Part shown: positions 1 to 64,000 of the stretch, piece after piece | Layout: every line of letters begins with the position of its first letter | How positions within the stretch are numbered: the first letter of the stretch is position 1 | NCBI RefSeq assembly: GCF_014199265.1 | Contig: NZ_JACIJG010000005.1 | Span: 1 to 64,000 of the forward strand | Source: Brucella daejeonensis | GTDB lineage: Bacteria; Pseudomonadota; Alphaproteobacteria; Rhizobiales; Rhizobiaceae | Length of the DNA: 64,000 nucleotides | Direction of reading: 5' to 3' | The notes under the pieces: model-generated | What the model saw: only the letters and a program-made list of their open reading frames with translations | Told to the model about the DNA's origin: nothing | The model's database searches: none | Translations under genes and position numbers: made by a program

Positions 1-4
1 ATCT

Positions 5-32
5 GATGCTGGCCTCCACTCCAGCCAGCATC
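5..32. terminator. hairpin downstream of the FAD oxidoreductase gene
   Basis: A perfect 9-bp stem (GATGCTGGC / GCCAGCATC) with a 10-nt loop lies about 60 bp past the stop of the minus-strand oxidoreductase gene. No strong T run follows in the minus direction, so it is only a candidate terminator or transcript-end stabiliser. Confidence 0.35.
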
Positions 33-92
33 TTGAATCACAAAACAGGCCTCGACGGAATCCCCTTCGATTCTGTCAAAGGCTGAACCGCT

Positions 93-2654
93 CTAGCTGC
101 GAGGTTTCAGGTTTTCCGGGTCATATAGAGGCTTGTAGCCGATGGAGACCACTTCGACCGGATAGGCGTCGCCGAAATATTCCACCTGAAGTTTGCGCCC
201 TTCCTGGCAGTAGGACCAGGGCAGATAGGCGAGGGCGATGTTCCTGCCAATGGTTGGGCCATAAGCGACTGACGTTATGAACGATCTGCGGCCCAGTTCG
301 TCGATGAGTGTTTCCCCCGTTTCCGGGTCCAGAACCGGCATGATGCCCACGGGATAACGCGCGACGCCCTTGCTGTCGGTGTTGTCCGTCATGACCAGCG
401 TACAGAGCATGGCGGGCTGATGCTCGCGAGCCTTATATTCCTGGTGCTTCGCCTTGCCGCGGAAATCCGCCTCCTTGACCTTGGGGCGGGCAAGATCGGC
501 CTCAAGCAGATTGTATTCCGTCAGCAGATCGGCATTTTGCAGGCGCAGGCTTTTCTCCATGCGACGGGTGTTGGCATAGGTTTCCACGCCAACGGCGATC
601 ACGCCGGTCGAGCGCAGCACGTCCCACACGGCAAGGCCGTCTTCGTAAGCCATGTGCAATTCCCAGCCCTGTTCCCCGACGTAGGAAATACGGAAGGCGG
701 TCACGTCCTTGCCGGCGATCCTGATCGGCTTGATGGCTGCAAAAGGGAAATTCCCGGGATCGAGACCATCCGGGTTCTCAACCACCTTCTTGAGGTTTTC
801 GCGGGCGTTCGGACCCCAGATGCCGATGGTGACATATTTCTCGGTCACATCGGTAATGGTGACATCGAAGCCCTTATCCTCTGCGATGCGGCGCATATAA
901 TGGAAATCGCGCGGACCGGCATCGGCGCCGTTGATCATGCGGATGCGGTCGGCCATGCGGATTGCCGTAAAGTCGGCGCGCACCATGCCCTCGTCATCAA
1001 GGAAATGGGTATAGATGCCCTTGCCTATATTGGCATCGCCGCCGATCTTTGCGGCGCAGAGCCATTCCATCAGTTCGACATGGTCCGGCCCCTCGATATC
1101 GTACATTGCGAAGTGCGATAGATTGATGATGCCGCAGTTTTCAGTGAGTTCCAGATGCTCGGCATTGGAGACACGCCAGAAATGGCGGTTATCCCACTCG
1201 TTTTCGCGCACAGGAACGCGGTCGCCATACTTTTCCAGCAAATGCTCGTTGGCGGCATAACCATGCGCGCGCTCCCATCCGCCCAATTCCATGAAGTAGC
1301 CGCCCAGTTCCACTTCACGTTCGTAGAAGGGAGAACGGCGGATATTGCGTGCCTTGGAAAAGGGTTCACGCGGATGGACTGCCGGATTGTAGACTTTCAT
1401 CGCTGTTTCAGTGCAGCGATCCCAGATGAACTGTTCCGTCATCTGATGCGGATAGAAACGGGAATAGTCGATGGCGTGGTGGTCGATGGAGGTTCGCCCG
1501 TCGGTCATCCAGTCGGCGATCAGCTTGCCCATGCCCGGACCGTCCTTGACCCAGATGGCGACCGCATACCAAAGACCGCGCACCTTCTGGCTTTCGCCCA
1601 TCGAAGGACCGCCGTCGGTGGTGACCTGCAGGAAGCCGTTGAAGGAATGGCCCTCATTGTAACCGAGTTCGCCGAGGATCGGGGTCAGTTCGATGGCGCG
1701 TTCCAGCGGCTCCAGGACCTGCTCCATGTCGAGGTCGCGCTGCGAAGGCGACAGGCGCGCTTCGTGCTTTTCCAGAAGATCACGCGGATGGCAAAGGCGC
1801 GGGTTCTTTTCCTCGTAATAACCCCACTCGATCTGACCACCCTCCGCCGTCTTCGGATCGCCGGTATCGCGCATATAGGCCGAATTGCCCTGATCGCGCA
1901 TCAGCGGCCAGCCGATTTCCTTGCCGGTGCCTTCGAATTCATTATAGGGGCCGAAGAAAGTCAGCGGATGATCGATCGGCATGACCGGCAGGTCTTCGCC
2001 GACCATTTCCGCTATCAGACGCCCCCAAAGCCCGGCGCAGACGATGACATAGTCCGCTTCGATGGTGCCGCGATGTGTGACGACGCCCTTGATACGGCCA
2101 TTCTCGACGACAAGCGACTGTGCCGGTGTGTTTGCGAAGCTCTGTAGCTTGCCAGCGGCCTCTGCCTGGTCGATCAGTTTGCCGGCGACCGTCTGCGAGC
2201 GCGGAATGACCAGACCTGCATCGGGATCCCAAAGGCCGCCCTGAACGAGGCTTTCCTCGATGAGCGGGAATTTTTCCTTGATTTCAGCCGGTTCCATCAG
2301 GCGCGCACGCGTGCCGAACGCCTTGCCCGAAGCGACCTTTCGCTTGATTTCATCCATGCGGGCGTCGTCGTCGACCCGCGCAACCTCAATGCCGCCTACG
2401 CGGGCGTAATGTCCCATCTTTTCATAGAAATCGATGGAATAGAGCGTGGTCCAGCAGGAGAGGAAATCGTGGCTTGTCGCATAGCAGAAATCCGATGCGT
2501 GGGCGGTCGAGCCGATGTCGGTCGGAATGCCGGATTTGTCGATGCCGACAATGTCGTCCCAACCACGCTCGATGAGATGATGCGCGACTGATGCGCCGAC
2601 GATGCCGCCGAGCCCGACAATCACGACTTTCGCCTTTTTAGGAAACTCTGCCAT
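93..2654 (-). CDS. FAD-dependent oxidoreductase with GcvT-type domain (dimethylglycine/sarcosine dehydrogenase family)
   Basis: Predicted cytosolic flavoenzyme of about 853 residues that would oxidatively demethylate an N-methylated amine and pass the one-carbon unit to tetrahydrofolate. The N-terminus carries the dinucleotide-binding motif VVIVGLGGIVGASVAHHL of DAO-type flavoproteins. The second half (from roughly residue 430) resembles the aminomethyltransferase fold of GcvT, including the C-terminal barrel. Domain order and length match dimethylglycine/sarcosine dehydrogenases. The reading frame opens 19 codons further upstream at 2711; I prefer the ATG at 2654 because the flavin motif then begins about ten residues in, as is usual. 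The upstream ATG has an AAGG close by and remains possible. The gene lies directly downstream of a GlxA/GbdR-type regulator on the same strand, which suggests control by a betaine- or carnitine-derived compound. The exact substrate cannot be read from sequence. Confidence 0.85.
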   Translation of the reverse strand: MAEFPKKAKVVIVGLGGIVGASVAHHLIERGWDDIVGIDKSGIPTDIGSTAHASDFCYATSHDFLSCWTTLYSIDFYEKMGHYARVGGIEVARVDDDARMDEIKRKVASGKAFGTRARLMEPAEIKEKFPLIEESLVQGGLWDPDAGLVIPRSQTVAGKLIDQAEAAGKLQSFANTPAQSLVVENGRIKGVVTHRGTIEADYVIVCAGLWGRLIAEMVGEDLPVMPIDHPLTFFGPYNEFEGTGKEIGWPLMRDQGNSAYMRDTGDPKTAEGGQIEWGYYEEKNPRLCHPRDLLEKHEARLSPSQRDLDMEQVLEPLERAIELTPILGELGYNEGHSFNGFLQVTTDGGPSMGESQKVRGLWYAVAIWVKDGPGMGKLIADWMTDGRTSIDHHAIDYSRFYPHQMTEQFIWDRCTETAMKVYNPAVHPREPFSKARNIRRSPFYEREVELGGYFMELGGWERAHGYAANEHLLEKYGDRVPVRENEWDNRHFWRVSNAEHLELTENCGIINLSHFAMYDIEGPDHVELMEWLCAAKIGGDANIGKGIYTHFLDDEGMVRADFTAIRMADRIRMINGADAGPRDFHYMRRIAEDKGFDVTITDVTEKYVTIGIWGPNARENLKKVVENPDGLDPGNFPFAAIKPIRIAGKDVTAFRISYVGEQGWELHMAYEDGLAVWDVLRSTGVIAVGVETYANTRRMEKSLRLQNADLLTEYNLLEADLARPKVKEADFRGKAKHQEYKAREHQPAMLCTLVMTDNTDSKGVARYPVGIMPVLDPETGETLIDELGRRSFITSVAYGPTIGRNIALAYLPWSYCQEGRKLQVEYFGDAYPVEVVSIGYKPLYDPENLKPRS

Positions 2655-2836
2655 TTTATGCGACCCTAGTTGGAATTCAACAAAACCATAGTCGTTGGCT
2701 GGTCGCGACATTTGCCTTTATACGACATATTCGCAGCGTCGGACGACTGCATCGCGGCTGCGGAAAATCATGCGGCCGCCGTGAAATACTATCCTGTCCG
2801 CGACATGCCGCAGCCTCCACAGTTTTCGGGGACGCG

Positions 2837-3835
2837 CTAAGCGGCAATGAGCATTTTGCGCTCCGCACGCTCCTGTTGCGGTGAACGTCCGTAGAGTTCG
2901 CGATAGCATTTGGAAAAATGCGACGCAGATACGAAACCGCAGGCGACGGCGATTTCAACAACGGGCATGGCCGATTGCAAAAGCAGGTGCCGGGCCCGAT
3001 CCAGCCGGATTTCCAGATAATAGCGTGCCGGGGAGCGGCCCATCTCCTGGCGGAACAGGCGTTCCACCTGACGGCGCGAAAGCCCGATCATGTGAGCCAC
3101 ATTTATCAGCGCCTGCGGCTCGGAGAGATTTGCTTCCATCATCTCGATAATAGTCAGCACCTTGGAATTCTGGATGCCCAGCCGTGCGCGCAGCGGAAGG
3201 CGCTGGCGATCCTGCGGGCTGCGGACACGATCCGTCAGCGCCTGCTCACATATCTTGTTGACCAGATTGGCGTCGAAATCGTCGCCGATGAGCTTCAGCA
3301 TCATGTCGAGAGACGCCGTGCCTCCCGCGCAGGTATAGATGTTGCTGTCGAACTCAAATAGATCGGCATAGACTTCAGCTTTTGGAAACGCCTCCGAAAA
3401 GCCCGGCAGGTTCTCCCAGTGGATCGCGCAGCGCTTGCCGGAAAGAAGCCCTGCCGCCGCCAGTATATGCGCGCCGGTGCAAAGTCCGCCGACCGTCACG
3501 CCGCGATTATATTCTTCGCGCAGCCAGGCAAAGACGGACTTGTTTTTGAACTGTTCGACATAGACGCCCGAACAGACGAACACCATCGACGGGCGCTGTT
3601 CACGTTGCAGAAAACGCCGCTCGTCTTCCAGCGACGCATTGACCGCACATTCGACACCGTTCGACGCGGTGACCGGTTTCCCGTCAACCGAGGTCAAACG
3701 CCATCGATAGGCGTCGTAGCCAAGCATTCGATTTGCAATGCGCAGCGGCTCGATTGCCGTGGCAAATGCAATCATCGAAAAGTTTGGAACAAGAAAAAAG
3801 ACAATAGACCGCTTAACCGATGAAGCCTGGATCAT
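2837..3835 (-). CDS. GlxA-family transcriptional regulator (DJ-1/PfpI domain + AraC HTH)
   Basis: A 332-residue regulator. Residues about 10-190 form a class I glutamine amidotransferase-like (DJ-1/PfpI) domain with the elbow GGLCTGAHILAAAG; residues about 215-325 form an AraC-type double helix-turn-helix (HMIGLSRRQVERLFRQ and VACGFVSASHFSKCYRE). This architecture is that of GlxA/GbdR/CdhR regulators, which often sense choline, glycine betaine or carnitine breakdown products. It sits 180 bp upstream of, and on the same strand as, the FAD/GcvT demethylase-like gene, its probable target. The 3' end overlaps sequence resembling the palindromic intergenic repeats seen elsewhere in the window (2819-2840). 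The ligand is not deducible. Confidence 0.88.
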   Translation of the reverse strand: MIQASSVKRSIVFFLVPNFSMIAFATAIEPLRIANRMLGYDAYRWRLTSVDGKPVTASNGVECAVNASLEDERRFLQREQRPSMVFVCSGVYVEQFKNKSVFAWLREEYNRGVTVGGLCTGAHILAAAGLLSGKRCAIHWENLPGFSEAFPKAEVYADLFEFDSNIYTCAGGTASLDMMLKLIGDDFDANLVNKICEQALTDRVRSPQDRQRLPLRARLGIQNSKVLTIIEMMEANLSEPQALINVAHMIGLSRRQVERLFRQEMGRSPARYYLEIRLDRARHLLLQSAMPVVEIAVACGFVSASHFSKCYRELYGRSPQQERAERKMLIAA

Positions 3836-4098
3836 AGCCCGATCGTTCCCATTCTCGAAAGCTCAGACTGCGGTTCCCGACGCAGCAGAAGCCTTGTGTC
3901 TCCGTCACGACTCCGGGTCATTTTCGAACCCGGTTTGACCGGTCGTTTTCAGACCGGCTACCCGGCTGCACCAGCCCGGATTATCCGGGGGAGGGCGATG
4001 GCGCAAACGAGATAGTGTTCTATTGAGACACAGAACAGGCAGGTTGCAAAGTGCGGCTAAATGCCTGCCGCGAAAACGTATTTAGATGTCGTGAAATT

Positions 4099-4123
4099 GA
4101 GGGCGAACCACATGATCGCCCTC
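4099..4123. terminator. hairpin after the DUF1127 gene
   Basis: Stem GAGGGCGA / TCGCCCTC, perfect over 8 bp with a 9-nt loop, about 10 bp downstream of the minus-strand DUF1127 stop. Only a weak T-rich tail follows on that strand. The rest of 3836-4132 shows no gene; it has GC-rich imperfect dyads (around 3920-3990) but nothing I can name. Confidence 0.45.
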
Positions 4124-4132
4124 GGTTTCGCT

Positions 4133-4414
4133 TCAGTTTTTTCGTGTGGGCCCGGATGTGGGGCGGGCCAGGCGATCATCGATATTCGGCCAGCCAATAT
4201 CGTGCAGGATGTGTTCCGGGAGTGCTTCCAGAACCCGGCGGCTGCGCTTGATGCGCCGTTCATGCGACCAGAGTTCCGCCTGATTTCGTATCCTGGTCCA
4301 GATGTCCAGAAACCATGACGGAGCCGATGCGTCGGGCAAAGCGGAAGCGTTGCGGGCTATTCCTGTTCGGCCAATGGAAGCGGATTGAGTGAGTGTGTGG
4401 CATTGAACGGTCAT
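4133..4414 (-). CDS. DUF1127 small protein
   Basis: A 93-residue protein whose C-terminal half contains the hallmark of DUF1127 (YjiS-like) proteins: SRRVLEALPEHILHDIGW, a short arginine-rich helix pair ending in a conserved D-I-G-W/L. Family members in Rhizobiales are short, abundant and implicated in RNA binding and phosphate or carbon control, but the role of this copy is unknown. The start is well supported by a GAGGAG Shine-Dalgarno (GGAG about 8 nt before the ATG). It is divergent from the LysR gene at 4572 across about 160 bp, so the two may share a control region. The N-terminal 35 residues are not conserved in any way I recognise. Confidence 0.75.
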   Translation of the reverse strand: MTVQCHTLTQSASIGRTGIARNASALPDASAPSWFLDIWTRIRNQAELWSHERRIKRSRRVLEALPEHILHDIGWPNIDDRLARPTSGPTRKN

Positions 4415-4571
4415 TTTCTTACTCCTCGTTCGGAAAGTTCAGGTGATACGTTCGCTGCAGCTCTGTTTGTCGTGTTTCCAATGTGTGCCCTACTTGACGT
4501 TCAATCAAACGAAATATAGAAAGGTTTAAGATCAGAAAATTTGAACAATGCGCAGCGAAACGGAGTCCGTC

Positions 4572-5492
4572 ATGACAGCGCCGGTTCAACACCCTCTTCC
4601 AATGCTCGATATTGATGTGCTGCGCACATTCGTGGCGATCGCCGATGCGGGAAGTTTTTCTTCGGCAGCGAATGCGGTGTTTCGGACGCCTTCTGCCGTA
4701 TCCATGCAGATCAAGAAACTGGAGGACCAGTTGGGCGTCGCCGTTTTTGACCGCGATGCGCGTTCGGTCACGCTTACCAGCGACGGTGAAGTTCTTCTGG
4801 GATATGCCCGTCGCCTTCTGGCTCTCAACCGCGAAGCTGTGTCGAAATTCGTTGCGCCGACGGTTGCCGGCGTCGTTCGGCTCGGCTCGCCGGACGATAT
4901 CGGCGAATGTGTTCTGCCGCTCGTCCTCAAACGTTTTGCCGAGACGCATCCGGGTGTGACGGTTGACGTGGTTATCGATCAGAGCGCCAATCTACGCAGG
5001 CGGCTCGATGAACGTCGGCTCGATGTGACGCTGGTCAACATCTCACATACCGTGCCGACGAGGGACGATGTGGAAATTCTCCTGGATGAGGAACTGGTCT
5101 GGGCAGGGGCGAAATGCGGCACGGCCTATCGCCGTGATCCGCTGCCGCTTTCCATATGGGAAGAAGGCTGCGCATGGCGCGGAAATGCGCTGCAAGCGCT
5201 TGAAAGCAGCGGTCGCCCCTATCGCATCGCCTATATGAGTTCGCACTCGACGGGACAGCGGGCGGCTATCATGGCCGACCTTGCAATTGCACCCTTCGGC
5301 AAGACCTTGCTGAACGATGGAATTGTCGCTCTTGGGCCGGAACATGGCTTGCCGTCGCTGGGCCGTTATCAGCTTGGCATGGTGGTCAAGCCGGAAGCCG
5401 GACCGCATATACAGGTCGTGGCCGATCATTTGCGGAATGTTTTCGAAGCCTATCGCCGGAGCGGTCGTTTCGAAACATTCCGCTCATGCTGA
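4572..5492 (+). CDS. LysR-family transcriptional regulator
   Basis: A 306-residue LysR-type regulator. The N-terminal winged helix-turn-helix is clear (LDIDVLRTFVAIADAGSFSS then AVSMQIKKLEDQLGVAVFDR), followed by a periplasmic-binding-like effector domain to the C-terminus. An upstream in-frame ATG at 4548 lacks a ribosome site; the ATG at 4572 has GGAG six bases upstream and is preferred. It is transcribed away from the DUF1127 gene. No adjacent metabolic operon points to a ligand, so its regulon is unknown. Confidence 0.85.
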   Translation: MTAPVQHPLPMLDIDVLRTFVAIADAGSFSSAANAVFRTPSAVSMQIKKLEDQLGVAVFDRDARSVTLTSDGEVLLGYARRLLALNREAVSKFVAPTVAGVVRLGSPDDIGECVLPLVLKRFAETHPGVTVDVVIDQSANLRRRLDERRLDVTLVNISHTVPTRDDVEILLDEELVWAGAKCGTAYRRDPLPLSIWEEGCAWRGNALQALESSGRPYRIAYMSSHSTGQRAAIMADLAIAPFGKTLLNDGIVALGPEHGLPSLGRYQLGMVVKPEAGPHIQVVADHLRNVFEAYRRSGRFETFRSC

Positions 5493-5522
5493 TTGGGATT
5501 CCCGTTTCCCGAAATGTGTATC

Positions 5523-5567
5523 AGAGCGCGTCCCAAAAAGTATGAAGCGGTTTTCGGGACGCGCTCT
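5523..5567. repeat. palindromic intergenic repeat, copy 1
   Basis: Perfect 12-bp inverted arms AGAGCGCGTCCC / GGGACGCGCTCT around a 21-nt loop containing the GCGGTTTTC motif. Related sequence occurs at 7510-7571, 29453-29490 and 62850-62895. It is reminiscent of the short palindromic Bru-RS-type repeats of Brucella; membership of that exact family was not verified. Confidence 0.7.
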
Positions 5568-5760
5568 AATACATTCTCTTGCCAGCAAAAATTGCTGCGC
5601 TAAATTGCCTTTGTGACAGCCGCGTGAATCGGCTTCACCGCCGGTCATGTCGGTCAGGATTTCAGGCGTGGCGCGAGGTATGGCTGGTTTGAATGGCCCG
5701 GTAATTTACGCAGTTCCCTTCCTTTTGGGCAAGGGCGCTCATCCCGTTGGAGAGACTGTT

Positions 5761-5895
5761 ATGAAGCTGACCAGACTTGTCCCACTTGCTATCGTTCTGT
5801 GCGCTTTCACGCTTGCATCCTGTGCGAACACCGTTCGCGGTGTCGGGCGTGACGTGAAAAGCACCGCACACGCCATTCAGGATACGGTGGAATAA
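5761..5895 (+). CDS. entericidin A/B-family small lipoprotein
   Basis: A 44-residue protein: lysine-containing N-terminus, hydrophobic helix and lipobox ending in LASC at Cys-20, followed by NTVRGVGRDVKSTAHAIQD, the typical short amphipathic tail of entericidins. It should be exported and lipidated in the envelope; entericidins are linked to stress-related membrane effects. GGAGAG lies 7-8 nt before the ATG. The frame is open further upstream to 5647, but the signal peptide and ribosome site fix the start at 5761. A strong hairpin follows immediately. Confidence 0.82.
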   Translation: MKLTRLVPLAIVLCAFTLASCANTVRGVGRDVKSTAHAIQDTVE

Positions 5896-5905
5896 GCAAA
5901 GGTTT

Positions 5906-5929
5906 GGCCCGGGCTTGCCCGGGCCTTTT
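5906..5929. terminator. intrinsic terminator between entericidin and GT39 genes
   Basis: GC-rich stem GGCCCGGGC / GCCCGGGCC with a very short loop followed by TTTT on the plus strand. It ends the entericidin transcript and abuts the stop codon of the convergent glycosyltransferase gene. Confidence 0.8.
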
Positions 5930-7419
5930 CATCGAAGCAGAAAATAGCTTACGGTGACGTGCCTGTCTGGGCGCGTTTTGTATTGGACATTGGTTGTCGT
6001 TATACCGTTTTCAGGCAGCTTGATATTCGCATCCTGCAGCAATGTGGCGATACGGTCGTTGGGGGCGGCGTCGCCGAACCACATGACAAGCAGGGGCGGT
6101 ATCAGATGGCCTCTGGAATCCGGGGTTTCGGGATGTATCACCTGCAAGCCCGGATCGAATAATCTTAGATTGCCCGGTATCTGGGCATTGTCGGCCAGGA
6201 TGGTCCTGAACGGTCCCTTCGCCTGAACTTCCTCGTAAAAATGTCGGTAATCAAGCTGCCCGTAAGGCGGATTGCTTGAGCCGTAAGTCAGATAATAGCC
6301 CAGAACAGGCGGAACGATGAGGGCAACCGCCGCGCTCACGGCGGCGAGGTCGATCATGGGCCGGTCGCCGGTCCGGTAGCGCGCCATCAGGCTGGCCATG
6401 AGCGCAGGCGTAAGAAACAGGACAGGCTGCAGCCAGCGATCCTTTACATTGTTTGCGCCGGTGGCAACGACGCCCGCGAGAACGATAACGATCCCCACCG
6501 CAATGAGACGCCGCAGAAATTGCTCGCCAGCGGTCAGAGGGATTGACGGAGCGGTCTTTTTTCTCCAGTGAATGAGCGCGATGACGCCTGCCACGGCAAG
6601 AGCGAGAATTGAGAACAGGAACGCGGCTTCGACCAGGCTCTCGACCCCGAGTAGCCTGTCGGAGAAAACATTTCCCGAAGCGCCGATTTCGAACTTGCTG
6701 GCGCGGGCGATGACACTCGATTTATGTGCCAGCATCCAGAACGCGGTCGGCCCGAAACAGACGGCGAAAGCGAGAACGGTGACGAGGCTCAGTTTCGAGA
6801 GCAGCACTTTCCGGTATTCCGCAACCAGCAGTCCCGTGACGATCAGCATGGCAAGAAAAAACGAGGCGTTGAACTTGCCGAGGATGGCGGCGGCCATGGC
6901 AATGCCGAGTGCGGCCGCAGAACCGGCATGGCGGGCGCGCATGTGCCACGCAAAAGCCAGAAAGGCCCACCCGCAACCTGCGGTGCCCGCTACCGAATGG
7001 GTGAGGGCGCGCTGCGATTCCCAACCGATCTGCGGGATGAGAAACAGGCCCAACATGCTGGCTGACGCCACGAGGCGCGAGAAACCCAACAGCCTCATGC
7101 CGCCATAAACGCTCAGAAACAGGCTGGCCAGAATGCTGAATTTTACAATCTGGAGCGTAAGCATGGATGTGCCGAGCACCGAAGCCGCCAGATTGGTGAT
7201 CCAGGTGTAGAGCGGCGGTTGCGATCCGCCGTAACCCCATTCGAGATAGCCTATATTGGCGAGTTGCTCAGCGTCGTCCAGGCCCGCTCCATTGGAGACG
7301 GCAGTAACGAGAATTGTCTGGAAGACGAAATAACACAGCACGAAGATGACAGCCCAAGGCAATCCAAGGAATCTTCTATCGGCTGGGGAGGCCGTGGTAG
7401 CTGGTCGGTGTGCGGTCAA
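5929..7419 (-). CDS. GT39/ArnT-like membrane glycosyltransferase
   Basis: A polytopic inner-membrane protein of about 496 residues with roughly ten to twelve hydrophobic segments. The first external loop has GAGLDDAEQLANIGYLEWGY and the following SQPPLYTW, the acidic-pair and P-P motifs of dolichyl-/undecaprenyl-phosphate sugar transferases (PMT_2/GT39; ArnT family). It would move a sugar from a lipid carrier to an envelope acceptor. The acceptor is unknown and no polysaccharide cluster flanks it. The frame is open to a TTG at 7482, but that codon lies inside a palindromic repeat; I favour the TTG at 7419, preceded by AGGG. The start is therefore uncertain. It is a monocistronic minus-strand gene converging on the entericidin gene. 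Confidence 0.8.
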   Translation of the reverse strand: MTAHRPATTASPADRRFLGLPWAVIFVLCYFVFQTILVTAVSNGAGLDDAEQLANIGYLEWGYGGSQPPLYTWITNLAASVLGTSMLTLQIVKFSILASLFLSVYGGMRLLGFSRLVASASMLGLFLIPQIGWESQRALTHSVAGTAGCGWAFLAFAWHMRARHAGSAAALGIAMAAAILGKFNASFFLAMLIVTGLLVAEYRKVLLSKLSLVTVLAFAVCFGPTAFWMLAHKSSVIARASKFEIGASGNVFSDRLLGVESLVEAAFLFSILALAVAGVIALIHWRKKTAPSIPLTAGEQFLRRLIAVGIVIVLAGVVATGANNVKDRWLQPVLFLTPALMASLMARYRTGDRPMIDLAAVSAAVALIVPPVLGYYLTYGSSNPPYGQLDYRHFYEEVQAKGPFRTILADNAQIPGNLRLFDPGLQVIHPETPDSRGHLIPPLLVMWFGDAAPNDRIATLLQDANIKLPENGITTTNVQYKTRPDRHVTVSYFLLR

Positions 7420-7453
7420 AAGCGATGCCCTGAATGATGAATTTCGCCGATTT

Positions 7454-7571
7454 AAGCTTCTTTTAAAGCGTGTTGCGTTCAATCGTATTCAGGCAACACG
7501 CTTTAAGCTTTTATTTTTACGCATGTTTTTATCCCAAAACCGGTTCCCACTTTTGGGAGACATGCTCTAGG
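7454..7571. repeat. palindromic intergenic repeat, copy 2 (composite)
   Basis: Two modules. The first is an inverted repeat with arms AAGCTT..AAAGCGTGTTGC (7454-7476) and GCAACACGCTTTAAGCTT (7493-7510). The second (about 7510-7571) contains CCCAAAACCGGTTCCCACTTTTGGGA, of which the CCCAAAA / TTTTGGG arms are complementary; it resembles the repeats at 5523 and 62850. The palindrome reaches into the open frame of the glycosyltransferase, which is why a downstream start was chosen. Confidence 0.65.
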
Positions 7572-7841
7572 CGCTGTGCATTTCACAGGATTGTGTCCAG
7601 ATTTCAATCCGGTCACTGAGAAGTCTTGTAACAATAGCTTGCGATTTTGCAACGTGGCAGGCGCAAGAGCAATGCGCAACCGTCAGGGGCGGTAGGTCGT
7701 TCCGACGTTTTGAAAACCTGCCGGTATTGAAGAGGCTGAAAGTCGGGCCTGAACGGCAAAAACCGCGCTGCCGAACGGTGCACGGTTTTGCCAGTTACGC
7801 ATGGCATCGCCGCCGAACGTTACACTGGCGGGATATACTAA

Positions 7842-7900
7842 GCTCCGGTACGCAGTACCAGATCCGGAGCATCGAGCGGGGTGACCCCCTCTCGTGCTCC
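7842..7900. other. two mutually exclusive hairpins in a 400-bp gene-free stretch
   Basis: The stretch 7572-7979 has no credible gene. Within it, stem A pairs GCTCCGG (7842-7848) with CCGGAGC (7864-7870). Stem B pairs GGAGCA (7866-7871) with TGCTCC (7895-7900), continued by CGAG/CTCG and GGGGT/ACCCC. The two stems share GGAGC, so they cannot form together. A run of eight T lies at about 7961-7968 on the plus strand. On the minus strand the structure falls about 80 bp after the mmsB stop, in its probable 3' untranslated region. Function unknown. Confidence 0.4.
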
Positions 7901-7979
7901 TTTCTAGCCCAACATCGTTACCGTACGGTTATCAGAGACTTAAGCAAATCTAAACAATGCAATTTTTTTTAGCTTACTC

Positions 7980-8870
7980 TCATGTGGCATTCGACCGGGA
8001 GCGCAGATAATTGACGATACCCGAAAAATCGTCGCCGCCATGTCCTTCATCGTTGAAGAGGCCGTAAAGCTCTTCGGCATGGGCGCCGAGCGGCGTTTCA
8101 GCACCGGCGCTTTTGGCGGCTTCCTGCGAAAGCTTGAGATCCTTGAGCATCAGGGCCGCAGCGAAGCCGGGTTTGTAATCGCGATTGGCGGGCGATGTCG
8201 GAACCGGGCCGGGAACAGGGCAGTAGGTCGTCAGCGACCAGCATTGTCCCGAGGAGGTGGAAGCGACGTCGAACAGCGCCTGATGAGACAGTCCGAGCTT
8301 TTCTGCCAGCACGAAAGCTTCACTTACGCCGATCATCGAAATGCCGAGGATCATGTTGTTGCAGATTTTTGCGGCCTGTCCCGCACCGTCGCCGCCGCAA
8401 TGGACGATTTTGCCTGCCATGGGCTGGAGAACGGGTTCGCCGCGACCGAATGCATCGTCGCTGCCGCCTGCCATGAAGGTCAATGTGCCGGCGGCGGCAC
8501 CGCCGGTGCCGCCGGAAACCGGCGCATCAATGGAAAGGTGGCCGTGGCTTGCCGCCAGTTCATGCGCCTTGCGCGCGGAATCCACGTCGATCGTCGAGCA
8601 ATCGATGAATAGCGAATCTTTGCGGGCCTTGGGCGCAATGTCTTCATAGACGGAAAGAACATGTTTGCCCGCCGGCAGCATGGTGATGACGACATCGGCA
8701 TCCGCAGCGGCATCGGCCGCGCTTGCGGCGATGGCGAGGCCATTTGCCTTCGCCTCTTCCAGATGCTGCGGCAGCAGATCGAAGCCCCGGACGGTATGAC
8801 CTGCTTTAACGAGATTGGCAGCCATCGGCCCGCCCATGTTGCCCAGGCCGATAAATGCTATTGTGGCCAT
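7980..8870 (-). CDS. mmsB: 3-hydroxyisobutyrate dehydrogenase
   Basis: A 296-residue NAD-dependent beta-hydroxyacid dehydrogenase that oxidises 3-hydroxyisobutyrate to methylmalonate semialdehyde in valine breakdown. The N-terminal Rossmann motif is FIGLGNMGGPMAANLVKAGH; the substrate motif DAPVSGGTGGAAAGTL and the catalytic-lysine region GAGQAAKICNNM are in the expected order, and the length is normal for the family. GGGAGGA precedes the ATG. It follows the acyl-CoA dehydrogenase gene after 29 bp on the same strand, forming a two-gene valine-catabolic operon. Tartronate semialdehyde reductase is a relative, but the neighbour favours MmsB. Confidence 0.92.
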   Translation of the reverse strand: MATIAFIGLGNMGGPMAANLVKAGHTVRGFDLLPQHLEEAKANGLAIAASAADAAADADVVITMLPAGKHVLSVYEDIAPKARKDSLFIDCSTIDVDSARKAHELAASHGHLSIDAPVSGGTGGAAAGTLTFMAGGSDDAFGRGEPVLQPMAGKIVHCGGDGAGQAAKICNNMILGISMIGVSEAFVLAEKLGLSHQALFDVASTSSGQCWSLTTYCPVPGPVPTSPANRDYKPGFAAALMLKDLKLSQEAAKSAGAETPLGAHAEELYGLFNDEGHGGDDFSGIVNYLRSRSNAT

Positions 8871-8899
8871 GATCTATTCCTCCCTTAACTCAACGTCGT

Positions 8900-10060
8900 T
8901 TATCTGGACCCGATCATCTGGCGCGCAATGATCACGCGCATGATTTCGTTCGTGCCTTCCAGAATCTGGTGCACGCGCAGGTCGCGGACCAGCTTTTCGA
9001 TCCCATATTCGTGAAGATAACCGTATCCGCCGAAAAGCTGCAGCGCTTCATTGGCGACATTGAACCCGGTATCGGTGACGAATCTTTTGGCCATTGCGGA
9101 CCATTTGCCTGCATCATGTGTCTTGCGGTCGAGCTTGCTGGCTGCGGCATAGAGAAAAAGGCGCGACGCTGAAAGTTCCGTCTCCATGTCGGCCAGCCTG
9201 AACTGAAGCGCCTGAAAACGGTCTATCGTCTGGCCGAAAGCCTTGCGCTGGCTGCAATAGTCGAGCGACTTGTCGAGTGCCGATTGCGCGCCGCCGAGCG
9301 AACAGGCCGCAATGTTCAGACGGCCCCCATCGAGGCCCGCCATGGCGATCCTGAACCCTGTTCCTTCTTCGCCGAGCAGGTTTTCGACCGGTACGCGGCA
9401 ATTATCGAAAATGACTGTTCTCGTCGGTTGGGCATTCCATCCCATCTTGTATTCATTGGCGCCGAAAGACAGACCGGGTGCATCTTTTGGCACAACGATG
9501 GTGGAAATTCCCCTGGGACCGTCCTCTCCGGTACGCACCATCGTGACATAGACATCGGTCGAGCCTGCGCCGGAAATGAACTGTTTGGCGCCGTTGAGTA
9601 CATAGTGGTCGCCATCGCGCACGGCGCGTGTCCGCAAGGCTGCGGCGTCGGAGCCGGAACCCGGTTCTGTCAGGCAATAGCTGGCGAGCCATTCCATTGA
9701 AGTGAGATTCGGCAAAAAGCGGTGCCGCTGGTCTTCGTTGCCGAACGTGTCGATCATCCAGGCGGCCATGTTGTGAATGGAGACAAAAGCCGAAAATGAA
9801 GGACATGCGGTGGCCAGGGCCTCAAAAATCAGTACCGCGTCGAGCCGTTTCAGGGCCGAACCGCCGACATCCTCGCGCACATATACACCACCCATGCCGA
9901 GCGGTCCCGTCTCGCGTATGACGTCAACCGGGAAATGCTTGTCGCGATCCCACTGGAGGGCGTACGGCGCAATGCGGTCGCTGGCGAAGGCCCGCGCCAT
10001 ATCCTGAATGGCGAGTTGATCCTCGTTCAATTCGAACTGAGTCTGGTCGGCAGTATCCAT
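8900..10060 (-). CDS. acyl-CoA dehydrogenase, probably isobutyryl-CoA dehydrogenase
   Basis: A 386-residue FAD-dependent acyl-CoA dehydrogenase. Recognisable are YCLTEPGSGSDAAALRT (flavin/substrate signature), the central GLDGGRLNIAACSLGGAQ helix region and the C-terminal FGGYGYLHEYGIEKLVRD plus QILEGTNEIMRVIIAR, all typical. Being first in an operon with mmsB makes the branched substrate isobutyryl-CoA (valine pathway) most likely; it would give methacrylyl-CoA and pass electrons to ETF. An ideal GGAGGAAACC ribosome site precedes the ATG. It is divergent from cobQ across about 195 bp. Confidence 0.9.
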   Translation of the reverse strand: MDTADQTQFELNEDQLAIQDMARAFASDRIAPYALQWDRDKHFPVDVIRETGPLGMGGVYVREDVGGSALKRLDAVLIFEALATACPSFSAFVSIHNMAAWMIDTFGNEDQRHRFLPNLTSMEWLASYCLTEPGSGSDAAALRTRAVRDGDHYVLNGAKQFISGAGSTDVYVTMVRTGEDGPRGISTIVVPKDAPGLSFGANEYKMGWNAQPTRTVIFDNCRVPVENLLGEEGTGFRIAMAGLDGGRLNIAACSLGGAQSALDKSLDYCSQRKAFGQTIDRFQALQFRLADMETELSASRLFLYAAASKLDRKTHDAGKWSAMAKRFVTDTGFNVANEALQLFGGYGYLHEYGIEKLVRDLRVHQILEGTNEIMRVIIARQMIGSR

Positions 10061-10256
10061 GGTTTCCTCCCTATGAGCACCGCTTTCATGTTTCGACTAG
10101 AGCATAAGAGCGGAAGGCTGCCAACGCTCCATTGGAATAATGTTGCTCACATTTGTAATAAACCGATGCGCATTTTTGCATAGAGCACCGGCTGCCTGCC
10201 GCGGGCGTCCCGCAGTGCCGTTGCCAGCGCGCAAAGTTTAAGCTACCCACCGGTGC

Positions 10257-11708
10257 ATGGCACGCGCAATCATGTTTCAGGGAACGGGTTCGGATGTCGG
10301 CAAGAGCGTTCTCGTTGCCGGGCTGTGCCGTGCCGCGCGCAACCGCGGCCTCACTGTGCGTCCGTTCAAGCCGCAGAATATGTCCAATAATGCTGCCGTC
10401 GCGGAGGACGGTGGCGAGATCGGCCGGGCTCAATGGCTTCAGGCGCTGGCTTGCGGTGTTCCGCCTTCGGTGCACATGAATCCCGTTCTCCTGAAGCCCC
10501 AGACGGATATGGGTAGCCAGGTCGTCGTGCAGGGGCAGGTGCGCGGTGAAGCGCGTGGCCGGTATTATCAGCAGCTAAAGCCGCAATTGATGGCGGCGGT
10601 GATGGAATCCTTTGCGACCGTCAGTGAAGGCGCCGATCTGGTACTGATCGAAGGGGCGGGATCGCCAGCCGAGATCAATCTTCGGGCGGGCGACATTGCC
10701 AATATGGGGTTTGCCACACGTGCCCATGTTCCTGTTGTTCTGGTGGGCGACATCGACCGGGGCGGGGTGATCGCCTCGCTGGTCGGCACGCATACGATCC
10801 TGCCGGAAGAAGATCGCGCCATGGTGCACGGCTTCCTGATCAACAAGTTTCGTGGCGACATCTCGCTCTTCGATGACGGTCTGGAAGCGATCACACGCTT
10901 TACCGGCTGGCGCTCGTTCGGCGTTGTGCCGTGGCTAAAGGCTGTCTCGCGCCTGCCCGCCGAAGATTCCGTGGTTCTGGAACGGGCAACGCGTGGCGAT
11001 GCGAAGGCGTTGAAAGTCGCCGTGCCCATGTTGCCGCGCATCGCCAATTTCGACGATCTCGATCCGCTCAGGGCGGAAACCGAGGTGGAAGTCGTGATGG
11101 TCCCGCCTGGGCAGTCATTGCCGCACGATGCCGGACTGGTCGTTCTGCCGGGTACGAAATCCACGATTGCCGATCTGATCGCCTTTCGTGAAAATGGCTG
11201 GGAGCGTGATCTTCAGGCCCATATGCGGCGCGGCGGGCACGTGCTCGGCATTTGCGGCGGATATCAGATGCTCGGTAACCGGATCAGCGATCCGAACGGC
11301 ACCGAGGGGCAGGTTCGCGATATTGCAGGGCTGGGGCTGCTCGACGTCGAAACCGTTATGGAACCGGAAAAGATCGTTCGCAATGTCGAAGCCCGTTCGC
11401 TCCTTCACGATGCATCGCTTGAGGGCTACGAGATTCATATCGGCCGTACGGAAGGCACGGACGCGGTTCGTCCTTTCTCGCGGATCGGCGACCATGATGA
11501 CGGTGCCGTTTCTCCAGATGGCCGCGTCATGGGGACCTATCTGCACGGCGTTTTTGGCGCCGACGATTTTCGACGCCGCTTCCTCGGCAAGCTCGGTGTT
11601 CAAAGCTCCGGCGAAAATTATCGCGCAGGCATCGAGGCGGCGCTCGATGAACTGGCGGAGGAATTGGAGAACTGTCTCGATATCGATGCGCTGTTCGCAC
11701 TCGATTGA
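10257..11708 (+). CDS. cobQ: cobyric acid synthase (glutamine-hydrolysing)
   Basis: A 483-residue cytosolic amidotransferase that amidates side chains b, d, e and g of adenosylcobyrinic acid a,c-diamide using glutamine and ATP. The N-terminal P-loop-like motif [18 protein letters not shown] belongs to the dethiobiotin-synthetase-like domain (about 1-230). The C-terminal class I glutaminase-type domain has the nucleophile elbow [11 protein letters not shown] and the catalytic His in GTYLHGVFG. Length is standard. The start ATG has no strong ribosome site; a 7-bp inverted repeat (10185-10191 with 10250-10256) ends right at it. The next feature downstream is the B12 riboswitch, so cobQ itself lies outside that control. 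Confidence 0.95.
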
Positions 11709-11744
11709 CGCCGCTCTGACGAAGGCCTAATGTTCGGCCATGCA

Positions 11745-11955
11745 ACAGGTTTTGCCGGAACGAATCCCGGCAATGCCAAAAGGGAATGCGACGGACGGAC
11801 CCATGCCGGGCGTCTTTATCGCAGCCGACCCCGCGACTGTAGAGCGGAGAGGGATGAGGCAAGCCGGATAACCGGCAGCCACTGGAAGCCAAAGGCTTCT
11901 GGGAAGGTAGCTTCACTCCTTATGACCCGCGAGCCAGGAGACCTGCCTGTTGCGT
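11745..11955 (+). promoter_or_regulatory. cobalamin (B12) riboswitch upstream of cbtB
   Basis: A leader RNA with the ordered conserved elements of the adenosylcobalamin riboswitch: a GCCAAAAGGGAATGCG segment at about 11775-11790, GCCACTGG near 11878, CTTCTGGGAAGG near 11896, and the B12 box AGCCAGGAGACCTGCC at 11932-11947. It ends about 60 nt before the cbtB start, whose GGAGG site may be the controlled element. It should repress cbtB-cbtA-cobP-cobW-cobN-cobO when adenosylcobalamin is plentiful. It is the only B12 box I found in the window. Confidence 0.93.
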
Positions 11956-12015
11956 GAAGGACATCGTGTCCGCACCCGATGGGAGGTTTTCCCTGCTGCC
12001 TGCACGGAGGTTGTC

Positions 12016-12204
12016 ATGGCTGCACATACTCGTAATTCTGTTTCCAACACCCTGGCAATGCCGCTCGCCGCCCGTTTGGGGACGGCTGTCGTTTCTCTGC
12101 TTCTCGGCGCATTCCTGATCTATGGGGTGGGGCTGGCTCATTCGGATGCGCTGCACGATTCGGCGCATGATACGCGCCATTCCTATGGCTTTCCCTGCCA
12201 CTGA
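12016..12204 (+). CDS. cbtB: CbtB, cobalt transporter subunit
   Basis: A 62-residue protein with one transmembrane segment (about residues 22-42) and a histidine-rich C-terminus (HSDALHDSAHDTRHSYGFPC), the form of CbtB proteins found under B12 riboswitches next to CbtA. It is thought to help cobalt uptake across the inner membrane. GGAGG precedes the ATG by five bases. It is the first gene after the riboswitch, followed by cbtA after about 100 bp. The transport role is inferred from family and context. Confidence 0.88.
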   Translation: MAAHTRNSVSNTLAMPLAARLGTAVVSLLLGAFLIYGVGLAHSDALHDSAHDTRHSYGFPCH

Positions 12205-12306
12205 GCAGTCACTCCGTCATTCAGGCATTGAGGATTGAGCAACGCTCGATGGCAGTCTCTATCGGGACAGTCGCCATCGGGCTGAAGTTGCCATTGAGGA
12301 ACAGAT

Positions 12307-13014
12307 ATGTTGATCCGTTATTTGCTGGCTACGCTTGCCGCGGGCCTTCTGGCAGGGCTTCTGGTGACGCCTGCCATGTATCTTAAAACCGTGCCCCTGA
12401 TTTTACAGGCCGAAACCTACGAGGGCGCGGGCGGCCACAGCCATGGCGAAGCCGAAGCTGTGCCGCACGATCACGGCGCTATCGCTGAAGCGGAGGAAGA
12501 AGGGGCGGAACTCCCGTTCGGACGTCTCGGCAACACCATTCTTGCCAATCTTGTGGCCGGTGCCGGTTTCGCTCTGCTGCTTGGCGGTGTGGCCCTGGCG
12601 CTCGGGCTGCGCATCACGCCACACAACGGCATCTATTGGGGCGTTGCCGGGTTCTTTGCGGTCGCCTTCATGCCGTCATTGGGGCTTTCGCCCGAGCTTC
12701 CGGCCATGCCCGCCGCCGATCTGGCCGACCGTCAGCTCTGGTGGCTTGTCACGGTGGTTTTGAGCGGCATCGCTCTCTATCTCGTCATATTGCGTCAGGA
12801 AATATGGGCGAAGGCGCTCGGGCTTCTGCTGATCGTGTTGCCGCATCTTTACGGTGCGCCGCATCCCGAGGACATCTCATCGCCAATCCCGGCACTTCTG
12901 GCCTCGCAATATGCAGTCGCTTCGCTGGCAACGAACCTGTTCATGTGGGCGGTAATCGGGCTGGCGCTCGGCTGGTTCATCCAGCACTACGCTTCCCCGG
13001 AGATCGAAGGCTGA
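12307..13014 (+). CDS. cbtA: CbtA, cobalt transporter membrane subunit
   Basis: A 235-residue inner-membrane protein with an N-terminal hydrophobic helix, a histidine-rich loop ([16 protein letters not shown], about residues 41-56) likely to bind Co2+, and about five further membrane segments. This matches CbtA, the predicted B12-regulated cobalt permease. GAGGAACAG lies before the ATG. Its TGA overlaps the ATG of cobP (TGATG), so translation is probably coupled and cobalt supply is tied to the cobP-cobW-cobN genes that follow. Confidence 0.9.
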
Positions 13015-13541
13015 TGGCAATGGCTCCGGTGAGAAAATCCGTTCTGGTTCTTGGCGGGGCCCGTTCGGGCAAGTCATCGTTTTCGGAAAAGCTGGTGGAA
13101 GCCTCCGGGCTTCAGCCGGTCTATCTCGCGACGGGACGCGCCTTCGACGAAGAAATGGAAAGCCGTATCGCGATCCATCGCAACCGGCGCGGGCCGCAAT
13201 GGCTGACAGTGGAAGAGCCGCTCGGTCTCGTGGCGGCGCTTTCGAGACATGCGGGTGCCGACCGCTTCGTGCTGGTCGACTGCCTGACGCTCTGGATCAC
13301 CAATCTCATGATGGCGGGGCACGACATAGCGACCGAAACGCAGCGGCTTACAGAAGCTTTACCGGGGCTTTCGGGACCCATCGTGTTCGTTTCCAATGAA
13401 GTTGGACTTGGCATCGTGCCGGAAAACCGTATGGCGCGGGAGTTTCGCGACCATGCCGGTTTTCTGCATCAGGCGGTGGCGTCGGTGGCCGACGAAGTTT
13501 ATTTCATGGCGGCAGGTCTGCCGCTCAAGATGAAGGGATAA
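13014..13541 (+). CDS. cobP: adenosylcobinamide kinase / adenosylcobinamide-phosphate guanylyltransferase
   Basis: A 175-residue bifunctional enzyme that phosphorylates adenosylcobinamide and then transfers GMP to give adenosylcobinamide-GDP. The P-loop [17 protein letters not shown] is near the N-terminus; the conserved [26 protein letters not shown] and [20 protein letters not shown] blocks follow in family order. The start overlaps the cbtA stop, although the reading frame is open much further upstream. Salmonella nomenclature calls this CobU. It lies in the riboswitch-controlled operon. Confidence 0.94.
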
Positions 13542-13545
13542 TTCC

Positions 13546-14598
13546 ATGCAGGGTCAGAAAATCCCGGCGACCGTAATCACCGGATTCCTGGGGTCCGGCA
13601 AGACCACGATGATCCGTAATCTCCTGGAGAATGCCGATGGCAAGCGCATCGCGCTCATCATCAACGAGTTCGGAGATCTCGGCGTCGATGGCGGCATTCT
13701 GAAAGGTTGCGGCATTGAGAGCTGCCGTGAGGAAGACGTGATCGAACTCAACAATGGCTGCATCTGCTGCACTGTTGCCGACGATTTCATCCCGACCATG
13801 ACAAGGCTTCTGGACAGGGCAGAGCGTCCCGATCATATCGTGATCGAAACATCCGGTCTGGCGCTGCCGCAGCCGCTGGTCGCTGCCTTCAACTGGCCGG
13901 AAATAAAGACGCAGGTGACGGTCGATGGCGTCGTGACGGTGATCGACGCCGCCGCCGTTGCGGAAGGGCGGTTTGCGGACGATCACGACAAGGTGGACGC
14001 GCAGCGCGCGGCGGATGAATCTCTTGATCATGAAAGCCCTTTAGAGGAACTTTTTGAGGATCAGATTCATGCTGCGGACCTGATCGTGCTCAACAAGGCC
14101 GATCTCATCGATGCTTCCCGGCTGGACAACGTCAAGGCCGATGTGGCGGAGCGTTCGTCGCGCCGCGTCAACATGGTGCCCGCAAGTTTCGGCAAGCTTG
14201 GCGCCGATGTGCTGCTCGGTCTTGGCGTTGGTACGGAAGCCGATATTGCCAATCGCCGATCGCATCACGAAATTCATCACGCCGATGGACACGAACACGA
14301 TCACGACGAGTTCGAGAGCTTCGTGGTGGAAGCCGGTCCGGTTGCCGATCCAAAGGCATTTACCGGGAAGCTCAAGGGTATAATCGCAGAACACGACATT
14401 CTGCGTCTCAAGGGTTTTGTCGATGTGCCGGGCAAGCCGATGCGTCTGGTCGTGCAGGCGGTCGGCTCGCGTATCGAGCATTATTTCGACCGGCCCTGGG
14501 GCAAGGATGAGGTTCGCGGCACACGCCTTGTCGTCATCGGCCTGCATGAGATCGACGAACAGGCAATCATCAAAGCCGTGAAAGACGCCGTTTTATAA
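13546..14598 (+). CDS. cobW: CobW, cobalt-chelatase-associated GTP-binding metallochaperone
   Basis: A 350-residue G3E-family GTPase. Seen: the P-loop GFLGSGKTTMIRNLL, the metal-binding NNGCICCTV motif, the guanine-specificity NKAD, and a histidine-rich stretch HHEIHHADGHEHDHDE before the C-terminal CobW_C domain. It is believed to load or insert Co2+ for the CobNST chelatase. Its stop overlaps the start of cobN by one base, consistent with coupled production. Two other G3E subfamilies bind zinc or nickel, but the position immediately before cobN makes CobW the sensible call. Confidence 0.95.
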   Translation: MQGQKIPATVITGFLGSGKTTMIRNLLENADGKRIALIINEFGDLGVDGGILKGCGIESCREEDVIELNNGCICCTVADDFIPTMTRLLDRAERPDHIVIETSGLALPQPLVAAFNWPEIKTQVTVDGVVTVIDAAAVAEGRFADDHDKVDAQRAADESLDHESPLEELFEDQIHAADLIVLNKADLIDASRLDNVKADVAERSSRRVNMVPASFGKLGADVLLGLGVGTEADIANRRSHHEIHHADGHEHDHDEFESFVVEAGPVADPKAFTGKLKGIIAEHDILRLKGFVDVPGKPMRLVVQAVGSRIEHYFDRPWGKDEVRGTRLVVIGLHEIDEQAIIKAVKDAVL

Positions 14599-17500
14599 TG
14601 CATCTCCTGCTCGCCCAGAAAGGAACGATCAGCGACGGCAGCGAGGCGGTCGATCTCGGCCAGACACCGGGCGACATATTGTTCCTTTCCGCCGCCGATA
14701 CGGAACTGGCCAGCCTTTCGCAGGCATATAAGCTTGCGAAAGAAGGCCCCACTTTACGGCTGGCCAATTTTCTGAGCCTGACACACCCCATGTCGGTGGA
14801 CGCTTATGTCGAGCGTACGGCACAACATGCGAAACTCATCGTCGTACGGATCATCGGCGGTGAGACTTATTGGCCCTATGGGCTTGAAGCGCTTCATGCC
14901 TGCGCAGTTTCGCGTGGCATCAAGATTGTGGTGTTGCCGGGTGACGACAAGCCCGATCATGGGCTTGAACGGTTTTCGACGGTTTCAGCGCGGGAACGCG
15001 ATGCGCTCTGGCAATATCTGATCGAGGGAGGGGCGGCGAATACGTCCCGCTTTCTTGAATATTGTATCGCTCTGATCAATGGCGGCGAAAAGCCGGAAGA
15101 GGCGGCTCCGCTGCTCAAGGCGGGGCTTTGGTGGCCCGAGATGGCCACGCCTTCACTCGGTCTCATTCGCGAACAATGGCAGGCCGGCGATGCGCCTGTT
15201 GCAGCAATCATTTTTTATCGTGCACTGGTGCAGAGCGGACAGACGCAGCCGGTCGAGGCGCTCGTCGACGCTTTGCAGGCACAGGGCCTCAATCCGCTCC
15301 CGATATTCGTCTCAAGCCTCAAGGACCGGCTTTCAGCGGCCGTTGTCGATGGACTGTTCGAGGATTGCCCGCCGGACATCGTTCTGAATGCCACTGGCTT
15401 CGCCATTTCCTCGCCGGGCGCCGAGCGCAAGCCGACCGTGCTCGACAAACGCGGCAACATGGTCCTGCAAGTGATCTTTTCCGGTACGCCGAAGGCAATG
15501 TGGGCCGCGTCGCAGCAGGGCTTGCTGGCACGCGACCTGGCGATGAATGTCGCGCTGCCGGAAGTGGACGGGCGTGTCCTGTCGCGTGCGGTTTCCTTCA
15601 AATCCGCAAAGCAGTTCGATACATCGGTCGAAGCTAATATTGTTACCCATGAACCGGATACGGGCCGCGTCGCCTTTGTGGCCGAACTGGCTGCGCGCTG
15701 GGCGCGATTGAAGCGCAAGGCACCGGAAGAACGGCGTATTGCGCTTATCCTCGCCAATTATCCGAACCGCGATGGCAGGCTCGGCAATGGAGTCGGTCTC
15801 GATACGCCCGCCGGAACGGTGGAAACACTGCGCGCCATGGCCCGCGAGGGCTATTCGGTGGGCGATGTACCTGTCGATGGCGATGCCTTCATGCGGCTTT
15901 TGATGGCTGGTCCAACCAATGCCGCACGCGATGGTCGCGAAATCCGCGAAACCATTTCGCTGAATCAATACAATGCCTTCTTCGAAAAGCTTCCCGATGC
16001 GATTCAAGGAGCGGTTGCGGCTCGTTGGGGATTGCCGGAAAACGATCCGTTCTTCGATCCTGCATCGAGCGGTTTTGCGCTGCCGCTGATGAAACTTGGC
16101 CAAACCATTGCCGGCATTCAGCCTGCGCGCGGTTACAATATCGATCCGAAGGAAACCTATCATTCTCCCGATCTCGTACCGCCGCACGGTTACATAGCCT
16201 TCTATGCCTATCTGCGTGATGTCGCCGGTGTCGATGCCATCGTGCATATGGGCAAGCATGGCAATCTGGAATGGTTGCCGGGCAAGGCTTTGGCGCTGTC
16301 GGAAAACTGCTACCCGGAAGCCGTCTTCGGACCGATGCCGCATGTCTATCCCTTCATCGTCAACGATCCGGGCGAGGGGACACAGGCCAAGCGCCGGGCA
16401 GGCGCGGTCATCATCGACCATCTGACACCGCCGTTGACGCGTGCGGAAAGCTACGGTCCGCTGAAAGACCTCGAAGCGCTGGTCGATGAATATTACGAGG
16501 CGTCGGGCGTCGATCCGCGCCGTCTGCTGCGCCTGAAAACACAGATTCTCGATCTGGTGCGTGATATCGGTCTCGACCGCGATGCGGGCATTCACGATCA
16601 TGACGACGAAGACATGGCGCTGCAAAAGCTCGACGCCTATCTTTGCGACCTCAAGGAAATGCAGATCCGCGACGGGCTGCATGTTTTCGGTCTTGCACCG
16701 GAAGGACGTCTTCTGACCGACCTTCTGGTCGCGCTGGCGCGTGTGCCGCGCGGAATTCCGGTTTCGCTTGGCGGTCTGCCGGGCGAGCAAAGCCTGCAAC
16801 GGGCCATCGCTCAAGATGCGGGACTTGGTGAGGATTTCGATCCGCTCGATTGTGCGATGGCTGATCCATGGACGGGACCGAAGCCGGAATTGCTCGTCGC
16901 GGCAAGTCCTGCAAGCTGGCGGATTGCCGGCGATACAGTGGAGCGGATCGAGCTGCTGGCGGCTCAACTCGTGAGCGGCGAAGTGAGGTGCCCCGACGAC
17001 TGGGCGCGGACAAAGGCCGTTTTGCAATCGGTCGATGAGCATTTGCGTCCGATGGTGACATCCTGCGGACCATCGGAAATCGAAGGCTTCCTGGCCGCCA
17101 TTTCAGGTCGCTTTGTGCCGCCGGGTCCGTCCGGCGCTCCGACGCGCGGCCGCCCGGATGTTCTGCCGACGGGGCGCAATTTCTTCTCGACCGATAGTCG
17201 TGCCGTGCCGACGCCTGCCGCATGGGAACTGGGCCGTAAATCTGCCGAACTGCTGATCACCCGTTACACGCAAGACCATGGCGAATGGCCGACATCGTTC
17301 GGGCTTACCGCCTGGGGTACGTCCAATATGCGCACCGGCGGCGACGATATCGCTCAGGCGCTGGCGCTGATCGGCGTGAAACCGGTCTGGGATATGGCTT
17401 CTCGCCGTGTCACCGGCTACGAAATCGTGCCGGTTGCAAAGCTGGGCCGTCCACGCATTGACGTGACGCTGCGCATTTCCGGCTTTTTCCGCGATGCTTT

Positions 17501-18389
17501 CCCGGAACAGATCGCCCTGTTCGACAAGGCTGTTCGTGCTGTCGGCGCTCTCGATGAGGAAGCGGAAGACAATCCGATCGCTGCCCGAATGGAGGCCGAA
17601 AAGGCGCGCCTCGTTGCAAGCGGAGCGGATGAAAAGACTGCGGAGCGCCGCGCGGGCTATCGCGTGTTCGGATCGAAGCCCGGTGCTTATGGCGCGGGCT
17701 TGCAGGCCCTGATCGACGAGAATGGCTGGGCGGGGCGCAACGACCTCGCCGAAGCGTGGCTTGTCTGGGGCGGCTATGCCTATGGTGCGGGCGAGGAAGG
17801 GCAGGCTGAGCGCGGGCTTCTCGAAGAGCGGCTTCGGTCCGTGCAGGCGGTGGTGCAAAATCAGGACAATCGCGAGCATGACCTGCTCGACAGCGACGAT
17901 TATTACCAGTTCGAGGGCGGAATGGCCGCGACGGTCGAAAATCTGACCGGCGCGATGCCGAGCGTCTATCACAACGATCATTCGCGGCCTGAAAAGCCGG
18001 TGATCCGTACGCTGGAGGAAGAGCTTTCGCGCGTGGTGCGAGGGCGGGCAGCCAATCCGAAATGGATCGCCGGTGTCATGCGCCATGGCTATAAGGGCGC
18101 TGCGGAAATTGCCGCGACGGTCGATTACCTGTTTGCCTTTGCCGCCACGACCGGCAAGGTCGGCAATCACCATTTCGAGGCTGTTTATCAGGCCTATATC
18201 GCCGACAAGGCGGTGCAGGATTTCATGGCCGAGAAAAATCCTGCCGCGCTCGCTGAAACCGCCGCGAAGCTCAATGATGCGATTGAACGCGGCTTCTGGG
18301 CGCCACGCTCCAATTCGGCGCGGTTCGAGCTGGAACATCTGAGCGTAAATCTTATCAAGTTGAATCCGGAAAGGGCAGTAAATGGCTGA
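14598..18389 (+). CDS. cobN: aerobic cobaltochelatase subunit CobN
   Basis: A 1263-residue large subunit of the ATP-dependent CobNST chelatase, which inserts Co2+ into hydrogenobyrinic acid a,c-diamide. Length and sequence are typical of CobN/ChlH: HMGKHGNLEWLPGKALALSE in the middle, VNDPGEGTQAKRRAGAVIIDHLTPP just after, and GLTAWGTSNMRTGGDDIAQAL towards the C-terminus. No frameshift is seen across 3.8 kb. The start overlaps cobW by one base and the end overlaps cobO by eight. The partner AAA+ subunits CobS and CobT are not in the window and must be encoded elsewhere. Confidence 0.96.
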   Translation: MHLLLAQKGTISDGSEAVDLGQTPGDILFLSAADTELASLSQAYKLAKEGPTLRLANFLSLTHPMSVDAYVERTAQHAKLIVVRIIGGETYWPYGLEALHACAVSRGIKIVVLPGDDKPDHGLERFSTVSARERDALWQYLIEGGAANTSRFLEYCIALINGGEKPEEAAPLLKAGLWWPEMATPSLGLIREQWQAGDAPVAAIIFYRALVQSGQTQPVEALVDALQAQGLNPLPIFVSSLKDRLSAAVVDGLFEDCPPDIVLNATGFAISSPGAERKPTVLDKRGNMVLQVIFSGTPKAMWAASQQGLLARDLAMNVALPEVDGRVLSRAVSFKSAKQFDTSVEANIVTHEPDTGRVAFVAELAARWARLKRKAPEERRIALILANYPNRDGRLGNGVGLDTPAGTVETLRAMAREGYSVGDVPVDGDAFMRLLMAGPTNAARDGREIRETISLNQYNAFFEKLPDAIQGAVAARWGLPENDPFFDPASSGFALPLMKLGQTIAGIQPARGYNIDPKETYHSPDLVPPHGYIAFYAYLRDVAGVDAIVHMGKHGNLEWLPGKALALSENCYPEAVFGPMPHVYPFIVNDPGEGTQAKRRAGAVIIDHLTPPLTRAESYGPLKDLEALVDEYYEASGVDPRRLLRLKTQILDLVRDIGLDRDAGIHDHDDEDMALQKLDAYLCDLKEMQIRDGLHVFGLAPEGRLLTDLLVALARVPRGIPVSLGGLPGEQSLQRAIAQDAGLGEDFDPLDCAMADPWTGPKPELLVAASPASWRIAGDTVERIELLAAQLVSGEVRCPDDWARTKAVLQSVDEHLRPMVTSCGPSEIEGFLAAISGRFVPPGPSGAPTRGRPDVLPTGRNFFSTDSRAVPTPAAWELGRKSAELLITRYTQDHGEWPTSFGLTAWGTSNMRTGGDDIAQALALIGVKPVWDMASRRVTGYEIVPVAKLGRPRIDVTLRISGFFRDAFPEQIALFDKAVRAVGALDEEAEDNPIAARMEAEKARLVASGADEKTAERRAGYRVFGSKPGAYGAGLQALIDENGWAGRNDLAEAWLVWGGYAYGAGEEGQAERGLLEERLRSVQAVVQNQDNREHDLLDSDDYYQFEGGMAATVENLTGAMPSVYHNDHSRPEKPVIRTLEEELSRVVRGRAANPKWIAGVMRHGYKGAAEIAATVDYLFAFAATTGKVGNHHFEAVYQAYIADKAVQDFMAEKNPAALAETAAKLNDAIERGFWAPRSNSARFELEHLSVNLIKLNPERAVNG

Positions 18390-19020
18390 GAAATCTGCGA
18401 AACTTCTTTCGATGACGGAAGATGAGCTCAATGCCCGCCATGCCGACAAGATGCGTAAGAAGAAGGCAGCCCGCGACAAGATTCAGGCGACCAAGACCGA
18501 CGAAAAAGGCCTCGTGATCGTCCACACGGGCAAGGGCAAGGGCAAGTCGACTGCCGGTTTCGGCATGGTTTTTCGTGCTCTGGGTCATGGCATGAAGGTC
18601 GGCGTCGTCCAGTTCGTCAAAGGCTCGTGGGATACGGGCGAGCGCTGGGTGCTCGAAAAATTTCCCGAACAGGTGACGATTTCGGCGCTTGGCGAGGGCT
18701 TTACCTGGGAAACGCAGGATCGTGCCCGCGATATCGAAATGGCGCGCGGCGCATGGGAGCAGGCCAAGGCCATGATCCTCGATGAAAGCTATGACATGGT
18801 GCTGTGCGACGAACTCAACATCGTGTTGCGCTATGACTATCTGCCAGTCGAAGAAATCATCGCGGTGCTGAAAGCCAAGCCGGAAATGAAGCATGTCATC
18901 ATTACTGGCCGCAACGCCAAGGATGAACTGATCGAAGCTGCGGATCTCGTGACCGAAATGGAGATGATCAAGCATCCGTTCCGTTCGGGCGTCAAGGCGC
19001 AGAAGGGCATCGAGTTCTGA
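18382..19020 (+). CDS. cobO: cob(I)yrinic acid a,c-diamide adenosyltransferase
   Basis: A 212-residue CobA/CobO/BtuR-type ATP:corrinoid adenosyltransferase that forms the Co-C bond of adenosylcobalamin. The P-loop HTGKGKGKSTAGFGMVFRAL, the FVKGSW segment and LCDELNIVLRYDYL are diagnostic. A charged N-terminal extension of about 45 residues precedes the core, as usual for this group. It is the last gene of the riboswitch operon, overlapping cobN by 8 bp, and converges on the TSUP gene. Confidence 0.95.
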   Translation: MAEKSAKLLSMTEDELNARHADKMRKKKAARDKIQATKTDEKGLVIVHTGKGKGKSTAGFGMVFRALGHGMKVGVVQFVKGSWDTGERWVLEKFPEQVTISALGEGFTWETQDRARDIEMARGAWEQAKAMILDESYDMVLCDELNIVLRYDYLPVEEIIAVLKAKPEMKHVIITGRNAKDELIEAADLVTEMEMIKHPFRSGVKAQKGIEF

Positions 19021-19052
19021 TGGTCGATAGCTGGCAGTTCCGGGCTGCGGGT

Positions 19053-19838
19053 TTAAAACCCTAGCATCTGACGCAATGGATTGCTCGAATCCATCAGAAG
19101 GCGCACGGCAAGCGCAAGGCTGACGACGATCAGCAAAGGCTTGATGATGCGCGAACCGATCTTCATGGCGAGGCTCGCGCCAATCTGGGCGCCGATGAAT
19201 TGCGCGACGCCCATGCAGATGCCGATTTTCCAGTTGATGACGCCGACGAGCGCAAAGGTGGCGAAGCCGCCGACATTCGATGCGCAATTGAGAAGCTTGG
19301 TGTGCGCCGTGGCCTTCAGTACACCGTAGCCAGCGAGCGCCACGAATGCCAGCATGAAGAAAGAGCCGGTTCCCGGCCCGAAAAGCCCGTCGTAAAAGCC
19401 GACCAGCGGGATCAGGGTGACGCCGAAGAGAAACGGCCCTACCCGACGCGCCCGATCGACATCGCCAAGGCTCGGCTTCAGCGCGAAATAGATTGCGATG
19501 GCAATCAGCAATATCGGCAGGGCAGCGCGCATGATGTCCACGGGCAGGACCGTTGCCAGAAGCGCGCCCAGCACCGATCCAAGCAGCGAAGCCAGCGCTT
19601 CCGGCCATTGCTGGAGGATATTCACGTGTCCTTTTCGCGCATAGGCGATGGTTGCCGATGACGAACCGAAAAGCCCTTGCAACTTGTTCGTGCCGAGCGC
19701 CTCGACGGGAGGAATCCCGGCCAGAAGCAGGGCAGGGATCGTGATCATGCCCCCGCCGCCGGCGATGGAATCGATGATGCCGGCAATGAATGCGGCAGCC
19801 GTCAGAAGCAGGGTAAGCGAATCGAAGAATTCAAACAT
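19053..19838 (-). CDS. TSUP-family (TauE/SafE) membrane transporter
   Basis: A 261-residue inner-membrane protein with about eight hydrophobic segments and the family's repeated glycine-rich motifs: AAFIAGIIDSIAGGGGMITIPALLL near the N-terminus (quoted in part below 20 residues as IIDSIAGGGGMITIP) and YDGLFGPGTGSFFM in the second half. TSUP proteins export sulfite, sulfonates or related anions. The substrate here is unknown. It lies in the cob region but on the opposite strand, so a role in cobalamin metabolism is not implied. Confidence 0.85.
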   Translation of the reverse strand: MFEFFDSLTLLLTAAAFIAGIIDSIAGGGGMITIPALLLAGIPPVEALGTNKLQGLFGSSSATIAYARKGHVNILQQWPEALASLLGSVLGALLATVLPVDIMRAALPILLIAIAIYFALKPSLGDVDRARRVGPFLFGVTLIPLVGFYDGLFGPGTGSFFMLAFVALAGYGVLKATAHTKLLNCASNVGGFATFALVGVINWKIGICMGVAQFIGAQIGASLAMKIGSRIIKPLLIVVSLALAVRLLMDSSNPLRQMLGF

Positions 19839-20065
19839 AAGGGGGAACCCAAGGGTGAGGTTGGCGCAACATAGAGCAGCGATGCCGGGAGCGCCAGTGG
19901 CCTGTTGAGGTAAGTGCTACTCAAGCTCCGGCGGTCGAAATTCACCATTTTCGCTACGGCCTGCCGCTTTTCGATCAAGACAGGGGGCGCTTTTGTCGGT
20001 CGAGATTGTTTTCCTGTTTGTCCAACGTTATTCATACAGGCAGATCGACTGGTTTGAGGGGTTCG

Positions 20066-20500
20066 ATGAACGAGAGCATCTTTGAGCGGATTACTGCATT
20101 TCTGAGCAGGAAAAGTGCTGTGCAGCGTGTGGCCGACGATCCGGCGCTGGCATCGGAACTGCTTTTGCTGTTGCACGTCGTATTTGCCGATGGCGATCAG
20201 CATCCGGCTGAAATAGCAGCGTTCAAGGAAATAGCTGAGAAAAGCTTCGGCATTTCGCCGGAAGAGCTTCCCGAGGTGGCGGAATATCTCAAGGATTTCG
20301 CCTATGAGACGACGACCATGCAGGCGGCCAACATGCTGGCCGAAATGGCGCCGGAACGTCGCTTTGCGCTGCTTGGCGAACTGGTGAAAATCGCCTGTTC
20401 CGACCATCGGCTCGATCGTTCGGAAGCCGAGATGATCCAGCGTATCGCCGATACGCTCGGCGTCAAGCCGGAGGAACTGCACAAAGCGCGCCAGTCCTAG
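20066..20500 (+). CDS. TerB-like (tellurite-resistance fold) protein
   Basis: A 144-residue all-alpha protein. LLLLHVVFADGDQHPAEI and LVKIACSDHRLDRSEAEM are the two repeated acidic helix-loop motifs (D-G-D and D-x-R-L-D) of TerB-like cytosolic proteins, which bind metal in the structures known. The frame is open from 20006, but the ATG at 20066 starts the recognisable domain. It ends four bases before the GTG of cobE, so it may be co-transcribed with cobE-cobM. Whether it serves cobalt handling or is only a passenger is not decidable. Confidence 0.75.
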   Translation: MNESIFERITAFLSRKSAVQRVADDPALASELLLLLHVVFADGDQHPAEIAAFKEIAEKSFGISPEELPEVAEYLKDFAYETTTMQAANMLAEMAPERRFALLGELVKIACSDHRLDRSEAEMIQRIADTLGVKPEELHKARQS

Positions 20501-20504
20501 GGCC

Positions 20505-20924
20505 GTGGTTTTGGGCCATTACAGGACAGCACTTGGGATGGGCAGTTCGTCGGGGGTAACATTCGATGAACTTCGGGCGCTTGCCGCGCGGGTATTGTCG
20601 CAGGGAGCCTGTCGGAAACCAGATGCGATTGCAACGCTTGCAGCGAGGCGGGATTTCGTATGGGAGGAACTTGCAGCACATTACGGCTGCGCGCTTCTTT
20701 ATTTTGAAGCGGCGCGACTTGAGCAAGAAACGGCCCGCCTGAAAAACCCATCCGAAGTCGTTTTCCGGTCTGTCGGATGCCACGGCGTAGCGGAAGCCGC
20801 TGCGCTGGCGGCCATAGGCGCGGATGGTTATCTGCTGGTCGAGAAAACAGCGTCGGCCCGTGCAACGGCTGCTCTGGCCCATGCGGGAGAACCACATCCG
20901 GCGCTTACGAAGGAAACGCCATGA
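20505..20924 (+). CDS. cobE: CobE (CbiG C-terminal-domain protein)
   Basis: A 139-residue protein of the CobE/CbiG_C fold, required for cobalamin synthesis in aerobic producers although its exact step is unclear. The strand TALGMGSSSGVTFDEL corresponds to the conserved glycine-rich start of the domain, and VAEAAALAAIGADGYLLVEK is the second landmark. Because the first strand begins before the ATG at 20538, the GTG at 20505 is the likely start. It overlaps cobM by four bases (ATGA). CobJ in this window carries its own apparent CbiG-like fusion, so the domain seems to be present twice. Confidence 0.82.
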   Translation: MVLGHYRTALGMGSSSGVTFDELRALAARVLSQGACRKPDAIATLAARRDFVWEELAAHYGCALLYFEAARLEQETARLKNPSEVVFRSVGCHGVAEAAALAAIGADGYLLVEKTASARATAALAHAGEPHPALTKETP

Positions 20925-21685
20925 CCGTTCATTTTATCGGCGCCGGTCCCGGCGCGGCAGACCTGATTACCGTGCGTGGCCTGCGCCTGATCGAACGATG
21001 CCCCGTTTGCATCTATGCAGGCTCCCTGGTGCCGAAGGAAGTTGTCGCGGGCGCGCCGAAAGAGGCGCATCTGGTGGACAGTTCGGCGCTGACCCTCGAT
21101 GAAATCATCGCAGAAATGGAGGCGGCACACGCACAAGGGCTGGATGTGGCGCGGGTCCATTCCGGTGATCCTTCCATCTATGGCGCCATGGCCGAACAGA
21201 TGCGGCGGCTGGACGGGCTTGGCATTCCCTATGATGTGACGCCGGGCGTACCGGCTTTTGCGGCCGCCGCCGCCGCCATGAAGCAGGAACTGACGATACC
21301 TGGGGTCAACCAGTCGATCATCCTCACGCGGACGTCGATGAAATCCTCGGCCATGCCGGAAGGCGAGAACCTCGCGATATTTGGACGGTCGGGCGCGACG
21401 CTGGTCATACATCTGTCCATTCGCAACCTCGCCAACATCGAGGCTGAGCTTATCCCGCTTTACGGGGCCGATTGCCCGGTGGTGGTGGCCTATCGCATCG
21501 GGTGGCCGGACGAACAAATCCTTCGCGGCACATTGTCGGACATTGCGGCGAAGGTCGAAGTGGCGGACCTCAAGCGCACCGCGATGATTTTTGTCGGGCG
21601 CGGGCTCGATCCGAAGAATTTTCGCGATTCAGCTCTCTATCATGAGGCGCACAGCCATGCGGCGCGCTCAAAAACAGAGGGTTGA
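20921..21685 (+). CDS. cobM: precorrin-4 C11-methyltransferase
   Basis: A 254-residue SAM-dependent tetrapyrrole methylase giving precorrin-5. Conserved family blocks: VHFIGAGPGAADLITVRG at the N-terminus, the SAM-binding VARVHSGDPSIYGAMAEQ, and YDVTPGVPAFAAAAAAM. The start ATG overlaps the cobE stop, which fixes it although the frame is open further upstream. Its 3' end overlaps the 3' end of convergent cobK by 18 bp. Confidence 0.95.
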   Translation: MTVHFIGAGPGAADLITVRGLRLIERCPVCIYAGSLVPKEVVAGAPKEAHLVDSSALTLDEIIAEMEAAHAQGLDVARVHSGDPSIYGAMAEQMRRLDGLGIPYDVTPGVPAFAAAAAAMKQELTIPGVNQSIILTRTSMKSSAMPEGENLAIFGRSGATLVIHLSIRNLANIEAELIPLYGADCPVVVAYRIGWPDEQILRGTLSDIAAKVEVADLKRTAMIFVGRGLDPKNFRDSALYHEAHSHAARSKTEG

Positions 21686-22414
21686 GCGCGCAAATTCCAT
21701 CGCTTCTTCAACCGTCGCGACGACAGTTTCTGCCAGGACAGGCGGGCGGGCGATCATCAGGACCGGGATGAAGAGGTCGCGTGCGGCCTCGATTTTCCCG
21801 TAGGATATGCTGCCGCCGGAGTTGCGGCAGACGATCAGTCCGATCTTTCTGTCCGCGAGAAACCGCTTCTCCAATTCACGACTTTCCGGCCTTGCCAGAA
21901 CGATTTCGCAATGCGCTGGAAGCGTCACTTCGGGCGGATCGATCATGCGAAGGGTGAAATGGGCGTCCGCGCATTCGGCAAATGGAGCGATATGCTGGCG
22001 ACCGAGAGCGAGAAAGACACGTTCGCCCCTCGGGATCATGGCGGCGGCCTCGGTTTCATTTGCGACGTCGATCCAGTGATCGCCGGGCTGCCGTTGCCAG
22101 GCCGGTCGTTCGAGACGAAGCAGCGGGATGTCCGCGACCTTCGCTGCCTCGATGGCGTTCCGTGAAATACGGGTTGCATAAGGATGCGTCGCGTCGATGA
22201 TCAGGCCGAACTGACCGGCGGTCAGACAGGCCGACAACCCCTCCACGCCGCCAAAGCCGCCAACCCGCACCGAACCGGCGACGGGAGCCGGATTTGCCGT
22301 GCGTCCCGCAAGCGATGTAACCACATCGACGGAGCGGGCTTGCAGTGCGGCGGCAAGTCTCGACGCTTCCGCCGTGCCGCCGAGGATAAGTACCCTGGGG
22401 TCAGACGCGGGCAA
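21668..22414 (-). CDS. cobK: precorrin-6A reductase
   Basis: A 248-residue NADPH-dependent reductase converting precorrin-6A to precorrin-6B. The N-terminus has RVLILGGTAEASRLAAAL, the middle has LIIDATHPYATRISRNA and the C-terminal half has IGLIVCRNSGGSISYGKIEA, which mark the CobK/CbiJ family. It overlaps the preceding cbiD by 14 bp on the same strand, and converges on cobM with overlapping ends. Confidence 0.94.
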   Translation of the reverse strand: MPASDPRVLILGGTAEASRLAAALQARSVDVVTSLAGRTANPAPVAGSVRVGGFGGVEGLSACLTAGQFGLIIDATHPYATRISRNAIEAAKVADIPLLRLERPAWQRQPGDHWIDVANETEAAAMIPRGERVFLALGRQHIAPFAECADAHFTLRMIDPPEVTLPAHCEIVLARPESRELEKRFLADRKIGLIVCRNSGGSISYGKIEAARDLFIPVLMIARPPVLAETVVATVEEAMEFARSTLCF

Positions 22415-23507
22415 GGATGTTTCCCTTGCGGTCTGTCACGATGATTTCCACCGCAACGGGTGCGCCGCGCAGCGTTTCGAGGGCCGTTTCGCGTGCCTTG
22501 AGCGCAATCGGCGTTGCCATGTCGATGCCGATTGCCTGAGTCATTTCAAGGATTTCCAGCGCTGTGTTCGCAAGGAGAATCCGGTTCTTCATATCTTCCG
22601 GCGCACCGGCCTTTCGGGCGACGGTCCATAGGAAGTTTTTATCCACCTGTGAGCGGGAGGAGTGAAGATCGAGCGCGCCCTGAGCGAGCTTGGTCAGCTT
22701 GGCGAAGCCGCCGGCAATGGTGAGCTTGTCGATGGGATGTTCGCGCAGATATTTGAGTACGCCTCCGGCGAAGTCGCCCATGTCGAGAATGGCGAAGTCG
22801 GGCAGGTTGTAGAGCGCCTGTGCGGCGTCTTCCGAGGTCGAGCCGGTCGCGCCGAGCACATGATTTTGCCCGGCGGCGCGCGCAACGTCGATGCCGCGAT
22901 GGATCGAATGAATCCAGGCCGAGCAGGAGAAGGGGTGCACCACGCCCGTGGTGCCGAGAATGGAAATGCCGCCGACGATACCGAGGCGCGGATTCCATGT
23001 CTTCATGGCGATTTCCTCGCCGCCGGGTACGGATATGGTGATGACCAGATCGGCGGGGAGGCCGTATTCGGCGCATATCTGTTCGCAGATTTCCGTCATC
23101 ATGCGGCGCGGAACCGGATTGATCGCGGCTTCGCCGGGCGGAATCTGAAGTCCCGGCCGGGTGACGGTGCCCACGCCTTCGCCCGCCCGAAACTGAATGC
23201 CGGTGCCGGGTGGAGCAGGAAAAACCGTCGAGATGATTGTCGCGCCGTGAGTGACGTCGGGGTCGTCGCCCGCGTCCTTCACGATGCCCGCCATGGCATA
23301 GCCTTCGCCAAGCCCTTCATAGGCGAGCTGAAAATAGGGCACTTCACCCTTTGGCAGGATGATGCCGACAGGATCGGGAAACTCGCCGGTGATAAGCGCT
23401 GTCAGCGCTGCCTTGGTGGCGGCCGTGGCGCAGGCGCCAGTGGTCCAGCCACGCCGGAGTTCGGCTTTTTCCTGACTTTTATTCATGGGGGCGGTTTCGT
23501 CATTCAT
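22401..23507 (-). CDS. cbiD: cobalt-precorrin-5B C1-methyltransferase (CbiD)
   Basis: A 368-residue protein with the CbiD signature RRGWTTGACATAATKAAL at the N-terminus and the NPVPRRMM, GGISILGTTGVVHPFSCSAW and GGFAKLTKLAQGALDLHSSRS blocks. In the anaerobic route CbiD methylates C1 after acetaldehyde loss. In this oxygen-dependent cluster it would fill the step normally done by CobF, which is absent here. It is co-transcribed with cobK. Its 5' side faces the 163-bp tandem repeat array, whose first copy begins about 33 bp upstream of the start codon. Confidence 0.94.
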   Translation of the reverse strand: MNDETAPMNKSQEKAELRRGWTTGACATAATKAALTALITGEFPDPVGIILPKGEVPYFQLAYEGLGEGYAMAGIVKDAGDDPDVTHGATIISTVFPAPPGTGIQFRAGEGVGTVTRPGLQIPPGEAAINPVPRRMMTEICEQICAEYGLPADLVITISVPGGEEIAMKTWNPRLGIVGGISILGTTGVVHPFSCSAWIHSIHRGIDVARAAGQNHVLGATGSTSEDAAQALYNLPDFAILDMGDFAGGVLKYLREHPIDKLTIAGGFAKLTKLAQGALDLHSSRSQVDKNFLWTVARKAGAPEDMKNRILLANTALEILEMTQAIGIDMATPIALKARETALETLRGAPVAVEIIVTDRKGNILARV

Positions 23508-23540
23508 GGACGCCTTATAATGTATCTGATAGCTGTGCCG

Positions 23541-24033
23541 CTAGTGGTCTGATTCCGACATTTGCATTCCTCGGATACAGGCGTTGAGCAAATGTCGGAA
23601 TCGAAAAGACCACTAGTCACTTTATGTATCTAGTGGATTTTTCGAATTTGACGTTTGAAACAGCATCTCATTCAGTCGGGATCCAAACGTCAAATTCAAT
23701 CCACTAGTGGTCTGATTCCGACATTTGCATTCCTCGGATACAGGCGTTGAGCAAATGTCGGAATCGAAAAGACCACTAGTCACTTTATGTATCTAGTGGA
23801 TTTTTCGAATTTGACGTTTGAAACAGCATCTCATTCAGTCGGGATCCAAACGTCAAATTCAATCCACTAGTGGTCTGATTCCGACATTTGCATTCCTCGG
23901 ATACAGGCGTTGAGCAAATGTCGGAATCGAAAAGACCACTAGTCACTTTATGTATCTAGTGGATTTTTCGAATTTGACGTTTGAAACAGCATCTCATTCA
24001 GTCGGGATTCAAACGTCAAATTCAATCCACTAG
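23541..24033. repeat. three tandem 163-bp repeats, each with two imperfect hairpins
   Basis: Units start at 23541, 23704 and 23867, each at a CTAGTGG, and the array closes with a final CTAG at 24030-24033. The copies appear identical except for one C-to-T at 24009. Each unit holds hairpin 1 (arms 23541-23565 and 23588-23616, CTAGTGGTCT..GATTCCGACATTTGC) and hairpin 2 (arms 23630-23657 and 23684-23707, CTAGTGGATT..GAATTTGACGTTTG). In both, one arm has four extra bases (a TTTC-like insertion). The array occupies most of the space between divergent cbiD and cobA. No open frame is credible inside it. Confidence 0.93.
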
Positions 24034-24131
24034 AGCGGTTCCCTCACAAATGGAATCGCTGGCTCTGGCCCTTTGTTTCGTCGCATTGTCCAATTGCTGG
24101 AAATGCCCTGGAGTAAATTTGGTTGACGGGA

Positions 24132-25013
24132 ATGAGCAAGGCTGAAGACGCTGCCGCGTGCGTGATCGCGAAAAGCAGGGTGGTTTTGCCCGCGATGGAA
24201 CCCGGCCATGTCTGGCTTGTCGGCGCGGGCCCCGGCGATCCCGGTCTTCTGACCCTTCACGCCGTCAATGCTCTCCAGCAGGCGGATGTCATCGTTTATG
24301 ACGCGCTGGTGGATGATGCCTGCCTTTCGCTCAGGAATGCCGACGCCGTTCTGGAATATGCGGGCAAGCGCGGCGGCAAGCCCTCGGCGAAACAGCGCGA
24401 TATTTCTCTCCGGCTGGTCGAACTCGCGAAACAGGGCAGGAAGGTCCTGCGGCTCAAGGGTGGAGATCCTTTTGTTTTCGGACGCGGAGCCGAGGAGGCG
24501 CTGACGCTTGTCGAACACGGTGTTCCATTCCGTATCGTGCCGGGCGTTACCGCCGGAATTGGCGGGCTTGCCTATGCGGGCATTGCCGCAACCCATCGCG
24601 ATATCAACCAGTCGGTGACATTCCTGACGGGCCACGATGCGAGCGGATCGATGCCGGATGGCATCGACTGGGCCGGGATTGCGAGATCGTCGCCGGTCAT
24701 CGTCATGTATATGGCAATGAAACATATCGATCTTATTGCTGCGCGACTGATCGAGGCCGGGCGTGCGCCGGACGAACCGGTCGCATTCGTTTGCAACGCG
24801 AGCCTGCCGAACCAGACGGTTCTCGAAACGACCCTGTCGCGGGCCGCTTCCGATGTTGCGGCAGCAGGTCTCAATCCGCCGGCAATCGTTGTCGTCGGTG
24901 AAGTGGTTCGCCTGCGTGCGGGGCTGGACTGGATGGGAGCGATGGCGGGGAAAATTCTGACGAGCAACCCGCTGGGCCGACGTATCAATGACACGGGAGT
25001 GCAGAAGGCATGA
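24132..25013 (+). CDS. cobA: uroporphyrinogen-III C-methyltransferase
   Basis: A 293-residue SAM-dependent enzyme methylating uroporphyrinogen III at C2 and C7 to precorrin-2, the entry to the corrin and siroheme branches. VWLVGAGPGDPGLLTLHA, VLRLKGGDPFVFGRGAEE and PVIVMYMAMKH are the standard blocks. No CysG-type dehydrogenase/ferrochelatase extension is present. The frame is open to a TTG at 24123; the ATG at 24132 is preferred. It starts about 100 bp after the tandem repeat array and overlaps cobB by four bases (ATGA). Confidence 0.95.
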   Translation: MSKAEDAAACVIAKSRVVLPAMEPGHVWLVGAGPGDPGLLTLHAVNALQQADVIVYDALVDDACLSLRNADAVLEYAGKRGGKPSAKQRDISLRLVELAKQGRKVLRLKGGDPFVFGRGAEEALTLVEHGVPFRIVPGVTAGIGGLAYAGIAATHRDINQSVTFLTGHDASGSMPDGIDWAGIARSSPVIVMYMAMKHIDLIAARLIEAGRAPDEPVAFVCNASLPNQTVLETTLSRAASDVAAAGLNPPAIVVVGEVVRLRAGLDWMGAMAGKILTSNPLGRRINDTGVQKA

Positions 25014-26320
25014 AGGGTTTGATGATTACGGCGCCGGCTTCTGGCTCCGGCAAAACCACGGTGACGCTTGGCCTGTTGCGGGCCTTGAAGCGCAAAGGCA
25101 CCGCGCTTGCGCCGGTAAAGGTAGGCCCGGACTATATCGACCCTGCCTATCACAAGGTCGCAAGCGGTGCGGATTGCTTCAATCTCGATCCATGGGCGAT
25201 GCGCCCCGAACTGATCAGCGCTCTTTCCTCCCGCATGACCGAAAGCGGGGCAAAACTGTTGCTCGCCGAAGGCATGATGGGTTTTTTCGACGGGGCGATG
25301 GATGGAAGCGGGTCTTCAGCCGATCTGGCGCGTCTTCTCGACCTTCCGGCCGTCCTCGTGGTGGATTGCGCAAAGCAGTCACACTCCATCGCCGCGCTGG
25401 TCTGGGGTTTCAGCCAGTTTCGCAAGAATGTGCTCATCGCCGGTGTCATCCTCAATCGTGTCGGCAGTGCCCGGCATGAGGCCATGCTGCGCGATGCGCT
25501 CGCGCCGCTCCGCATCCCCGTTCTGGGCGCCCTGCCGCGCGATGCCGCTCTTTCGTTGCCTGAAAGGCATCTGGGGCTGGTGCAGGCGGGGGAGCATCCC
25601 GATCTCGAAGCGTTTCTGGATCATGCCGCCGATGTCATCACATCGCATGTGGATCTGGACGCGCTAGAAAACATCTGGTCGCGACCGGAACGCTACGATG
25701 CGATGGCCAATGTCCCGCGCCTCAAGCCGCTCGGCAACCGCATCGCAATCGCCCGCGACGACGCTTTCGCTTTCGCTTACGCGCATTTGTTCGAAGGCTG
25801 GCGCAGGCGGGGAGCCGAACTCTCGTTTTTCTCGCCGCTTGCCGATGAAGTTCCGAATGCGGATGCCGATGCGATCTACCTGCCCGGCGGTTATCCTGAG
25901 CTTCATGCCGCACGGCTGTCGCAGGCGTCGCAATTCCGGGCTGGAATCAGGGAAGCCGCCGAGCGTGGCGTGACGATCTACGGCGAGTGCGGCGGCTATA
26001 TGGTGCTGGGTGAAGCGCTGGAAGATGGCGATGGCGTCGCTCACTCGATGGTGGGCCTGCTGCCGCTCGAAACGAGCTTCGCGAAAAGGAAACTGCATCT
26101 GGGTTATCGCACGCTGGAGCCACTTGACGGATCGCCCTGGGATACGCCGTTGAAAGCGCACGAATTCCATTATGCGAGCGTTGTCCGGGAGGGTGAGGCA
26201 GACCGTCTGTTCCGCGTCCGTGATGCGCTGGGCGAGGACATGGGAGAGGCCGGCCTGCGTGTCGGCTCCGTCTCCGGCTCGTTCATGCATGTGATCGATT
26301 TTTGCGGAGAGAAAGCTTGA
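25010..26320 (+). CDS. cobB: hydrogenobyrinic acid a,c-diamide synthase
   Basis: A 436-residue glutamine-dependent amidotransferase acting on side chains a and c. The N-terminal P-loop TAPASGSGKTTVTLGLLRAL and the PVKVGPDYIDPAYHKVASG block are followed by the glutaminase-like domain with YGECGGYMVLGEALEDGDG (nucleophile Cys) and KAHEFHYA near the C-terminus. Length is standard. It sits in the coupled series cobA-cobB-cobC, overlapping both neighbours. Confidence 0.95.
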   Translation: MKGLMITAPASGSGKTTVTLGLLRALKRKGTALAPVKVGPDYIDPAYHKVASGADCFNLDPWAMRPELISALSSRMTESGAKLLLAEGMMGFFDGAMDGSGSSADLARLLDLPAVLVVDCAKQSHSIAALVWGFSQFRKNVLIAGVILNRVGSARHEAMLRDALAPLRIPVLGALPRDAALSLPERHLGLVQAGEHPDLEAFLDHAADVITSHVDLDALENIWSRPERYDAMANVPRLKPLGNRIAIARDDAFAFAYAHLFEGWRRRGAELSFFSPLADEVPNADADAIYLPGGYPELHAARLSQASQFRAGIREAAERGVTIYGECGGYMVLGEALEDGDGVAHSMVGLLPLETSFAKRKLHLGYRTLEPLDGSPWDTPLKAHEFHYASVVREGEADRLFRVRDALGEDMGEAGLRVGSVSGSFMHVIDFCGEKA

Positions 26321-27312
26321 TCTCGATAATCGAGCATGGCGGGGCGCTCGACGGCGCTGTCGCGCGCTTCGGCGGCACGCCGCAGGATTGGCTCGACCTT
26401 TCGACGGGGATCAACCCGGAGCATTTTCCGTTACCCGAATTTACGCCGGAAATCTGGAACCGACTGCCGGACGAGGGATTGTTGCGGGAAACCCTGCATC
26501 TCGCGCGTGCCTATTACGGAACGGGCGAGGGCACTCCGATCGTGGCCGCTCCCGGCACGCAAGCGCTGATTCAGCTCGTTCCGACACTGGGGCCCCCCTC
26601 GACGGTCGCAATCGTCGGGCCGACCTATCAGGAACACGCCGCGTCTTTTTCCGCTGCGGGCTGGCAGGTTGTGCAATGTGCGGCACTGGACGAGATTCCC
26701 GATAATGCGGTTGCGGCGGTCATCGTCAATCCGAACAATCCGGACGGGCGAACGACGCCCCGACAGGAGCTTTTGCGTCTTGCGCGGGAACTTGGCGCAC
26801 GCGGCGGTTTTGTCGTGGTGGATGAGGCTTTTGCCGATGCCCAGCCGAACACCAGCGTGGCAAGCGATGCTGCGGATGCGCCGATGATCGTGCTGAAATC
26901 CTTCGGCAAGTTTTTCGGTCTTGCAGGCATACGTCTTGGTTTTGCGATCTCGAATGCCGGCATCGTCGAGACTATAAGGCGGCGTCTCGGTCCCTGGGCG
27001 GTGCCGGGACCAGCCCTTGCCATAGCCTGCCATGCCTTCGCCAATGGCAAGGCGCTGAAAGATTTCCGGGCGCGCATCAGCCAGCGACGTCTCGATCTAA
27101 CGGCGGTTCTGGAGCGCTGCGGACTGAAAGAGACAGGCGGCACGGCGCTGTTTTCGCTGGTCGACCATGCGGACGCGCATCGGCTTTATACAACTTTGTG
27201 CGAGCGGCATATTCTGGTCCGGAAGTTCGACTATGCTCCGCGCTGGTTGCGCATCGGTCTGGCTTTGGATGCAACGGCGCTTGCCCGGCTGGAGCTGGCC
27301 CTGAAAAACTGA
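26317..27312 (+). CDS. cobC: CobC, PLP-dependent threonine-phosphate decarboxylase-like protein
   Basis: About 331 residues of the aminotransferase class I fold. Motifs are LDLSTGINPEHFPLP near the start, VNPNNPDGRTTPR, VVVDEAFAD and the PLP-lysine segment KSFGKFFGLAGIRLGFA. It contributes to the (R)-1-amino-2-propanol arm of the nucleotide loop. I place the start at the TTG at 26317, overlapping the cobB TGA (TTGA) with GGAGA eight bases upstream; an upstream TTG at 26302 is less likely. The use of TTG at a coupled junction is notable. Confidence 0.92.
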   Translation: MISIIEHGGALDGAVARFGGTPQDWLDLSTGINPEHFPLPEFTPEIWNRLPDEGLLRETLHLARAYYGTGEGTPIVAAPGTQALIQLVPTLGPPSTVAIVGPTYQEHAASFSAAGWQVVQCAALDEIPDNAVAAVIVNPNNPDGRTTPRQELLRLARELGARGGFVVVDEAFADAQPNTSVASDAADAPMIVLKSFGKFFGLAGIRLGFAISNAGIVETIRRRLGPWAVPGPALAIACHAFANGKALKDFRARISQRRLDLTAVLERCGLKETGGTALFSLVDHADAHRLYTTLCERHILVRKFDYAPRWLRIGLALDATALARLELALKN

Positions 27313-27334
27313 TTCAGAATATTTGGCCAAGTCT

Positions 27335-28330
27335 ATGGAAATAAAGCTTATCGTTCTTTCACTTGCTCTTCTTCTCGATCGCTTTATCGGCGATCCGCCG
27401 CAGCTATGGCACAAGATTCCACATCCGGTGGTCCTGTTCGGGAAAGCGATTTCATGGGGTGAGAAACGTCTGAACGATCGTGATCTTCCTGCTTCCGTCC
27501 TTCGCAGAAATGGCATGTGGCTGATGCTGGGACTGGTCGCGGCCTGCTTGATTCTCGGATTTCTGATCGAGAGCCTTCTGCCTTTTGCCGGAACTGCGGG
27601 TGCAATTGCGGAAGTGGTGATCGTCGCGGTTCTGCTTGCGCAAAAGAGCCTTGCCGATCATGTGCAAGCCGTCGCACGGGCCTTGCGGGACGACGGCATC
27701 GAGGGCGGTCGCAGGGCCGTGTCGATGATCGTGGGCAGAAATCCCGAATATCTCGATGAAGGGGGCGTGAGCCGCGCAGCCATCGAAAGCCTCGCGGAGA
27801 ATGCCTCCGACGGTATCGTCGCTCCCGCTTTCTGGTTTCTGGTCGGCGGACTGCCGGGGCTTTTTGCCTATAAGCTCGTCAATACGGCGGATTCGATGAT
27901 CGGTCATCTGAATGATCGCTATCGTGACTTTGGTCGTTTTGCTGCAAGGCTGGACGATGTGGCGAACTATATTCCGGCGCGTCTGACCGGCCTGTTTACG
28001 GCACTTGCCACGGCGATTGTAAAAGACAGGCTGTTGGGGAAGGAAGCATTCTCCGTGATGAGGCGGGATGCGGGGCTGCATCGTTCGCCCAATGCGGGCT
28101 GGCCGGAATCCGCTTTTGCAGGCGCGCTCGGCCTCGCGCTTGCCGGTCCCCGGCAGTATGGCGCCGAAAAGGTGGACGGGCCGATGCTGAACGCGGCCGG
28201 ACGACGCGATGCGGGCGCAGACGATATCGACGCTGCGCTGGTGCTTTTCTGGTCTACGATGAGCCTTATGACCGGGATTGTGATTGTGATGAGCCTGCTC
28301 GGTCTGGAGCGGTTCCTATTTGTCGGCTAG
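27335..28330 (+). CDS. cobD: adenosylcobinamide-phosphate synthase (CbiB/CobD)
   Basis: A 331-residue inner-membrane protein joining aminopropanol (or its phosphate) to adenosylcobyric acid. LLLDRFIGDPPQLWHKIPHP at the N-terminus, VSRAAIESLAENASDGIVAP and the NTADSMIGHLNDRYRDFGRFA block are diagnostic, with about five hydrophobic segments. The ATG at 27335 is chosen over a TTG at 27323. It ends the cobA-cobB-cobC-cobD series and its 3' end overlaps that of the convergent binding-protein gene by 15 bp. The Salmonella equivalent is CbiB. Confidence 0.94.
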   Translation: MEIKLIVLSLALLLDRFIGDPPQLWHKIPHPVVLFGKAISWGEKRLNDRDLPASVLRRNGMWLMLGLVAACLILGFLIESLLPFAGTAGAIAEVVIVAVLLAQKSLADHVQAVARALRDDGIEGGRRAVSMIVGRNPEYLDEGGVSRAAIESLAENASDGIVAPAFWFLVGGLPGLFAYKLVNTADSMIGHLNDRYRDFGRFAARLDDVANYIPARLTGLFTALATAIVKDRLLGKEAFSVMRRDAGLHRSPNAGWPESAFAGALGLALAGPRQYGAEKVDGPMLNAAGRRDAGADDIDAALVLFWSTMSLMTGIVIVMSLLGLERFLFVG

Positions 28331-29422
28331 CACGAAGCGCTTGCCGTCGAAGCGTTGCAGGCGGTTCGGATTGTCGGTTCGAGTGCCGTCGTTATCGAAT
28401 TTGATCGTTCCAAGCACCGTTTCGAAAGTGCCGCTGCGCAGAAGATCGATGACGGGCTGCTTCCGGGCATCCGCCTGCGTAATGGCGTCGGACGCGATTT
28501 CAACACTGGCATAGCCGGTGATGGCAAAGGCGTCTGCAAGTTTTCCGGCCTGACGCAGGGCGTCGATTGCAAGCTTTGCGGTTGCAAGGTCCTGCGGACG
28601 CACCGGCGCCGTCATCAAGGTGTCGATGCGAAGCGGCCTTGCGCCGGGAGCGGAGTCCAGCAGGCTGCCGCCCGCGATCGTCAGCGGGTAGTTGAGCGCC
28701 GCAGCGCTCGCGCCGATAGCCGCGACATCGTCACGCTCGCCGCCCACATAGACATGGGTGGCTCCGGCGCGGCGCAGACGGGCTACCAGCGCATTCTGAT
28801 TGTCGAGGCCCGGTCGATAAGTGTCGGTGAAGACGGGTTGCAGTTGCTGCTCCCTGAGATTCGTCAGGACGCGGGCGGCGCGTTCACGGCCTCCAATGGT
28901 TCCGTCATCGATGATGGCGAAAGGCTGCGCCCGCCAGAGACTGCCGAGAAAGCTCCCCGTCGCCTGCGTTTCCTTGTCGAGCCCGGTGGCAAGCCGGAAT
29001 ACCGCCATCGGCGTGGAGGCGCGTCTTTCGGTCAATGTCGGTTCGCTGACGCCCGATGCAACGACTGGTATGTTGTGGCTTGCAAGAATAGGCAGCGCCG
29101 CTTCAAGCGCCTCCGGGCAGAGGAAGCCGGTGGCGATACGTACATCCTGCTGCAAGAAGCGTTCCGCCGCCTGCCTGCCGCCTTCGGCGTCGCAGCGGTC
29201 GTCCGATATGACGAGTTCCGCCGTGCTGGCCGTCGCGGCCACGCGCGCGCCTTCGGCCAACTGGTTGCCGAGAGGGGCAAAGGTTCCCGACAACGGAGCC
29301 GCAAGCCCGACGCGCATATCCTCCGCGCCTGCCATGGCTGAACCGGCCAGCAGCGAAAGGATGATGCCTGTCATTACGGCAGCCGGACGTTTCCCAAATC
29401 CAATCACGTGATCCGTCTTCAT
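28316..29422 (-). CDS. periplasmic branched-chain-amino-acid-type binding protein
   Basis: A 368-residue exported protein of the LivJ-like type 1 periplasmic binding family (Peripla_BP_6). A signal peptide ends around AGSAMAGAED; VGLAAPLSGTFAPLGNQLAEG is the usual first strand and helix, and FDNDGTRTDNPNRLQRFDGK is the typical C-terminal part. The frame is open 66 codons further up, but the signal peptide fixes the ATG at 29422. No permease or ATPase lies next to it, so it may be an orphan receptor or a penicillin-binding-protein-activator-like protein. A link to cobalamin is not supported beyond position. Confidence 0.8.
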   Translation of the reverse strand: MKTDHVIGFGKRPAAVMTGIILSLLAGSAMAGAEDMRVGLAAPLSGTFAPLGNQLAEGARVAATASTAELVISDDRCDAEGGRQAAERFLQQDVRIATGFLCPEALEAALPILASHNIPVVASGVSEPTLTERRASTPMAVFRLATGLDKETQATGSFLGSLWRAQPFAIIDDGTIGGRERAARVLTNLREQQLQPVFTDTYRPGLDNQNALVARLRRAGATHVYVGGERDDVAAIGASAAALNYPLTIAGGSLLDSAPGARPLRIDTLMTAPVRPQDLATAKLAIDALRQAGKLADAFAITGYASVEIASDAITQADARKQPVIDLLRSGTFETVLGTIKFDNDGTRTDNPNRLQRFDGKRFVLADK

Positions 29423-29452
29423 TCTTGTCTGTTCCAAATTGCCATTCCGGCC

Positions 29453-29490
29453 CGTTCCGAAAACCGTTTCGCACTTTTCGGGACGTGCTC
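29453..29490. repeat. palindromic intergenic repeat, copy 3
   Basis: CCGAAAACCGTTTCGCACTTTTCGGGACGTGC in inverse orientation to the copy at 5523; the CCGAAAA / TTTTCGG arms pair. A degraded continuation (GAACGAAAAGTGGGTAGCGGTTTCC) reaches about 29540, just before the cobR frame. Confidence 0.6.
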
Positions 29491-29548
29491 CAATCAATTC
29501 GTGGCATTTTGAACGAAAAGTGGGTAGCGGTTTCCTTGTCTTTGTGCA

Positions 29549-30136
29549 ATGCCCGTTATGAATGCAGTTATTTTCAGGCGATACGACCTGTTGGCGAGAC
29601 GGATTCTGTTCGACGTGCAAACGATAAATAACATCATTTCCAGCGCGGCCCCGGTCGAGTCAAAGCCCTATCGCGACGTCATGAGCCATTATGCCGGGGC
29701 GGTGCAGATCGTTACGACCGCCGGACCGGCCGGACGGCGGGGATTGACGCTGACGGCAGCCTGTTCGGTCTCCGACAATCCGCCGACGATACTGATCTGC
29801 CTGCAGAAGATTCACGCGGAAAACAGGCTTTTCATCGAAAACGGTGTCTTTGCCATCAATACGCTGGCCGGCTCGCATGAGCAACTCGCCGACGCCTTTT
29901 CCGGCCGTATCGGCCTCACGCAGGACGAGCGGTTCGAACTGGCCCGCTGGGACATGCTGGTAACCGGAGCGCCTGTGTTGCTGGGAGGGCTGGCGACATT
30001 CGATTGCCGCGTGGTCAGCGTGCAGGATCATTCCACGCACCACGTTCTGTTCGGTGAAGTCGTGGGGCTGCGCTCCAATACGGAAGAAGAAGCGCTTATC
30101 TATCTGAACCGGCGCTATCACAAGCTGGAGTTGTAA
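29549..30136 (+). CDS. cobR: flavin reductase-family corrin reductase (CobR-like)
   Basis: Up to 195 residues of the split-barrel flavin reductase family: YAGAVQIVTTAGPAGRRGLT, ACSVSDNPPTILICL, NGVFAINTLAGSHEQLADAF and the terminal YLNRRYHKL. Such proteins reduce FMN. The B. melitensis homologue in this genomic position was characterised as CobR, reducing Co(II)byrinic acid a,c-diamide to Co(I) before CobO adenosylates it, which is why I give the symbol. The start is uncertain: ATG 29549 gives the longest form, a GTG at 29615 or later codon is possible. The hydrolase gene follows after four bases. Confidence 0.8.
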   Translation: MPVMNAVIFRRYDLLARRILFDVQTINNIISSAAPVESKPYRDVMSHYAGAVQIVTTAGPAGRRGLTLTAACSVSDNPPTILICLQKIHAENRLFIENGVFAINTLAGSHEQLADAFSGRIGLTQDERFELARWDMLVTGAPVLLGGLATFDCRVVSVQDHSTHHVLFGEVVGLRSNTEEEALIYLNRRYHKLEL

Positions 30137-30140
30137 GTCG

Positions 30141-31034
30141 ATGAGCGGTCGGGGAGCGAGAGGGGGAATTGGCGCTATAGCAGGTGTAATGATCCTGTTC
30201 TCGGTGTCTTTCGCTTTTGCCCGGGGACCACTGCCGCCATTCAAGGACGACTATTTCGCCTATCCGGGCATTCTCTCCAGCGCGGACAAGGGTGATTACA
30301 AGGTCATTGATTATAACGAGATGCGTGACATCAACGGGCGCGACGCAGTGCCTGAGAAACGTGTCAAGGATGCCTATGTCTCGATGAAAGCACGGGCCTA
30401 TCAGAAGGATGTCACCTTTCAGACATCCGCCGGTCGGGTCAAGGCGATGACGGCGGGCAAGCGCGAAGGCGCCGCGTTCATCGTCATCTATCTTCACGGT
30501 CGCGGCGGCAACCGGCTGCAGGGGATGAACGATTTCACCTTCGGCGGCAATTTCAACCGGGTGAAAAATCTGGCGGCGCTGAATGGCGGGCTTTATGTCA
30601 CGCCGGATTTCAGGGATTTCGGCGCGACGGGCGAGGCGCAGATTACCGGGCTGATCGATGCCCTCAAGGCATCGTCATCCAATGCGCCGCTGATTCTTTC
30701 CTGCGGATCGCAGGGCGGGGCGCTCTGCTGGCGCGTGGCCTCGAACGCAAAAGCTGGAAGCGAGCTTGCCGGGCTGATCCTGCTCGGCTCTCTGTGGGAT
30801 GACGGCTTTTTCAAATCGCCTGCCTTCAAGCGGCGCGTGCCGGTCTTTTTCGGGCATGGTAGCCGCGATCCGGTTTTCGCCATCGACAAGCAGGAAGGCT
30901 TCTACCGCGAAATACGCAAACGTGCGCCCGGTTATCCGGTCCAGTTCCGCCGTTTCGAGAGCGGCAATCACGGCACGCCGATCCGCATGTCGGACTGGCG
31001 CGAAATGCTGAACTGGATTCTGGCAAGCCGGTAA
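30141..31034 (+). CDS. exported alpha/beta-hydrolase-like protein
   Basis: A 297-residue protein with an N-terminal signal peptide ending near SFAFARG. IVIYLHGRGGNRLQG is the oxyanion-hole-type loop, LILSCGSQGGALCWRV is the probable nucleophile elbow (Ser in C-G-S-Q-G), and FGHGSRDPVFAI with a late FESGNHGTPI supply a likely Asp and His. This is the pattern of periplasmic esterase/phospholipase-like hydrolases. It starts four bases after cobR and may be co-transcribed, but its substrate is unknown. Confidence 0.75.
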   Translation: MSGRGARGGIGAIAGVMILFSVSFAFARGPLPPFKDDYFAYPGILSSADKGDYKVIDYNEMRDINGRDAVPEKRVKDAYVSMKARAYQKDVTFQTSAGRVKAMTAGKREGAAFIVIYLHGRGGNRLQGMNDFTFGGNFNRVKNLAALNGGLYVTPDFRDFGATGEAQITGLIDALKASSSNAPLILSCGSQGGALCWRVASNAKAGSELAGLILLGSLWDDGFFKSPAFKRRVPVFFGHGSRDPVFAIDKQEGFYREIRKRAPGYPVQFRRFESGNHGTPIRMSDWREMLNWILASR

Positions 31035-31161
31035 GGACATGCTGTGGATGCGAATCGAAAATCTGGCAATGTGACCTTCCTGCCACTCGACAATCGGGTA
31101 AAACCGAATAGTTATCGAACTTAGTATTGTTACCTGTCCAGCAGACCCTATGAGGTAGATC

Positions 31162-31626
31162 ATGTACGGACGCGCCCGCACCGGAGCCCGTTTTCTAGCC
31201 CTTGCCATGTTGGCCCCGCTTGCCGCCGCCTGCACGACGACTGCACCGACTTCCACCGCGACGCCGGGTCAGACGGAAGCCCCGGTGTCAGCTCCGTCCA
31301 TTTCGTTGCCGCGCTTCACATCGACGGCTTATGTCGATCCCGCGCTTTCCCGGCCGTGCATCACCGCCGCCGCCAACAAGTATTTCCTGCCGGAGCGCGT
31401 CATTTCCGCAGTCAATTCCCGCCCCGGCGCCAATGGCGGCACGGATGTGGATCTGAAGGTCGATTTGCGCACCGCTGTCTGCCAGTTGACAGCGAAGGGC
31501 GGCGTGCGCGCGGTTATCGACACTTCGCCAAAAAGTGCCGATCAGGTCGCTGCCGAAGCTGCTGCCGCCAAGGCTGATGCCGCCGCAGCCGCCAAGCCTA
31601 AAAAGGTCAAGGCAAAGAAGAACTGA
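31162..31626 (+). CDS. small lipoprotein of unknown function
   Basis: A 154-residue protein: signal peptide with lipobox LAAAC (Cys about residue 24), a Thr/Pro/Ser linker, then a compact domain with two cysteines (SRPCITAAANKYFLPERVIS and DLRTAVCQLTAKGG) that could form a disulfide, and an Ala/Lys-rich tail. AGGTAGATC precedes the ATG. An intrinsic terminator follows at once. I do not recognise a named family. Confidence 0.7.
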   Translation: MYGRARTGARFLALAMLAPLAAACTTTAPTSTATPGQTEAPVSAPSISLPRFTSTAYVDPALSRPCITAAANKYFLPERVISAVNSRPGANGGTDVDLKVDLRTAVCQLTAKGGVRAVIDTSPKSADQVAAEAAAAKADAAAAAKPKKVKAKKN

Positions 31627-31652
31627 TTCGATTGGCGTCGATAAGCCATTTG

Positions 31653-31676
31653 AAAGGCAGGGTTTTCCCTGCCTTT
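31653..31676. terminator. bidirectional intrinsic terminator
   Basis: Stem AAAGGCAGGG / CCCTGCCTTT with a TTTT loop, followed by TTTAT on the plus strand and preceded by A-rich sequence. It separates the convergent lipoprotein gene and cobJ, and can serve both. Confidence 0.88.
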
Positions 31677-33371
31677 TTATTTGTCCGGCTTTTGCCCGTA
31701 CCAGCGCGGGGTGTAGACCCATTCGCCGCCATTGGGCCGTGGAAAGCGGGTGGTGTGTGACGAGCCTATGATGACGACGGTGCGCATATCGACATCGTCG
31801 GGTGTCAGTTGACCAAGTGTCGTCACGCGGGTTGTTTCGGCGGGACGGCCTATGTCGCGCCCGAGGACGACGGGCGTTTGCGCGCAACGATACGTCCGCA
31901 GGATATCGAGTGCCCGTCCGAGCTGGTGCGGCCGCGCGCGGGAAATCGGGTTATAGAACGCCATTGCAAGGTCTGCTTCGGCGGCAAGCGCAAGGCGTTT
32001 TTCGATCACATCCCATGGCTTCAGATTGTCAGAAAGCGAGATGATGCAGAAGTCGTGGCCGAGCGGCGCGCCAATGCGCGAGGCAGCGGCCATTGCGGCT
32101 GAAATGCCCGGCTGAATGACGAGTTCCACGCCGTGCCAGGCCGGATCGTCCGATTCGTGCAGCGCCTCGACAACTGCTGCGGCCATCGCAAAAACGCCGG
32201 GGTCGCCGGAAGAAACCATCACCACGTTGCGCCCTGAGCTGGCCAGCTCGAACGCATGACGCGCGCGCTGCATTTCCTCGCGGTTGTCGGTCATGTGAAC
32301 CGTCTGGTCGGCACGGAAGGGGCCGGCCATGCGCACATAGGTCTCATAGCCGAGAATGTCTTCGGCCTCTTGAAGTTCGCGCTGGACGGCTGGCGTCATC
32401 AGATCGCGTGTGCCGGGGCCAAGCCCGGCGACGGTCAGCCTGCCGCGCTTTCGCCCGATCAACAACACGTCGGCGGGAGTATCGGCGACCGCAAGGGCAA
32501 AGCCGTCTTTTTCCACCAGCTCTACCGGGGTCTCGACGGAGAGGAGAACACGTTCGCGCGCATCTTCTGCGTCCGATACGTAACGCAGCGGCACGTCGAG
32601 GGCGCGGGCGGCTTCGATGAGGGAAGGGGACGTGCAGTCCCTTTCATGCGCGAGAAGAAGCGCCAGAGATGCTTTTGCCAGGCCAGCGTCGGCGAGCATG
32701 TTTTCGATCTCTTCCCGCAGCTTGCAATCGGCCCTGTCGATGGCAATTGCCACGCTTCGCGGATGATAGACCAGTTCGTCGGGGCGTGGGGTGCGGCTAT
32801 GCGGCGTTATGCTGACGGCGAGCTTTCCGTCACTTGCAAAGGGGAGCTTCGACTGCCTCAGCCAGTTGGATTTTCCGTTGAGTTTCAGACCCTGACCGGC
32901 CAGAAGATTGGATGTGAACATCTTGGCATCTTCGGGGTTGGCAAGGCTCAGTTCGGCGGGTGGATGCAGGAGATTGATGCCGAAGCGCAACTCGCCCGAG
33001 GTCGTGATTGCCGGGGCAATGCGAAGCGCCGTTGCGATCTGCCGCGCCAAATCATTCACGCCGGACAAACCGCCCAGAAGCGGTACGACCGCGCTTCCGT
33101 CCTCGGCAACGGCCAGAACCGGCGGTTCTATGCGCTTGTTCTGAAGAAGGGGCGCCAGAGCGCGAATGACGATCCCGGCGGCGCAAAGCGCGACGATGGG
33201 GCGACCTTCTTCGTAAAGCGAGCGTAGCGTATCGCCAAAATGCGTGAATGTCCGGTCGGCGGCGGAAACCCGGTCTCGAAGGCCTAGAACTTCGGCCTTT
33301 TCGAGCGCGCCTGCGATGAGGCGAGCCGCCGGAACGGCGCCTTCTCCAAGAACGAGAATCGCGGGGATCAT
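31677..33371 (-). CDS. cobJ: precorrin-3B C17-methyltransferase with N-terminal CbiG-like region
   Basis: About 564 residues. From about residue 320 it is a normal CobJ/CbiH methylase ([56 protein letters not shown]), which methylates C17 and contracts the ring to precorrin-4. The first 320 residues resemble Cbi[19 protein letters not shown] and [16 protein letters not shown] (N domain), a middle part, and a CobE-like region around [20 protein letters not shown]. CbiG opens the lactone in the anaerobic route, so the fusion is of interest beside CobG. The start at 33371 overlaps the cobI stop (ATGA); the frame extends 17 codons further but inside cobI. Confidence 0.93.
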
Positions 33372-34102
33372 GCGCCGTTCCATCTTTGCCCCGGAACGAG
33401 AATGATCGAGAAATAGGGGCAATCGCCGCCGTTCACTTCGGCCAGCGGGACAATACGCTGGTTGGTCATGGTTGCGCGCTCGATATAAAGCGCGCGGTCC
33501 GTCAGGCCGAGCTCGCTCAAGACTGTGCGCACCTTGTCGAGATTTTGGCCCAGTTTCATGATCGCTGCCGCTTCGGTGGAGGCAAGGCGGTCTTTAAGTT
33601 CGCCCGCGCTCATGACGCCGGAGAGAACGGATAACGTCTGGTTTCGATAGACAAGCGGCGCGCCAAGCACGGCGGACGCGCCGAGCACGGAGCAGATGCC
33701 GGGCACGACCTGCGTTTCATATCTGTCTGCCAACCGGTCGTGGATATACATGAACGAACCGTAGAAGAACGGATCGCCTTCGGCGATCACGGCAACGTCC
33801 TGTCCCCGGTCGAGATGGCTTGCGATCTGTTCCGTGATCTCGCTGTAGAAATCGCCGACGACCTGCTCATAACTCATATGGGCGGGCAGTTTCTCCGTCG
33901 TGACCGGATAGATCAAGGGCAGCAGCATCTGCTCCGGCGAAAGATATTCTTCGACGATTGTAAGCGCGTTGCCCTTTTTGCCTTTGGCAGCGTGATAGGC
34001 GACGACGGGTGCCGATTTCAGGAGCCGCAGCGCCTTCAGCGTGATGAGTTCAGGATCGCCCGGGCCGACACCGAGGCCGAACAGTCTGCCTTTTGCCGTC
34101 AT
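33368..34102 (-). CDS. cobI: precorrin-2 C20-methyltransferase
   Basis: A 244-residue SAM-dependent methylase forming precorrin-3[21 protein letters not shown] at the N-terminus, [19 protein letters not shown] and [19 protein letters not shown] are the family blocks. The open frame extends far upstream in the minus direction but through cobH; the ATG at 34102 overlaps the last base of the cobH stop, so it is chosen. It overlaps cobJ by four bases. Confidence 0.95.
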
Positions 34103-34728
34103 TATTCGCGCTCCGAAGCGAGCGCATTGACCGCCGCCGCCGTCATGGCGCTGCCGCCGCGACGGCCGCGCACGATGACATAAGGTACGCTGCGGCTGTT
34201 GGCGGCAAGCTCGTCTTTCGATTCCGCCGCACCGACAAAGCCGACTGGCATCCCGATGATAAGCGCCGGTTTCGGCGCACCCGCATCGAGCAGTTCGAAA
34301 AGCCGGAACAAAGCCGTGGGCGCATTGCCGATGGCAACGATGCTGCCCGCCAGATGCGGCAGCCAGAGATCGAGCGCCGCCGCCGAACGCGTGTTGCCGA
34401 TTGTCTTGGCCCGTTCCGGCACGGAGGGATCGTTCAGCGTGCATATGACCGGATTATTGGCGGGCAGGCGCGAGCGGGTGATGCCTTCGGCAACCATGCG
34501 CGCATCGCAAAGTATGGGCGCGCCCGCCAGCAGAGCGTCGCGACCAGCCGTCCCGGCACCTTTCGAAAATGCAAGATCGTTTGCCACGTCCACCATGCCG
34601 GAAGCATGGATGACGCGCACGGCCAGCTTTTCCAGGTCGGCGGGAATGCGGCTCAGGTCGGCCTCGGCGCGGATGATGGCGAAGGAGCGATCGTAGATGG
34701 CCTGTCCGTCGCGGATATAGTCTGTCAT
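34102..34728 (-). CDS. cobH: precorrin-8X methylmutase
   Basis: A 208-residue enzyme moving the methyl group from C11 to C12 to give hydrogenobyrinic acid. [19 protein letters not shown], the catalytic-His region [16 protein letters not shown], and [18 protein letters not shown] are typical of CobH/CbiC. It lies 14 bp after cobG and overlaps cobI by one base. Confidence 0.95.
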
Positions 34729-34742
34729 GATGACCGCTCTAA

Positions 34743-36056
34743 TCAGTGTCGGGCGTTCAGAAGATGCGCCGCGTCGTCAATGGTGATGTCCGTCGCCAAT
34801 AGCTGTCCGAAGCGCGCTGGTCCAGTCCCGTCTTGTGGAAAGCTGGCTTGCGAATAAAGATCGTAATGCTCGGCGGAGCGGGCGAGAAGCGTGAAGGGAA
34901 GGGGTGCCAGCGCCGCGCAGGACTTGGCGCAGCCCGTGAGGTGGACCGGTGCCGTTCCGGGAGCGAGACATGCCGCCAGTTTGGTACCGTCTGCCTGCGT
35001 GTCGGCAAGCGCGGAGACACAGCCGTTCAGGCCGGAGCATGCGCGAAGCCGTGCATGGGCGCTTTGGGGAGAAATCTCGAGATCGAGCGCCCGGAGGTTG
35101 TCCGCGATTTCCCCGGTTTGCGCCCCGGCGATGTGAGGCAGGAGCACGCCTTGCCATGGCGTCAGGCGCAGTTCATTTCCCGTGAGGCTCGCCAGACCGC
35201 GAAGCTGCGCTGGCGTCAAGCGTCCCATGAGCGGCATGGCGCCGATATAGAACGCGTTTCCCGCCTGTGCGTGAATGCCGAGATGGGAAAAAGCCGCTGT
35301 CTGCCTGCGCTTCCAGCCGGCGGCCGGGCCGATGTCAAAGGGGCATTCGCGGGCGAGACCGGACAGGAATTCCTGCTGCGGAACCGTTTCGAAGAGGTGT
35401 TTCATCCTCGTGAAATCGCGATAGCGCAGGAAATGATGAAGCAGAGCCTCAACGAAAGGCAGGGCATCTCGTGCCGCTATCGCCCCGAGCGCATCCTTGT
35501 CCGGGCTGGAAGCGAGGCCGAATGCATAGGCCTCGCCGCCTTCCATCGCCGACAGCCATATATCGCCGGGGTGGGATATCATCGCGCAGTTTTCGCCGCC
35601 GTCGACCTGCAACGAGAATTTCGGCGACAGCGCGTAAAATGCCTCATTCGCTTGTAACATGGCGAGCAGATCCGAAGCCAGCGACGCGGCGTTGCAAATC
35701 TGGCCCGGATCGATACCCGCCGTGGGGCTTGCCATCACATTGCGAATGTCGTCGGCGGCTGGATTGTCGGCTCCAAGTCCTGCCTCGTAAAGCGCGGCGA
35801 CAACCGCCTCCCAACGAGCAGGGGCGATGCCGCGCAACTGTATATTGGAGCGAATCGAAAGCTCTATTGCTTCCGCTTCAAAACGTTCGGCTATGTCCGC
35901 GAGAGCATATGCCTGTTCTGTTGTGAGACGACCGAGCCTCAGTTTGATGCGGGCAATCGCCCCATCTTTCGCCATGACCATGCGCGTGAGACCCGGACAG
36001 GCGTTTCGTCTGTCTGGCCGTTCCGATTCTACGGCTCTGGTTCGTTGGCTCAACAT
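34743..36056 (-). CDS. cobG: precorrin-3B synthase (CobG)
   Basis: A 437-residue iron-sulfur/oxygen-dependent monooxygenase of the nitrite/sulfite reductase fold that converts precorrin-3A to precorrin-3B. The C-terminal half has ACSGLNGCVSALADTQADG and HLTGCAKSCA, the two paired-cysteine motifs that hold the 4Fe-4S cluster. The ferredoxin-like N half begins near RPDRRNACPGLTRMVMAKDG. An upstream TTG at 36116 would run into the cobL ribosome site; the ATG at 36056 is preferred. Its presence marks the aerobic route. It is first in cobG-cobH-cobI-cobJ and divergent from cobL across 65 bp. Confidence 0.93.
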   Translation of the reverse strand: MLSQRTRAVESERPDRRNACPGLTRMVMAKDGAIARIKLRLGRLTTEQAYALADIAERFEAEAIELSIRSNIQLRGIAPARWEAVVAALYEAGLGADNPAADDIRNVMASPTAGIDPGQICNAASLASDLLAMLQANEAFYALSPKFSLQVDGGENCAMISHPGDIWLSAMEGGEAYAFGLASSPDKDALGAIAARDALPFVEALLHHFLRYRDFTRMKHLFETVPQQEFLSGLARECPFDIGPAAGWKRRQTAAFSHLGIHAQAGNAFYIGAMPLMGRLTPAQLRGLASLTGNELRLTPWQGVLLPHIAGAQTGEIADNLRALDLEISPQSAHARLRACSGLNGCVSALADTQADGTKLAACLAPGTAPVHLTGCAKSCAALAPLPFTLLARSAEHYDLYSQASFPQDGTGPARFGQLLATDITIDDAAHLLNARH

Positions 36057-36121
36057 ATCCGTCTTATACGCTTGCACCGAGCAGCACTCCACCCTACGAA
36101 AGATAAAAAGGAGCAAAAAGC

Positions 36122-37339
36122 ATGGCTTGCTGGCTTACGGTCATCGGCATCGGCGAAGATGGATTGGAGGGCTTGAGCGACAATGCGCGCAAAGCTATTC
36201 TTTCGGCGGATGTGATCGTCGGCGGCAGGCGGCATCTGGATTTTCTGGACAATGCTGTCAGGGCAGAACGCGTGGTCTGGCCGTCTCCTTTCGACACGGC
36301 CTTTGCAATGATCAAGGCCCATCGCGGCAAACCGGTGGTGGTTCTTGCAAGTGGCGACCCCATGTTTTTCGGCGTGGGCGCATCGCTGTCGCGGCATTTT
36401 TCTTCCGGGGAAATGCTGATCCTTCCTCATCCTTCATCGCTTTCGCTTGCCGCTGCCCGGATGGGCTGGTCGTTGCAGGATGCGCGCTGTGTGAGCGTGC
36501 ATGGGCGACCGCTGGCACTGCTTGTGCCGCATATATTGCCGGGCGAACGGCTGTTTGTGCTCAGCAATGACGGTTCGACACCTGCAAAGGTGGCGGCGCT
36601 GCTGAAAGACAGGGGATTCGGAAAAAGTCCGATTACGGTCTTTGAACATCTGGGCGGGCCGAAGGAGCGTCGCATAGAGGGCGTTGCGGAAAGCTGGTCT
36701 CACGAGCCTGACGCCGATCTCAACTTGCTGGCGGTCGAATGTGCCGCGTCACCGGATGCGCGGGTGATGTCGCCGGTTGCGGGGCTTCCCGACGAAGCTT
36801 TCGAGAATGACGGACAATTGACCAAGCGCGACGTGCGTGCCGTCACCCTGTCGCGTTTGCAGCCTTTGCCGCATGAGCTTTTATGGGATGTGGGCGCCGG
36901 TTGCGGTTCAATCGGCATTGAATGGATGCGGGTGCATTCTTCGTGCAGAGCCATTGCCATTGAAGCCGATGAAAAGCGACAGGGCATGATTGAGCGCAAT
37001 GCGCGGGCGCTGGGTGTTCCGGGTTTGCAGCTTGTGAACGGCGAAGCACCGAAAGCGTTAAGCGGCCTTGAAGCGCCGGATGCCATTTTCATTGGCGGTG
37101 GTGTGACGGATGAGGGCGTGCTGGAAGCGTGCTGGAACGCCCTGAAACCCGGCGGGCGGTTGGTTGCCAATGCCGTGACGCTGCAAAGCGAAATGCGTCT
37201 TTTCGACTGGCGGCAGCGGTTCGGCGGCGAACTGGTGCGGCTGTCGGTGGCGCAGGCAGGCGCGCTCGGTTCGTTCGACGTCTGGCGTCAGGCGCTGCCG
37301 GTTACGCTTTATCGTGGGGTTAAAAACAAGGGGGCCTGA
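36122..37339 (+). CDS. cobL: precorrin-6Y C5,C15-methyltransferase (decarboxylating)
   Basis: A 405-residue fusion of CbiE-type (about 1-200; [36 protein letters not shown]) and CbiT-type (about 205-400; [19 protein letters not shown], the SAM-binding loop) methylases. It methylates C5 and C15 and decarboxylates the C12 acetate to give precorrin-8X. AAAAGGAGCAAAAAGC is an excellent ribosome site for the ATG. It is divergent from cobG, with a terminator overlapping its stop codon. Confidence 0.95.
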
Positions 37340-37349
37340 CGCCCCCTTT
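37330..37349. terminator. intrinsic terminator overlapping the cobL stop
   Basis: Stem GGGGGC / GCCCCC with a 5-nt loop that contains the cobL TGA, followed by TTTC. On the other strand it lies just after the last ABC-transporter gene. Confidence 0.75.
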
Positions 37350-37352
37350 CGT

Positions 37353-38126
37353 TTATCGGCGGAAACCTTCGCTGGCTCGCATCAGGTTTTGCGTATAATC
37401 GGTGTGAATATTGCCGGTGACGAGATCGTCTGCCTGCAACCGTTCCACAACCTCGCCATTACGCATGACAGCCAGACGGTCGCACATATGAGTGACGACG
37501 CCAAGATCGTGGCTCACCATGACGAAGGTGAGGTTGCGGTCATGGCGAACCTGTTCGAGAAGGTTCAGCACTTCCGCCTGAACCGAAGCATCGAGCGCCG
37601 AGGTGGGTTCATCGAGCAGCAGGATGCTGGGTTCGATAATCAATGCGCGCGCGATGGCGATACGCTGGCGCTGGCCGCCCGAAAGCTGGTGCGGATAGCG
37701 GAAGCGGAAACCGGAGCCCAATCCCACCTCGTCGAGCGCGCGCACGATCCGCTGTTCGCTGTCATCGACGCCATGAATGGCGAGCGGTTCCAGCAGCAGG
37801 CGATCCACCGTCTGGCGCGGATGCAACGAGCCATAGGGGTCCTGAAACACCATTTGCACATTGCGATAAAACGCCTTGTCGCGCGGCGTCTTGAGAATCT
37901 GGCCGTCGATGCGAATTTCGCCGTCTTCGACCGGGGCAAGGCCAGCCACGGCGCGCAGCAGAGTCGATTTCCCGGAACCGGATTCACCCACCAGCCCGTA
38001 AGATTCTCCACGCGCCACGTCGATGCTGACCGATTTCAGGGCGTGGAAATGATCGAAATAGACGTCGATATCATCGACGCTGAGAGCGGGCGCCGTACTC
38101 ATAGCTTTCCCCGTCATAGCTTCCAT
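37353..38126 (-). CDS. peptide ABC transporter ATP-binding protein (DppF-like)
   Basis: A 257-residue ABC ATPase with Walker [21 protein letters not shown]-loop VFQDPYGSLHPRQTV, signature LSGGQRQRIAIARAL, Walker [13 protein letters not shown] and the H-loop VSHDLGVVTHM. The PYGSLHPR segment is typical of the second ATPase of dipeptide/oligopeptide/nickel importers. It is the last gene of a six-gene minus-strand operon and overlaps the preceding ATPase gene by 13 bp. Confidence 0.92.
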   Translation of the reverse strand: MEAMTGKAMSTAPALSVDDIDVYFDHFHALKSVSIDVARGESYGLVGESGSGKSTLLRAVAGLAPVEDGEIRIDGQILKTPRDKAFYRNVQMVFQDPYGSLHPRQTVDRLLLEPLAIHGVDDSEQRIVRALDEVGLGSGFRFRYPHQLSGGQRQRIAIARALIIEPSILLLDEPTSALDASVQAEVLNLLEQVRHDRNLTFVMVSHDLGVVTHMCDRLAVMRNGEVVERLQADDLVTGNIHTDYTQNLMRASEGFRR

Positions 38127-38947
38127 GCCTCCTCACGCTGCAAGGTGGGCAGGGGATGACGGTCGGCTCCGATTTTCGGCATACAGTTCAGCAATCCTTG
38201 CGTATAGGGATGTTTCGCATTGGCGAGGTCCTTTGCCGCGATTTCCTCCATGATCTTGCCCGCATACATGACGATGACACGGTCGCAAAAGGAAGAAACC
38301 AGACGCAGGTCATGGCTGACGAAGATCAGCCCCATGCCACGTTCGGCAACCAGCCTGTCCAGAATGCCCAAGACTTCGAGCTGAACCGTCACGTCAAGCG
38401 CCGAGGTTGGTTCGTCGGCGATCAGCAATTCGGGTTCGGCCACCAGCATCATGGCGATCATCACGCGCTGGCCCATGCCGCCCGAAACTTCGTGCGGATA
38501 GAGCTTCATGACGCGCTCGGGATCACGGATTTGCACGGCTTCCAGCATGGCCGCTGAACGGCTGCGGATTTCGTCGCTGCTATATCTGCCATGGGCTTTC
38601 AGCGTTTCGGCGATCTGCTTGCCAATGGTCATTACCGGATTGAGCGAATATTTCGGGTCCTGCAACACCATGGCGACGCGGCCGCCGCGTAAAGAGCGGC
38701 GCTGGCGGGCAGGGGCGTTCAGAAGATCGATGCCGTCGAATTCGAGTTTTTGGGCGGTAATCTTCGCGTGGGGCGGGGTCAGTCCCATGATGGCGCGCCC
38801 GGTCTGGGACTTGCCCGAACCGGATTCACCGACAATGCCCAGACGCTCGCGGCCAAGCGTGAAGCTGACGCCGCGCACGGCTTCAATCGCTCCGGTGCGT
38901 GTCGGAAAAGTGACGCGCAGGTCTTCGACAGTCAGAAGCGGCTTCAT
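38114..38947 (-). CDS. peptide ABC transporter ATP-binding protein (DppD-like)
   Basis: A 277-residue ABC ATPase: Walker [40 protein letters not shown], a signature [15 protein letters not shown] (G-M-G-Q instead of G-Q-R-Q), Walker [15 protein letters not shown], and the C-terminal [15 protein letters not shown] extension of the oligopeptide-importer group. Paired with the following DppF-like protein it would power the permeases encoded upstream. It overlaps the DppC-like gene by four bases. Confidence 0.92.
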
Positions 38948-39876
38948 TGGTTGTTACCCCGCGGATCGAGCGCATCGCGCAGGCCGTCGCCCAGAAGGTT
39001 GAAGCCAAGGCTGACGATAAGGATCGCAATGCCGGGCATGGCGGCGACCCACCACTGGTCAAGGATGAAGCGGCGACCGGAGGCGATCATGGCGCCCCAT
39101 TCGGGCAGCGGCGGCTGTGCGCCAAGGCCGAGGAAGCCAAGACCGGCGGCGGTGAGGATGATGCCAGCCATATCGAGCGTCACACGCACGATCAGCGACG
39201 AGGTGCAGAGCGGCATGATGTGGCGCAGCACGATGCGGAATGGCGAAGCGCCCATCAGGCGGACCGCCGAAATATAATCGGAATTGCGCACCGTCAGCGT
39301 TTCGGCGCGTGCGATGCGCGCATAGGGCGGCCATGAGGTGATCGCAATGGCGATGATGGCGTTTTCAATGCCCGGCCCCAAGGCCGCGACGAAGGCGAGC
39401 GCCAGAATGAGTTTTGGAAAGGCAAGGAAAATGTCGGTGATGCGCATCAGGACCGCATCGACCCAGCCACCCGCATAGCCCGCGACCGTGCCGACCAGCA
39501 GCCCGATCGGGGCGGCAATGACGGCGACCAGAAGCACGACATAGAGCGTCAGGCGTGAGCCGTGGATGAGACGCGAGAGAATATCTCGCCCCTGATCGTC
39601 GGTGCCGAGCAGATAGCCGGGCGAGCCGGGCGGGAGGAGACGCGCATTGGCGAGATCGCCCACCACCGGCGAATGTGGCGCCAGAACATCGGCCAATGCC
39701 GCAACGACGAGCAGGCCGATAATGATGAGAAGGCCGAGAACGGCCAGCTTGTTGGCGGTAAACCGCCGCCAGACCATGTAGGAACGGCCAAGGCGGGCCT
39801 GGGTGCGCGACTGCGGACGCTCGGTGAGCAGCCATTCACGCCATGAGAGGTTGGAAGTATCTGTCATTTGGCTCAT
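38944..39876 (-). CDS. peptide ABC transporter permease (DppC-like)
   Basis: A 310-residue inner-membrane permease with about six hydrophobic segments, an N-terminal region typical of OppC (RRFTANKLAVLGLLIIIGLL), LGTDDQGRDILSRLIHGSR in the first loop, and the EAA loop SAVRLMGASPFRIVLRHIMP that contacts the ATPases. It overlaps the DppB-like gene by four bases. Confidence 0.92.
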   Translation of the reverse strand: MSQMTDTSNLSWREWLLTERPQSRTQARLGRSYMVWRRFTANKLAVLGLLIIIGLLVVAALADVLAPHSPVVGDLANARLLPPGSPGYLLGTDDQGRDILSRLIHGSRLTLYVVLLVAVIAAPIGLLVGTVAGYAGGWVDAVLMRITDIFLAFPKLILALAFVAALGPGIENAIIAIAITSWPPYARIARAETLTVRNSDYISAVRLMGASPFRIVLRHIMPLCTSSLIVRVTLDMAGIILTAAGLGFLGLGAQPPLPEWGAMIASGRRFILDQWWVAAMPGIAILIVSLGFNLLGDGLRDALDPRGNNQ

Positions 39877-41042
39877 CGTGCGCGCGTCCTTGGATCGAGA
39901 AGCCGATAGAGAAGATCGGACACGAGGTTGAGCGCGATAAAGACCGATCCGATGACGATGGTGCCACCCAGAACGGCATTCATATCAGCGTTTTGCAGCG
40001 AATTGGTGATGTAGAGGCCAAGTCCCGGCCACGAGAAGATAGTTTCCGTCAGAACCGAACCTTCAAGAAGGCCGGCATAGGAAAGTGCGATCACGGTGAC
40101 AAGCGGTACGGCGGCATTGCGCAGCGCATGGCCCCAGATGATGCGGGTTTCCGAAATGCCCTTGGCGCGCGCCGCGACGATATATTCCTGCTCAAGCTCA
40201 TTGAGCATGAAGGAACGAGTCATGCGGCTGATATAGGCAAGCGAGAAATAGCCGAGCAGGGCCGATGGCAGGATAAGGTGGGAGACAATATCCTTGAGCG
40301 CTGGCCAGTCGCGCAGGATTATCGCGTCGATCAGGTAGAAGCCGGTGATCGGCGTGAAAGTATATTCGAACGTGATGTCGATACGCCCGGGACCGGATGT
40401 CCAGCCGAGCCGCGCATAAAAGATCAAAAGCGCCAGCATACCGAGCCAGAAAATCGGCACCGAATAGCCGACAAGGCCGATCACGCGCACGATCTGGTCA
40501 ACGATGCTGCCGCGCTTCACCGCAGCGAGGACCCCAAGCGGAATGCCGAATAGCGCACCGATGATCGTGCCGACGGTTGCAAGCTCCATCGTGGCCGGAA
40601 AGACGCGGCGGATATCCGTCATGACCGGATTGGTCGTCAGAACGGAAGTGCCGAAATCGCCCAGCAGGACACCTTTCACATAAAGAAAGAACTGTTGGTA
40701 ATAGGGCAGGTTGAAGCCCATTTCCTCCCGTACGCGCGCAACGACATGCGCGGGCGCGCGGTCGCCGACGATGGCCAGAACCGGGTCGATCGGCACGACG
40801 CGGCCGATGAAGAAAGTGACGGCCAGAAGGCCGAGATAGGTGGTCACGACGATGACCAGAAAACTGGCTATCGATGTGACGAGGCCCGATGAGCGCCGCG
40901 GGGCCCGCCGTACCTTTTTCGATGTTGTGTCAGTATTACTCAATGTTTTTGACCGCTTCCGGCAGTGAGAGCGTTTCAGGGCTTCTTCCGGTCCGGGAAC
41001 CCGGATCGGCGGCGCCGCAAATTTTGCGGAGCGGCTTCCCAT
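39873..41042 (-). CDS. peptide ABC transporter permease (DppB-like)
   Basis: A permease of up to 389 residues: SYLGLLAVTF-type first helix, VPIDPVLAIVGDRAPAHVVA after it, an EAA loop with ARAKGISETRIIWGHALRNA, and five to six membrane segments. The 5' end is uncertain. The ATG at 41042 has only a distant GGAG; a TTG at 40943, preceded by GGAAGCGG, would remove 33 residues lacking conserved features. A hairpin (41088-41111) separates it from the binding-protein gene. Confidence 0.9.
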   Translation of the reverse strand: MGSRSAKFAAPPIRVPGPEEALKRSHCRKRSKTLSNTDTTSKKVRRAPRRSSGLVTSIASFLVIVVTTYLGLLAVTFFIGRVVPIDPVLAIVGDRAPAHVVARVREEMGFNLPYYQQFFLYVKGVLLGDFGTSVLTTNPVMTDIRRVFPATMELATVGTIIGALFGIPLGVLAAVKRGSIVDQIVRVIGLVGYSVPIFWLGMLALLIFYARLGWTSGPGRIDITFEYTFTPITGFYLIDAIILRDWPALKDIVSHLILPSALLGYFSLAYISRMTRSFMLNELEQEYIVAARAKGISETRIIWGHALRNAAVPLVTVIALSYAGLLEGSVLTETIFSWPGLGLYITNSLQNADMNAVLGGTIVIGSVFIALNLVSDLLYRLLDPRTRAR

Positions 41043-41087
41043 TCTGATTCAGAAAACCACTCCATCCCGTTGATTTGAAGCTGTTTC

Positions 41088-41111
41088 GGCGCGTGATGAT
41101 TTTCACGCGCC
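41088..41111. terminator. hairpin between binding-protein and permease genes
   Basis: Perfect 9-bp stem GGCGCGTGA / TCACGCGCC with a 6-nt loop, starting 10 bp past the binding-protein stop. There is no T run, so it is more likely a partial terminator or an mRNA-end protector letting the binding protein be made in excess of the membrane subunits. Confidence 0.6.
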
Positions 41112-41121
41112 GCAGGAAACA

Positions 41122-42753
41122 CTATTCCTTGCTGATCGGCGCCAGGAAGTTGGAATCGAAGGTCGGGCCGAGCTTGTAGCCCTTGACGTTGCCGCGAACG
41201 CCAGCGACTTCGACCTGCTGGTACAGCATGACGAACGGGCTCTGGTCGAGAGCTTCCTGCTGAAGCTTCTTGTATTCCTCCGCGCGCTTGTCGGAATCAC
41301 GTTCCAGAAGCGCTGCCTGAGCCTGTTTCGTCAGTTCGGGAATGTCCCAGGCATTGCGCCAGGCCAGGGTCTTGGTCGAGGCGTCGTCGCTGTTGTCCGG
41401 GTTGCTGGTGAAGGCTTCGCCATTGGAATTCGGGTCCCAGTAGTCCATGCCCCACTGGCCGATATACATATCGTGGTTACGCGCGCGATATTTGGTCAGC
41501 GTCTGTTTGCCGTCGCCGGGAATGATCTCGATCTTCACACCGGCTTGTGCGGCGGTCTGCTGGAAGGATTCCGCAATGCCGGTCACGGGCTGGGTATTGC
41601 GCACATCGAAAGTGACGGAAAGACCGTCCTTCAGACCGGCCTTCGCCAGCAGTTCCTTCGCCTTTGCCACGTCGAACTTATACGGATTGGATTCGAGAGC
41701 GCCCAGAACGCCCTTTGCCTGATAGGTCTGGCGAATCTCGCCGATGCCCTTGATAAGCGTCGAGCCGATTGCATCGTAGTCGACCAGATATTTGAACGCC
41801 TCGCGCACTTCCGGCTTGGCTAGTTCGGGGTTCTTCTGGTTGAGGCTGATGTAATAGACCGTGCCCTTTGCAGCGCTCGTCGTCGAGAGGTCGGCATTCT
41901 TCTGGACGGCTTCATAGTCGCCCGGTTCCAGGTTGCGCGCGACATCGACATCGCCCGATTCAAGCATCAGGCGCTGGGTGGCGCTTTCCTTGACGTGGCG
42001 ATAGAAGACGCGGGCCAGCTTGGCCTTTTCGCCGTAATAATTGTCGTTGCGCTCCATGATAACGACTTCGTTTGCACGCCATTCGCGGATCACGAACGGG
42101 CCCGAGCCTGCCGATTTGGTCTTCAGCCAGGCATTGGCATAGTCGGTGTCATATTTGTAGTCGTCGGTCGGCGTGACCTTCTCGGCGTGCTCTTCGAGCA
42201 GCTTCTTGTCGACGATGGCGCCGACTGTTGCGGTCAGGCAGTTGAGCACGAAGCTCGGCGCATAAGGCTTGTCGACGGTGAACACGAAGGTGCCGTCGTC
42301 CACGGCCTTGGCTTTTTCATTGACGTTTTCGCCCGTCAGGCCGAACTGGGTCAGGATGAAGGCCGGGCTCTTGTCGAGGCGCACGGCGCGTTCGAAGGAA
42401 TAGGCCACGTCGGCTGCCGTGATCGGGTTGCCGGAGGCGAATTTGATGTCCTTCTTGAGCTTGAACGTATAGGTGAGGCCGTCATCGGAAACGGTCCAGC
42501 TTTCGGCAACGCCCGGTACGACCTTCGAGGTGTCGTTGATGTCGAGGCGAACGAGCATGTCATAGGCATTGCCGATGAATTCTGCCGGGCTCAGTTCGAA
42601 AGATTCCGCCGGGTCCAGCGTGATGGTGTCGTCAATGGCCCATGCTTCGACCAGCGTGTCCGCCGGGGTGGCGCTCCAGGCCGGATTCGCCGCCATTACG
42701 GCCGCAAGCGCCGCGCCTGCGGCCAGAATACGAAAACGTCCGAAATGCATCAT
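41122..42753 (-). CDS. peptide ABC transporter substrate-binding protein
   Basis: A 543-residue periplasmic protein of the SBP_bac_5 (DppA/OppA) family. The signal peptide ends near NPAWSATPA. ESWTVSDDGLTYTFKLKKDI and KFASGNPITAADVAYSFERA are the conserved family region, and GQWGMDYWDPNSNGEAFTS is near the C-terminus. It probably binds short peptides or peptide-like solutes. It follows the dipeptidase gene by 49 bp, so uptake and cleavage of one substrate class appear linked. Confidence 0.92.
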   Translation of the reverse strand: MMHFGRFRILAAGAALAAVMAANPAWSATPADTLVEAWAIDDTITLDPAESFELSPAEFIGNAYDMLVRLDINDTSKVVPGVAESWTVSDDGLTYTFKLKKDIKFASGNPITAADVAYSFERAVRLDKSPAFILTQFGLTGENVNEKAKAVDDGTFVFTVDKPYAPSFVLNCLTATVGAIVDKKLLEEHAEKVTPTDDYKYDTDYANAWLKTKSAGSGPFVIREWRANEVVIMERNDNYYGEKAKLARVFYRHVKESATQRLMLESGDVDVARNLEPGDYEAVQKNADLSTTSAAKGTVYYISLNQKNPELAKPEVREAFKYLVDYDAIGSTLIKGIGEIRQTYQAKGVLGALESNPYKFDVAKAKELLAKAGLKDGLSVTFDVRNTQPVTGIAESFQQTAAQAGVKIEIIPGDGKQTLTKYRARNHDMYIGQWGMDYWDPNSNGEAFTSNPDNSDDASTKTLAWRNAWDIPELTKQAQAALLERDSDKRAEEYKKLQQEALDQSPFVMLYQQVEVAGVRGNVKGYKLGPTFDSNFLAPISKE

Positions 42754-42802
42754 GGTATGAGTTCCCTTCCTGCTATTTTCTATGAGATTTTGTCAGTCCC
42801 GG

Positions 42803-43861
42803 TCAGGCTGCTTCGTGCCAGGCCTGTTTCAGGACACGTATCCAGTTGTCCCGGCAAAGCTTCGCCAGCTCGTTTTCACCATATCCCGCTTTTCGCAAAG
42901 CGGCGACAAGGTTTTGCGTGCCTGCGGCATCGCCGATTTCAGCGGGTATGGTTGCGCCGTCATAGTCCGAGCCGAGCGCCACGCAGTCGATGCCCATGCG
43001 CTCGACCATGTAGTCCACATGCCGGACCATGTCGGAAAGCGGCGTGTCAGCGCCTTCTCCGCCATCGGCCCTAAGCATGGTCGTGGCATAGTTCAGGCCG
43101 GCAAGCCCCTTGCGCTCGCGGATGGCATCCATCTGGCGGTCGGTGAGATTGCGCGCCACCGGGGTGAGGGCATGAGCGTTCGAATGACTGGCGATCAATG
43201 GCTGGTCACTCAGTTCCGCAACGTCCCAGAAGCCCTTTTCAGTGATATGCGCAAGGTCGATCAGAATGCCCCTGGCATTGCAGGTCCTGACCAGACGCCT
43301 GCCTGCTTCCGTGAGGCCCGGACCGGTGTCGGGGGTCATCGGATAGGAGAATGGTACGCCGTGTCCGAAAATATTGTTGCGGCTCCAGACGGGGCCGAGC
43401 GAACGCAGGCCGGCGGCATAAAAGACTTCCAGCGCGGCGAGATCGGCATCGATGGCCTCGCAGCCTTCCATATGCAGCACGGCTGCAAAGGTGTCGCTGT
43501 TCAGGGCTTCATCGAGGTCGCGGCCGTTCCGGCAGAGCTTCCAGCCCCCGGCAGCTTCCAGCCGCAGGGCGATTGCTGCGATTTCAAGGGCGATGTCGAG
43601 GGAAGGGCTGCGTTCCAGCGGGGGAGAAAGCGGAGTTTGGTAATGACCGTTGGCATCGGGCTTGCCAAGTTCGATATGTTCGCCCGACGATATGTATATG
43701 GCGCATATTCCACCGGCTAGACCGCCTTTGCGCGAACGGGGCAGATCGATATGGCCATTATCCGTCCCGCCGATAAATTCCTTTATCGGGTCTTCGCCCC
43801 TGCGGGCATTTTCCCAAAGCCGCAGAAGAACATCGTTATGTCCGTCGAAAACGCGCTGCAT
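42803..43861 (-). CDS. membrane (renal-type) dipeptidase
   Basis: A 352-residue zinc peptidase of family M19. VFDGHNDVLLRLWE carries the first H-x-D pair, VLHMEGCEAIDAD the bridging Glu, ILIDLAHITEKGFWDV and PLIASHSNAHAL the later histidines, and VALGSDYDGATIPAEI the terminal Asp block. Such enzymes cleave dipeptides, including D-containing ones. The frame is open 18 codons further up, but ATG 43861 is preceded by AGGAAAC and begins just before the first metal motif. It heads the ABC transporter operon, suggesting a scavenging pathway. Confidence 0.9.
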   Translation of the reverse strand: MQRVFDGHNDVLLRLWENARRGEDPIKEFIGGTDNGHIDLPRSRKGGLAGGICAIYISSGEHIELGKPDANGHYQTPLSPPLERSPSLDIALEIAAIALRLEAAGGWKLCRNGRDLDEALNSDTFAAVLHMEGCEAIDADLAALEVFYAAGLRSLGPVWSRNNIFGHGVPFSYPMTPDTGPGLTEAGRRLVRTCNARGILIDLAHITEKGFWDVAELSDQPLIASHSNAHALTPVARNLTDRQMDAIRERKGLAGLNYATTMLRADGGEGADTPLSDMVRHVDYMVERMGIDCVALGSDYDGATIPAEIGDAAGTQNLVAALRKAGYGENELAKLCRDNWIRVLKQAWHEAA

Positions 43862-44194
43862 CTTTTGTTTCCTGACTGCATGGCCTGACTGCCTGGTATG
43901 CGCGGGCAAGGCCATATATTCGAACGTTCAGGCGCAAGGAAAAACACGGAAAAGCCAGATGGCTTTCCGATGTGACGGCCGAGCTTTGCGCTCTTGTTGT
44001 TCCCCCGCACTTTCACTCCCGATTTATAAGCGGTCACTGCGTGGGGGAGTCAAGTCGGGGCGTGTGGCGTTTCGGCTGCGAAATGAAGGGAAAGTGCGCA
44101 AAACGAAAGGGCCGCGCCATGGAACGCAGCCCTTTGTGCAAAAACAGAATTACCTGATGCGAAAACGGAATGAAGTCCTGTTTCGTCCATCGGC

Positions 44195-44833
44195 CTAGAA
44201 TTTATAATTCAGGCCGGCCTTGATGGAATGGTTCTTCAGATTATTGCGCTGCTCGATGCCGTTGACGCGGGACTTCACGTCGCTGAAGCGCTGGAAGTCA
44301 TATTCCGCCTTGACCGAGAGCGGGCCGCTCAAAGCCTGTTCGACACCGGCGCCGATGAGCGGGCCGCCCTCCCAGCCGGGTGCGGATGTGGTGTTGTCCT
44401 TGGCCTTGAAGCGCGTGACGCCATAGCCAGCCGTACCGTAGACGAGCGTCTTGTCGAAGGCATAGCCGATCTTGCCCTTTGCGTTGCCGTTCCACGACTG
44501 CTGGAGACTGCCGCCATCGCCGATGCGATGTTCGGCTTCGGCGAAATTGCCTTCCAGCTCCGCGCCGAAGACGATATTGCCGCTCTGCATGTTCTTGCCG
44601 ACGACGACGCCGCCAAGCGCGCCGGTGCGGTTGGTAAAGGGGCCGGGAACCTTGGACGAGGAAGCGCCGATCTGCGCGCCGACATAGTTGCCGGACCAGT
44701 CGTGCGGGCCTGCCGAAACAGGATCGCTATAGGAATAGTCGGTCGAGTCCATCATGTCGGCAGCGTAGGCCACCCCTGCGAACGCGATGATTGCGGCGCC
44801 GAGCGCCGTTACGGTGAAAGAACGCTTCAACAT
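44195..44833 (-). CDS. Omp25/Omp31-family outer-membrane beta-barrel protein
   Basis: A 212-residue outer-membrane protein. The signal peptide is about 24 residues, ending AYAADMMD; WSGNYVGAQIGASSSKVPG begins the barrel, with alternating strands GKIGYAFDKTLVYGTAGYGV and a C-terminus SIKAGLNYKF ending in Phe, as required for barrel assembly. This matches the Omp25/31 group of Brucellaceae. GGAG lies upstream of the ATG. The 280 bp between it and the dipeptidase gene (43916-44194) show no further gene. Confidence 0.88.
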   Translation of the reverse strand: MLKRSFTVTALGAAIIAFAGVAYAADMMDSTDYSYSDPVSAGPHDWSGNYVGAQIGASSSKVPGPFTNRTGALGGVVVGKNMQSGNIVFGAELEGNFAEAEHRIGDGGSLQQSWNGNAKGKIGYAFDKTLVYGTAGYGVTRFKAKDNTTSAPGWEGGPLIGAGVEQALSGPLSVKAEYDFQRFSDVKSRVNGIEQRNNLKNHSIKAGLNYKF

Positions 44834-45035
44834 TTTTTACTCCGATTTCCCGACCGGAAACGCTGGCGGGAAACATGCTTGAAATCTATTTTCGGGCAGG
44901 CAAAGGCCATGCCGTTGTGCAGCCAGTCATCTCGCCTGTGATTGTGACTAAATTTAAGAAAATTCGAGCGATTTCCACGCATCGCACAACCATTCCTTGC
45001 GCTATGCTTAACGAATGGTAATTGCCGATACCGTG

Positions 45036-45785
45036 TCAGATCAATCGCTGTGACCGGAAGCTCGTATGTCCATGCTTGCCGATGATAATGTGATCGTGGA
45101 CGGTTATGCCGAGCGCCTTCGCCGCGGTGACGAGTTGCTTGGTCATTTCGATGTCGGCGCGGGAGGGAGTCGGATCGCCGGACGGGTGATTGTGCACCAG
45201 AATGATGGCGGTCGAGGAAAGCTCCAGCGCGCGCTTGACCACTTCACGCGGATAGACCGGCGTATGATCGACAGTGCCTTTCTGCTGGACCTCGTCCGCG
45301 ATCAGCTTGTTCTTCTTGTCGAGAAAGAGAATGCGGAACTGCTCGCGTGTTTCGAAAGCCATGGCGGAGGTGCAATATTCGATCACCTTGTCCCAGGAGC
45401 CAAGCACCTCGCGCTCCATGATGGCGCTGCGAGCGCTTCGCATGGCAACCGCTCCGACAAGCCTGAGTTCCAGCGCAACGGCAGGCCCCGCTCCGGGCAG
45501 TTCGGCGATAAGCTTTTCCGGGGCGGCGAGGACTTCGGCAATGGAACCGAACCGGTTGAGAAGCGCCTTGGCCAGCGGCTTGGTGTCCGCCCGCGGGATG
45601 GCGCGAAAGAGCAGCAGTTCCAGCAGTTCATAATCCGCCAGCGCATCGGGAGCGTCCCTGAAACGCTGTTTGAGACGATCACGGTGCCCCGCATGATGCG
45701 GCTTGTCCAGCCTGGGCGTGAGTTGCATCGTATCGTTGAAGCCGGGAAACTGGGCGCTACCCGGCTCGTCGCTGTTCTTTGCCAT
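45036..45785 (-). CDS. radC: RadC/JAB-domain (YicR-like) protein
   Basis: A 249-residue protein with a helical N-terminal part ([19 protein letters not shown]) and a C-terminal JAB/MPN-type domain with the metal motif [20 protein letters not shown]. It is known as RadC, though a direct DNA-repair role is doubted. It follows map on the same strand after 60 bp; the order sfsA-map-radC suggests one transcript. Confidence 0.92.
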
Positions 45786-45845
45786 CCTGTTTAAACCCCC
45801 GCAAAAACAGACCAGACAATTACCGACAATGATGTCGTTTGGCCA

Positions 45846-46673
45846 TTATCGCATCGAAGCTGGACCGAAGACATTGGCGGGCGAGAGGGTGAATATCTCG
45901 CAGCCGTCCCTGGTGACGCCCAATGTATGTTCGTATTGCGCGGTCAGCGAACGGTCCCTCGTGACCGCCGTCCAGCCATCCGCAAGCACCTTCACATGCG
46001 GCTTGCCCAGATTGATCATGGGCTCGATCGTGAAGATCATGCCTTCCTTGATCTCGACGCCTTCGTTGGGCGTGCCATAATGCAGGATATTGGGCGCGTC
46101 GTGAAACAATTGCCCGACGCCATGACCGCAGAAATCGCGCACGACGGAGCAGCGTTCTCCTTCGGCATAGGTCTGGATTGCCGCGCCGATCGCGCCGGTC
46201 TTCGCGCCCGGCTTTACCGCCGCAATACCGCGTAGAAGGCTTTCATAGGTCACTTCCAGCAGGCGCTCCGCAGCGCGCTTGATTTCGCCCACCGCATACA
46301 TGCGGCTTGAATCGCCGTGCCAGCCGTCCAGAAGATAGGTCACGTCGATATTGACGATATCGCCTTCACGCAGCGGCTTGTCGTTGGGAATGCCGTGGCA
46401 CACGACATGATTGATCGAGGTGCAGGTGGAATTCGTATAGCCGCGATAGTTCAATGTCGCCGGAAAGGCACCGTGGTCCATGCCGAATTCGAACACGAAG
46501 CGGTCGATTGCATTGGTCGTCACGCCCGGCTTGATGATATCGTTGAGCGCATCGAGGCAGCGTGCGGTCAGGTTGCAGACGGTACGCATTCCTTCGAAGG
46601 CCTCCGGGCCGTACAGCCTGATCTGGCCTGTATATTTCATGGGTGCGCTTGTCGCTTCGATATAGGTCACCAT
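45846..46673 (-). CDS. map: methionine aminopeptidase, type I
   Basis: A 275-residue metalloprotease removing N-terminal Met. VVCHGIPNDKPLREGDIVN is followed by DVT (metal Asp), then RDFCGHGVGQLFHDAPNI (metal His) and MIFTIEPMINLGKPHVK (metal Glu). The frame opens with a GTG at 46676 directly before the ATG at 46673; I choose the ATG. The short N-terminus without a zinc-finger extension is type Ia. It lies 15-18 bp after sfsA. Confidence 0.95.
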   Translation of the reverse strand: MVTYIEATSAPMKYTGQIRLYGPEAFEGMRTVCNLTARCLDALNDIIKPGVTTNAIDRFVFEFGMDHGAFPATLNYRGYTNSTCTSINHVVCHGIPNDKPLREGDIVNIDVTYLLDGWHGDSSRMYAVGEIKRAAERLLEVTYESLLRGIAAVKPGAKTGAIGAAIQTYAEGERCSVVRDFCGHGVGQLFHDAPNILHYGTPNEGVEIKEGMIFTIEPMINLGKPHVKVLADGWTAVTRDRSLTAQYEHTLGVTRDGCEIFTLSPANVFGPASMR

Positions 46674-46691
46674 CACTCGATCCGTCTTAAT

Positions 46692-47390
46692 CTACTCAAT
46701 CGGCACCAGTTCGGTGGCGTCGATATTCCTGTCCGTTATGTGGCACCGAACGGCCCAGGCCTCAACCCCGGATGCGCGCGCATGTTCGAAAGTACGTGCA
46801 TATGTGGGATCGAGGTCGCCCGAAATGCTGAATCTGCTGCAATCGTTTCGCTGGATAATAAACAGCATCACACCTCGATGACCAGCGGCAACGACATCGA
46901 CAAGCTCATTGAGGTGTTTTGCGCCGCGCGCCGTCACCGTATCGGGAAATTCGGCGAGGCCGGGCGTGCGGGTGAAGTGCACATTCTTCACCTCTACATA
47001 GGCGCGCGGGCGGTCGCCTTCATCCAGCAACAGGTCTATGCGCGAGTTTCGCCCGTATTTCTGCTCCCGTTTCAGGCTGGCATAGCCGGTGAGGTCGGGA
47101 AGAAGCCCTCGCAAAATGGCTTCCTCGGCGATCCTGTTCGGCAGCCCCGTATTGACGCCGACGAGCGTGTCGTCCGCCTCGACGATCTGGAGCGTATGGG
47201 CATATTTGCGATGAGGGGCATCCGAGACGCTGAGCCAGACCCGCGAGCCGGGCGCCGTCAGCCCAAGCATGGAGCCGGTATTGGGAACGGAAGCGGTTAT
47301 GAAGCGCCCGTCATCGAGCGTGACATCGGCCAGAAATCTCTTGTAGCGACGTATCAGTCTGCCTCTGACGAGGGGCGTTTGAAAAAGCAT
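46692..47390 (-). CDS. sfsA: SfsA, sugar fermentation stimulation protein family
   Basis: A 232-residue protein: [19 protein letters not shown] (OB-fold-like N-terminus), [20 protein letters not shown], and the nuclease-like core [11 protein letters not shown] followed by [10 protein letters not shown] (E-x-K of a PD-(D/E)XK-type site). The family is associated with nucleic-acid binding and sugar regulation. Its 5' side is only about 85-100 bp from the presumed island boundary. Confidence 0.93.
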
Positions 47391-47470
47391 GATGTTTTCT
47401 GGCTCGTTTCATAAAAATACGAAACGGCTTTTTGCTTTGAAACGACAGAAAAACCAAGCGCAAACGCATT

Positions 47471-47504
47471 TTTCAGGGAAAGAAAAACCAGCGAATGGTA
47501 CGCC
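47471..47504. other. putative attachment-site scar (displaced tRNA-Glu flank)
   Basis: TTTCAGGGAAAGAAAAACC followed by AGCGAATGGTACGCC closely matches the sequence at 50918-50952 next to the second tRNA-Glu (TTTCAAGGAAAAAGAAAAACC then AGCAAATGGTACGCC). TGGTACGCC is the CCA end of tRNA-Glu on the minus strand. It looks like the original downstream flank of the first tRNA-Glu, pushed 3.2 kb away by an insertion. Confidence 0.6.
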
Positions 47505-47616
47505 AAAATCGACGAAGATGAGAACTGGAATGCCAAAATTCGTAGATGACACGCGGAACAGGATGCCGATGAAAACAGCGCGAAGATAATTACTCCCCGA
47601 TAAGCCAGCACAGCTG

Positions 47617-48425
47617 CTAATCCCAATAGCCCGTTTTCGGCGGCGGATCGCCTTCAGGATCGAAGAGGTCATCGGGGTCGGGAAACAGGTTCTGTTCTTT
47701 GAGCATCCCTGACAGGACCTCCAGTTCATTGCGAGATTCGAGGACCTGCAAGCGCAGCCGCGCCCAATCGATCATGCCCCTATATTCCGGGCCAGCTTCT
47801 GACAACAGCTTACTCGCCCCGTCAATTGTCTTACGGAGTTCGATCGCCTCTCGCTGGTCATCGGCCAAGCTTTGAAGGAACTCCTGTCTTGCGATCTCTC
47901 GCTGCTGTCGCTTTTCCTGAAGGTCGCGCCGGTAAGCAAGATGTTTGCGGCGACGTTCGTCAGCTTCACGTTCCTCGCGGCGGGCTCGATCGAAATGAAC
48001 ATGATAAAGAATCCCATCCGCTATCGATTCAAGCATCGATTCCAAGGATTGGAGTCGGCCGTCAGACCAGCGCTTTCTAGCGCCATCGGCCCAATTTATA
48101 ACTTGAAAGGATAATTTGCCTTCGTGGATATAGTCGTATTCAGGCCAGAATCTCTCATAAGATAGCCACTGCCCTCAACGACGGGCAATCTCTCGCTGCC
48201 GCTCGTAGTCGTCGTGTTTCTTCTGCTCGTTAGGTGTAGGAACATGTTTCTCCCGTCGCCGGCCTTCGCTGAGTTCAAAGCGAACATTGTCTTGTCCAAG
48301 CTCAGCAGAGAATCCATGATCATTACGCTTGATCGTAAGTCCGCGTGCTTCTAACTCGATTATGAGATAGTGAATGAATGTGACTATTCGGCTCACCGAT
48401 CCCGGTGCGACGTGAAGGCTGGCTA
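47617..48425 (-). pseudogene. C-terminal part of an interrupted hypothetical gene (in-frame stop)
   Basis: One reading frame runs from about 48425 to 47617 with a single TGA at 48175-48177 (after QREIARR). Before the stop it reads LIIELEARGLTIKRNDHGF; after it GQWLSYERFWPEYDYIHEGK, RKRWSDGRLQSLESMLES and a long charged coiled coil. I recognise this as the C-terminal half of a large hypothetical protein family often found in islands, in which SDG-R-x-x-LE is conserved. The matching N-terminus is at 49187-49306 on the same strand. The family has no function I can name. Confidence 0.7.
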
Positions 48426-48426
48426 C

Positions 48427-48550
48427 GGTAATCCCCCCGTTTTTAACGGGACTCGACAGTAGAATTCAGGCCGCCATTTTCAGTTTCTGTACGGGTGTTA
48501 TTCCGCCGATTCCCATATTGGGCCGTTGGTTATTGTAGGTCCATAGCCAC
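48427..48550 (-). pseudogene. IS3-family transposase C-terminal remnant
   Basis: On the minus strand, codons 48549-48466 read WLWTYNNQRPNMGIGGITP then VQKLKMAA and stop, the characteristic C-terminus of IS3-family OrfB (YN..RP....G..P). The following GGTAATCCCCCCGTTTTTAA-containing segment (about 48427-48450) is the presumed element end. The rest of the element is missing; it is cut by the IS256 end at about 48553. Confidence 0.72.
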
Positions 48551-48553
48551 TAC

Positions 48554-49186
48554 GGAGAGTGTCCGATCTTCTGTGTAATTTGAAACCGGTCTATGCTTCA
48601 TTGAAAGGAAGCATGGATGACAATCCCGCAAGCCCTACTTGATGAACTTCTGAAGGATGTGAAGCGTCCAGAGGATTTGCTCGGTGATGCCGGGCTTATG
48701 AAAGAGCTGAAGATCCGGCTCATGGAATGGATGTTGGGTGCCGAACTGACGGAGCATCTGGGCTATGAAGAGGGCAAGGAAGCGCCGAGCGGCCAGCCGA
48801 ACCGGCGTAATGGTTCCACGAAGAAGGCGTTGAAGAGCGAAGACGGTGAGTTGCCTGTGGCGGTTCCGCGCGACCGCGACAGCAGTTTCGAGCCGGCCTT
48901 GGTGAAGAAGGGCCAGAACCGCGTCATCCGCAAATCGATCAAGACGCGCGGATCGTTTCGGGAGTGTCATAAACTTTGTGTCTCCGATCCGGCCCATGCG
49001 GTTTGATACTCAAGCGGCGAAGCGCTCCTCGAACATTATGGCGAACCGGTTTCTGGCTGCAAACCATTCGCGTACATTTCTCCCCTCTTTTTCGAAGCCA
49101 CGGATTGCCAGATAGATCAGCTTGGTTGCCGCTTCATCGGTCGGAAACCATCCGCGCGTCTTGATCGATTTGCGGATGACGCGGTT
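48554..49186. mobile_element. IS256-family remnant, rearranged with a 38-bp inverted repeat
   Basis: Left part, plus strand: an IS256-type end (GGAGAGTGTCCGATCTTCTG at 48554) and the first ~100 codons of a transposase from the ATG at 48617 (IPQALLDELLKDVKRPEDLL, EHLGYEEGKEAPSGQPNRRN, SSFEPALVKKGQ). It then jumps to NRVIRKSIKTRG, which belongs to the C-terminal region. Right part, minus strand (49185-49010): NRVIRKSIKTRGWFPTDEAA to FEERFAA, the transposase C-terminus, ending at a GGGAGTGTCATAAACTTTGT element end (48960). The shared piece forms a perfect inverted repeat, 48916-48953 with 49149-49186. Confidence 0.8.
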
Positions 49187-49306
49187 CGGGACCACGTGCC
49201 AGCGGCACAGATTGCCGATGCGATAGGCTGGAATGTCGAGCCGTTCGGCCAATTCTACCAGCGGATACGACCAGACGAGCGTGTGGAAACTTTCTCGTGA
49301 GAACAA
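49187..49306 (-). pseudogene. N-terminal part of the interrupted hypothetical gene
   Basis: SRESFHTLVWSYPLVELAER followed by LDIPAYRIGNLCRWHVVP matches the N-terminal helix-turn-helix-like motif (R-E-x-L-x-x-L-V-W-S-x-P ... C-x-x-x-x-V-P) of the same hypothetical family whose C-terminus lies at 47617-48425. After HVVP the frame enters the IS256 transposase C-terminus, so the insertion point is about 49186. The TTG at 49306 is the first possible start. Confidence 0.65.
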
Positions 49307-49388
49307 ACGGCCCGGCCCGGCGGAATAACCGAGATCCCCGCCGTTCGCAGGCGGCGGGGGTGCTTAGGGGAAGTAGTGGCTGCTTTCT

Positions 49389-50596
49389 CCGGTCTTCGAA
49401 CGAGTGCCGCAGGCTGTAAACCGAATGCTTGTCGGTCTCGAGCAGCTTGTTCTCCGAGAGATATTTGTTCAGCGTGGCAGAAAGGGAATTGCCCTTGTCG
49501 CGATAGCGGGCGAAGCCGGAGGGGCTCTGCTTCATTGCCTCCAGCGCCATGCCGACAAGCGGCACGATACGGATGGATGACTCCGTTTTGATTTCGCGGG
49601 GGCTTTCTGGATCTTCGTCCGGTTCGATCTTAATATGCGGCACGTCCGAGGACAGCATTATGCGCTCGGGCATCAGGTTGCAGATTTCGGAAGGCCGCGC
49701 CCCGGTATTCGCGCAGATAAGGAGGATGTGCCGCGCCTGATCGTTCAGGCCAGCCAGTGCGCCGGGCTTCAATAGCTGGTCGGTGATCCACTTTTTCGAG
49801 AACGGCGGACGCTTGCGTTTCTTCATGCCCTTGCGCTTGAACCGCAGGCCATCGAATGGATTCTCCCGGTCCTTCTCCTGCATGTAAGCGAAATAGTCGC
49901 GATAGACCCCAGCCAGAACACCGAGCCGACGATTGCCTATATCGGCGGTATGAGTCGGAGCGCCTTCCTTTGGCGCAATCTTCTCCATCCAGTGACAGAA
50001 ATAGGTCCGCGCATCCGCCCGGGTGATCTTCGCGATGTCCAGATCGCCCACCACTTCGATGAAGTGATCGATTCTGGCCTTCTTGCCCTTAACCCACCGG
50101 TCACGTTGTGCCGGGCTTTTGCCGTTGATTTGATGTGGCGCTATCTTCTCGACAAAGACCTTGTAGGCCTTGCTCAACGGCACAGCAGCGGAATCATCGG
50201 CAAGACCGAGAACAGCTTCCACGACCGGTTTCTGGATCGGCAGGGGTATAGCGCCGATACGCTGAAGGATTTCGTCTAAGCCCCCAGACGCTATCTGGCC
50301 GACGGTCTGATAGGTGAAGCCCATGGCCTTCGCCAGCTTCAGCGTTTTCTCGTGCTTCGTCCACGGATCGGACTATCCATGATGAGGGCCGCCCATAGTT
50401 CGGAGTCGGCCCGTTCATAGACGTCACGGAGCGCCCGAGCCTTGGCGAGGTCGGAGGTTTTCGGGGAAATGCGAATCTGTGGTGTACGCTTGTCGAGATG
50501 GAGCAGTTTGGTCGGGACGCGGCGACGATATTGATAACGACCGTCTCGAAGGACGATGAATCGATCTGGATCGTTTTCGCGCTTCCGCCCTGCCAT
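49389..50596 (-). pseudogene. tyrosine-recombinase integrase, frameshifted and C-terminally truncated
   Basis: The N-terminus (50596-50370) reads DPDRFIVLRDGRYQYRRRVP, a DUF6538-type start, to ELWAALIMDS. A one-base loss near 50365 shifts the frame; the continuation DPWTKHEKTLKLAKAMGFTY runs on to RHILLICANTGARPSEICNL (catalytic Arg box) and YSLRHSFEDR. Homology stops at 49389, before the segment that should hold the catalytic Tyr; the remaining codons are unrelated. It is oriented away from tRNA-Glu copy 1 (its 5' end is 125 bp from the tRNA), as expected for an island integrase. It cannot be active. Confidence 0.85.
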
Positions 50597-50720
50597 TTTG
50601 GCCGCCCCATCGTGTCACGCTTCCGCAAGGATTTGTGTCACGGATTTCGTCAAATCGCAACGGTTCCGGGAGTTAGATCGGAAAAAGCGTAATGATTTCA
50701 ATGGGTATTGCAAAAAAAAG

Positions 50721-50795
50721 TGGTACGCCCAAGGGGAATCGAACCCCTGTCTGCGCCGTGAAAGGGCGCTGTCCTAACCGCTAGACGATGGGCGC
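50721..50795 (-). tRNA. tRNA-Glu (UUC), copy 1
   Basis: The minus strand folds as a full tRNA: acceptor GCGCCCA / TGGGCGT, D arm GTCTAGCGGTTAGGAC, anticodon arm GCGCC-CTTTCAC-GGCGC (anticodon TTC), T arm AGGGGTTCGATTCCCCT and an encoded CCA. It is adjacent to the integrase pseudogene and presumed to be the island's insertion site. Confidence 0.97.
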
Positions 50796-50943
50796 CTGTC
50801 GCTGGTGTGGGGCGCTTATAGTCAGGAAATTTCCGACTTGCAAGCCCCTTTTTCACCAATCCGTGAATAAATTCAGACGGCGTGAAACATCGCGCTTCAA
50901 GCGCTAAATCTCTGAATTTCAAGGAAAAAGAAAAACCAGCAAA

Positions 50944-51018
50944 TGGTACGCCCAAGGGGAATCGAACCCCTGTCTGCGCCGTGAAAGGGCGCTGTCCTAA
51001 CCGCTAGACGATGGGCGC
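50944..51018 (-). tRNA. tRNA-Glu (UUC), copy 2
   Basis: Identical over 75 nt to copy 1, with encoded CCA, 223 bp away on the same strand. The upstream flanks of both copies are also alike for about 60 bp (GTCGCTGGTGTG, GGGCTTATA, TCAGGAA), so the pair arose by a local duplication. Probably the intact transcription unit of the two. Confidence 0.97.
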
Positions 51019-51220
51019 CTGTCGCTGGTGTGAGTGGGCTTATATTCAGGAAGGTCCTGACTCGCAAGCCCCAAAAATCACTTTTCTGAAAAAAATCCGA
51101 TGGGTTATGAAAACGGGGACAAACTGATGCGGTTTTGCGGTTATTTGCTTGAAAACAAAGGCAAAAGAAAAAGCCGGATCGCGTGATCCGGCTTGCATCA
51201 TGCGGGAAAGGTCTTTTCCA

Positions 51221-52468
51221 TCAGCCCTTGCAGCGCCAGTTCCAGTCACGTTCCGGGCCAACATCGACGTGAACCGATTTCGTGTGGCAGTAGGTGCCGA
51301 CGCCGCCGCGTCCCGACATGGAGCGGGCGTAGCGGGCGACTTCCCATTTGGAAACGCCATCGATCTGAATGTCGGCTGCCGCGCAGATCATGTGAAACGA
51401 TTTGCGTGCGCCGTTGACCTTGCGGTTATAAGTGGGGCTGCGATAGCCCGAAGTCACCATCACCGGCCGACGGAAATGCCTTTCCATGTTTCGCAACATG
51501 GCGACGAGTTGAGGCTTGAGGCAGGCGACATCGACTGTTTCGCGCTGGACCTTCAGGCCGTTCGGCGAGAGTCGGGCAAGGCCGGGCGCGGAAGCAAGCG
51601 TTACGCTCGCAAATTCATCGTCTTCATTCGCGTCGATATCGCTATCGTCGTAAATGCTGTTGCGGTGCTTGATCTCGAAGCCGCCATTGGGGCGAACGCC
51701 GGGCAGGGAATAGTTATACTCATGCTTGGCAGACGGAGAGACCGGCTTTACCACGGCAAGTTTCCGGTTTTCGGCCTTTTTGGAGCGCGCGTCGGTCGAT
51801 TCGTCAGAGAAAAGGCGGGCAATGCTGTTCTGGGACGGTGTCGGCCGCTGCGGTGAAGCATAGGCGCTCTTCGTGGAGCCGAACAGCGACGCGACCTGAA
51901 CGGGTTTTTCCGTTTCTGCCGGTTTTGCTGCTTCCGCCTGTTGCGGCTTGGCGGCTTCGTCCTTTTTGGTTTCTGCAGACGGTGCTTCCGGTTCGGCGCT
52001 ATTTTCCGCCGCAGGCTTCGGCTCGCCCGCCTTGCTGCCGAATATTCCAAAAAGCGAAGTGCTTTTGGCGGGCTTCGGGGCGAGGGCTGCTACTTCGGCC
52101 GGTTGTGCGCCAGCCGGTGCGCCATTCGGTGCGGAGGATTTTGCCGCAGCCGTCTTGCTCTCGGTACTGGTATTGTCGGTCGTTCCGGCGTTCGCAACAT
52201 CGGCGGGCTTGGTTTCGTCCTGTTTGGCGTCAGTCTTTTTCTCGTCCGCGACCGGAGCGCCTGCCGTTTCGGCGGCGACGGTCTGATCGACCGCACTTTG
52301 CAGGCTGTCTGCGAGCAGCGAACCATCGCTGCCGGAGGTCATCTGGAGCGGCTTGCCGTCAAGACCGGTGCCGGTCGAGGTGCAGGACGTGACAATGAGC
52401 GCAAGCAGCGCCACGCTGCCTGAAAGAAACCTGCCGGCGGTCCGGTGTGTTGGTTGTGCAAATTTCAA
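51221..52468 (-). CDS. lipoprotein with DUF882/peptidase M15-like C-terminal domain
   Basis: A 415-residue protein. The N-terminus is a lipoprotein signal (LLALIVTSC); residues about 50-230 are low-complexity, rich in Ala, Lys, Glu and Pro; the last ~115 residues form a DUF882/YcbK-type domain: VMVTSGYRSPTYNRKVNGAR, KSFHMICAAADIQIDG and THCHT-like YCHTKSVHVDVGP, with the H-x-x-x-x-A-x-D and H-V-D zinc motifs of M15 peptidases. It is probably an envelope peptidoglycan peptidase. The start is a TTG with GGAG seven bases upstream. Confidence 0.82.
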   Translation of the reverse strand: MKFAQPTHRTAGRFLSGSVALLALIVTSCTSTGTGLDGKPLQMTSGSDGSLLADSLQSAVDQTVAAETAGAPVADEKKTDAKQDETKPADVANAGTTDNTSTESKTAAAKSSAPNGAPAGAQPAEVAALAPKPAKSTSLFGIFGSKAGEPKPAAENSAEPEAPSAETKKDEAAKPQQAEAAKPAETEKPVQVASLFGSTKSAYASPQRPTPSQNSIARLFSDESTDARSKKAENRKLAVVKPVSPSAKHEYNYSLPGVRPNGGFEIKHRNSIYDDSDIDANEDDEFASVTLASAPGLARLSPNGLKVQRETVDVACLKPQLVAMLRNMERHFRRPVMVTSGYRSPTYNRKVNGARKSFHMICAAADIQIDGVSKWEVARYARSMSGRGGVGTYCHTKSVHVDVGPERDWNWRCKG

Positions 52469-53036
52469 CAGTCTGCTCCAGCTCGATTTCCCTGACCAGT
52501 TTGGCGGTCCCGGAATGGCCCCGGCCTACCTGGTTTCGGGAGATCGGCTCTCCCGTGCAAAGATGACCCCATGCCCTGTATGGAGTCTTCCTCACAGTTC
52601 CCGGTAATCGATTCCGGGAAAGAAATTCAGAAATATCAGCACATTATGATTGTCACTTCACAGCAGTGACAGCCATTTCGCTGTATTGCGCAAATCACCC
52701 GGCGGGCAATTCGTTACCAATTTTTAAGTTTTTTAGCTGCCGAGCGCAACTATTGATGTGAATTTTGGGTTGGTGAACTTCCCGGCATGTAAGAAAAACC
52801 TGAATATGACGAAATATTACTTTTTGTAACTTTTGGTTATATCTCGTTGTTCTGATTCGTGCCCGTCGTCCGCACGGGGCCCGGAACCGGCATCCCTGGG
52901 CGCGGGAATTTCCGATTTGGGCCACTCGCTTGTTGACAGGACGCCTTGTCATGGTGCTATCCCTTCGCAATTGCTTTATCTTTGTCTGGTGTTGTGGCCA
53001 ACGGCACCCCATGCGGCATCAACCGGGAACAGAAAC
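52469..53036. other. 568-bp gene-free region between divergent genes
   Basis: No credible gene is seen on either strand. It holds the promoter regions of the divergent DUF882 and lipoprotein genes. GC-rich dyads lie at about 52500-52560 (for example TTTCGGGAGATCGGCTCTCC), and 52620-52850 is AT-rich. No named motif was recognised. Confidence 0.5.
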
Positions 53037-53384
53037 ATGACCAAGCATACGCGGCAGATCGCCAATATCCTGCTGGCAGCAACGGCCGCCGCGATGCTCA
53101 CTGCCTGCGCTGGCGGAAAAGAGTTTCAGGGTGTGCCGCAGGAAGGGGCGCTGCGCACCGGTACCTATCCGACATTCGGACGTATGCCGAAGGCTGCGAC
53201 GACGCAGATCACCGTCGAGGAAAAGCAGCAGCTCACGACCAATCTCGATGCCGACCGCACGCAACTGGCGGTGTCGAAGAGCGCCGGCGGCGGTTTCACG
53301 CCAGCCGAAGCCGCGGCCCTGCGCAAGCAGGCTGAACAGGAAACCGACGCTACATTGAAGCAGATCGAAGCCGGGGAAGAATAA
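53037..53384 (+). CDS. small Ala/Gln-rich lipoprotein
   Basis: A 115-residue exported protein: signal with lipobox LTAC (Cys about residue 24), then GGKEFQGVPQEGALRTGTYP and a helical C-terminal half with many Ala, Gln and Glu. It matches a family of hypothetical lipoproteins common in Rhizobiales, with no function I know. The frame is open from 52833, but the ATG at 53037 starts the signal peptide. Confidence 0.7.
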   Translation: MTKHTRQIANILLAATAAAMLTACAGGKEFQGVPQEGALRTGTYPTFGRMPKAATTQITVEEKQQLTTNLDADRTQLAVSKSAGGGFTPAEAAALRKQAEQETDATLKQIEAGEE

Positions 53385-53397
53385 TCCTCCTTTCGGT

Positions 53398-53472
53398 GTG
53401 GTCTCTTCGATTCCGATATTGGCTCGGCACCTTTATCAGAGGGATGCAAATGTCGGAATCAGACCACGCTAG
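53398..53472. repeat. degenerate relative of hairpin 1 of the 163-bp repeat
   Basis: GTGGTCTCTTCGATTCCGAT ... then GCAAATGTCGGAATCAGACC followed by ACGCTAG. The right arm equals the reverse complement of the first arm of the repeats at 23541, and the left arm carries the same 4-base insertion (TTCG) position. Thus it is one copy of the family in opposite orientation, with a different loop. Confidence 0.75.
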
Positions 53473-53589
53473 GACGAAAAACTGCGCCCTTTGGCGCCGT
53501 GTATGTCTCGACCCGATTCGATTACAGGTGTATAGCTCCTCCCTGGCGCATGTGCGTCATTACGTTTAACCCTCCTTTGGAACAGGATC

Positions 53590-54813
53590 ATGTCGGAAGA
53601 ATTCCATAAAGTCCGCCGTCTGCCCCCTTATGTCTTTGAACAGGTCAACCGTCTGAAGGCATCGGCGCGAGCGGCGGGTGCCGACATCATCGATCTTGGC
53701 ATGGGCAATCCCGATCTGCCGACCTCGCAGAATATCGTCGACAAGCTGTGCGAGGCCGTTCAGGACCCGCGCGCGCATCGCTATTCGGCTTCGAAGGGCA
53801 TTCCGGGGCTGCGCCGCGCGCAGGCGCAATATTATGCGCGCCGCTTCGGCGTGAAGCTCAACCCGGATACGCAGGTCGTCGCCACGCTCGGCTCCAAGGA
53901 AGGCTTTGCCAATATGGCGCAGGCCATCACCGCGCCGGGCGATGTGGTACTGTGCCCGGACCCGACCTATCCGATCCACTCCTTCGGCTTCATCATGTCG
54001 GGCGGCGTGGTCCGCTCCATTCAGGCAAAGCCGGACGAAAACTTCATCACGGCGCTGGAGCGCGGTGTGAAGCACTCGATCCCGAAGCCGATCGCGCTGA
54101 TCCTCAACTTCCCGTCCAATCCGACCGCTTATGTGGCCACGCTCGACTTCTATAAGGATGTGGTGGCTTTTGCGCGCAAGCATGACATCGTCATCCTGTC
54201 GGATTTGGCCTATTCGGAAATCTATTTCGATGGCAATCCGCCGCCGTCGGTGCTGGAAGTGCCGGGCGCGATGGATGTGACGGTGGAATTCACCTCCATG
54301 TCGAAGTCGTTCTCCATGCCGGGATGGCGCATGGGCTTTGCCGTCGGCAATGAGCGTCTGATCGCGGCGCTTACCCGCGTGAAATCCTATCTCGATTACG
54401 GTGCGTTCACGCCGATCCAGGTGGCGGCGACGGCCGCGCTCAACGGTGACGGTTCGGACATCGCCTATGTGCGCAACGTCTACAGGCAGCGCCGCGACGT
54501 GCTGGTCGAAAGCTTCGGACGCGCGGGCTGGGAGATTCCGCCTCCGGCCGCGACGATGTTCGCCTGGGTTCCGATACCGGAACGCTTCCGCTCACTGGGT
54601 TCGCTGGAATTTTCCAAGCTTCTGGTGGAGCAGGCCGATGTGGCCGTTGCACCGGGCATCGGCTTCGGCGAACATGGCGACGATTATGTGCGTATCGCTC
54701 TGGTCGAGAACGAGCATCGCATTCGTCAGGCCGCGCGCAACATCAAGCGGTTCCTCTCCGCCAAGGATGAAAACCTGCAAAATGTGATTCCGCTCGACGG
54801 CCGTCGCGGATAA
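53590..54813 (+). CDS. class I/II aminotransferase (alanine transaminase AlaC-like)
   Basis: A 407-residue PLP enzyme. DLGMGNPDLPTSQNIVDKLC, YSASKGIPGLRRAQAQYYAR, LILNFPSNPTAYVATLDFY and the PLP-lysine block EFTSMSKSFSMPGWRMGFA are the class I signature. Similarity is closest, as I judge, to AlaC/LL-diaminopimelate-type aminotransferases. It is followed by homoserine dehydrogenase after 82 bp, a pairing common in alphaproteobacteria and suggestive of amino-acid synthesis. The exact substrate pair is not certain. CAGGATC lies before the ATG. Confidence 0.88.
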   Translation: MSEEFHKVRRLPPYVFEQVNRLKASARAAGADIIDLGMGNPDLPTSQNIVDKLCEAVQDPRAHRYSASKGIPGLRRAQAQYYARRFGVKLNPDTQVVATLGSKEGFANMAQAITAPGDVVLCPDPTYPIHSFGFIMSGGVVRSIQAKPDENFITALERGVKHSIPKPIALILNFPSNPTAYVATLDFYKDVVAFARKHDIVILSDLAYSEIYFDGNPPPSVLEVPGAMDVTVEFTSMSKSFSMPGWRMGFAVGNERLIAALTRVKSYLDYGAFTPIQVAATAALNGDGSDIAYVRNVYRQRRDVLVESFGRAGWEIPPPAATMFAWVPIPERFRSLGSLEFSKLLVEQADVAVAPGIGFGEHGDDYVRIALVENEHRIRQAARNIKRFLSAKDENLQNVIPLDGRRG

Positions 54814-54895
54814 AATTTCAGAATAACTGCGGGCCGTCACTCACGGTCCGCAGCATCCCGCCCGATAAAGCTACTCCATACAGAAGGTCGAAATA

Positions 54896-56215
54896 ATGAG
54901 TGATGCATTGCGGATCGGCGTTGCCGGCCTCGGCACCGTTGGTGCTTCGGTGTTGCGTATCCTGCGTGACAAGTCCGACATGCTCACACGCCAATGCGGC
55001 AAGCCCGTGACGGTTACGGCGGTCAGCGCCCGCGACCGTACGCGGGATCGCGGTGTCGATCTTGCCGGTATTGCGTGGTTCGACGATCCGGTGGAACTGG
55101 CGAAATCCGCCGACATCGACGTTTTCGTGGAACTGATCGGCGGCGAAGACGGCCCGGCCAAGGCGTCGGTGGAAGCTGCCCTGCATAGCGGTCGCCATGT
55201 CGTGACCGCCAACAAGGCGCTGCTTGCCCGCCATGGTGTCGCTCTCGCCAGGATCGCCGAGGACAAGGGCGTCCTGTTGAATTTCGAAGCTGCCGTTGCG
55301 GGCGGCATACCGGTTATCAAGGCGATGCGTGAATCGCTCACCGGCAATACGGTTTCGCGCGTTTATGGCATCATGAACGGCACCTGCAACTATATCCTGA
55401 CCCGGATGTGGGAAGAGGGGATTTCGTTCGAAGCCTGCCTGAAGGACGCGCAACGGCTGGGCTATGCCGAAGCCGATCCGACCTTCGATATCGAAGGCAA
55501 CGACACCGCGCACAAGCTGGCTCTTTTGACCAGCCTTGCCTTTGGCACGCAGATTGCCGCCGCCGATATTTATCTGGAAGGCATCAGCAATATTTCTCTG
55601 GCCGATATTCGCGCCGCCGACGAGCTTGGCTATCGCATCAAGCTTCTCGGCGTTGCGCAGAAGACCGATACCGGCATCGAGCAGCGCGTGCATCCGACCA
55701 TGGTGCCGACCTCGTCGGTCATCGCGCAGGTGCATGGCGTCACGAACGCCGTCGCCATCGAAACCGATCTTCTGGGCGAGCTTCTGCTTTCCGGTCCCGG
55801 CGCTGGCGGCAATGCGACGGCTTCCGCCGTCATCGGCGATATCGCCGATATCGCCAAGAGCCGTCCGGGTTTCCAGCACGGTCCGGTATTCAGCACGCCC
55901 GCCAGGGCCTTGCAGCCTTACAAGCGCGCCAAGATGCGCAAACATGCGGGCGGTTACTTCATCCGCCTGACCGTGTTCGACCGCATCGGCGCCTTTGCCG
56001 CGATTGCCAAGCGCATGGCGGAAAATGACATTTCGCTCGAATCGATCGTGCAGCGCCCGCCTATGGACGACATGCAGCAGGAGGGAACCAAGACGGTGAT
56101 CCTCGTTACGCATGAAACGACGGAAGCCGCCGTCAAAAAGGCGCTGGAAGCCATCCTCAAGGACGATCATCTGGTGAGCAAGCCGCAGATGATCCGCATC
56201 GAACGGGCTGGCTGA
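54896..56215 (+). CDS. hom: homoserine dehydrogenase
   Basis: A 439-residue NAD(P)-dependent enzyme reducing aspartate semialdehyde to homoserine for Thr and Met synthesis. VAGLGTVGASVLRILRDKS is the Rossmann motif; HVVTANKALLARHG, GIMNGTCNYILTRMWEEG and YAEADPTFDIEGNDTAHKLA are catalytic-domain blocks; the last ~90 residues (FIRLTVFDRIGAFAAIAKRM) form a regulatory ACT domain. It is monofunctional, without aspartokinase. An imperfect hairpin (about 54828-54852) lies between it and the aminotransferase gene. Confidence 0.95.
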   Translation: MSDALRIGVAGLGTVGASVLRILRDKSDMLTRQCGKPVTVTAVSARDRTRDRGVDLAGIAWFDDPVELAKSADIDVFVELIGGEDGPAKASVEAALHSGRHVVTANKALLARHGVALARIAEDKGVLLNFEAAVAGGIPVIKAMRESLTGNTVSRVYGIMNGTCNYILTRMWEEGISFEACLKDAQRLGYAEADPTFDIEGNDTAHKLALLTSLAFGTQIAAADIYLEGISNISLADIRAADELGYRIKLLGVAQKTDTGIEQRVHPTMVPTSSVIAQVHGVTNAVAIETDLLGELLLSGPGAGGNATASAVIGDIADIAKSRPGFQHGPVFSTPARALQPYKRAKMRKHAGGYFIRLTVFDRIGAFAAIAKRMAENDISLESIVQRPPMDDMQQEGTKTVILVTHETTEAAVKKALEAILKDDHLVSKPQMIRIERAG

Positions 56216-56377
56216 GAGCGGAACATAAAACGATTGCGCTAAATCGATTAAGTATTTGAACGCGTATTGTTTTTAGTTTTCACCCTTGCCGTATGCGACT
56301 GACTTTGACAAAACAGTCACAGTAATCCGCAAAGATTGGGTCGCTTTAACGCAATTCGAATTCAGGACTTTGTTCAA

Positions 56378-57364
56378 ATGGCCAAGACCGCAGAGCAGCA
56401 CCCGCACGGACTCGATCGCATCCTCACCCTCGAACTGGTCCGCGTGGCCGAGCGTGCAGCGGTGGCCGCGGCGAGACTGCGCGGACGGGGCGATGAGATG
56501 GCTGCCGATCAGGCGGCTGTCGATGCCATGCGTCAGGAACTGAACCGTCTTCCGATTGCGGGCACTGTCGTTATTGGTGAAGGCGAGCGCGACGAAGCGC
56601 CGATGCTCTATATCGGCGAGGAAGTCGGCACCAGGCAGGGACCGGACGTCGATATCGCGCTCGATCCGCTGGAAGGCACGACCATCTGCGCCAAGAACCT
56701 GCCGAATTCGCTGGCCGTGATCGCGATTGCCGAAAAGGGCAATCTGCTTTATGCGCCGGACGTCTACATGGAAAAGATCGCAGTCGGTCCCGGCTATCCG
56801 AAGGGCGTCGTCGACCTCGACGCAAGCCCCACGGACAATATCATGTCCATCGCCAAGGCGAAGGATGTGAAGCCGAACGAAATCACCGCCTGCATCATGG
56901 ATCGGCCGCGTCATGCGCGCCTGATCGAGGAAGTGCGCGCGACGGGCGCTGCGATCCGCCTGATTGGTGACGGCGACGTTGCCGGCGTGATGCACACGAC
57001 GAACCCGGATGAAACCGGCATCGACATCTATATCGGTATCGGCGGCGCGCCGGAAGGCGTTCTGGCTGCGGCGGCGCTGCGCTGCATCGGTGGCCAGATG
57101 CAGGGGCGCCTGCAACTCAACAGCGAGGAGAAAGTCGCCCGCGCTGCAAAGATGGGCATCGCCGATCCGAAGAAGATCTATACGATGGAAGAAATGGCCA
57201 AGGGCGACGTGCTCTTCGCGGCGACGGGCGTGACGGATGGCAACATGCTGTCGGGCGTGAAGTTCGCGCGCGATTATATCCAGACCCATACCATCGTGAT
57301 GCGTTCCTCGTCACAGACCATCCGTGAGATCAAGGCAAGGCATCAGGATTTGTCCAAGTTCTAG
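56378..57364 (+). CDS. glpX: class II fructose-1,6-bisphosphatase
   Basis: A 328-residue GlpX-type phosphatase of gluconeogenesis. GTVVIGEGERDEAPMLYIGE (metal-binding Glu), DIALDPLEGTTICAKNLPNS and IGIGGAPEGVLAAAALRCIG are the conserved motifs. The frame is open 14 codons upstream, but the ATG at 56378 with AGGAC upstream is preferred. It follows hom on the same strand after about 160 bp. Confidence 0.95.
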   Translation: MAKTAEQHPHGLDRILTLELVRVAERAAVAAARLRGRGDEMAADQAAVDAMRQELNRLPIAGTVVIGEGERDEAPMLYIGEEVGTRQGPDVDIALDPLEGTTICAKNLPNSLAVIAIAEKGNLLYAPDVYMEKIAVGPGYPKGVVDLDASPTDNIMSIAKAKDVKPNEITACIMDRPRHARLIEEVRATGAAIRLIGDGDVAGVMHTTNPDETGIDIYIGIGGAPEGVLAAAALRCIGGQMQGRLQLNSEEKVARAAKMGIADPKKIYTMEEMAKGDVLFAATGVTDGNMLSGVKFARDYIQTHTIVMRSSSQTIREIKARHQDLSKF

Positions 57365-57388
57365 GACCTATCGATATTTCGGCTCTGG

Positions 57389-57478
57389 CGGCCTGCAAAT
57401 GGCGTTGTTCTGCGTTTCCGGTGCGCATGTGCCCTTAAGTACATTCCGCTCCGGTTCTCGAACTCCACCATTTTCGCC
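57389..57478. repeat. dispersed intergenic repeat, form A
   Basis: CTGCAAATGGCGTTGTTCTG-type sequence followed by CGTTTCCGG, a variable middle, then GGTTCTCGAACTCCACCATT and TTCGC. The same blocks in the same order, with a shorter middle, occur at 62116-62170. Confidence 0.55.
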
Positions 57479-57519
57479 ACGCCATACCCAAAATCTCAAC
57501 AGGGCCGGGCGCTCTTTAT

Positions 57520-57549
57520 AACGGCGGCATTGCAAAAATGCCGCCGTTT
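57520..57549. terminator. hairpin 17 bp upstream of recJ
   Basis: Perfect 12-bp stem AACGGCGGCATT / AATGCCGCCGTT with a GCAAAA loop and a short TGTGTCTTT tail. It probably ends the glpX transcript, but its closeness to the recJ start also allows an effect on recJ translation. Confidence 0.7.
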
Positions 57550-57566
57550 GTGTCTTTAAAGAGCTT

Positions 57567-59351
57567 ATGACGACAGAGCGACTTTTCCTTGGAATAAAAC
57601 AATCGGCAACCGGCCAGAAATGGGTAGACCGGCTGGGCTTGCGTGAAGCCAATACCGCGCTTGCCATAGCGCAGCATCACGGCATTTCCGATCTGGTGGC
57701 GCGGGTTCTGGCCGGGCGGGGCGTGAGCGTGGAAGGCGCACCGGAATTCGTTGACCCGACGCTGCGCAAGCTCATGCCCGATCCCGCGTCGCTCACCGAT
57801 ATGGAAAATGCGGCAGGACGCATCGCCGACGCGATCGAGCGGCGCGAGACCGTTGCGATCTTCGGCGATTACGATGTGGACGGCGCCTGTTCCTCGGCGC
57901 TGATGGCGCGGTTTCTAAAGCATTATGGCATCCAGCACTCGATCTATATTCCAGATCGTATTTTCGAGGGCTACGGCCCCAATCCGGATGCCATGCGCGA
58001 TCTTGTTGCCAAGGGCGCGACCCTTATCGTCACGGTCGATTGCGGCACCAACAGCGCGCCTTCCATCACGGCCGCGAAACAGGCGGGAGCCGATGTGGTC
58101 GTGCTCGACCACCATCAGGTCGGCGGCGATCTGCCGGAAGATGCGGCGGCGATCGTCAATCCCAACCGGGAAGACGATATTTCCCGGCAGGGGCATCTTT
58201 GCGCCGCCGGTGTCGTCTTCCTGACGCTGGTGCAGGTGGCCAAAATCCTGCGCGAACGGGGCAAGGGGTCCGGTCCCGACCTCCTTTCCATGCTCGATCT
58301 GGTGGCATTGGCGACGGTTTGCGATGTGGTGCCGCTGAAAGGCGTCAATCGCGCTTTCGTCGTCAAGGGGCTGCTCGTGGCGCGGGCGCAGAGCAATGTC
58401 GGGCTGGCCGCGCTTGCGCGTGTTTCGCGCATCGGCGAGCCGCTCAACGTATTTCATCTGGGTTATCTGATCGGACCGCGCATCAATGCGGGCGGGCGCA
58501 TCGGCGATGCGGGGCTGGGCGCGCGGCTTTTGACGCTCGACGATCCGGCCATGGCGGACCGTATTGCCGTCGAACTCGATCGGCTCAATCAGGAACGTCA
58601 GGCCATGGAGGCCGAAATGCTGATGGAGGCGGAGGCGGAAGCTTCGCTCGAAATTTCGGGCGGGGCCGGCGCTTCCGTAATCGTCACCGCAAGTGAGCGC
58701 TGGCATCCGGGCATTGTCGGGCTGCTCGCTTCGCGGCTGAAGGAAAAGGCGCGGCGTCCGGCCTTCGCCATTGCATTCAATGCCAATGGCGTCGGGTCGG
58801 GATCGGGCCGCTCGATCAGCGGGCTGGACCTCGGCAAGCTCGTGCGCGGCGCGGTGGAGCGGGGCCTGCTGGTCAAGGGCGGCGGTCATGCCATGGCGGC
58901 GGGGATCACCATAGAACGCGGCAATCTGGGTGCGCTGCGCGCCTATCTCGAAGAGGAATCGGCCCATATCGTCTCGCGCCTGCGTGAGAACCAGAGCCTG
59001 TCCGTCGATGGCGCCCTGGCCGCATCCGGTGCGACGGTGGCGCTCTATGAGGCATTGCAGAAAGCGGGGCCATACGGTTCGGGGCATACGCAGCCCATAT
59101 TGGCGCTGCCTCATCATGTGCTTGCCGATGTGCGGGGCGTCGGGCGCGATCATGTGCGCGTGAGCCTGCGCGGGGCGGACGGCAAGCGGGTCAACGCCAT
59201 CGCCTTTCGGGCGGCGGAAGGCGATCTGGGGCGTTTTCTGTTCAACAATATCGGCCAGAGCGTGCATGTGGTAGGCAATCTGTCGCTAAATCATTGGAAC
59301 GGTTCGGTCTCGCCCCAGATACAGATTCTGGACGCCGCTTCGCCTGTTTAA
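57567..59351 (+). CDS. recJ: single-stranded-DNA-specific exonuclease RecJ
   Basis: A 594-residue DHH-family 5'-3' exonuclease for recombination and mismatch repair. AIFGDYDVDGACSSALMARF, TVDCGTNSA and VVVLDHHQVGGDLPEDAAAI (the DHH motif) form the catalytic part; LIGPRINAGGRIGDAGLGAR and GLLVKGGGHAMAAGITIE (DHHA1) follow; the C-terminal ~100 residues form the OB-like domain. All metal motifs are intact and the length is typical. Confidence 0.96.
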   Translation: MTTERLFLGIKQSATGQKWVDRLGLREANTALAIAQHHGISDLVARVLAGRGVSVEGAPEFVDPTLRKLMPDPASLTDMENAAGRIADAIERRETVAIFGDYDVDGACSSALMARFLKHYGIQHSIYIPDRIFEGYGPNPDAMRDLVAKGATLIVTVDCGTNSAPSITAAKQAGADVVVLDHHQVGGDLPEDAAAIVNPNREDDISRQGHLCAAGVVFLTLVQVAKILRERGKGSGPDLLSMLDLVALATVCDVVPLKGVNRAFVVKGLLVARAQSNVGLAALARVSRIGEPLNVFHLGYLIGPRINAGGRIGDAGLGARLLTLDDPAMADRIAVELDRLNQERQAMEAEMLMEAEAEASLEISGGAGASVIVTASERWHPGIVGLLASRLKEKARRPAFAIAFNANGVGSGSGRSISGLDLGKLVRGAVERGLLVKGGGHAMAAGITIERGNLGALRAYLEEESAHIVSRLRENQSLSVDGALAASGATVALYEALQKAGPYGSGHTQPILALPHHVLADVRGVGRDHVRVSLRGADGKRVNAIAFRAAEGDLGRFLFNNIGQSVHVVGNLSLNHWNGSVSPQIQILDAASPV

Positions 59352-59437
59352 CGTTTCCGGGCCTTTTTGAAATTTCCGGATTTTTTGTCTTCACGCCCTT
59401 GTGAGAAACAGGGGCCAATTCCCATATGAGCACTGAA

Positions 59438-59719
59438 TTAGGGTCAGGACCCGTTAATTTGATGGAAATGGCACCTGAAATGACAAGAACTGCAAGAAAA
59501 GACGCGAAAAACGGGGTTGTTCCCCCGGTTGAGCGGCTTGACGCCGCAGATCGCCAATTTCCGGCCTTGGCATTTCGGTGTCCGAAGGATGTGGTCCATC
59601 CGCCCGGCTACAGTGTCGAAAAGTCTCGAAAATGAACCACATTTCCTTCGCCTTTTCTCCTCGTATCCAGACGGATGGCCTCACACCATTTCCACCAAAT
59701 TAACAGGTCCTGACCCTAA
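59438..59719. mobile_element. MITE-like element with 34-bp terminal inverted repeats
   Basis: The ends TTAGGGTCAGGACCCGTTAA (from 59438) and, on the other strand, TTAGGGTCAGGACCTGTTAA (from 59719) continue as inverted repeats for 34 bp with two mismatches. The 282-bp element encodes no transposase. Its ends resemble those of IS5-family elements, and TTAG/CTAA at the tips is the kind of target that family prefers. It lies 33 bp before the Tim44-domain gene. Confidence 0.8.
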
Positions 59720-59752
59720 ACATTCAGCCATGTCTCTAAGTGGGAGAAACAG

Positions 59753-60757
59753 ATGCCGGGTTCCGGAAGCCGACTGACCAGACTGACGGTCGCACTTGTT
59801 CTAGGCCTCGCCGCCTCGTTCGCTGCCGTCGATTTCGCGGAGGCTCGCCGCGCGGGCGGCGGCGGTTTCGGCAGTCGCGGCGTGCGCACCTATTCTGCGC
59901 CGGCGCCGACGCGCACCGCACCCAACAACGCGGCTCCCATCGAGCGTTCGATGACGCCGAATACGGGCGCAAGCCAGACCACCCGTCCGACGGCAGGCGC
60001 AACGCAGGCACAGCGTTCGGGCGGCATGTTCGGCAGTTTCGGTCGTTCCATGCTTGGCGGATTGCTGGTCGGTGGCCTGATCGGCATGTTGCTCGGTAAC
60101 GGTCTCGGCGGTCTTGCGGGCATGTTCGGCCTGATCCTACAGGTCGCCGTCATTGCGCTGATCGCGATGTTCGTCATGCGCATGTTCGCCAATCGCCGCC
60201 AGACGGCTACGGCTGGCGCCGGCAATGCCGGATCGCAGCCTTTCGGCGCTGCCAGGAGCGGGGCCGGTTTCGGTGGCCGCCCCCCTTCGGTCAATCCCTT
60301 CGGCGTCGGGCAGAATGCCGCTCCGGCGGCACCGGCGGTCGATGACGAGCCGACGGATGTCGGTCAGGAAGATCTCGACCGCTTCGAGCAGATGCTGTCG
60401 GAAATCCAGAGCGCCTACGGTCGCGAGGATTATGCGGCGATGCGCAAGCTCACGACACCGGAAGCCATGTCCTATCTGGCGGAAGAACTGGGCGAGATCG
60501 CTTCCAGCGGGAAGCGCAACGAGGTGAAGGACGTCAAGCTGCTTCAGGGCGACGTTTCGGAAGCCTGGCGCGAAGGCAATGTCGAATATGCGACCGTTGC
60601 GATCCGCTATTCGGCAATCGACGTCATGCTGGACCGCAATACGGGCGCGGTCGTCGAAGGCAATCCCGACGAGCCGGTGGAAAGCGTGGAGCTTTGGACC
60701 TTCACCCGCACCGATGGCGGAGAATGGCTTCTCGCAGCCATTCAGGGAACGGAATAA
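59753..60757 (+). CDS. Tim44-like domain membrane protein
   Basis: A 334-residue protein: N-terminal signal/anchor (LTVALVLGLAASFAAVDFAE), a Gly/Thr/Pro-rich stretch, a glycine-zipper-like hydrophobic region (LLVGGLIGMLLGNGLGGLAG followed by about 25 hydrophobic residues), then from about residue 195 a soluble Tim44-like domain (DLDRFEQMLSEIQSAYGRED ... VESVELWTFTRTDGGEWLLA). Bacterial Tim44-like proteins are thought to bind membrane lipids; the precise role is unknown. GGGAGAAACAG precedes the ATG. The MITE directly upstream may have replaced or altered its promoter. A strong terminator follows. Confidence 0.85.
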   Translation: MPGSGSRLTRLTVALVLGLAASFAAVDFAEARRAGGGGFGSRGVRTYSAPAPTRTAPNNAAPIERSMTPNTGASQTTRPTAGATQAQRSGGMFGSFGRSMLGGLLVGGLIGMLLGNGLGGLAGMFGLILQVAVIALIAMFVMRMFANRRQTATAGAGNAGSQPFGAARSGAGFGGRPPSVNPFGVGQNAAPAAPAVDDEPTDVGQEDLDRFEQMLSEIQSAYGREDYAAMRKLTTPEAMSYLAEELGEIASSGKRNEVKDVKLLQGDVSEAWREGNVEYATVAIRYSAIDVMLDRNTGAVVEGNPDEPVESVELWTFTRTDGGEWLLAAIQGTE

Positions 60758-60770
60758 CCGTTCAGGATTG

Positions 60771-60800
60771 AAAAAGCCCGGTCGCGAGACCGGGCTTTTT
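60771..60800. terminator. bidirectional intrinsic terminator
   Basis: Perfect 13-bp stem AAAAAGCCCGGTC / GACCGGGCTTTTT with a GCGA loop. It ends both the Tim44-domain gene and the convergent glyoxalase gene. Confidence 0.93.
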
Positions 60801-60802
60801 CG

Positions 60803-61243
60803 TTACCATTTGCCAATATTTTCGGCGGAAGCCCACGGCTCCTGCGGGGCGAGGCTTTCGCCCTTCTGGATCAGCTCGATGGAAATGCCGTCCGGCGATT
60901 TGATGAAAGCCATGTGGCCGTCGCGCGGCGGGCGGTTGATGGTGACGCCGGCATCATGCAGCTTCTGGCAAGTGGCATAGATATCCTCCACCACATAGGC
61001 GAGGTGACCGAAATTGCGTCCGCCGGTATAGGTTTCCGGGTCCCAGTTATAGGTGAGTTCCAGTTCCGGCGCGTGTTCCGCCCTGGCGCGGTCCTTATCG
61101 GACGGAGCGGCCAGAAAAATCAGCGTGAAACGCCCTTTCTCGTTCTCGATGCGGCGGATTTCTTCAAGGCCGAGTTTGTTTACATAAAAATCGAGAGATT
61201 CGTCGATGTCACGAATTCGGACCATCGTGTGCAGATAGCGCAT
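60803..61243 (-). CDS. gloA: lactoylglutathione lyase (glyoxalase I) family protein
   Basis: A 146-residue VOC-fold metalloenzyme detoxifying methylglyoxal as its glutathione adduct. RYLHTMVRIRDIDESLDFYV, LELTYNWDPETYTGGRNFGH and GISIELIQKGE supply the expected His and Glu metal ligands in two VOC modules. Length is normal for bacterial GloA. It converges on the Tim44-domain gene. Confidence 0.9.
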   Translation of the reverse strand: MRYLHTMVRIRDIDESLDFYVNKLGLEEIRRIENEKGRFTLIFLAAPSDKDRARAEHAPELELTYNWDPETYTGGRNFGHLAYVVEDIYATCQKLHDAGVTINRPPRDGHMAFIKSPDGISIELIQKGESLAPQEPWASAENIGKW

Positions 61244-61507
61244 TGTATTTTCCTCGGTTGCTGAAGTTCGGGAAACGTGTGGAAGACCGATTGGTTCGCC
61301 CGATATATCAATTCCAGTGCGAAAGCGGGAAGGTCAAGCCTTGATGCGCGGAAGTGACCGGCAAAAGTAACCATGAAACTGCGAAGTCTGTGTCTTCATG
61401 GGGACGGACAAAAGTTTAGGCTTGCCGCCACCGGTTAAGGAAGTGTTATTCTTTGAGCCAGAATCAGGTCTGAATTGCAACGGAAGAAATAGAGGAGGGG
61501 CGAACGC

Positions 61508-62089
61508 ATGGCGGACAAGTCTGTGTCAAATGACCAGTTTAACAGCCAGCACGCCTCAGAAGAGCTGGGCGATCTCATCGAAGTCTCGGGCCATATCAAA
61601 TGGTTCGACGTAGCCAAGGGCTATGGCTTCATTGTTCCGGATCAGTCCGACCTGAACGATATCCTCCTTCATGTGACTTCGCTGCGCCGCGACGGTTTCC
61701 AGACCGCGCTGGAGGGCGCGCGCATCGTCTGCGAGGTTCGCCAGGGCGAGCGCGGCCTGCAATGCTTCCGCGTTCTGTCGATGGATACCTCGACTGCCGT
61801 TCACCCGGCGCAGATGCCGCCGCAGCGCACCCATGTCACCGTCACGCCGTCGAGCGGGCTGGAACGCGTGATCGTCAAGTGGTTCAACCGCACCAAGGGA
61901 TTCGGCTTTCTCACCCGCGGCGAGGGGACGGAAGATATTTTCATCCATATGGAAACGCTGCGTCGCTTCGGCATGATGGAATTGCGTCCCGGTCAGGTCG
62001 TCCTCATCCGCTTCGGCGAAGGCGACAAGGGCCTGATGGCTGCTGAAATCCACCCGGATATCGGAACCGCGATCCCGGTTTCTCATTAA
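61508..62089 (+). CDS. double cold-shock-domain protein
   Basis: A 193-residue protein with two cold-shock domains: residues about 25-95 (GHIKWFDVAKGYGFIVPD, with the K-G-Y-G-F RNP1 core) and about 118-185 (VIVKWFNRTKGFGFLTRGEG then EDIFIHMETL). Tandem CSD proteins of this size are typical of alphaproteobacteria and bind single-stranded RNA or DNA. GAGGAGGGG precedes the ATG. The 264 bp before it (61244-61507) hold no gene. Confidence 0.92.
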   Translation: MADKSVSNDQFNSQHASEELGDLIEVSGHIKWFDVAKGYGFIVPDQSDLNDILLHVTSLRRDGFQTALEGARIVCEVRQGERGLQCFRVLSMDTSTAVHPAQMPPQRTHVTVTPSSGLERVIVKWFNRTKGFGFLTRGEGTEDIFIHMETLRRFGMMELRPGQVVLIRFGEGDKGLMAAEIHPDIGTAIPVSH

Positions 62090-62115
62090 GAGCCAGTTTC
62101 AAAAGTCGCCATGAG

Positions 62116-62170
62116 CGGCTGCAAATGGCAATTTTCTGCGTTCCGGTACTCGGAAATCATCATTTTCGCA
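62116..62170. repeat. dispersed intergenic repeat, form B
   Basis: CTGCAAATGGCAATTTTCTG, CGTTCCGG, then ACTCGGAAATCATCATTTTC: the same blocks as at 57389-57478 without the longer middle. Confidence 0.55.
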
Positions 62171-62359
62171 CGCACATGCCGCTTTTTGTTTCAGGCCCCA
62201 ACCGGGCGCGCCTGTTCCCAGTGTGCGCAATTTCCCGATGGCCGGGTTCCCGATTGTAACAAGCCGGTGAAGGACGCCTTGTGCGGTCCCGCACGGTCTT
62301 GTCGTCATCCTGTCCCGTTGATAGTTTGCAGCCAGTTATTTGTCGGAAATGGGCAGGGT

Positions 62360-62839
62360 ATGGGTCGTATTTTTCTCGCTTTTGCATTCGTCTTCCTTGC
62401 ATTTGCCGCTCAGGCGGCCGAAACGCCGCCAATGCGCCTGCCGCTCGACAAGGAACCGCTGACCTTCGTTCTGTCGAATGGCAACAAGGCCAATTTTGCG
62501 CTCGAAGTGGCGCAAACCGACGAAGCGCGTATGCGCGGCCTGATGTGGCGCACGGATTTTCCCGAGGGCCGCGCGATGATCTTCGTGTTCGGCGAGATGC
62601 GTCGGGTGATGATGTGGATGCAGAATACGCCGTTGCCGCTGGATATGGTTTTCCTCGATGACAAGGGACGGGTATCGGCGATTCACGAAAATGCGGTGCC
62701 TTTCTCGGAAAATATCATTTCCTCGGAGGTTCCCGCAGCGTATGTCGTGGAACTTCTGGCCGGTACGGTCAAGCGGACCGGCATAAAGCTGGGCGACAAG
62801 GCCGTCCATCGCGTGATCTGCGGCGCCTGCCGGTCCTGA
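62360..62839 (+). CDS. DUF192-family exported protein
   Basis: A 159-residue protein: signal peptide MGRIFLAFAFVFLAFAAQAA, then a DUF192 beta-barrel with FALEVAQTDEARMRGLMWRT, FGEMRRVMMWMQNTPLPLDM and VVELLAGTVKRTGIKLGDK. The M-W-M-x-N-T-x-x-P-L-D motif is diagnostic. Function is unknown; partner archaeal members form small barrels. The open frame reaches 62111, but the signal peptide fixes the start. Confidence 0.85.
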   Translation: MGRIFLAFAFVFLAFAAQAAETPPMRLPLDKEPLTFVLSNGNKANFALEVAQTDEARMRGLMWRTDFPEGRAMIFVFGEMRRVMMWMQNTPLPLDMVFLDDKGRVSAIHENAVPFSENIISSEVPAAYVVELLAGTVKRTGIKLGDKAVHRVICGACRS

Positions 62840-62849
62840 TCGCAATTTG

Positions 62850-62895
62850 TTTTTACGCACGTTTCTAAAACCGTTTCACAGTTTTCGGGATGCGC
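62850..62895. repeat. palindromic intergenic repeat, copy 4 (degraded)
   Basis: TTTTTACGCACGTTTCTAAA, ACCGTTTCACAGTTTTCGGG and ATGCGCC resemble the second module at 7510-7571 and the copy at 5523, but the palindrome is imperfect. Confidence 0.5.
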
Positions 62896-62911
62896 CGGAG
62901 AGGAAATTCAG

Positions 62912-63682
62912 GTGAGTGTCTTCGACATGGAATATTTCGAGAATGACGGCTTGCGTCTGGCATATCGTCAGGATGGAGAAGGCGATCCCATCCTGCTCAT
63001 TCACGGCTTTTCGTCATCGAGCCTTGTCAACTGGGTTTCGCCGGGCTGGTTCCGTACGCTGACGGAAGCGGGGTATCGCGTTATCGCGATAGACAATCGC
63101 GGACACGGTCTTTCAACCAAGAGCCACAATCAGGAAGATTATACACCGAGCAAGATGGCTGGCGATGCGGCCGCGCTGCTCGATCATCTGGGCATCGGCA
63201 AGGCGCATGTCATGGGCTATTCCATGGGCGCGCGCATTACCGCATTCATGGCCCTCGAACATTCAGAGCGGGTTCATAGCGCCGTTTTCGGCGGGCTTGG
63301 CATCGGCATGGTGACGGGGGCTGGCGACTGGGAGACGATCGGAGAGGCGCTGCTTGCCGAAGATCCAACGACGATCACCCATCCGCGCGGCCAGATGTTC
63401 CGCAAATTCGCCGACCAGACCAAGAGCGACCGCGTGGCGCTCGCCGCTTGCGTGATCACCTCGAAGGAACTTGTTCCGGCGGCGGCGATCGCACGGATCA
63501 TGCAGCCGGTGCTGGTGGCCGTCGGCACGACGGACGACATTGCCGGCAGCGCGCAGGAGCTGGCCGATCTTCTGCCCAACGGGCGGGCGGTCGATATTCC
63601 TGGCCGCGATCACATGCTGGCGGTGGGCGACAGGGTTTACAAGCAGGCTGTATTGCAATTCCTGAAAGAGAATCCGCTTTGA
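62912..63682 (+). CDS. alpha/beta-fold hydrolase
   Basis: A 256-residue cytosolic hydrolase. PILLIHGFSSSSLVNWVSPG is the oxyanion-hole H-G region, VMGYSMGARITAFMALEH the nucleophile elbow (G-Y-S-M-G), VLVAVGTTDDIAGSAQEL the Asp region and DIPGRDHMLAVGD the catalytic His. The start is GTG after GGAAATTCAG. It lies upstream of cysE on the same strand. The substrate is unknown. Confidence 0.88.
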   Translation: MSVFDMEYFENDGLRLAYRQDGEGDPILLIHGFSSSSLVNWVSPGWFRTLTEAGYRVIAIDNRGHGLSTKSHNQEDYTPSKMAGDAAALLDHLGIGKAHVMGYSMGARITAFMALEHSERVHSAVFGGLGIGMVTGAGDWETIGEALLAEDPTTITHPRGQMFRKFADQTKSDRVALAACVITSKELVPAAAIARIMQPVLVAVGTTDDIAGSAQELADLLPNGRAVDIPGRDHMLAVGDRVYKQAVLQFLKENPL

Positions 63683-63910
63683 AGACACGGGATTTCTGAC
63701 GAGTGGCCGACCAGAGGCTTGTGCGCCTCTTCAAAATCAGGTGTGTCAAACTCAACTATGTCAAGGCACGGCATTTTAAGTTATGCTGCGCGCTGAACCC
63801 GTGTTGCCAGCCCGTTGCAGGCTGTCATGGGCGAAAATCTGGTGGTGAAAAATCGGCGGCGAAAATTCGGCTTTCGCCCGATCCGCAAGGTGCAAAACTG
63901 GAGTATGCAT

Positions 63911-64000
63911 ATGTCCGTTCGCACATCCGCGAAAGAAAACCCGGGTCTGGGTCAGGTGGACCCAATCTGGCATTCCGTCCGTGCCGAAGCGGAGGAAGCG
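63911..64000 (+). CDS. cysE: serine acetyltransferase, 5' end only
   Basis: The first 30 codons of a gene that runs off the window: MSVRTSAKENPGLGQVDPIW then HSVRAEAEEA. VDPIWHSVRAEAEEA is the typical N-terminal helix of alphaproteobacterial CysE, which acetylates serine for cysteine synthesis. The catalytic hexapeptide-repeat domain is outside the window. The 228 bp before it (63683-63910) contain no gene. Confidence 0.7.
   Translation, partial: MSVRTSAKENPGLGQVDPIWHSVRAEAEEA

What the first reader, a model, noticed from the sequence alone, without database searches (positions are those of the whole stretch)
23541..24033. Threefold 163-bp tandem repeat with paired asymmetric hairpins between cbiD and cobA
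Three copies, differing at a single base, each carry two long inverted repeats bounded by CTAGTGG. In both hairpins one arm has a 4-base insertion at a similar place, so the two hairpins themselves look like diverged copies of one design. The array fills the divergent cbiD/cobA control region. Near-perfect identity suggests recent amplification or ongoing conversion. It might be a palindromic mobile unit or affect transcription of both operons.
Basis: seen in the sequence. Interest (0 to 1): 0.75.

Follow-up and report, generated by a model that had tools for sequence, protein, structure and literature searches.

The report
Self-stacking two-hairpin mobile DNA element
A 163-base piece of non-coding DNA that folds into two hairpins is scattered through the genomes of one bacterial genus, appears to jump into the rare sequence CTAG and leave CTAG on both sides, and stands three times in a row between two vitamin B12 genes.

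Summary
In detail: three head-to-tail 163-bp copies at 23541-24033, each with two bulged hairpins; two are identical and one differs at one base. It is not a one-off. The own genome (Brucella/Ochrobactrum group) has 33 near-full-length matches, 32 of 35 genomes of the genus have it, and 0 of 25 genomes of other genera. Anatomy: CTAG-hairpin A-CTAG-13 nt-CTAG-hairpin B-CTAG. A resembles B turned round, the 4-nt bulges lie on the two inner arms, and paired bases covary. A second family (about 63% identical) shares the layout and sits nested exactly in an internal CTAG of one unit. In 15 of 30 relatives' cbiD/cobA gaps there is only a single C[C/T]AG; other lineages carry units there, in either orientation. 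I read it as a non-autonomous miniature mobile element that lands in the rare tetramer CTAG, which is then present at both ends, so elements stack and nest. This trimer grew by local duplication or conversion. The moving enzyme was not found: no IS200/RAYT-type transposase in the own genome; a CTAG-targeting IS5-type element is only a candidate. Nearest known kinds: Bru-RS, RIME, REPINs, CTAG-duplicating MITEs. Copy number rests on a draft assembly; transcription effects are untested.

The parts
23541..24033 (+). Array of three head-to-tail 163-bp units (23541-23703, 23704-23866, 23867-24029) plus closing CTAG (24030-24033)
23541..23616 (+). Hairpin A of unit 1 (same in 23704-23779 and 23867-23942); 4 extra bases on its right (inner) arm
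23617..23629 (+). 13-nt spacer between the CTAGs of hairpins A and B (also 23780-23792, 23943-23955)
23630..23707 (+). Hairpin B of unit 1 (also 23793-23870, 23956-24033); 4 extra bases on its left (inner) arm; its last CTAG is the first CTAG of the next unit
24034..24110 (.). About 75 further bases between the array and the conserved cobA leader, absent from the empty sites of relatives; origin unknown
   Evidence: empty sites; no second copy in held loci; no inverted repeat
22401..23507 (-). cbiD, divergent neighbour
24132..25013 (+). cobA (uroporphyrinogen-III C-methyltransferase), divergent neighbour; ATG start chosen by me
53398..53467 (-). Decayed single hairpin of type A elsewhere in the window

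Best explanation
Each 163-bp unit is a non-autonomous miniature mobile element made of two related, oppositely turned, bulged hairpins. It inserts into the tetramer CTAG (more loosely YTAG or C[C/T]AG), and CTAG is then found at both of its ends. Shown: dispersal, CTAG borders, occupied versus empty sites, nesting in CTAG, covarying arms. Inferred: a transposase supplied in trans recognises the hairpin ends and duplicates TA or CTAG, as IS711 and the CTAG-duplicating MITEPsy1 are reported to do. Because every insertion leaves CTAG on both sides, and a unit carries two more inside, the next unit, the sister family or an IS can land in the same spot, giving arrays and mosaics. At cbiD/cobA one unit landed in a short divergent gap and was then multiplied locally to three copies by unequal recombination, slippage or conversion (inferred from the near-identity of the copies). 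The gap is now 624 bp, so promoter elements shared by the two genes, if any, have been pulled apart (inferred).
For: 33 near-full-length matches in the own genome; 32 of 35 genomes of the genus and 0 of 25 of other genera. Of 74 distinct near-full-length units in held loci, 60 have CTAG at the left end and 56 at the right, while the bases further out are mixed; CTAG is rare (30 in the window, 10 of them in the array; 72 expected). At cbiD/cobA 7 of 30 readable genomes have units or half units in two orientations, 15 of 30 have one C[C/T]AG, and the occupied rows fall in four separate places of a cbiD tree. In L034 a second two-hairpin family lies exactly at the CTAG between A and the spacer, with CTAG at both its ends. 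97.0% of pair cells pair and 16 of 49 pairs have changes on both sides in 68 units, 0 of 500 shuffles as high. 26 of 28 own loci examined lie between predicted genes, 1 overlaps a gene end and 1 is at a contig edge. Trimer copies differ by 0-1 from each other and 5 or more from others.
Against: No autonomous partner with matching ends was found. The candidate IS type does not track unit numbers: the own genome has one weak PF13340 match but many units, G026 has 12 matches and no unit. No insertion was seen within one species, so movement today is not shown. Four occupied lineages could also reflect an old insertion with several exact losses. Two other empty-site tests were not clean: at L034 the flanks are too diverged to show a CTAG, and at L009 only one of four orthologues has a YTAG there. 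CTAG versus TA duplication cannot be told apart. Covariation can also come from template-switch repair of hairpins and from relatedness of the rows.
Confidence: 0.75

Rival explanations
1. The hairpins are host-maintained structural elements (RNA hairpins, terminators, insulators or protein-binding sites), kept because they serve the neighbouring genes and spread mainly by recombination.
For: Strong hairpins in DNA and RNA; covarying arms and a nearly invariant core of hairpin B; mostly intergenic positions.
Against: The cbiD/cobA gap is empty in 15 of 30 genomes; both orientations occur at one site; exact CTAG borders and nesting; the scan found no terminator-like site within the array and no promoter-like site in the region.
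Confidence: 0.12
2. It is a REPIN-like pair of palindromes moved by a Y1 (RAYT/IS200-type) transposase acting on single-stranded bulged hairpins.
For: Paired, oppositely turned hairpins with a bulge and a conserved tetramer at the foot; bulge and GTAG matter for REP cleavage in E. coli (PMC8266576, passages).
Against: PF01797 has 0 matches in the own genome and matches in only 4 of 35 of the genus, while units are in 32 of 35; the tetramer is CTAG, at both ends of each hairpin.
Confidence: 0.07
3. It is the Ochrobactrum form of a described repeat (Bru-RS1/2 of Brucella or RIME1 of rhizobia).
For: Same genus as Bru-RS in current taxonomy; palindromic, intergenic, and a target of IS elements at YTAR (PMC3163539, PMC2266754, passages). 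RIME1 as two palindromes is recalled.
Against: Length 163 bp against 103-106 bp. Sequences of Bru-RS and RIME1 could not be obtained, so this is open, not rejected.
Confidence: 0.25
4. The number three, or the tandem order, is an assembly artefact.
For: 55-contig draft; at least 7 contig ends lie inside units. Arrays of full units are seen only in this genome: 91 matches in 8 relatives show no two 163 bp apart.
Against: Copy 3 has a base of its own. Four more arrays of full units exist, and in L011 the two copies differ by several bases and each is closer to a unit elsewhere.
Confidence: 0.2

Closest known systems
Bru-RS1 / Bru-RS2 (Halling and Bricker 1994; known here only through citing papers)
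   Same: Palindromic repeats of the same genus, in many copies, entered by IS711 at YTAR sites
   Different: 103-106 bp against 163 bp; sequence not available for comparison
RIME1 of rhizobia (Osteras et al. 1995; not held, recalled)
   Same: Intergenic element with two palindromes (recalled)
   Different: About 106 bp (recalled); sequence not compared
REPINs / RAYT-associated REPs
   Same: Two palindromes in opposite orientation; bulge and conserved tetramer in the E. coli type (passages)
   Different: No Y1 transposase in the own genome; CTAG at both feet of each hairpin instead of one GTAG; arms far longer
MITEPsy1 of Pseudomonas syringae
   Same: Small non-autonomous element reported to duplicate CTAG or YTAA on insertion (PMC3189936, passages)
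   Different: 100 nt with 18-nt terminal repeats; its terminal repeats as printed differ from arms A and B
IS5-family elements with CTAG at both ends (L334, L335)
   Same: CTAG on both sides; the end of a relative abuts units at two contig ends of the own genome
   Different: About 0.85 kb with an annotated transposase gene; terminal repeats unrelated to arms A and B

Membership tests
MITE-like non-autonomous element | Short, dispersed, many copies, no gene of its own | tested here: met
   163 bp, 33 near-full-length matches in the own genome
MITE-like non-autonomous element | Terminal inverted repeats | tested here: met
   Left arm of A and right arm of B are imperfect inverted repeats (15 of 22 bases after CTAG identical); each hairpin is also inverted in itself
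MITE-like non-autonomous element | Target-site duplication | tested here: inconclusive
   One C[C/T]AG when empty and CTAG-like at both ends when filled; TA and CTAG duplication cannot be told apart, and a copy carrying its own CTAG at one end is not excluded
MITE-like non-autonomous element | Autonomous partner with the same ends | tested here: not met
   None among arm matches in the own genome nor in 299 held sequences; parts of the draft are masked or missing, so the search is incomplete. I therefore call it MITE-like, not a MITE of a named IS
REPIN / RAYT system | Cognate Y1 (TnpA-REP) transposase in the genome | tested here: not met
   PF01797: 0 in own genome, 4 of 35 in the genus
REPIN / RAYT system | GTAG or CGTC at one foot of the palindrome | tested here: not met
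   CTAG at both feet
Bru-RS1/2 | Match to the published consensus | not testable with these tools
   Paper not held
Bru-RS1/2 | Unit length 103-106 bp | tested here: not met
   163 bp against 103-106 bp
RIME1 | Match to the published sequence | not testable with these tools
   Paper not held

The most novel reading that the evidence does not exclude
A genus-wide class of hairpin-pair elements, at least two families with one shared architecture (four CTAGs, 13-nt spacer, bulges on both inner arms, 167 bp with its CTAGs), is moved by a still unknown enzyme that reads hairpin shape more than sequence and leaves its own rare target restored. CTAG sites then act as permanent docking ports where non-coding mosaics accumulate between genes, without a Y1 transposase.
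Probability: 0.22. Interest if true: 0.75.

Novelty: new variant of a known kind. Interest (0 to 1): 0.55.

Why it matters
Small palindromic repeats are common in bacteria, but how most of them move is unknown. This family gives a clean test bed: sharp borders, one rare target tetramer, empty and occupied states of the same gap in 30 genomes, a nested insertion that gives the order of events, and two families with the same bulge layout. Insertion at a CTAG that overlaps a stop codon can leave the protein intact, because TAG is kept. If the array separates promoters shared by cbiD and cobA, the relatives offer natural controls for its effect on B12 gene expression.

Tried and rejected
RAYT/IS200-type mobilisation: rejected for lack of Y1 transposases. 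IS630-type mobilisation: three fragmentary DDE_3 matches in the own genome, two over the cut-off; not searched in the rest of the genus. IS427-type (PF13340): matches in 34 of 35 genomes, counts not following unit counts; kept only as a candidate. An autonomous element with the same ends: not found; the scan did show CTAG-flanked ends unrelated to A/B in two fetched IS loci (L287, L295). Rfam at gathering scores: nothing in the array. Phages: no match. Plasmids: one record, a 1-Mb replicon of Ochrobactrum quorumnocens. Promoter/terminator scans: no signal in the array. Further empty-site tests of limited use: L034 flanks absent-but-diverged; L178 searched but its loci not examined; L026 without an orthologue. 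The bases right of the array have no second copy in held loci and no inverted repeat, so I could not name them.

Error made and corrected: cobA was translated out of frame, so intergenic lengths printed there run into cobA in many rows. One search repeats the measurement in frame; the bases read at the site are unaffected. Where the cobA match starts at residue 14-19 the lengths are approximate. In one search the left gene of L001 was extended too far by the scoring.

Literature: searches gave no listing that I recognised as describing this element; most papers were seen as listings only, and most subscription papers are not held.

Full report
What is there. The window is the first 64 kb of contig 5 of a 4.64-Mb, 55-contig draft genome. 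It belongs to the Brucella group in the wide sense (Ochrobactrum): the nearest named cbiD is that of Brucella pseudintermedia, 93% identical. At 23541-24033 there are three head-to-tail copies of a 163-bp unit; copies 1 and 2 are identical and copy 3 has one different base. The unit reads CTAG-hairpin A-CTAG-13-nt spacer-CTAG-hairpin B-CTAG, the last CTAG being the first of the next copy. As single strands both hairpins form, with a 4-nt bulge each (DNA -40.7 kcal/mol against a shuffled mean of -14.8; RNA -66.4 against -34.4). A resembles B in reverse orientation (about 73%). The bulge sits on the right arm of A and the left arm of B, that is on both inner arms, so the unit is roughly mirror-symmetric.

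Gene setting. The left neighbour is cbiD (- strand) and the right one cobA (+ strand), by curated models. Measured in frame there are 624 bp between the start codons here. Of the 15 relatives with an empty site, 10 have 58 bp and 5 have roughly 43-50 bp, approximate because the cobA match starts late.

Dispersal. The own genome gives 33 near-full-length matches (80-100% identity), the three here included. Among the 40 own loci mapped, 9 show B only and 2 A only, and at least four of these are cut by contig ends. Of the 60 genomes searched (own included), 32 have a match at E <= 0.001: 32 of 35 of this genus and 0 of 25 of other genera. No phage record matched and one plasmid record did. In 8 relatives, 7 of them in six contigs or fewer, 91 matches at E <= 1e-9 include no two that lie 163 bp apart, whereas the own genome has five arrays of full units, each with its units in one orientation. 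At least 7 contig ends of the own genome lie inside units, so more arrays may be hidden.

Borders. Among 74 distinct near-full-length units with readable flanks in held loci (best matches of several genomes, not a full census), the left tetramer is CTAG in 60 and the right one in 56; the others are mostly one-base variants, and the next bases outward are mixed. CTAG is rare here: 30 in the window, 10 of them in the array, 72 expected.

Empty and occupied sites. cbiD was matched in 34 of 35 genomes; the gap could be read in 30, and G001, G004, G013, G026 and G032 were not read. Of the 30, 7 have recognisable units or half units (own; L166 and L168 with A+B; L147 and L160 in the opposite orientation; L150 and L158 B only), 3 carry only CTAGTGGATC, ambiguous between a remnant and substitution, 15 are empty with one C[C/T]AG, and 5 have a different gap of about 36 bp. 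Two named loci (L057, L058) have cbiD identical to genomes already counted. Aligned, L165 has a single CTAG where L166 has CTAG...CCAG around the unit, and L153 has CCAG where L158 and L160 have CTAG...CTAG. L158 lacks exactly the spacer and A that L160 has, between two CCACTAG repeats, so half units can arise by deletion. On a cbiD tree the occupied rows fall in four separate places with empty rows between. With both orientations present, repeated hits on one site are likely, though an old insertion with several exact losses is not excluded. At a second site (L009) the unit's CTAG supplies the stop codon of the gene on its left; four orthologues (71-73% identical) stop at the same codon, one with TTAG, two with TTTAA and one with ATATAA, so the protein end is kept but a CTAG target is not directly shown. 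Five other own loci also have the tetramer at a predicted gene end (L015, L016, L017, L025, L026), by ORF scoring only, plus a weak one (L021). At L034 relatives lack the elements, but the flanks are too diverged to read the target.

Nesting and a sister family. In L034 (G000:C3) hairpin A is followed by a different two-hairpin element of 167 bp with its CTAGs, then by the normal spacer and hairpin B. Where an uninterrupted unit has one CTAG, this one has CTAG at both ends of the insert. The insert belongs to a second dispersed family: 8 full copies listed in the own genome and full or nearly full copies listed in at least 13 others, in a capped list. It has a 13-nt spacer and 3-4 extra bases on both inner arms (read from the sequence). 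Aligned to the first family in reverse complement it gives 108 identities in 172 columns, score 131 (forward 107 in 180, score 111), against a mean of 54 and maximum of 78 in 500 shuffles; these shuffles do not keep palindromes, so the significance is overstated. Its best DNA fold pairs the four CTAGTG arms crosswise in a cloverleaf.

Persistence of the shape. In 68 distinct units 97.0% of base-pair cells pair, 16 of 49 pairs have changes on both sides, and 0 of 500 shuffles reach these values; with partners slid by 1-3 columns 23-44% pair. Relatedness of the rows can inflate the shuffle test, and hairpins can be kept matched by template-switch repair, so this shows that the shape persists, not which process keeps it.

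How arrays grow. The three copies here differ by 0-1 from each other and by 5 or more from every other unit compared, and the L020 pair behaves alike (2 differences): local duplication or conversion. In L011 the two copies are each closer to a unit elsewhere (1 and 2 differences) than to each other: separate insertion side by side, or conversion. The L015 and L019 pairs are ambiguous.

What moves it. The Y1 family is absent from the own genome and found in 4 of 35. DDE_3 appears there as three fragments. PF13340 gives one weak match in the own genome and matches in 34 of 35; G026 has 12 and no unit. No element with ends like A or B was found in 299 held sequences. At two contig ends (C17 start, C28 end) an identical repeat end of 95 bases abuts CTAG-spacer-CTAG-B where hairpin A is expected. 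That end has relatives in 70 plasmid records, 55 of them Rhizobium; 4 of the 20 listed carry an IS5-family transposase label, and the two inspected have CTAG at both ends of the element. So an IS with the same target adjoins these units, but its ends are unrelated to A and B. I take a transposase of this target type acting in trans as the most likely mover, at about 30%.

Known relatives. IS711 duplicates TA at YTAR and in one isolate entered a Bru-RS1 (PMC3163539, passages; also PMC2266754, passages). MITEPsy1 is reported to duplicate CTAG or YTAA (PMC3189936, passages). Bru-RS is given as 103-106 bp (PMC2267715 and PMC10800456, passages). GTAG and CGTC are the tags of most REPs, and CGTC repeats are reported missing in Brucellaceae (PMC3733652, abstract and passages). 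E. coli REPs need bulge and GTAG for cleavage (PMC8266576, passages). S. meliloti RIMEs are only mentioned in PMC2245857 (passages). Bru-RS and RIME1 sequences could not be obtained, so kinship with them is open.

Verdict. It is a new variant of a known kind, a small palindromic mobile repeat, notable for its paired hairpins with mirror-placed bulges and for ending in its own rare target. Regulatory effects and the moving enzyme remain open.

Noticed in passing
L034:1073-1239 (G000:C3): A second dispersed two-hairpin family of 167 bp with the same layout, nested in a unit of the first family; 8 full copies listed in the own genome.
   Followed up: partly
L037:1-95 and L042:1086-1180: The same repeat end, with IS5-type relatives on rhizobial plasmids, abuts CTAG-spacer-CTAG-B at two contig ends where hairpin A is expected.
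   Followed up: partly
window 24034-24110: About 75 bases between the array and the cobA leader that the empty sites of relatives lack; no second copy in held loci.
   Followed up: partly
L144, L145, L157 (cbiD/cobA gap): CTAGTGGATC without any hairpin, in three rows that are not one clade on the cbiD tree: excision remnants or substitutions.
   Followed up: partly
L147 cbiD/cobA gap: After the B-A unit come further inverted-repeat-like stretches starting at CTAG and ending in CTAG/TTAG, perhaps other repeat families at the same site.
   Followed up: no
window 53398-53467: A decayed single A-type hairpin after a short gene.
   Followed up: partly
window 7414-7577: Match on the - strand to Brucella sRNA CI27 (RF02600) exactly at its gathering score of 59.8 bits, with a CTAG at 7567-7570.
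   Followed up: no
window 50724-50795 and 50947-51018: Two tRNA matches with identical scores 223 bp apart on the - strand.
   Followed up: no
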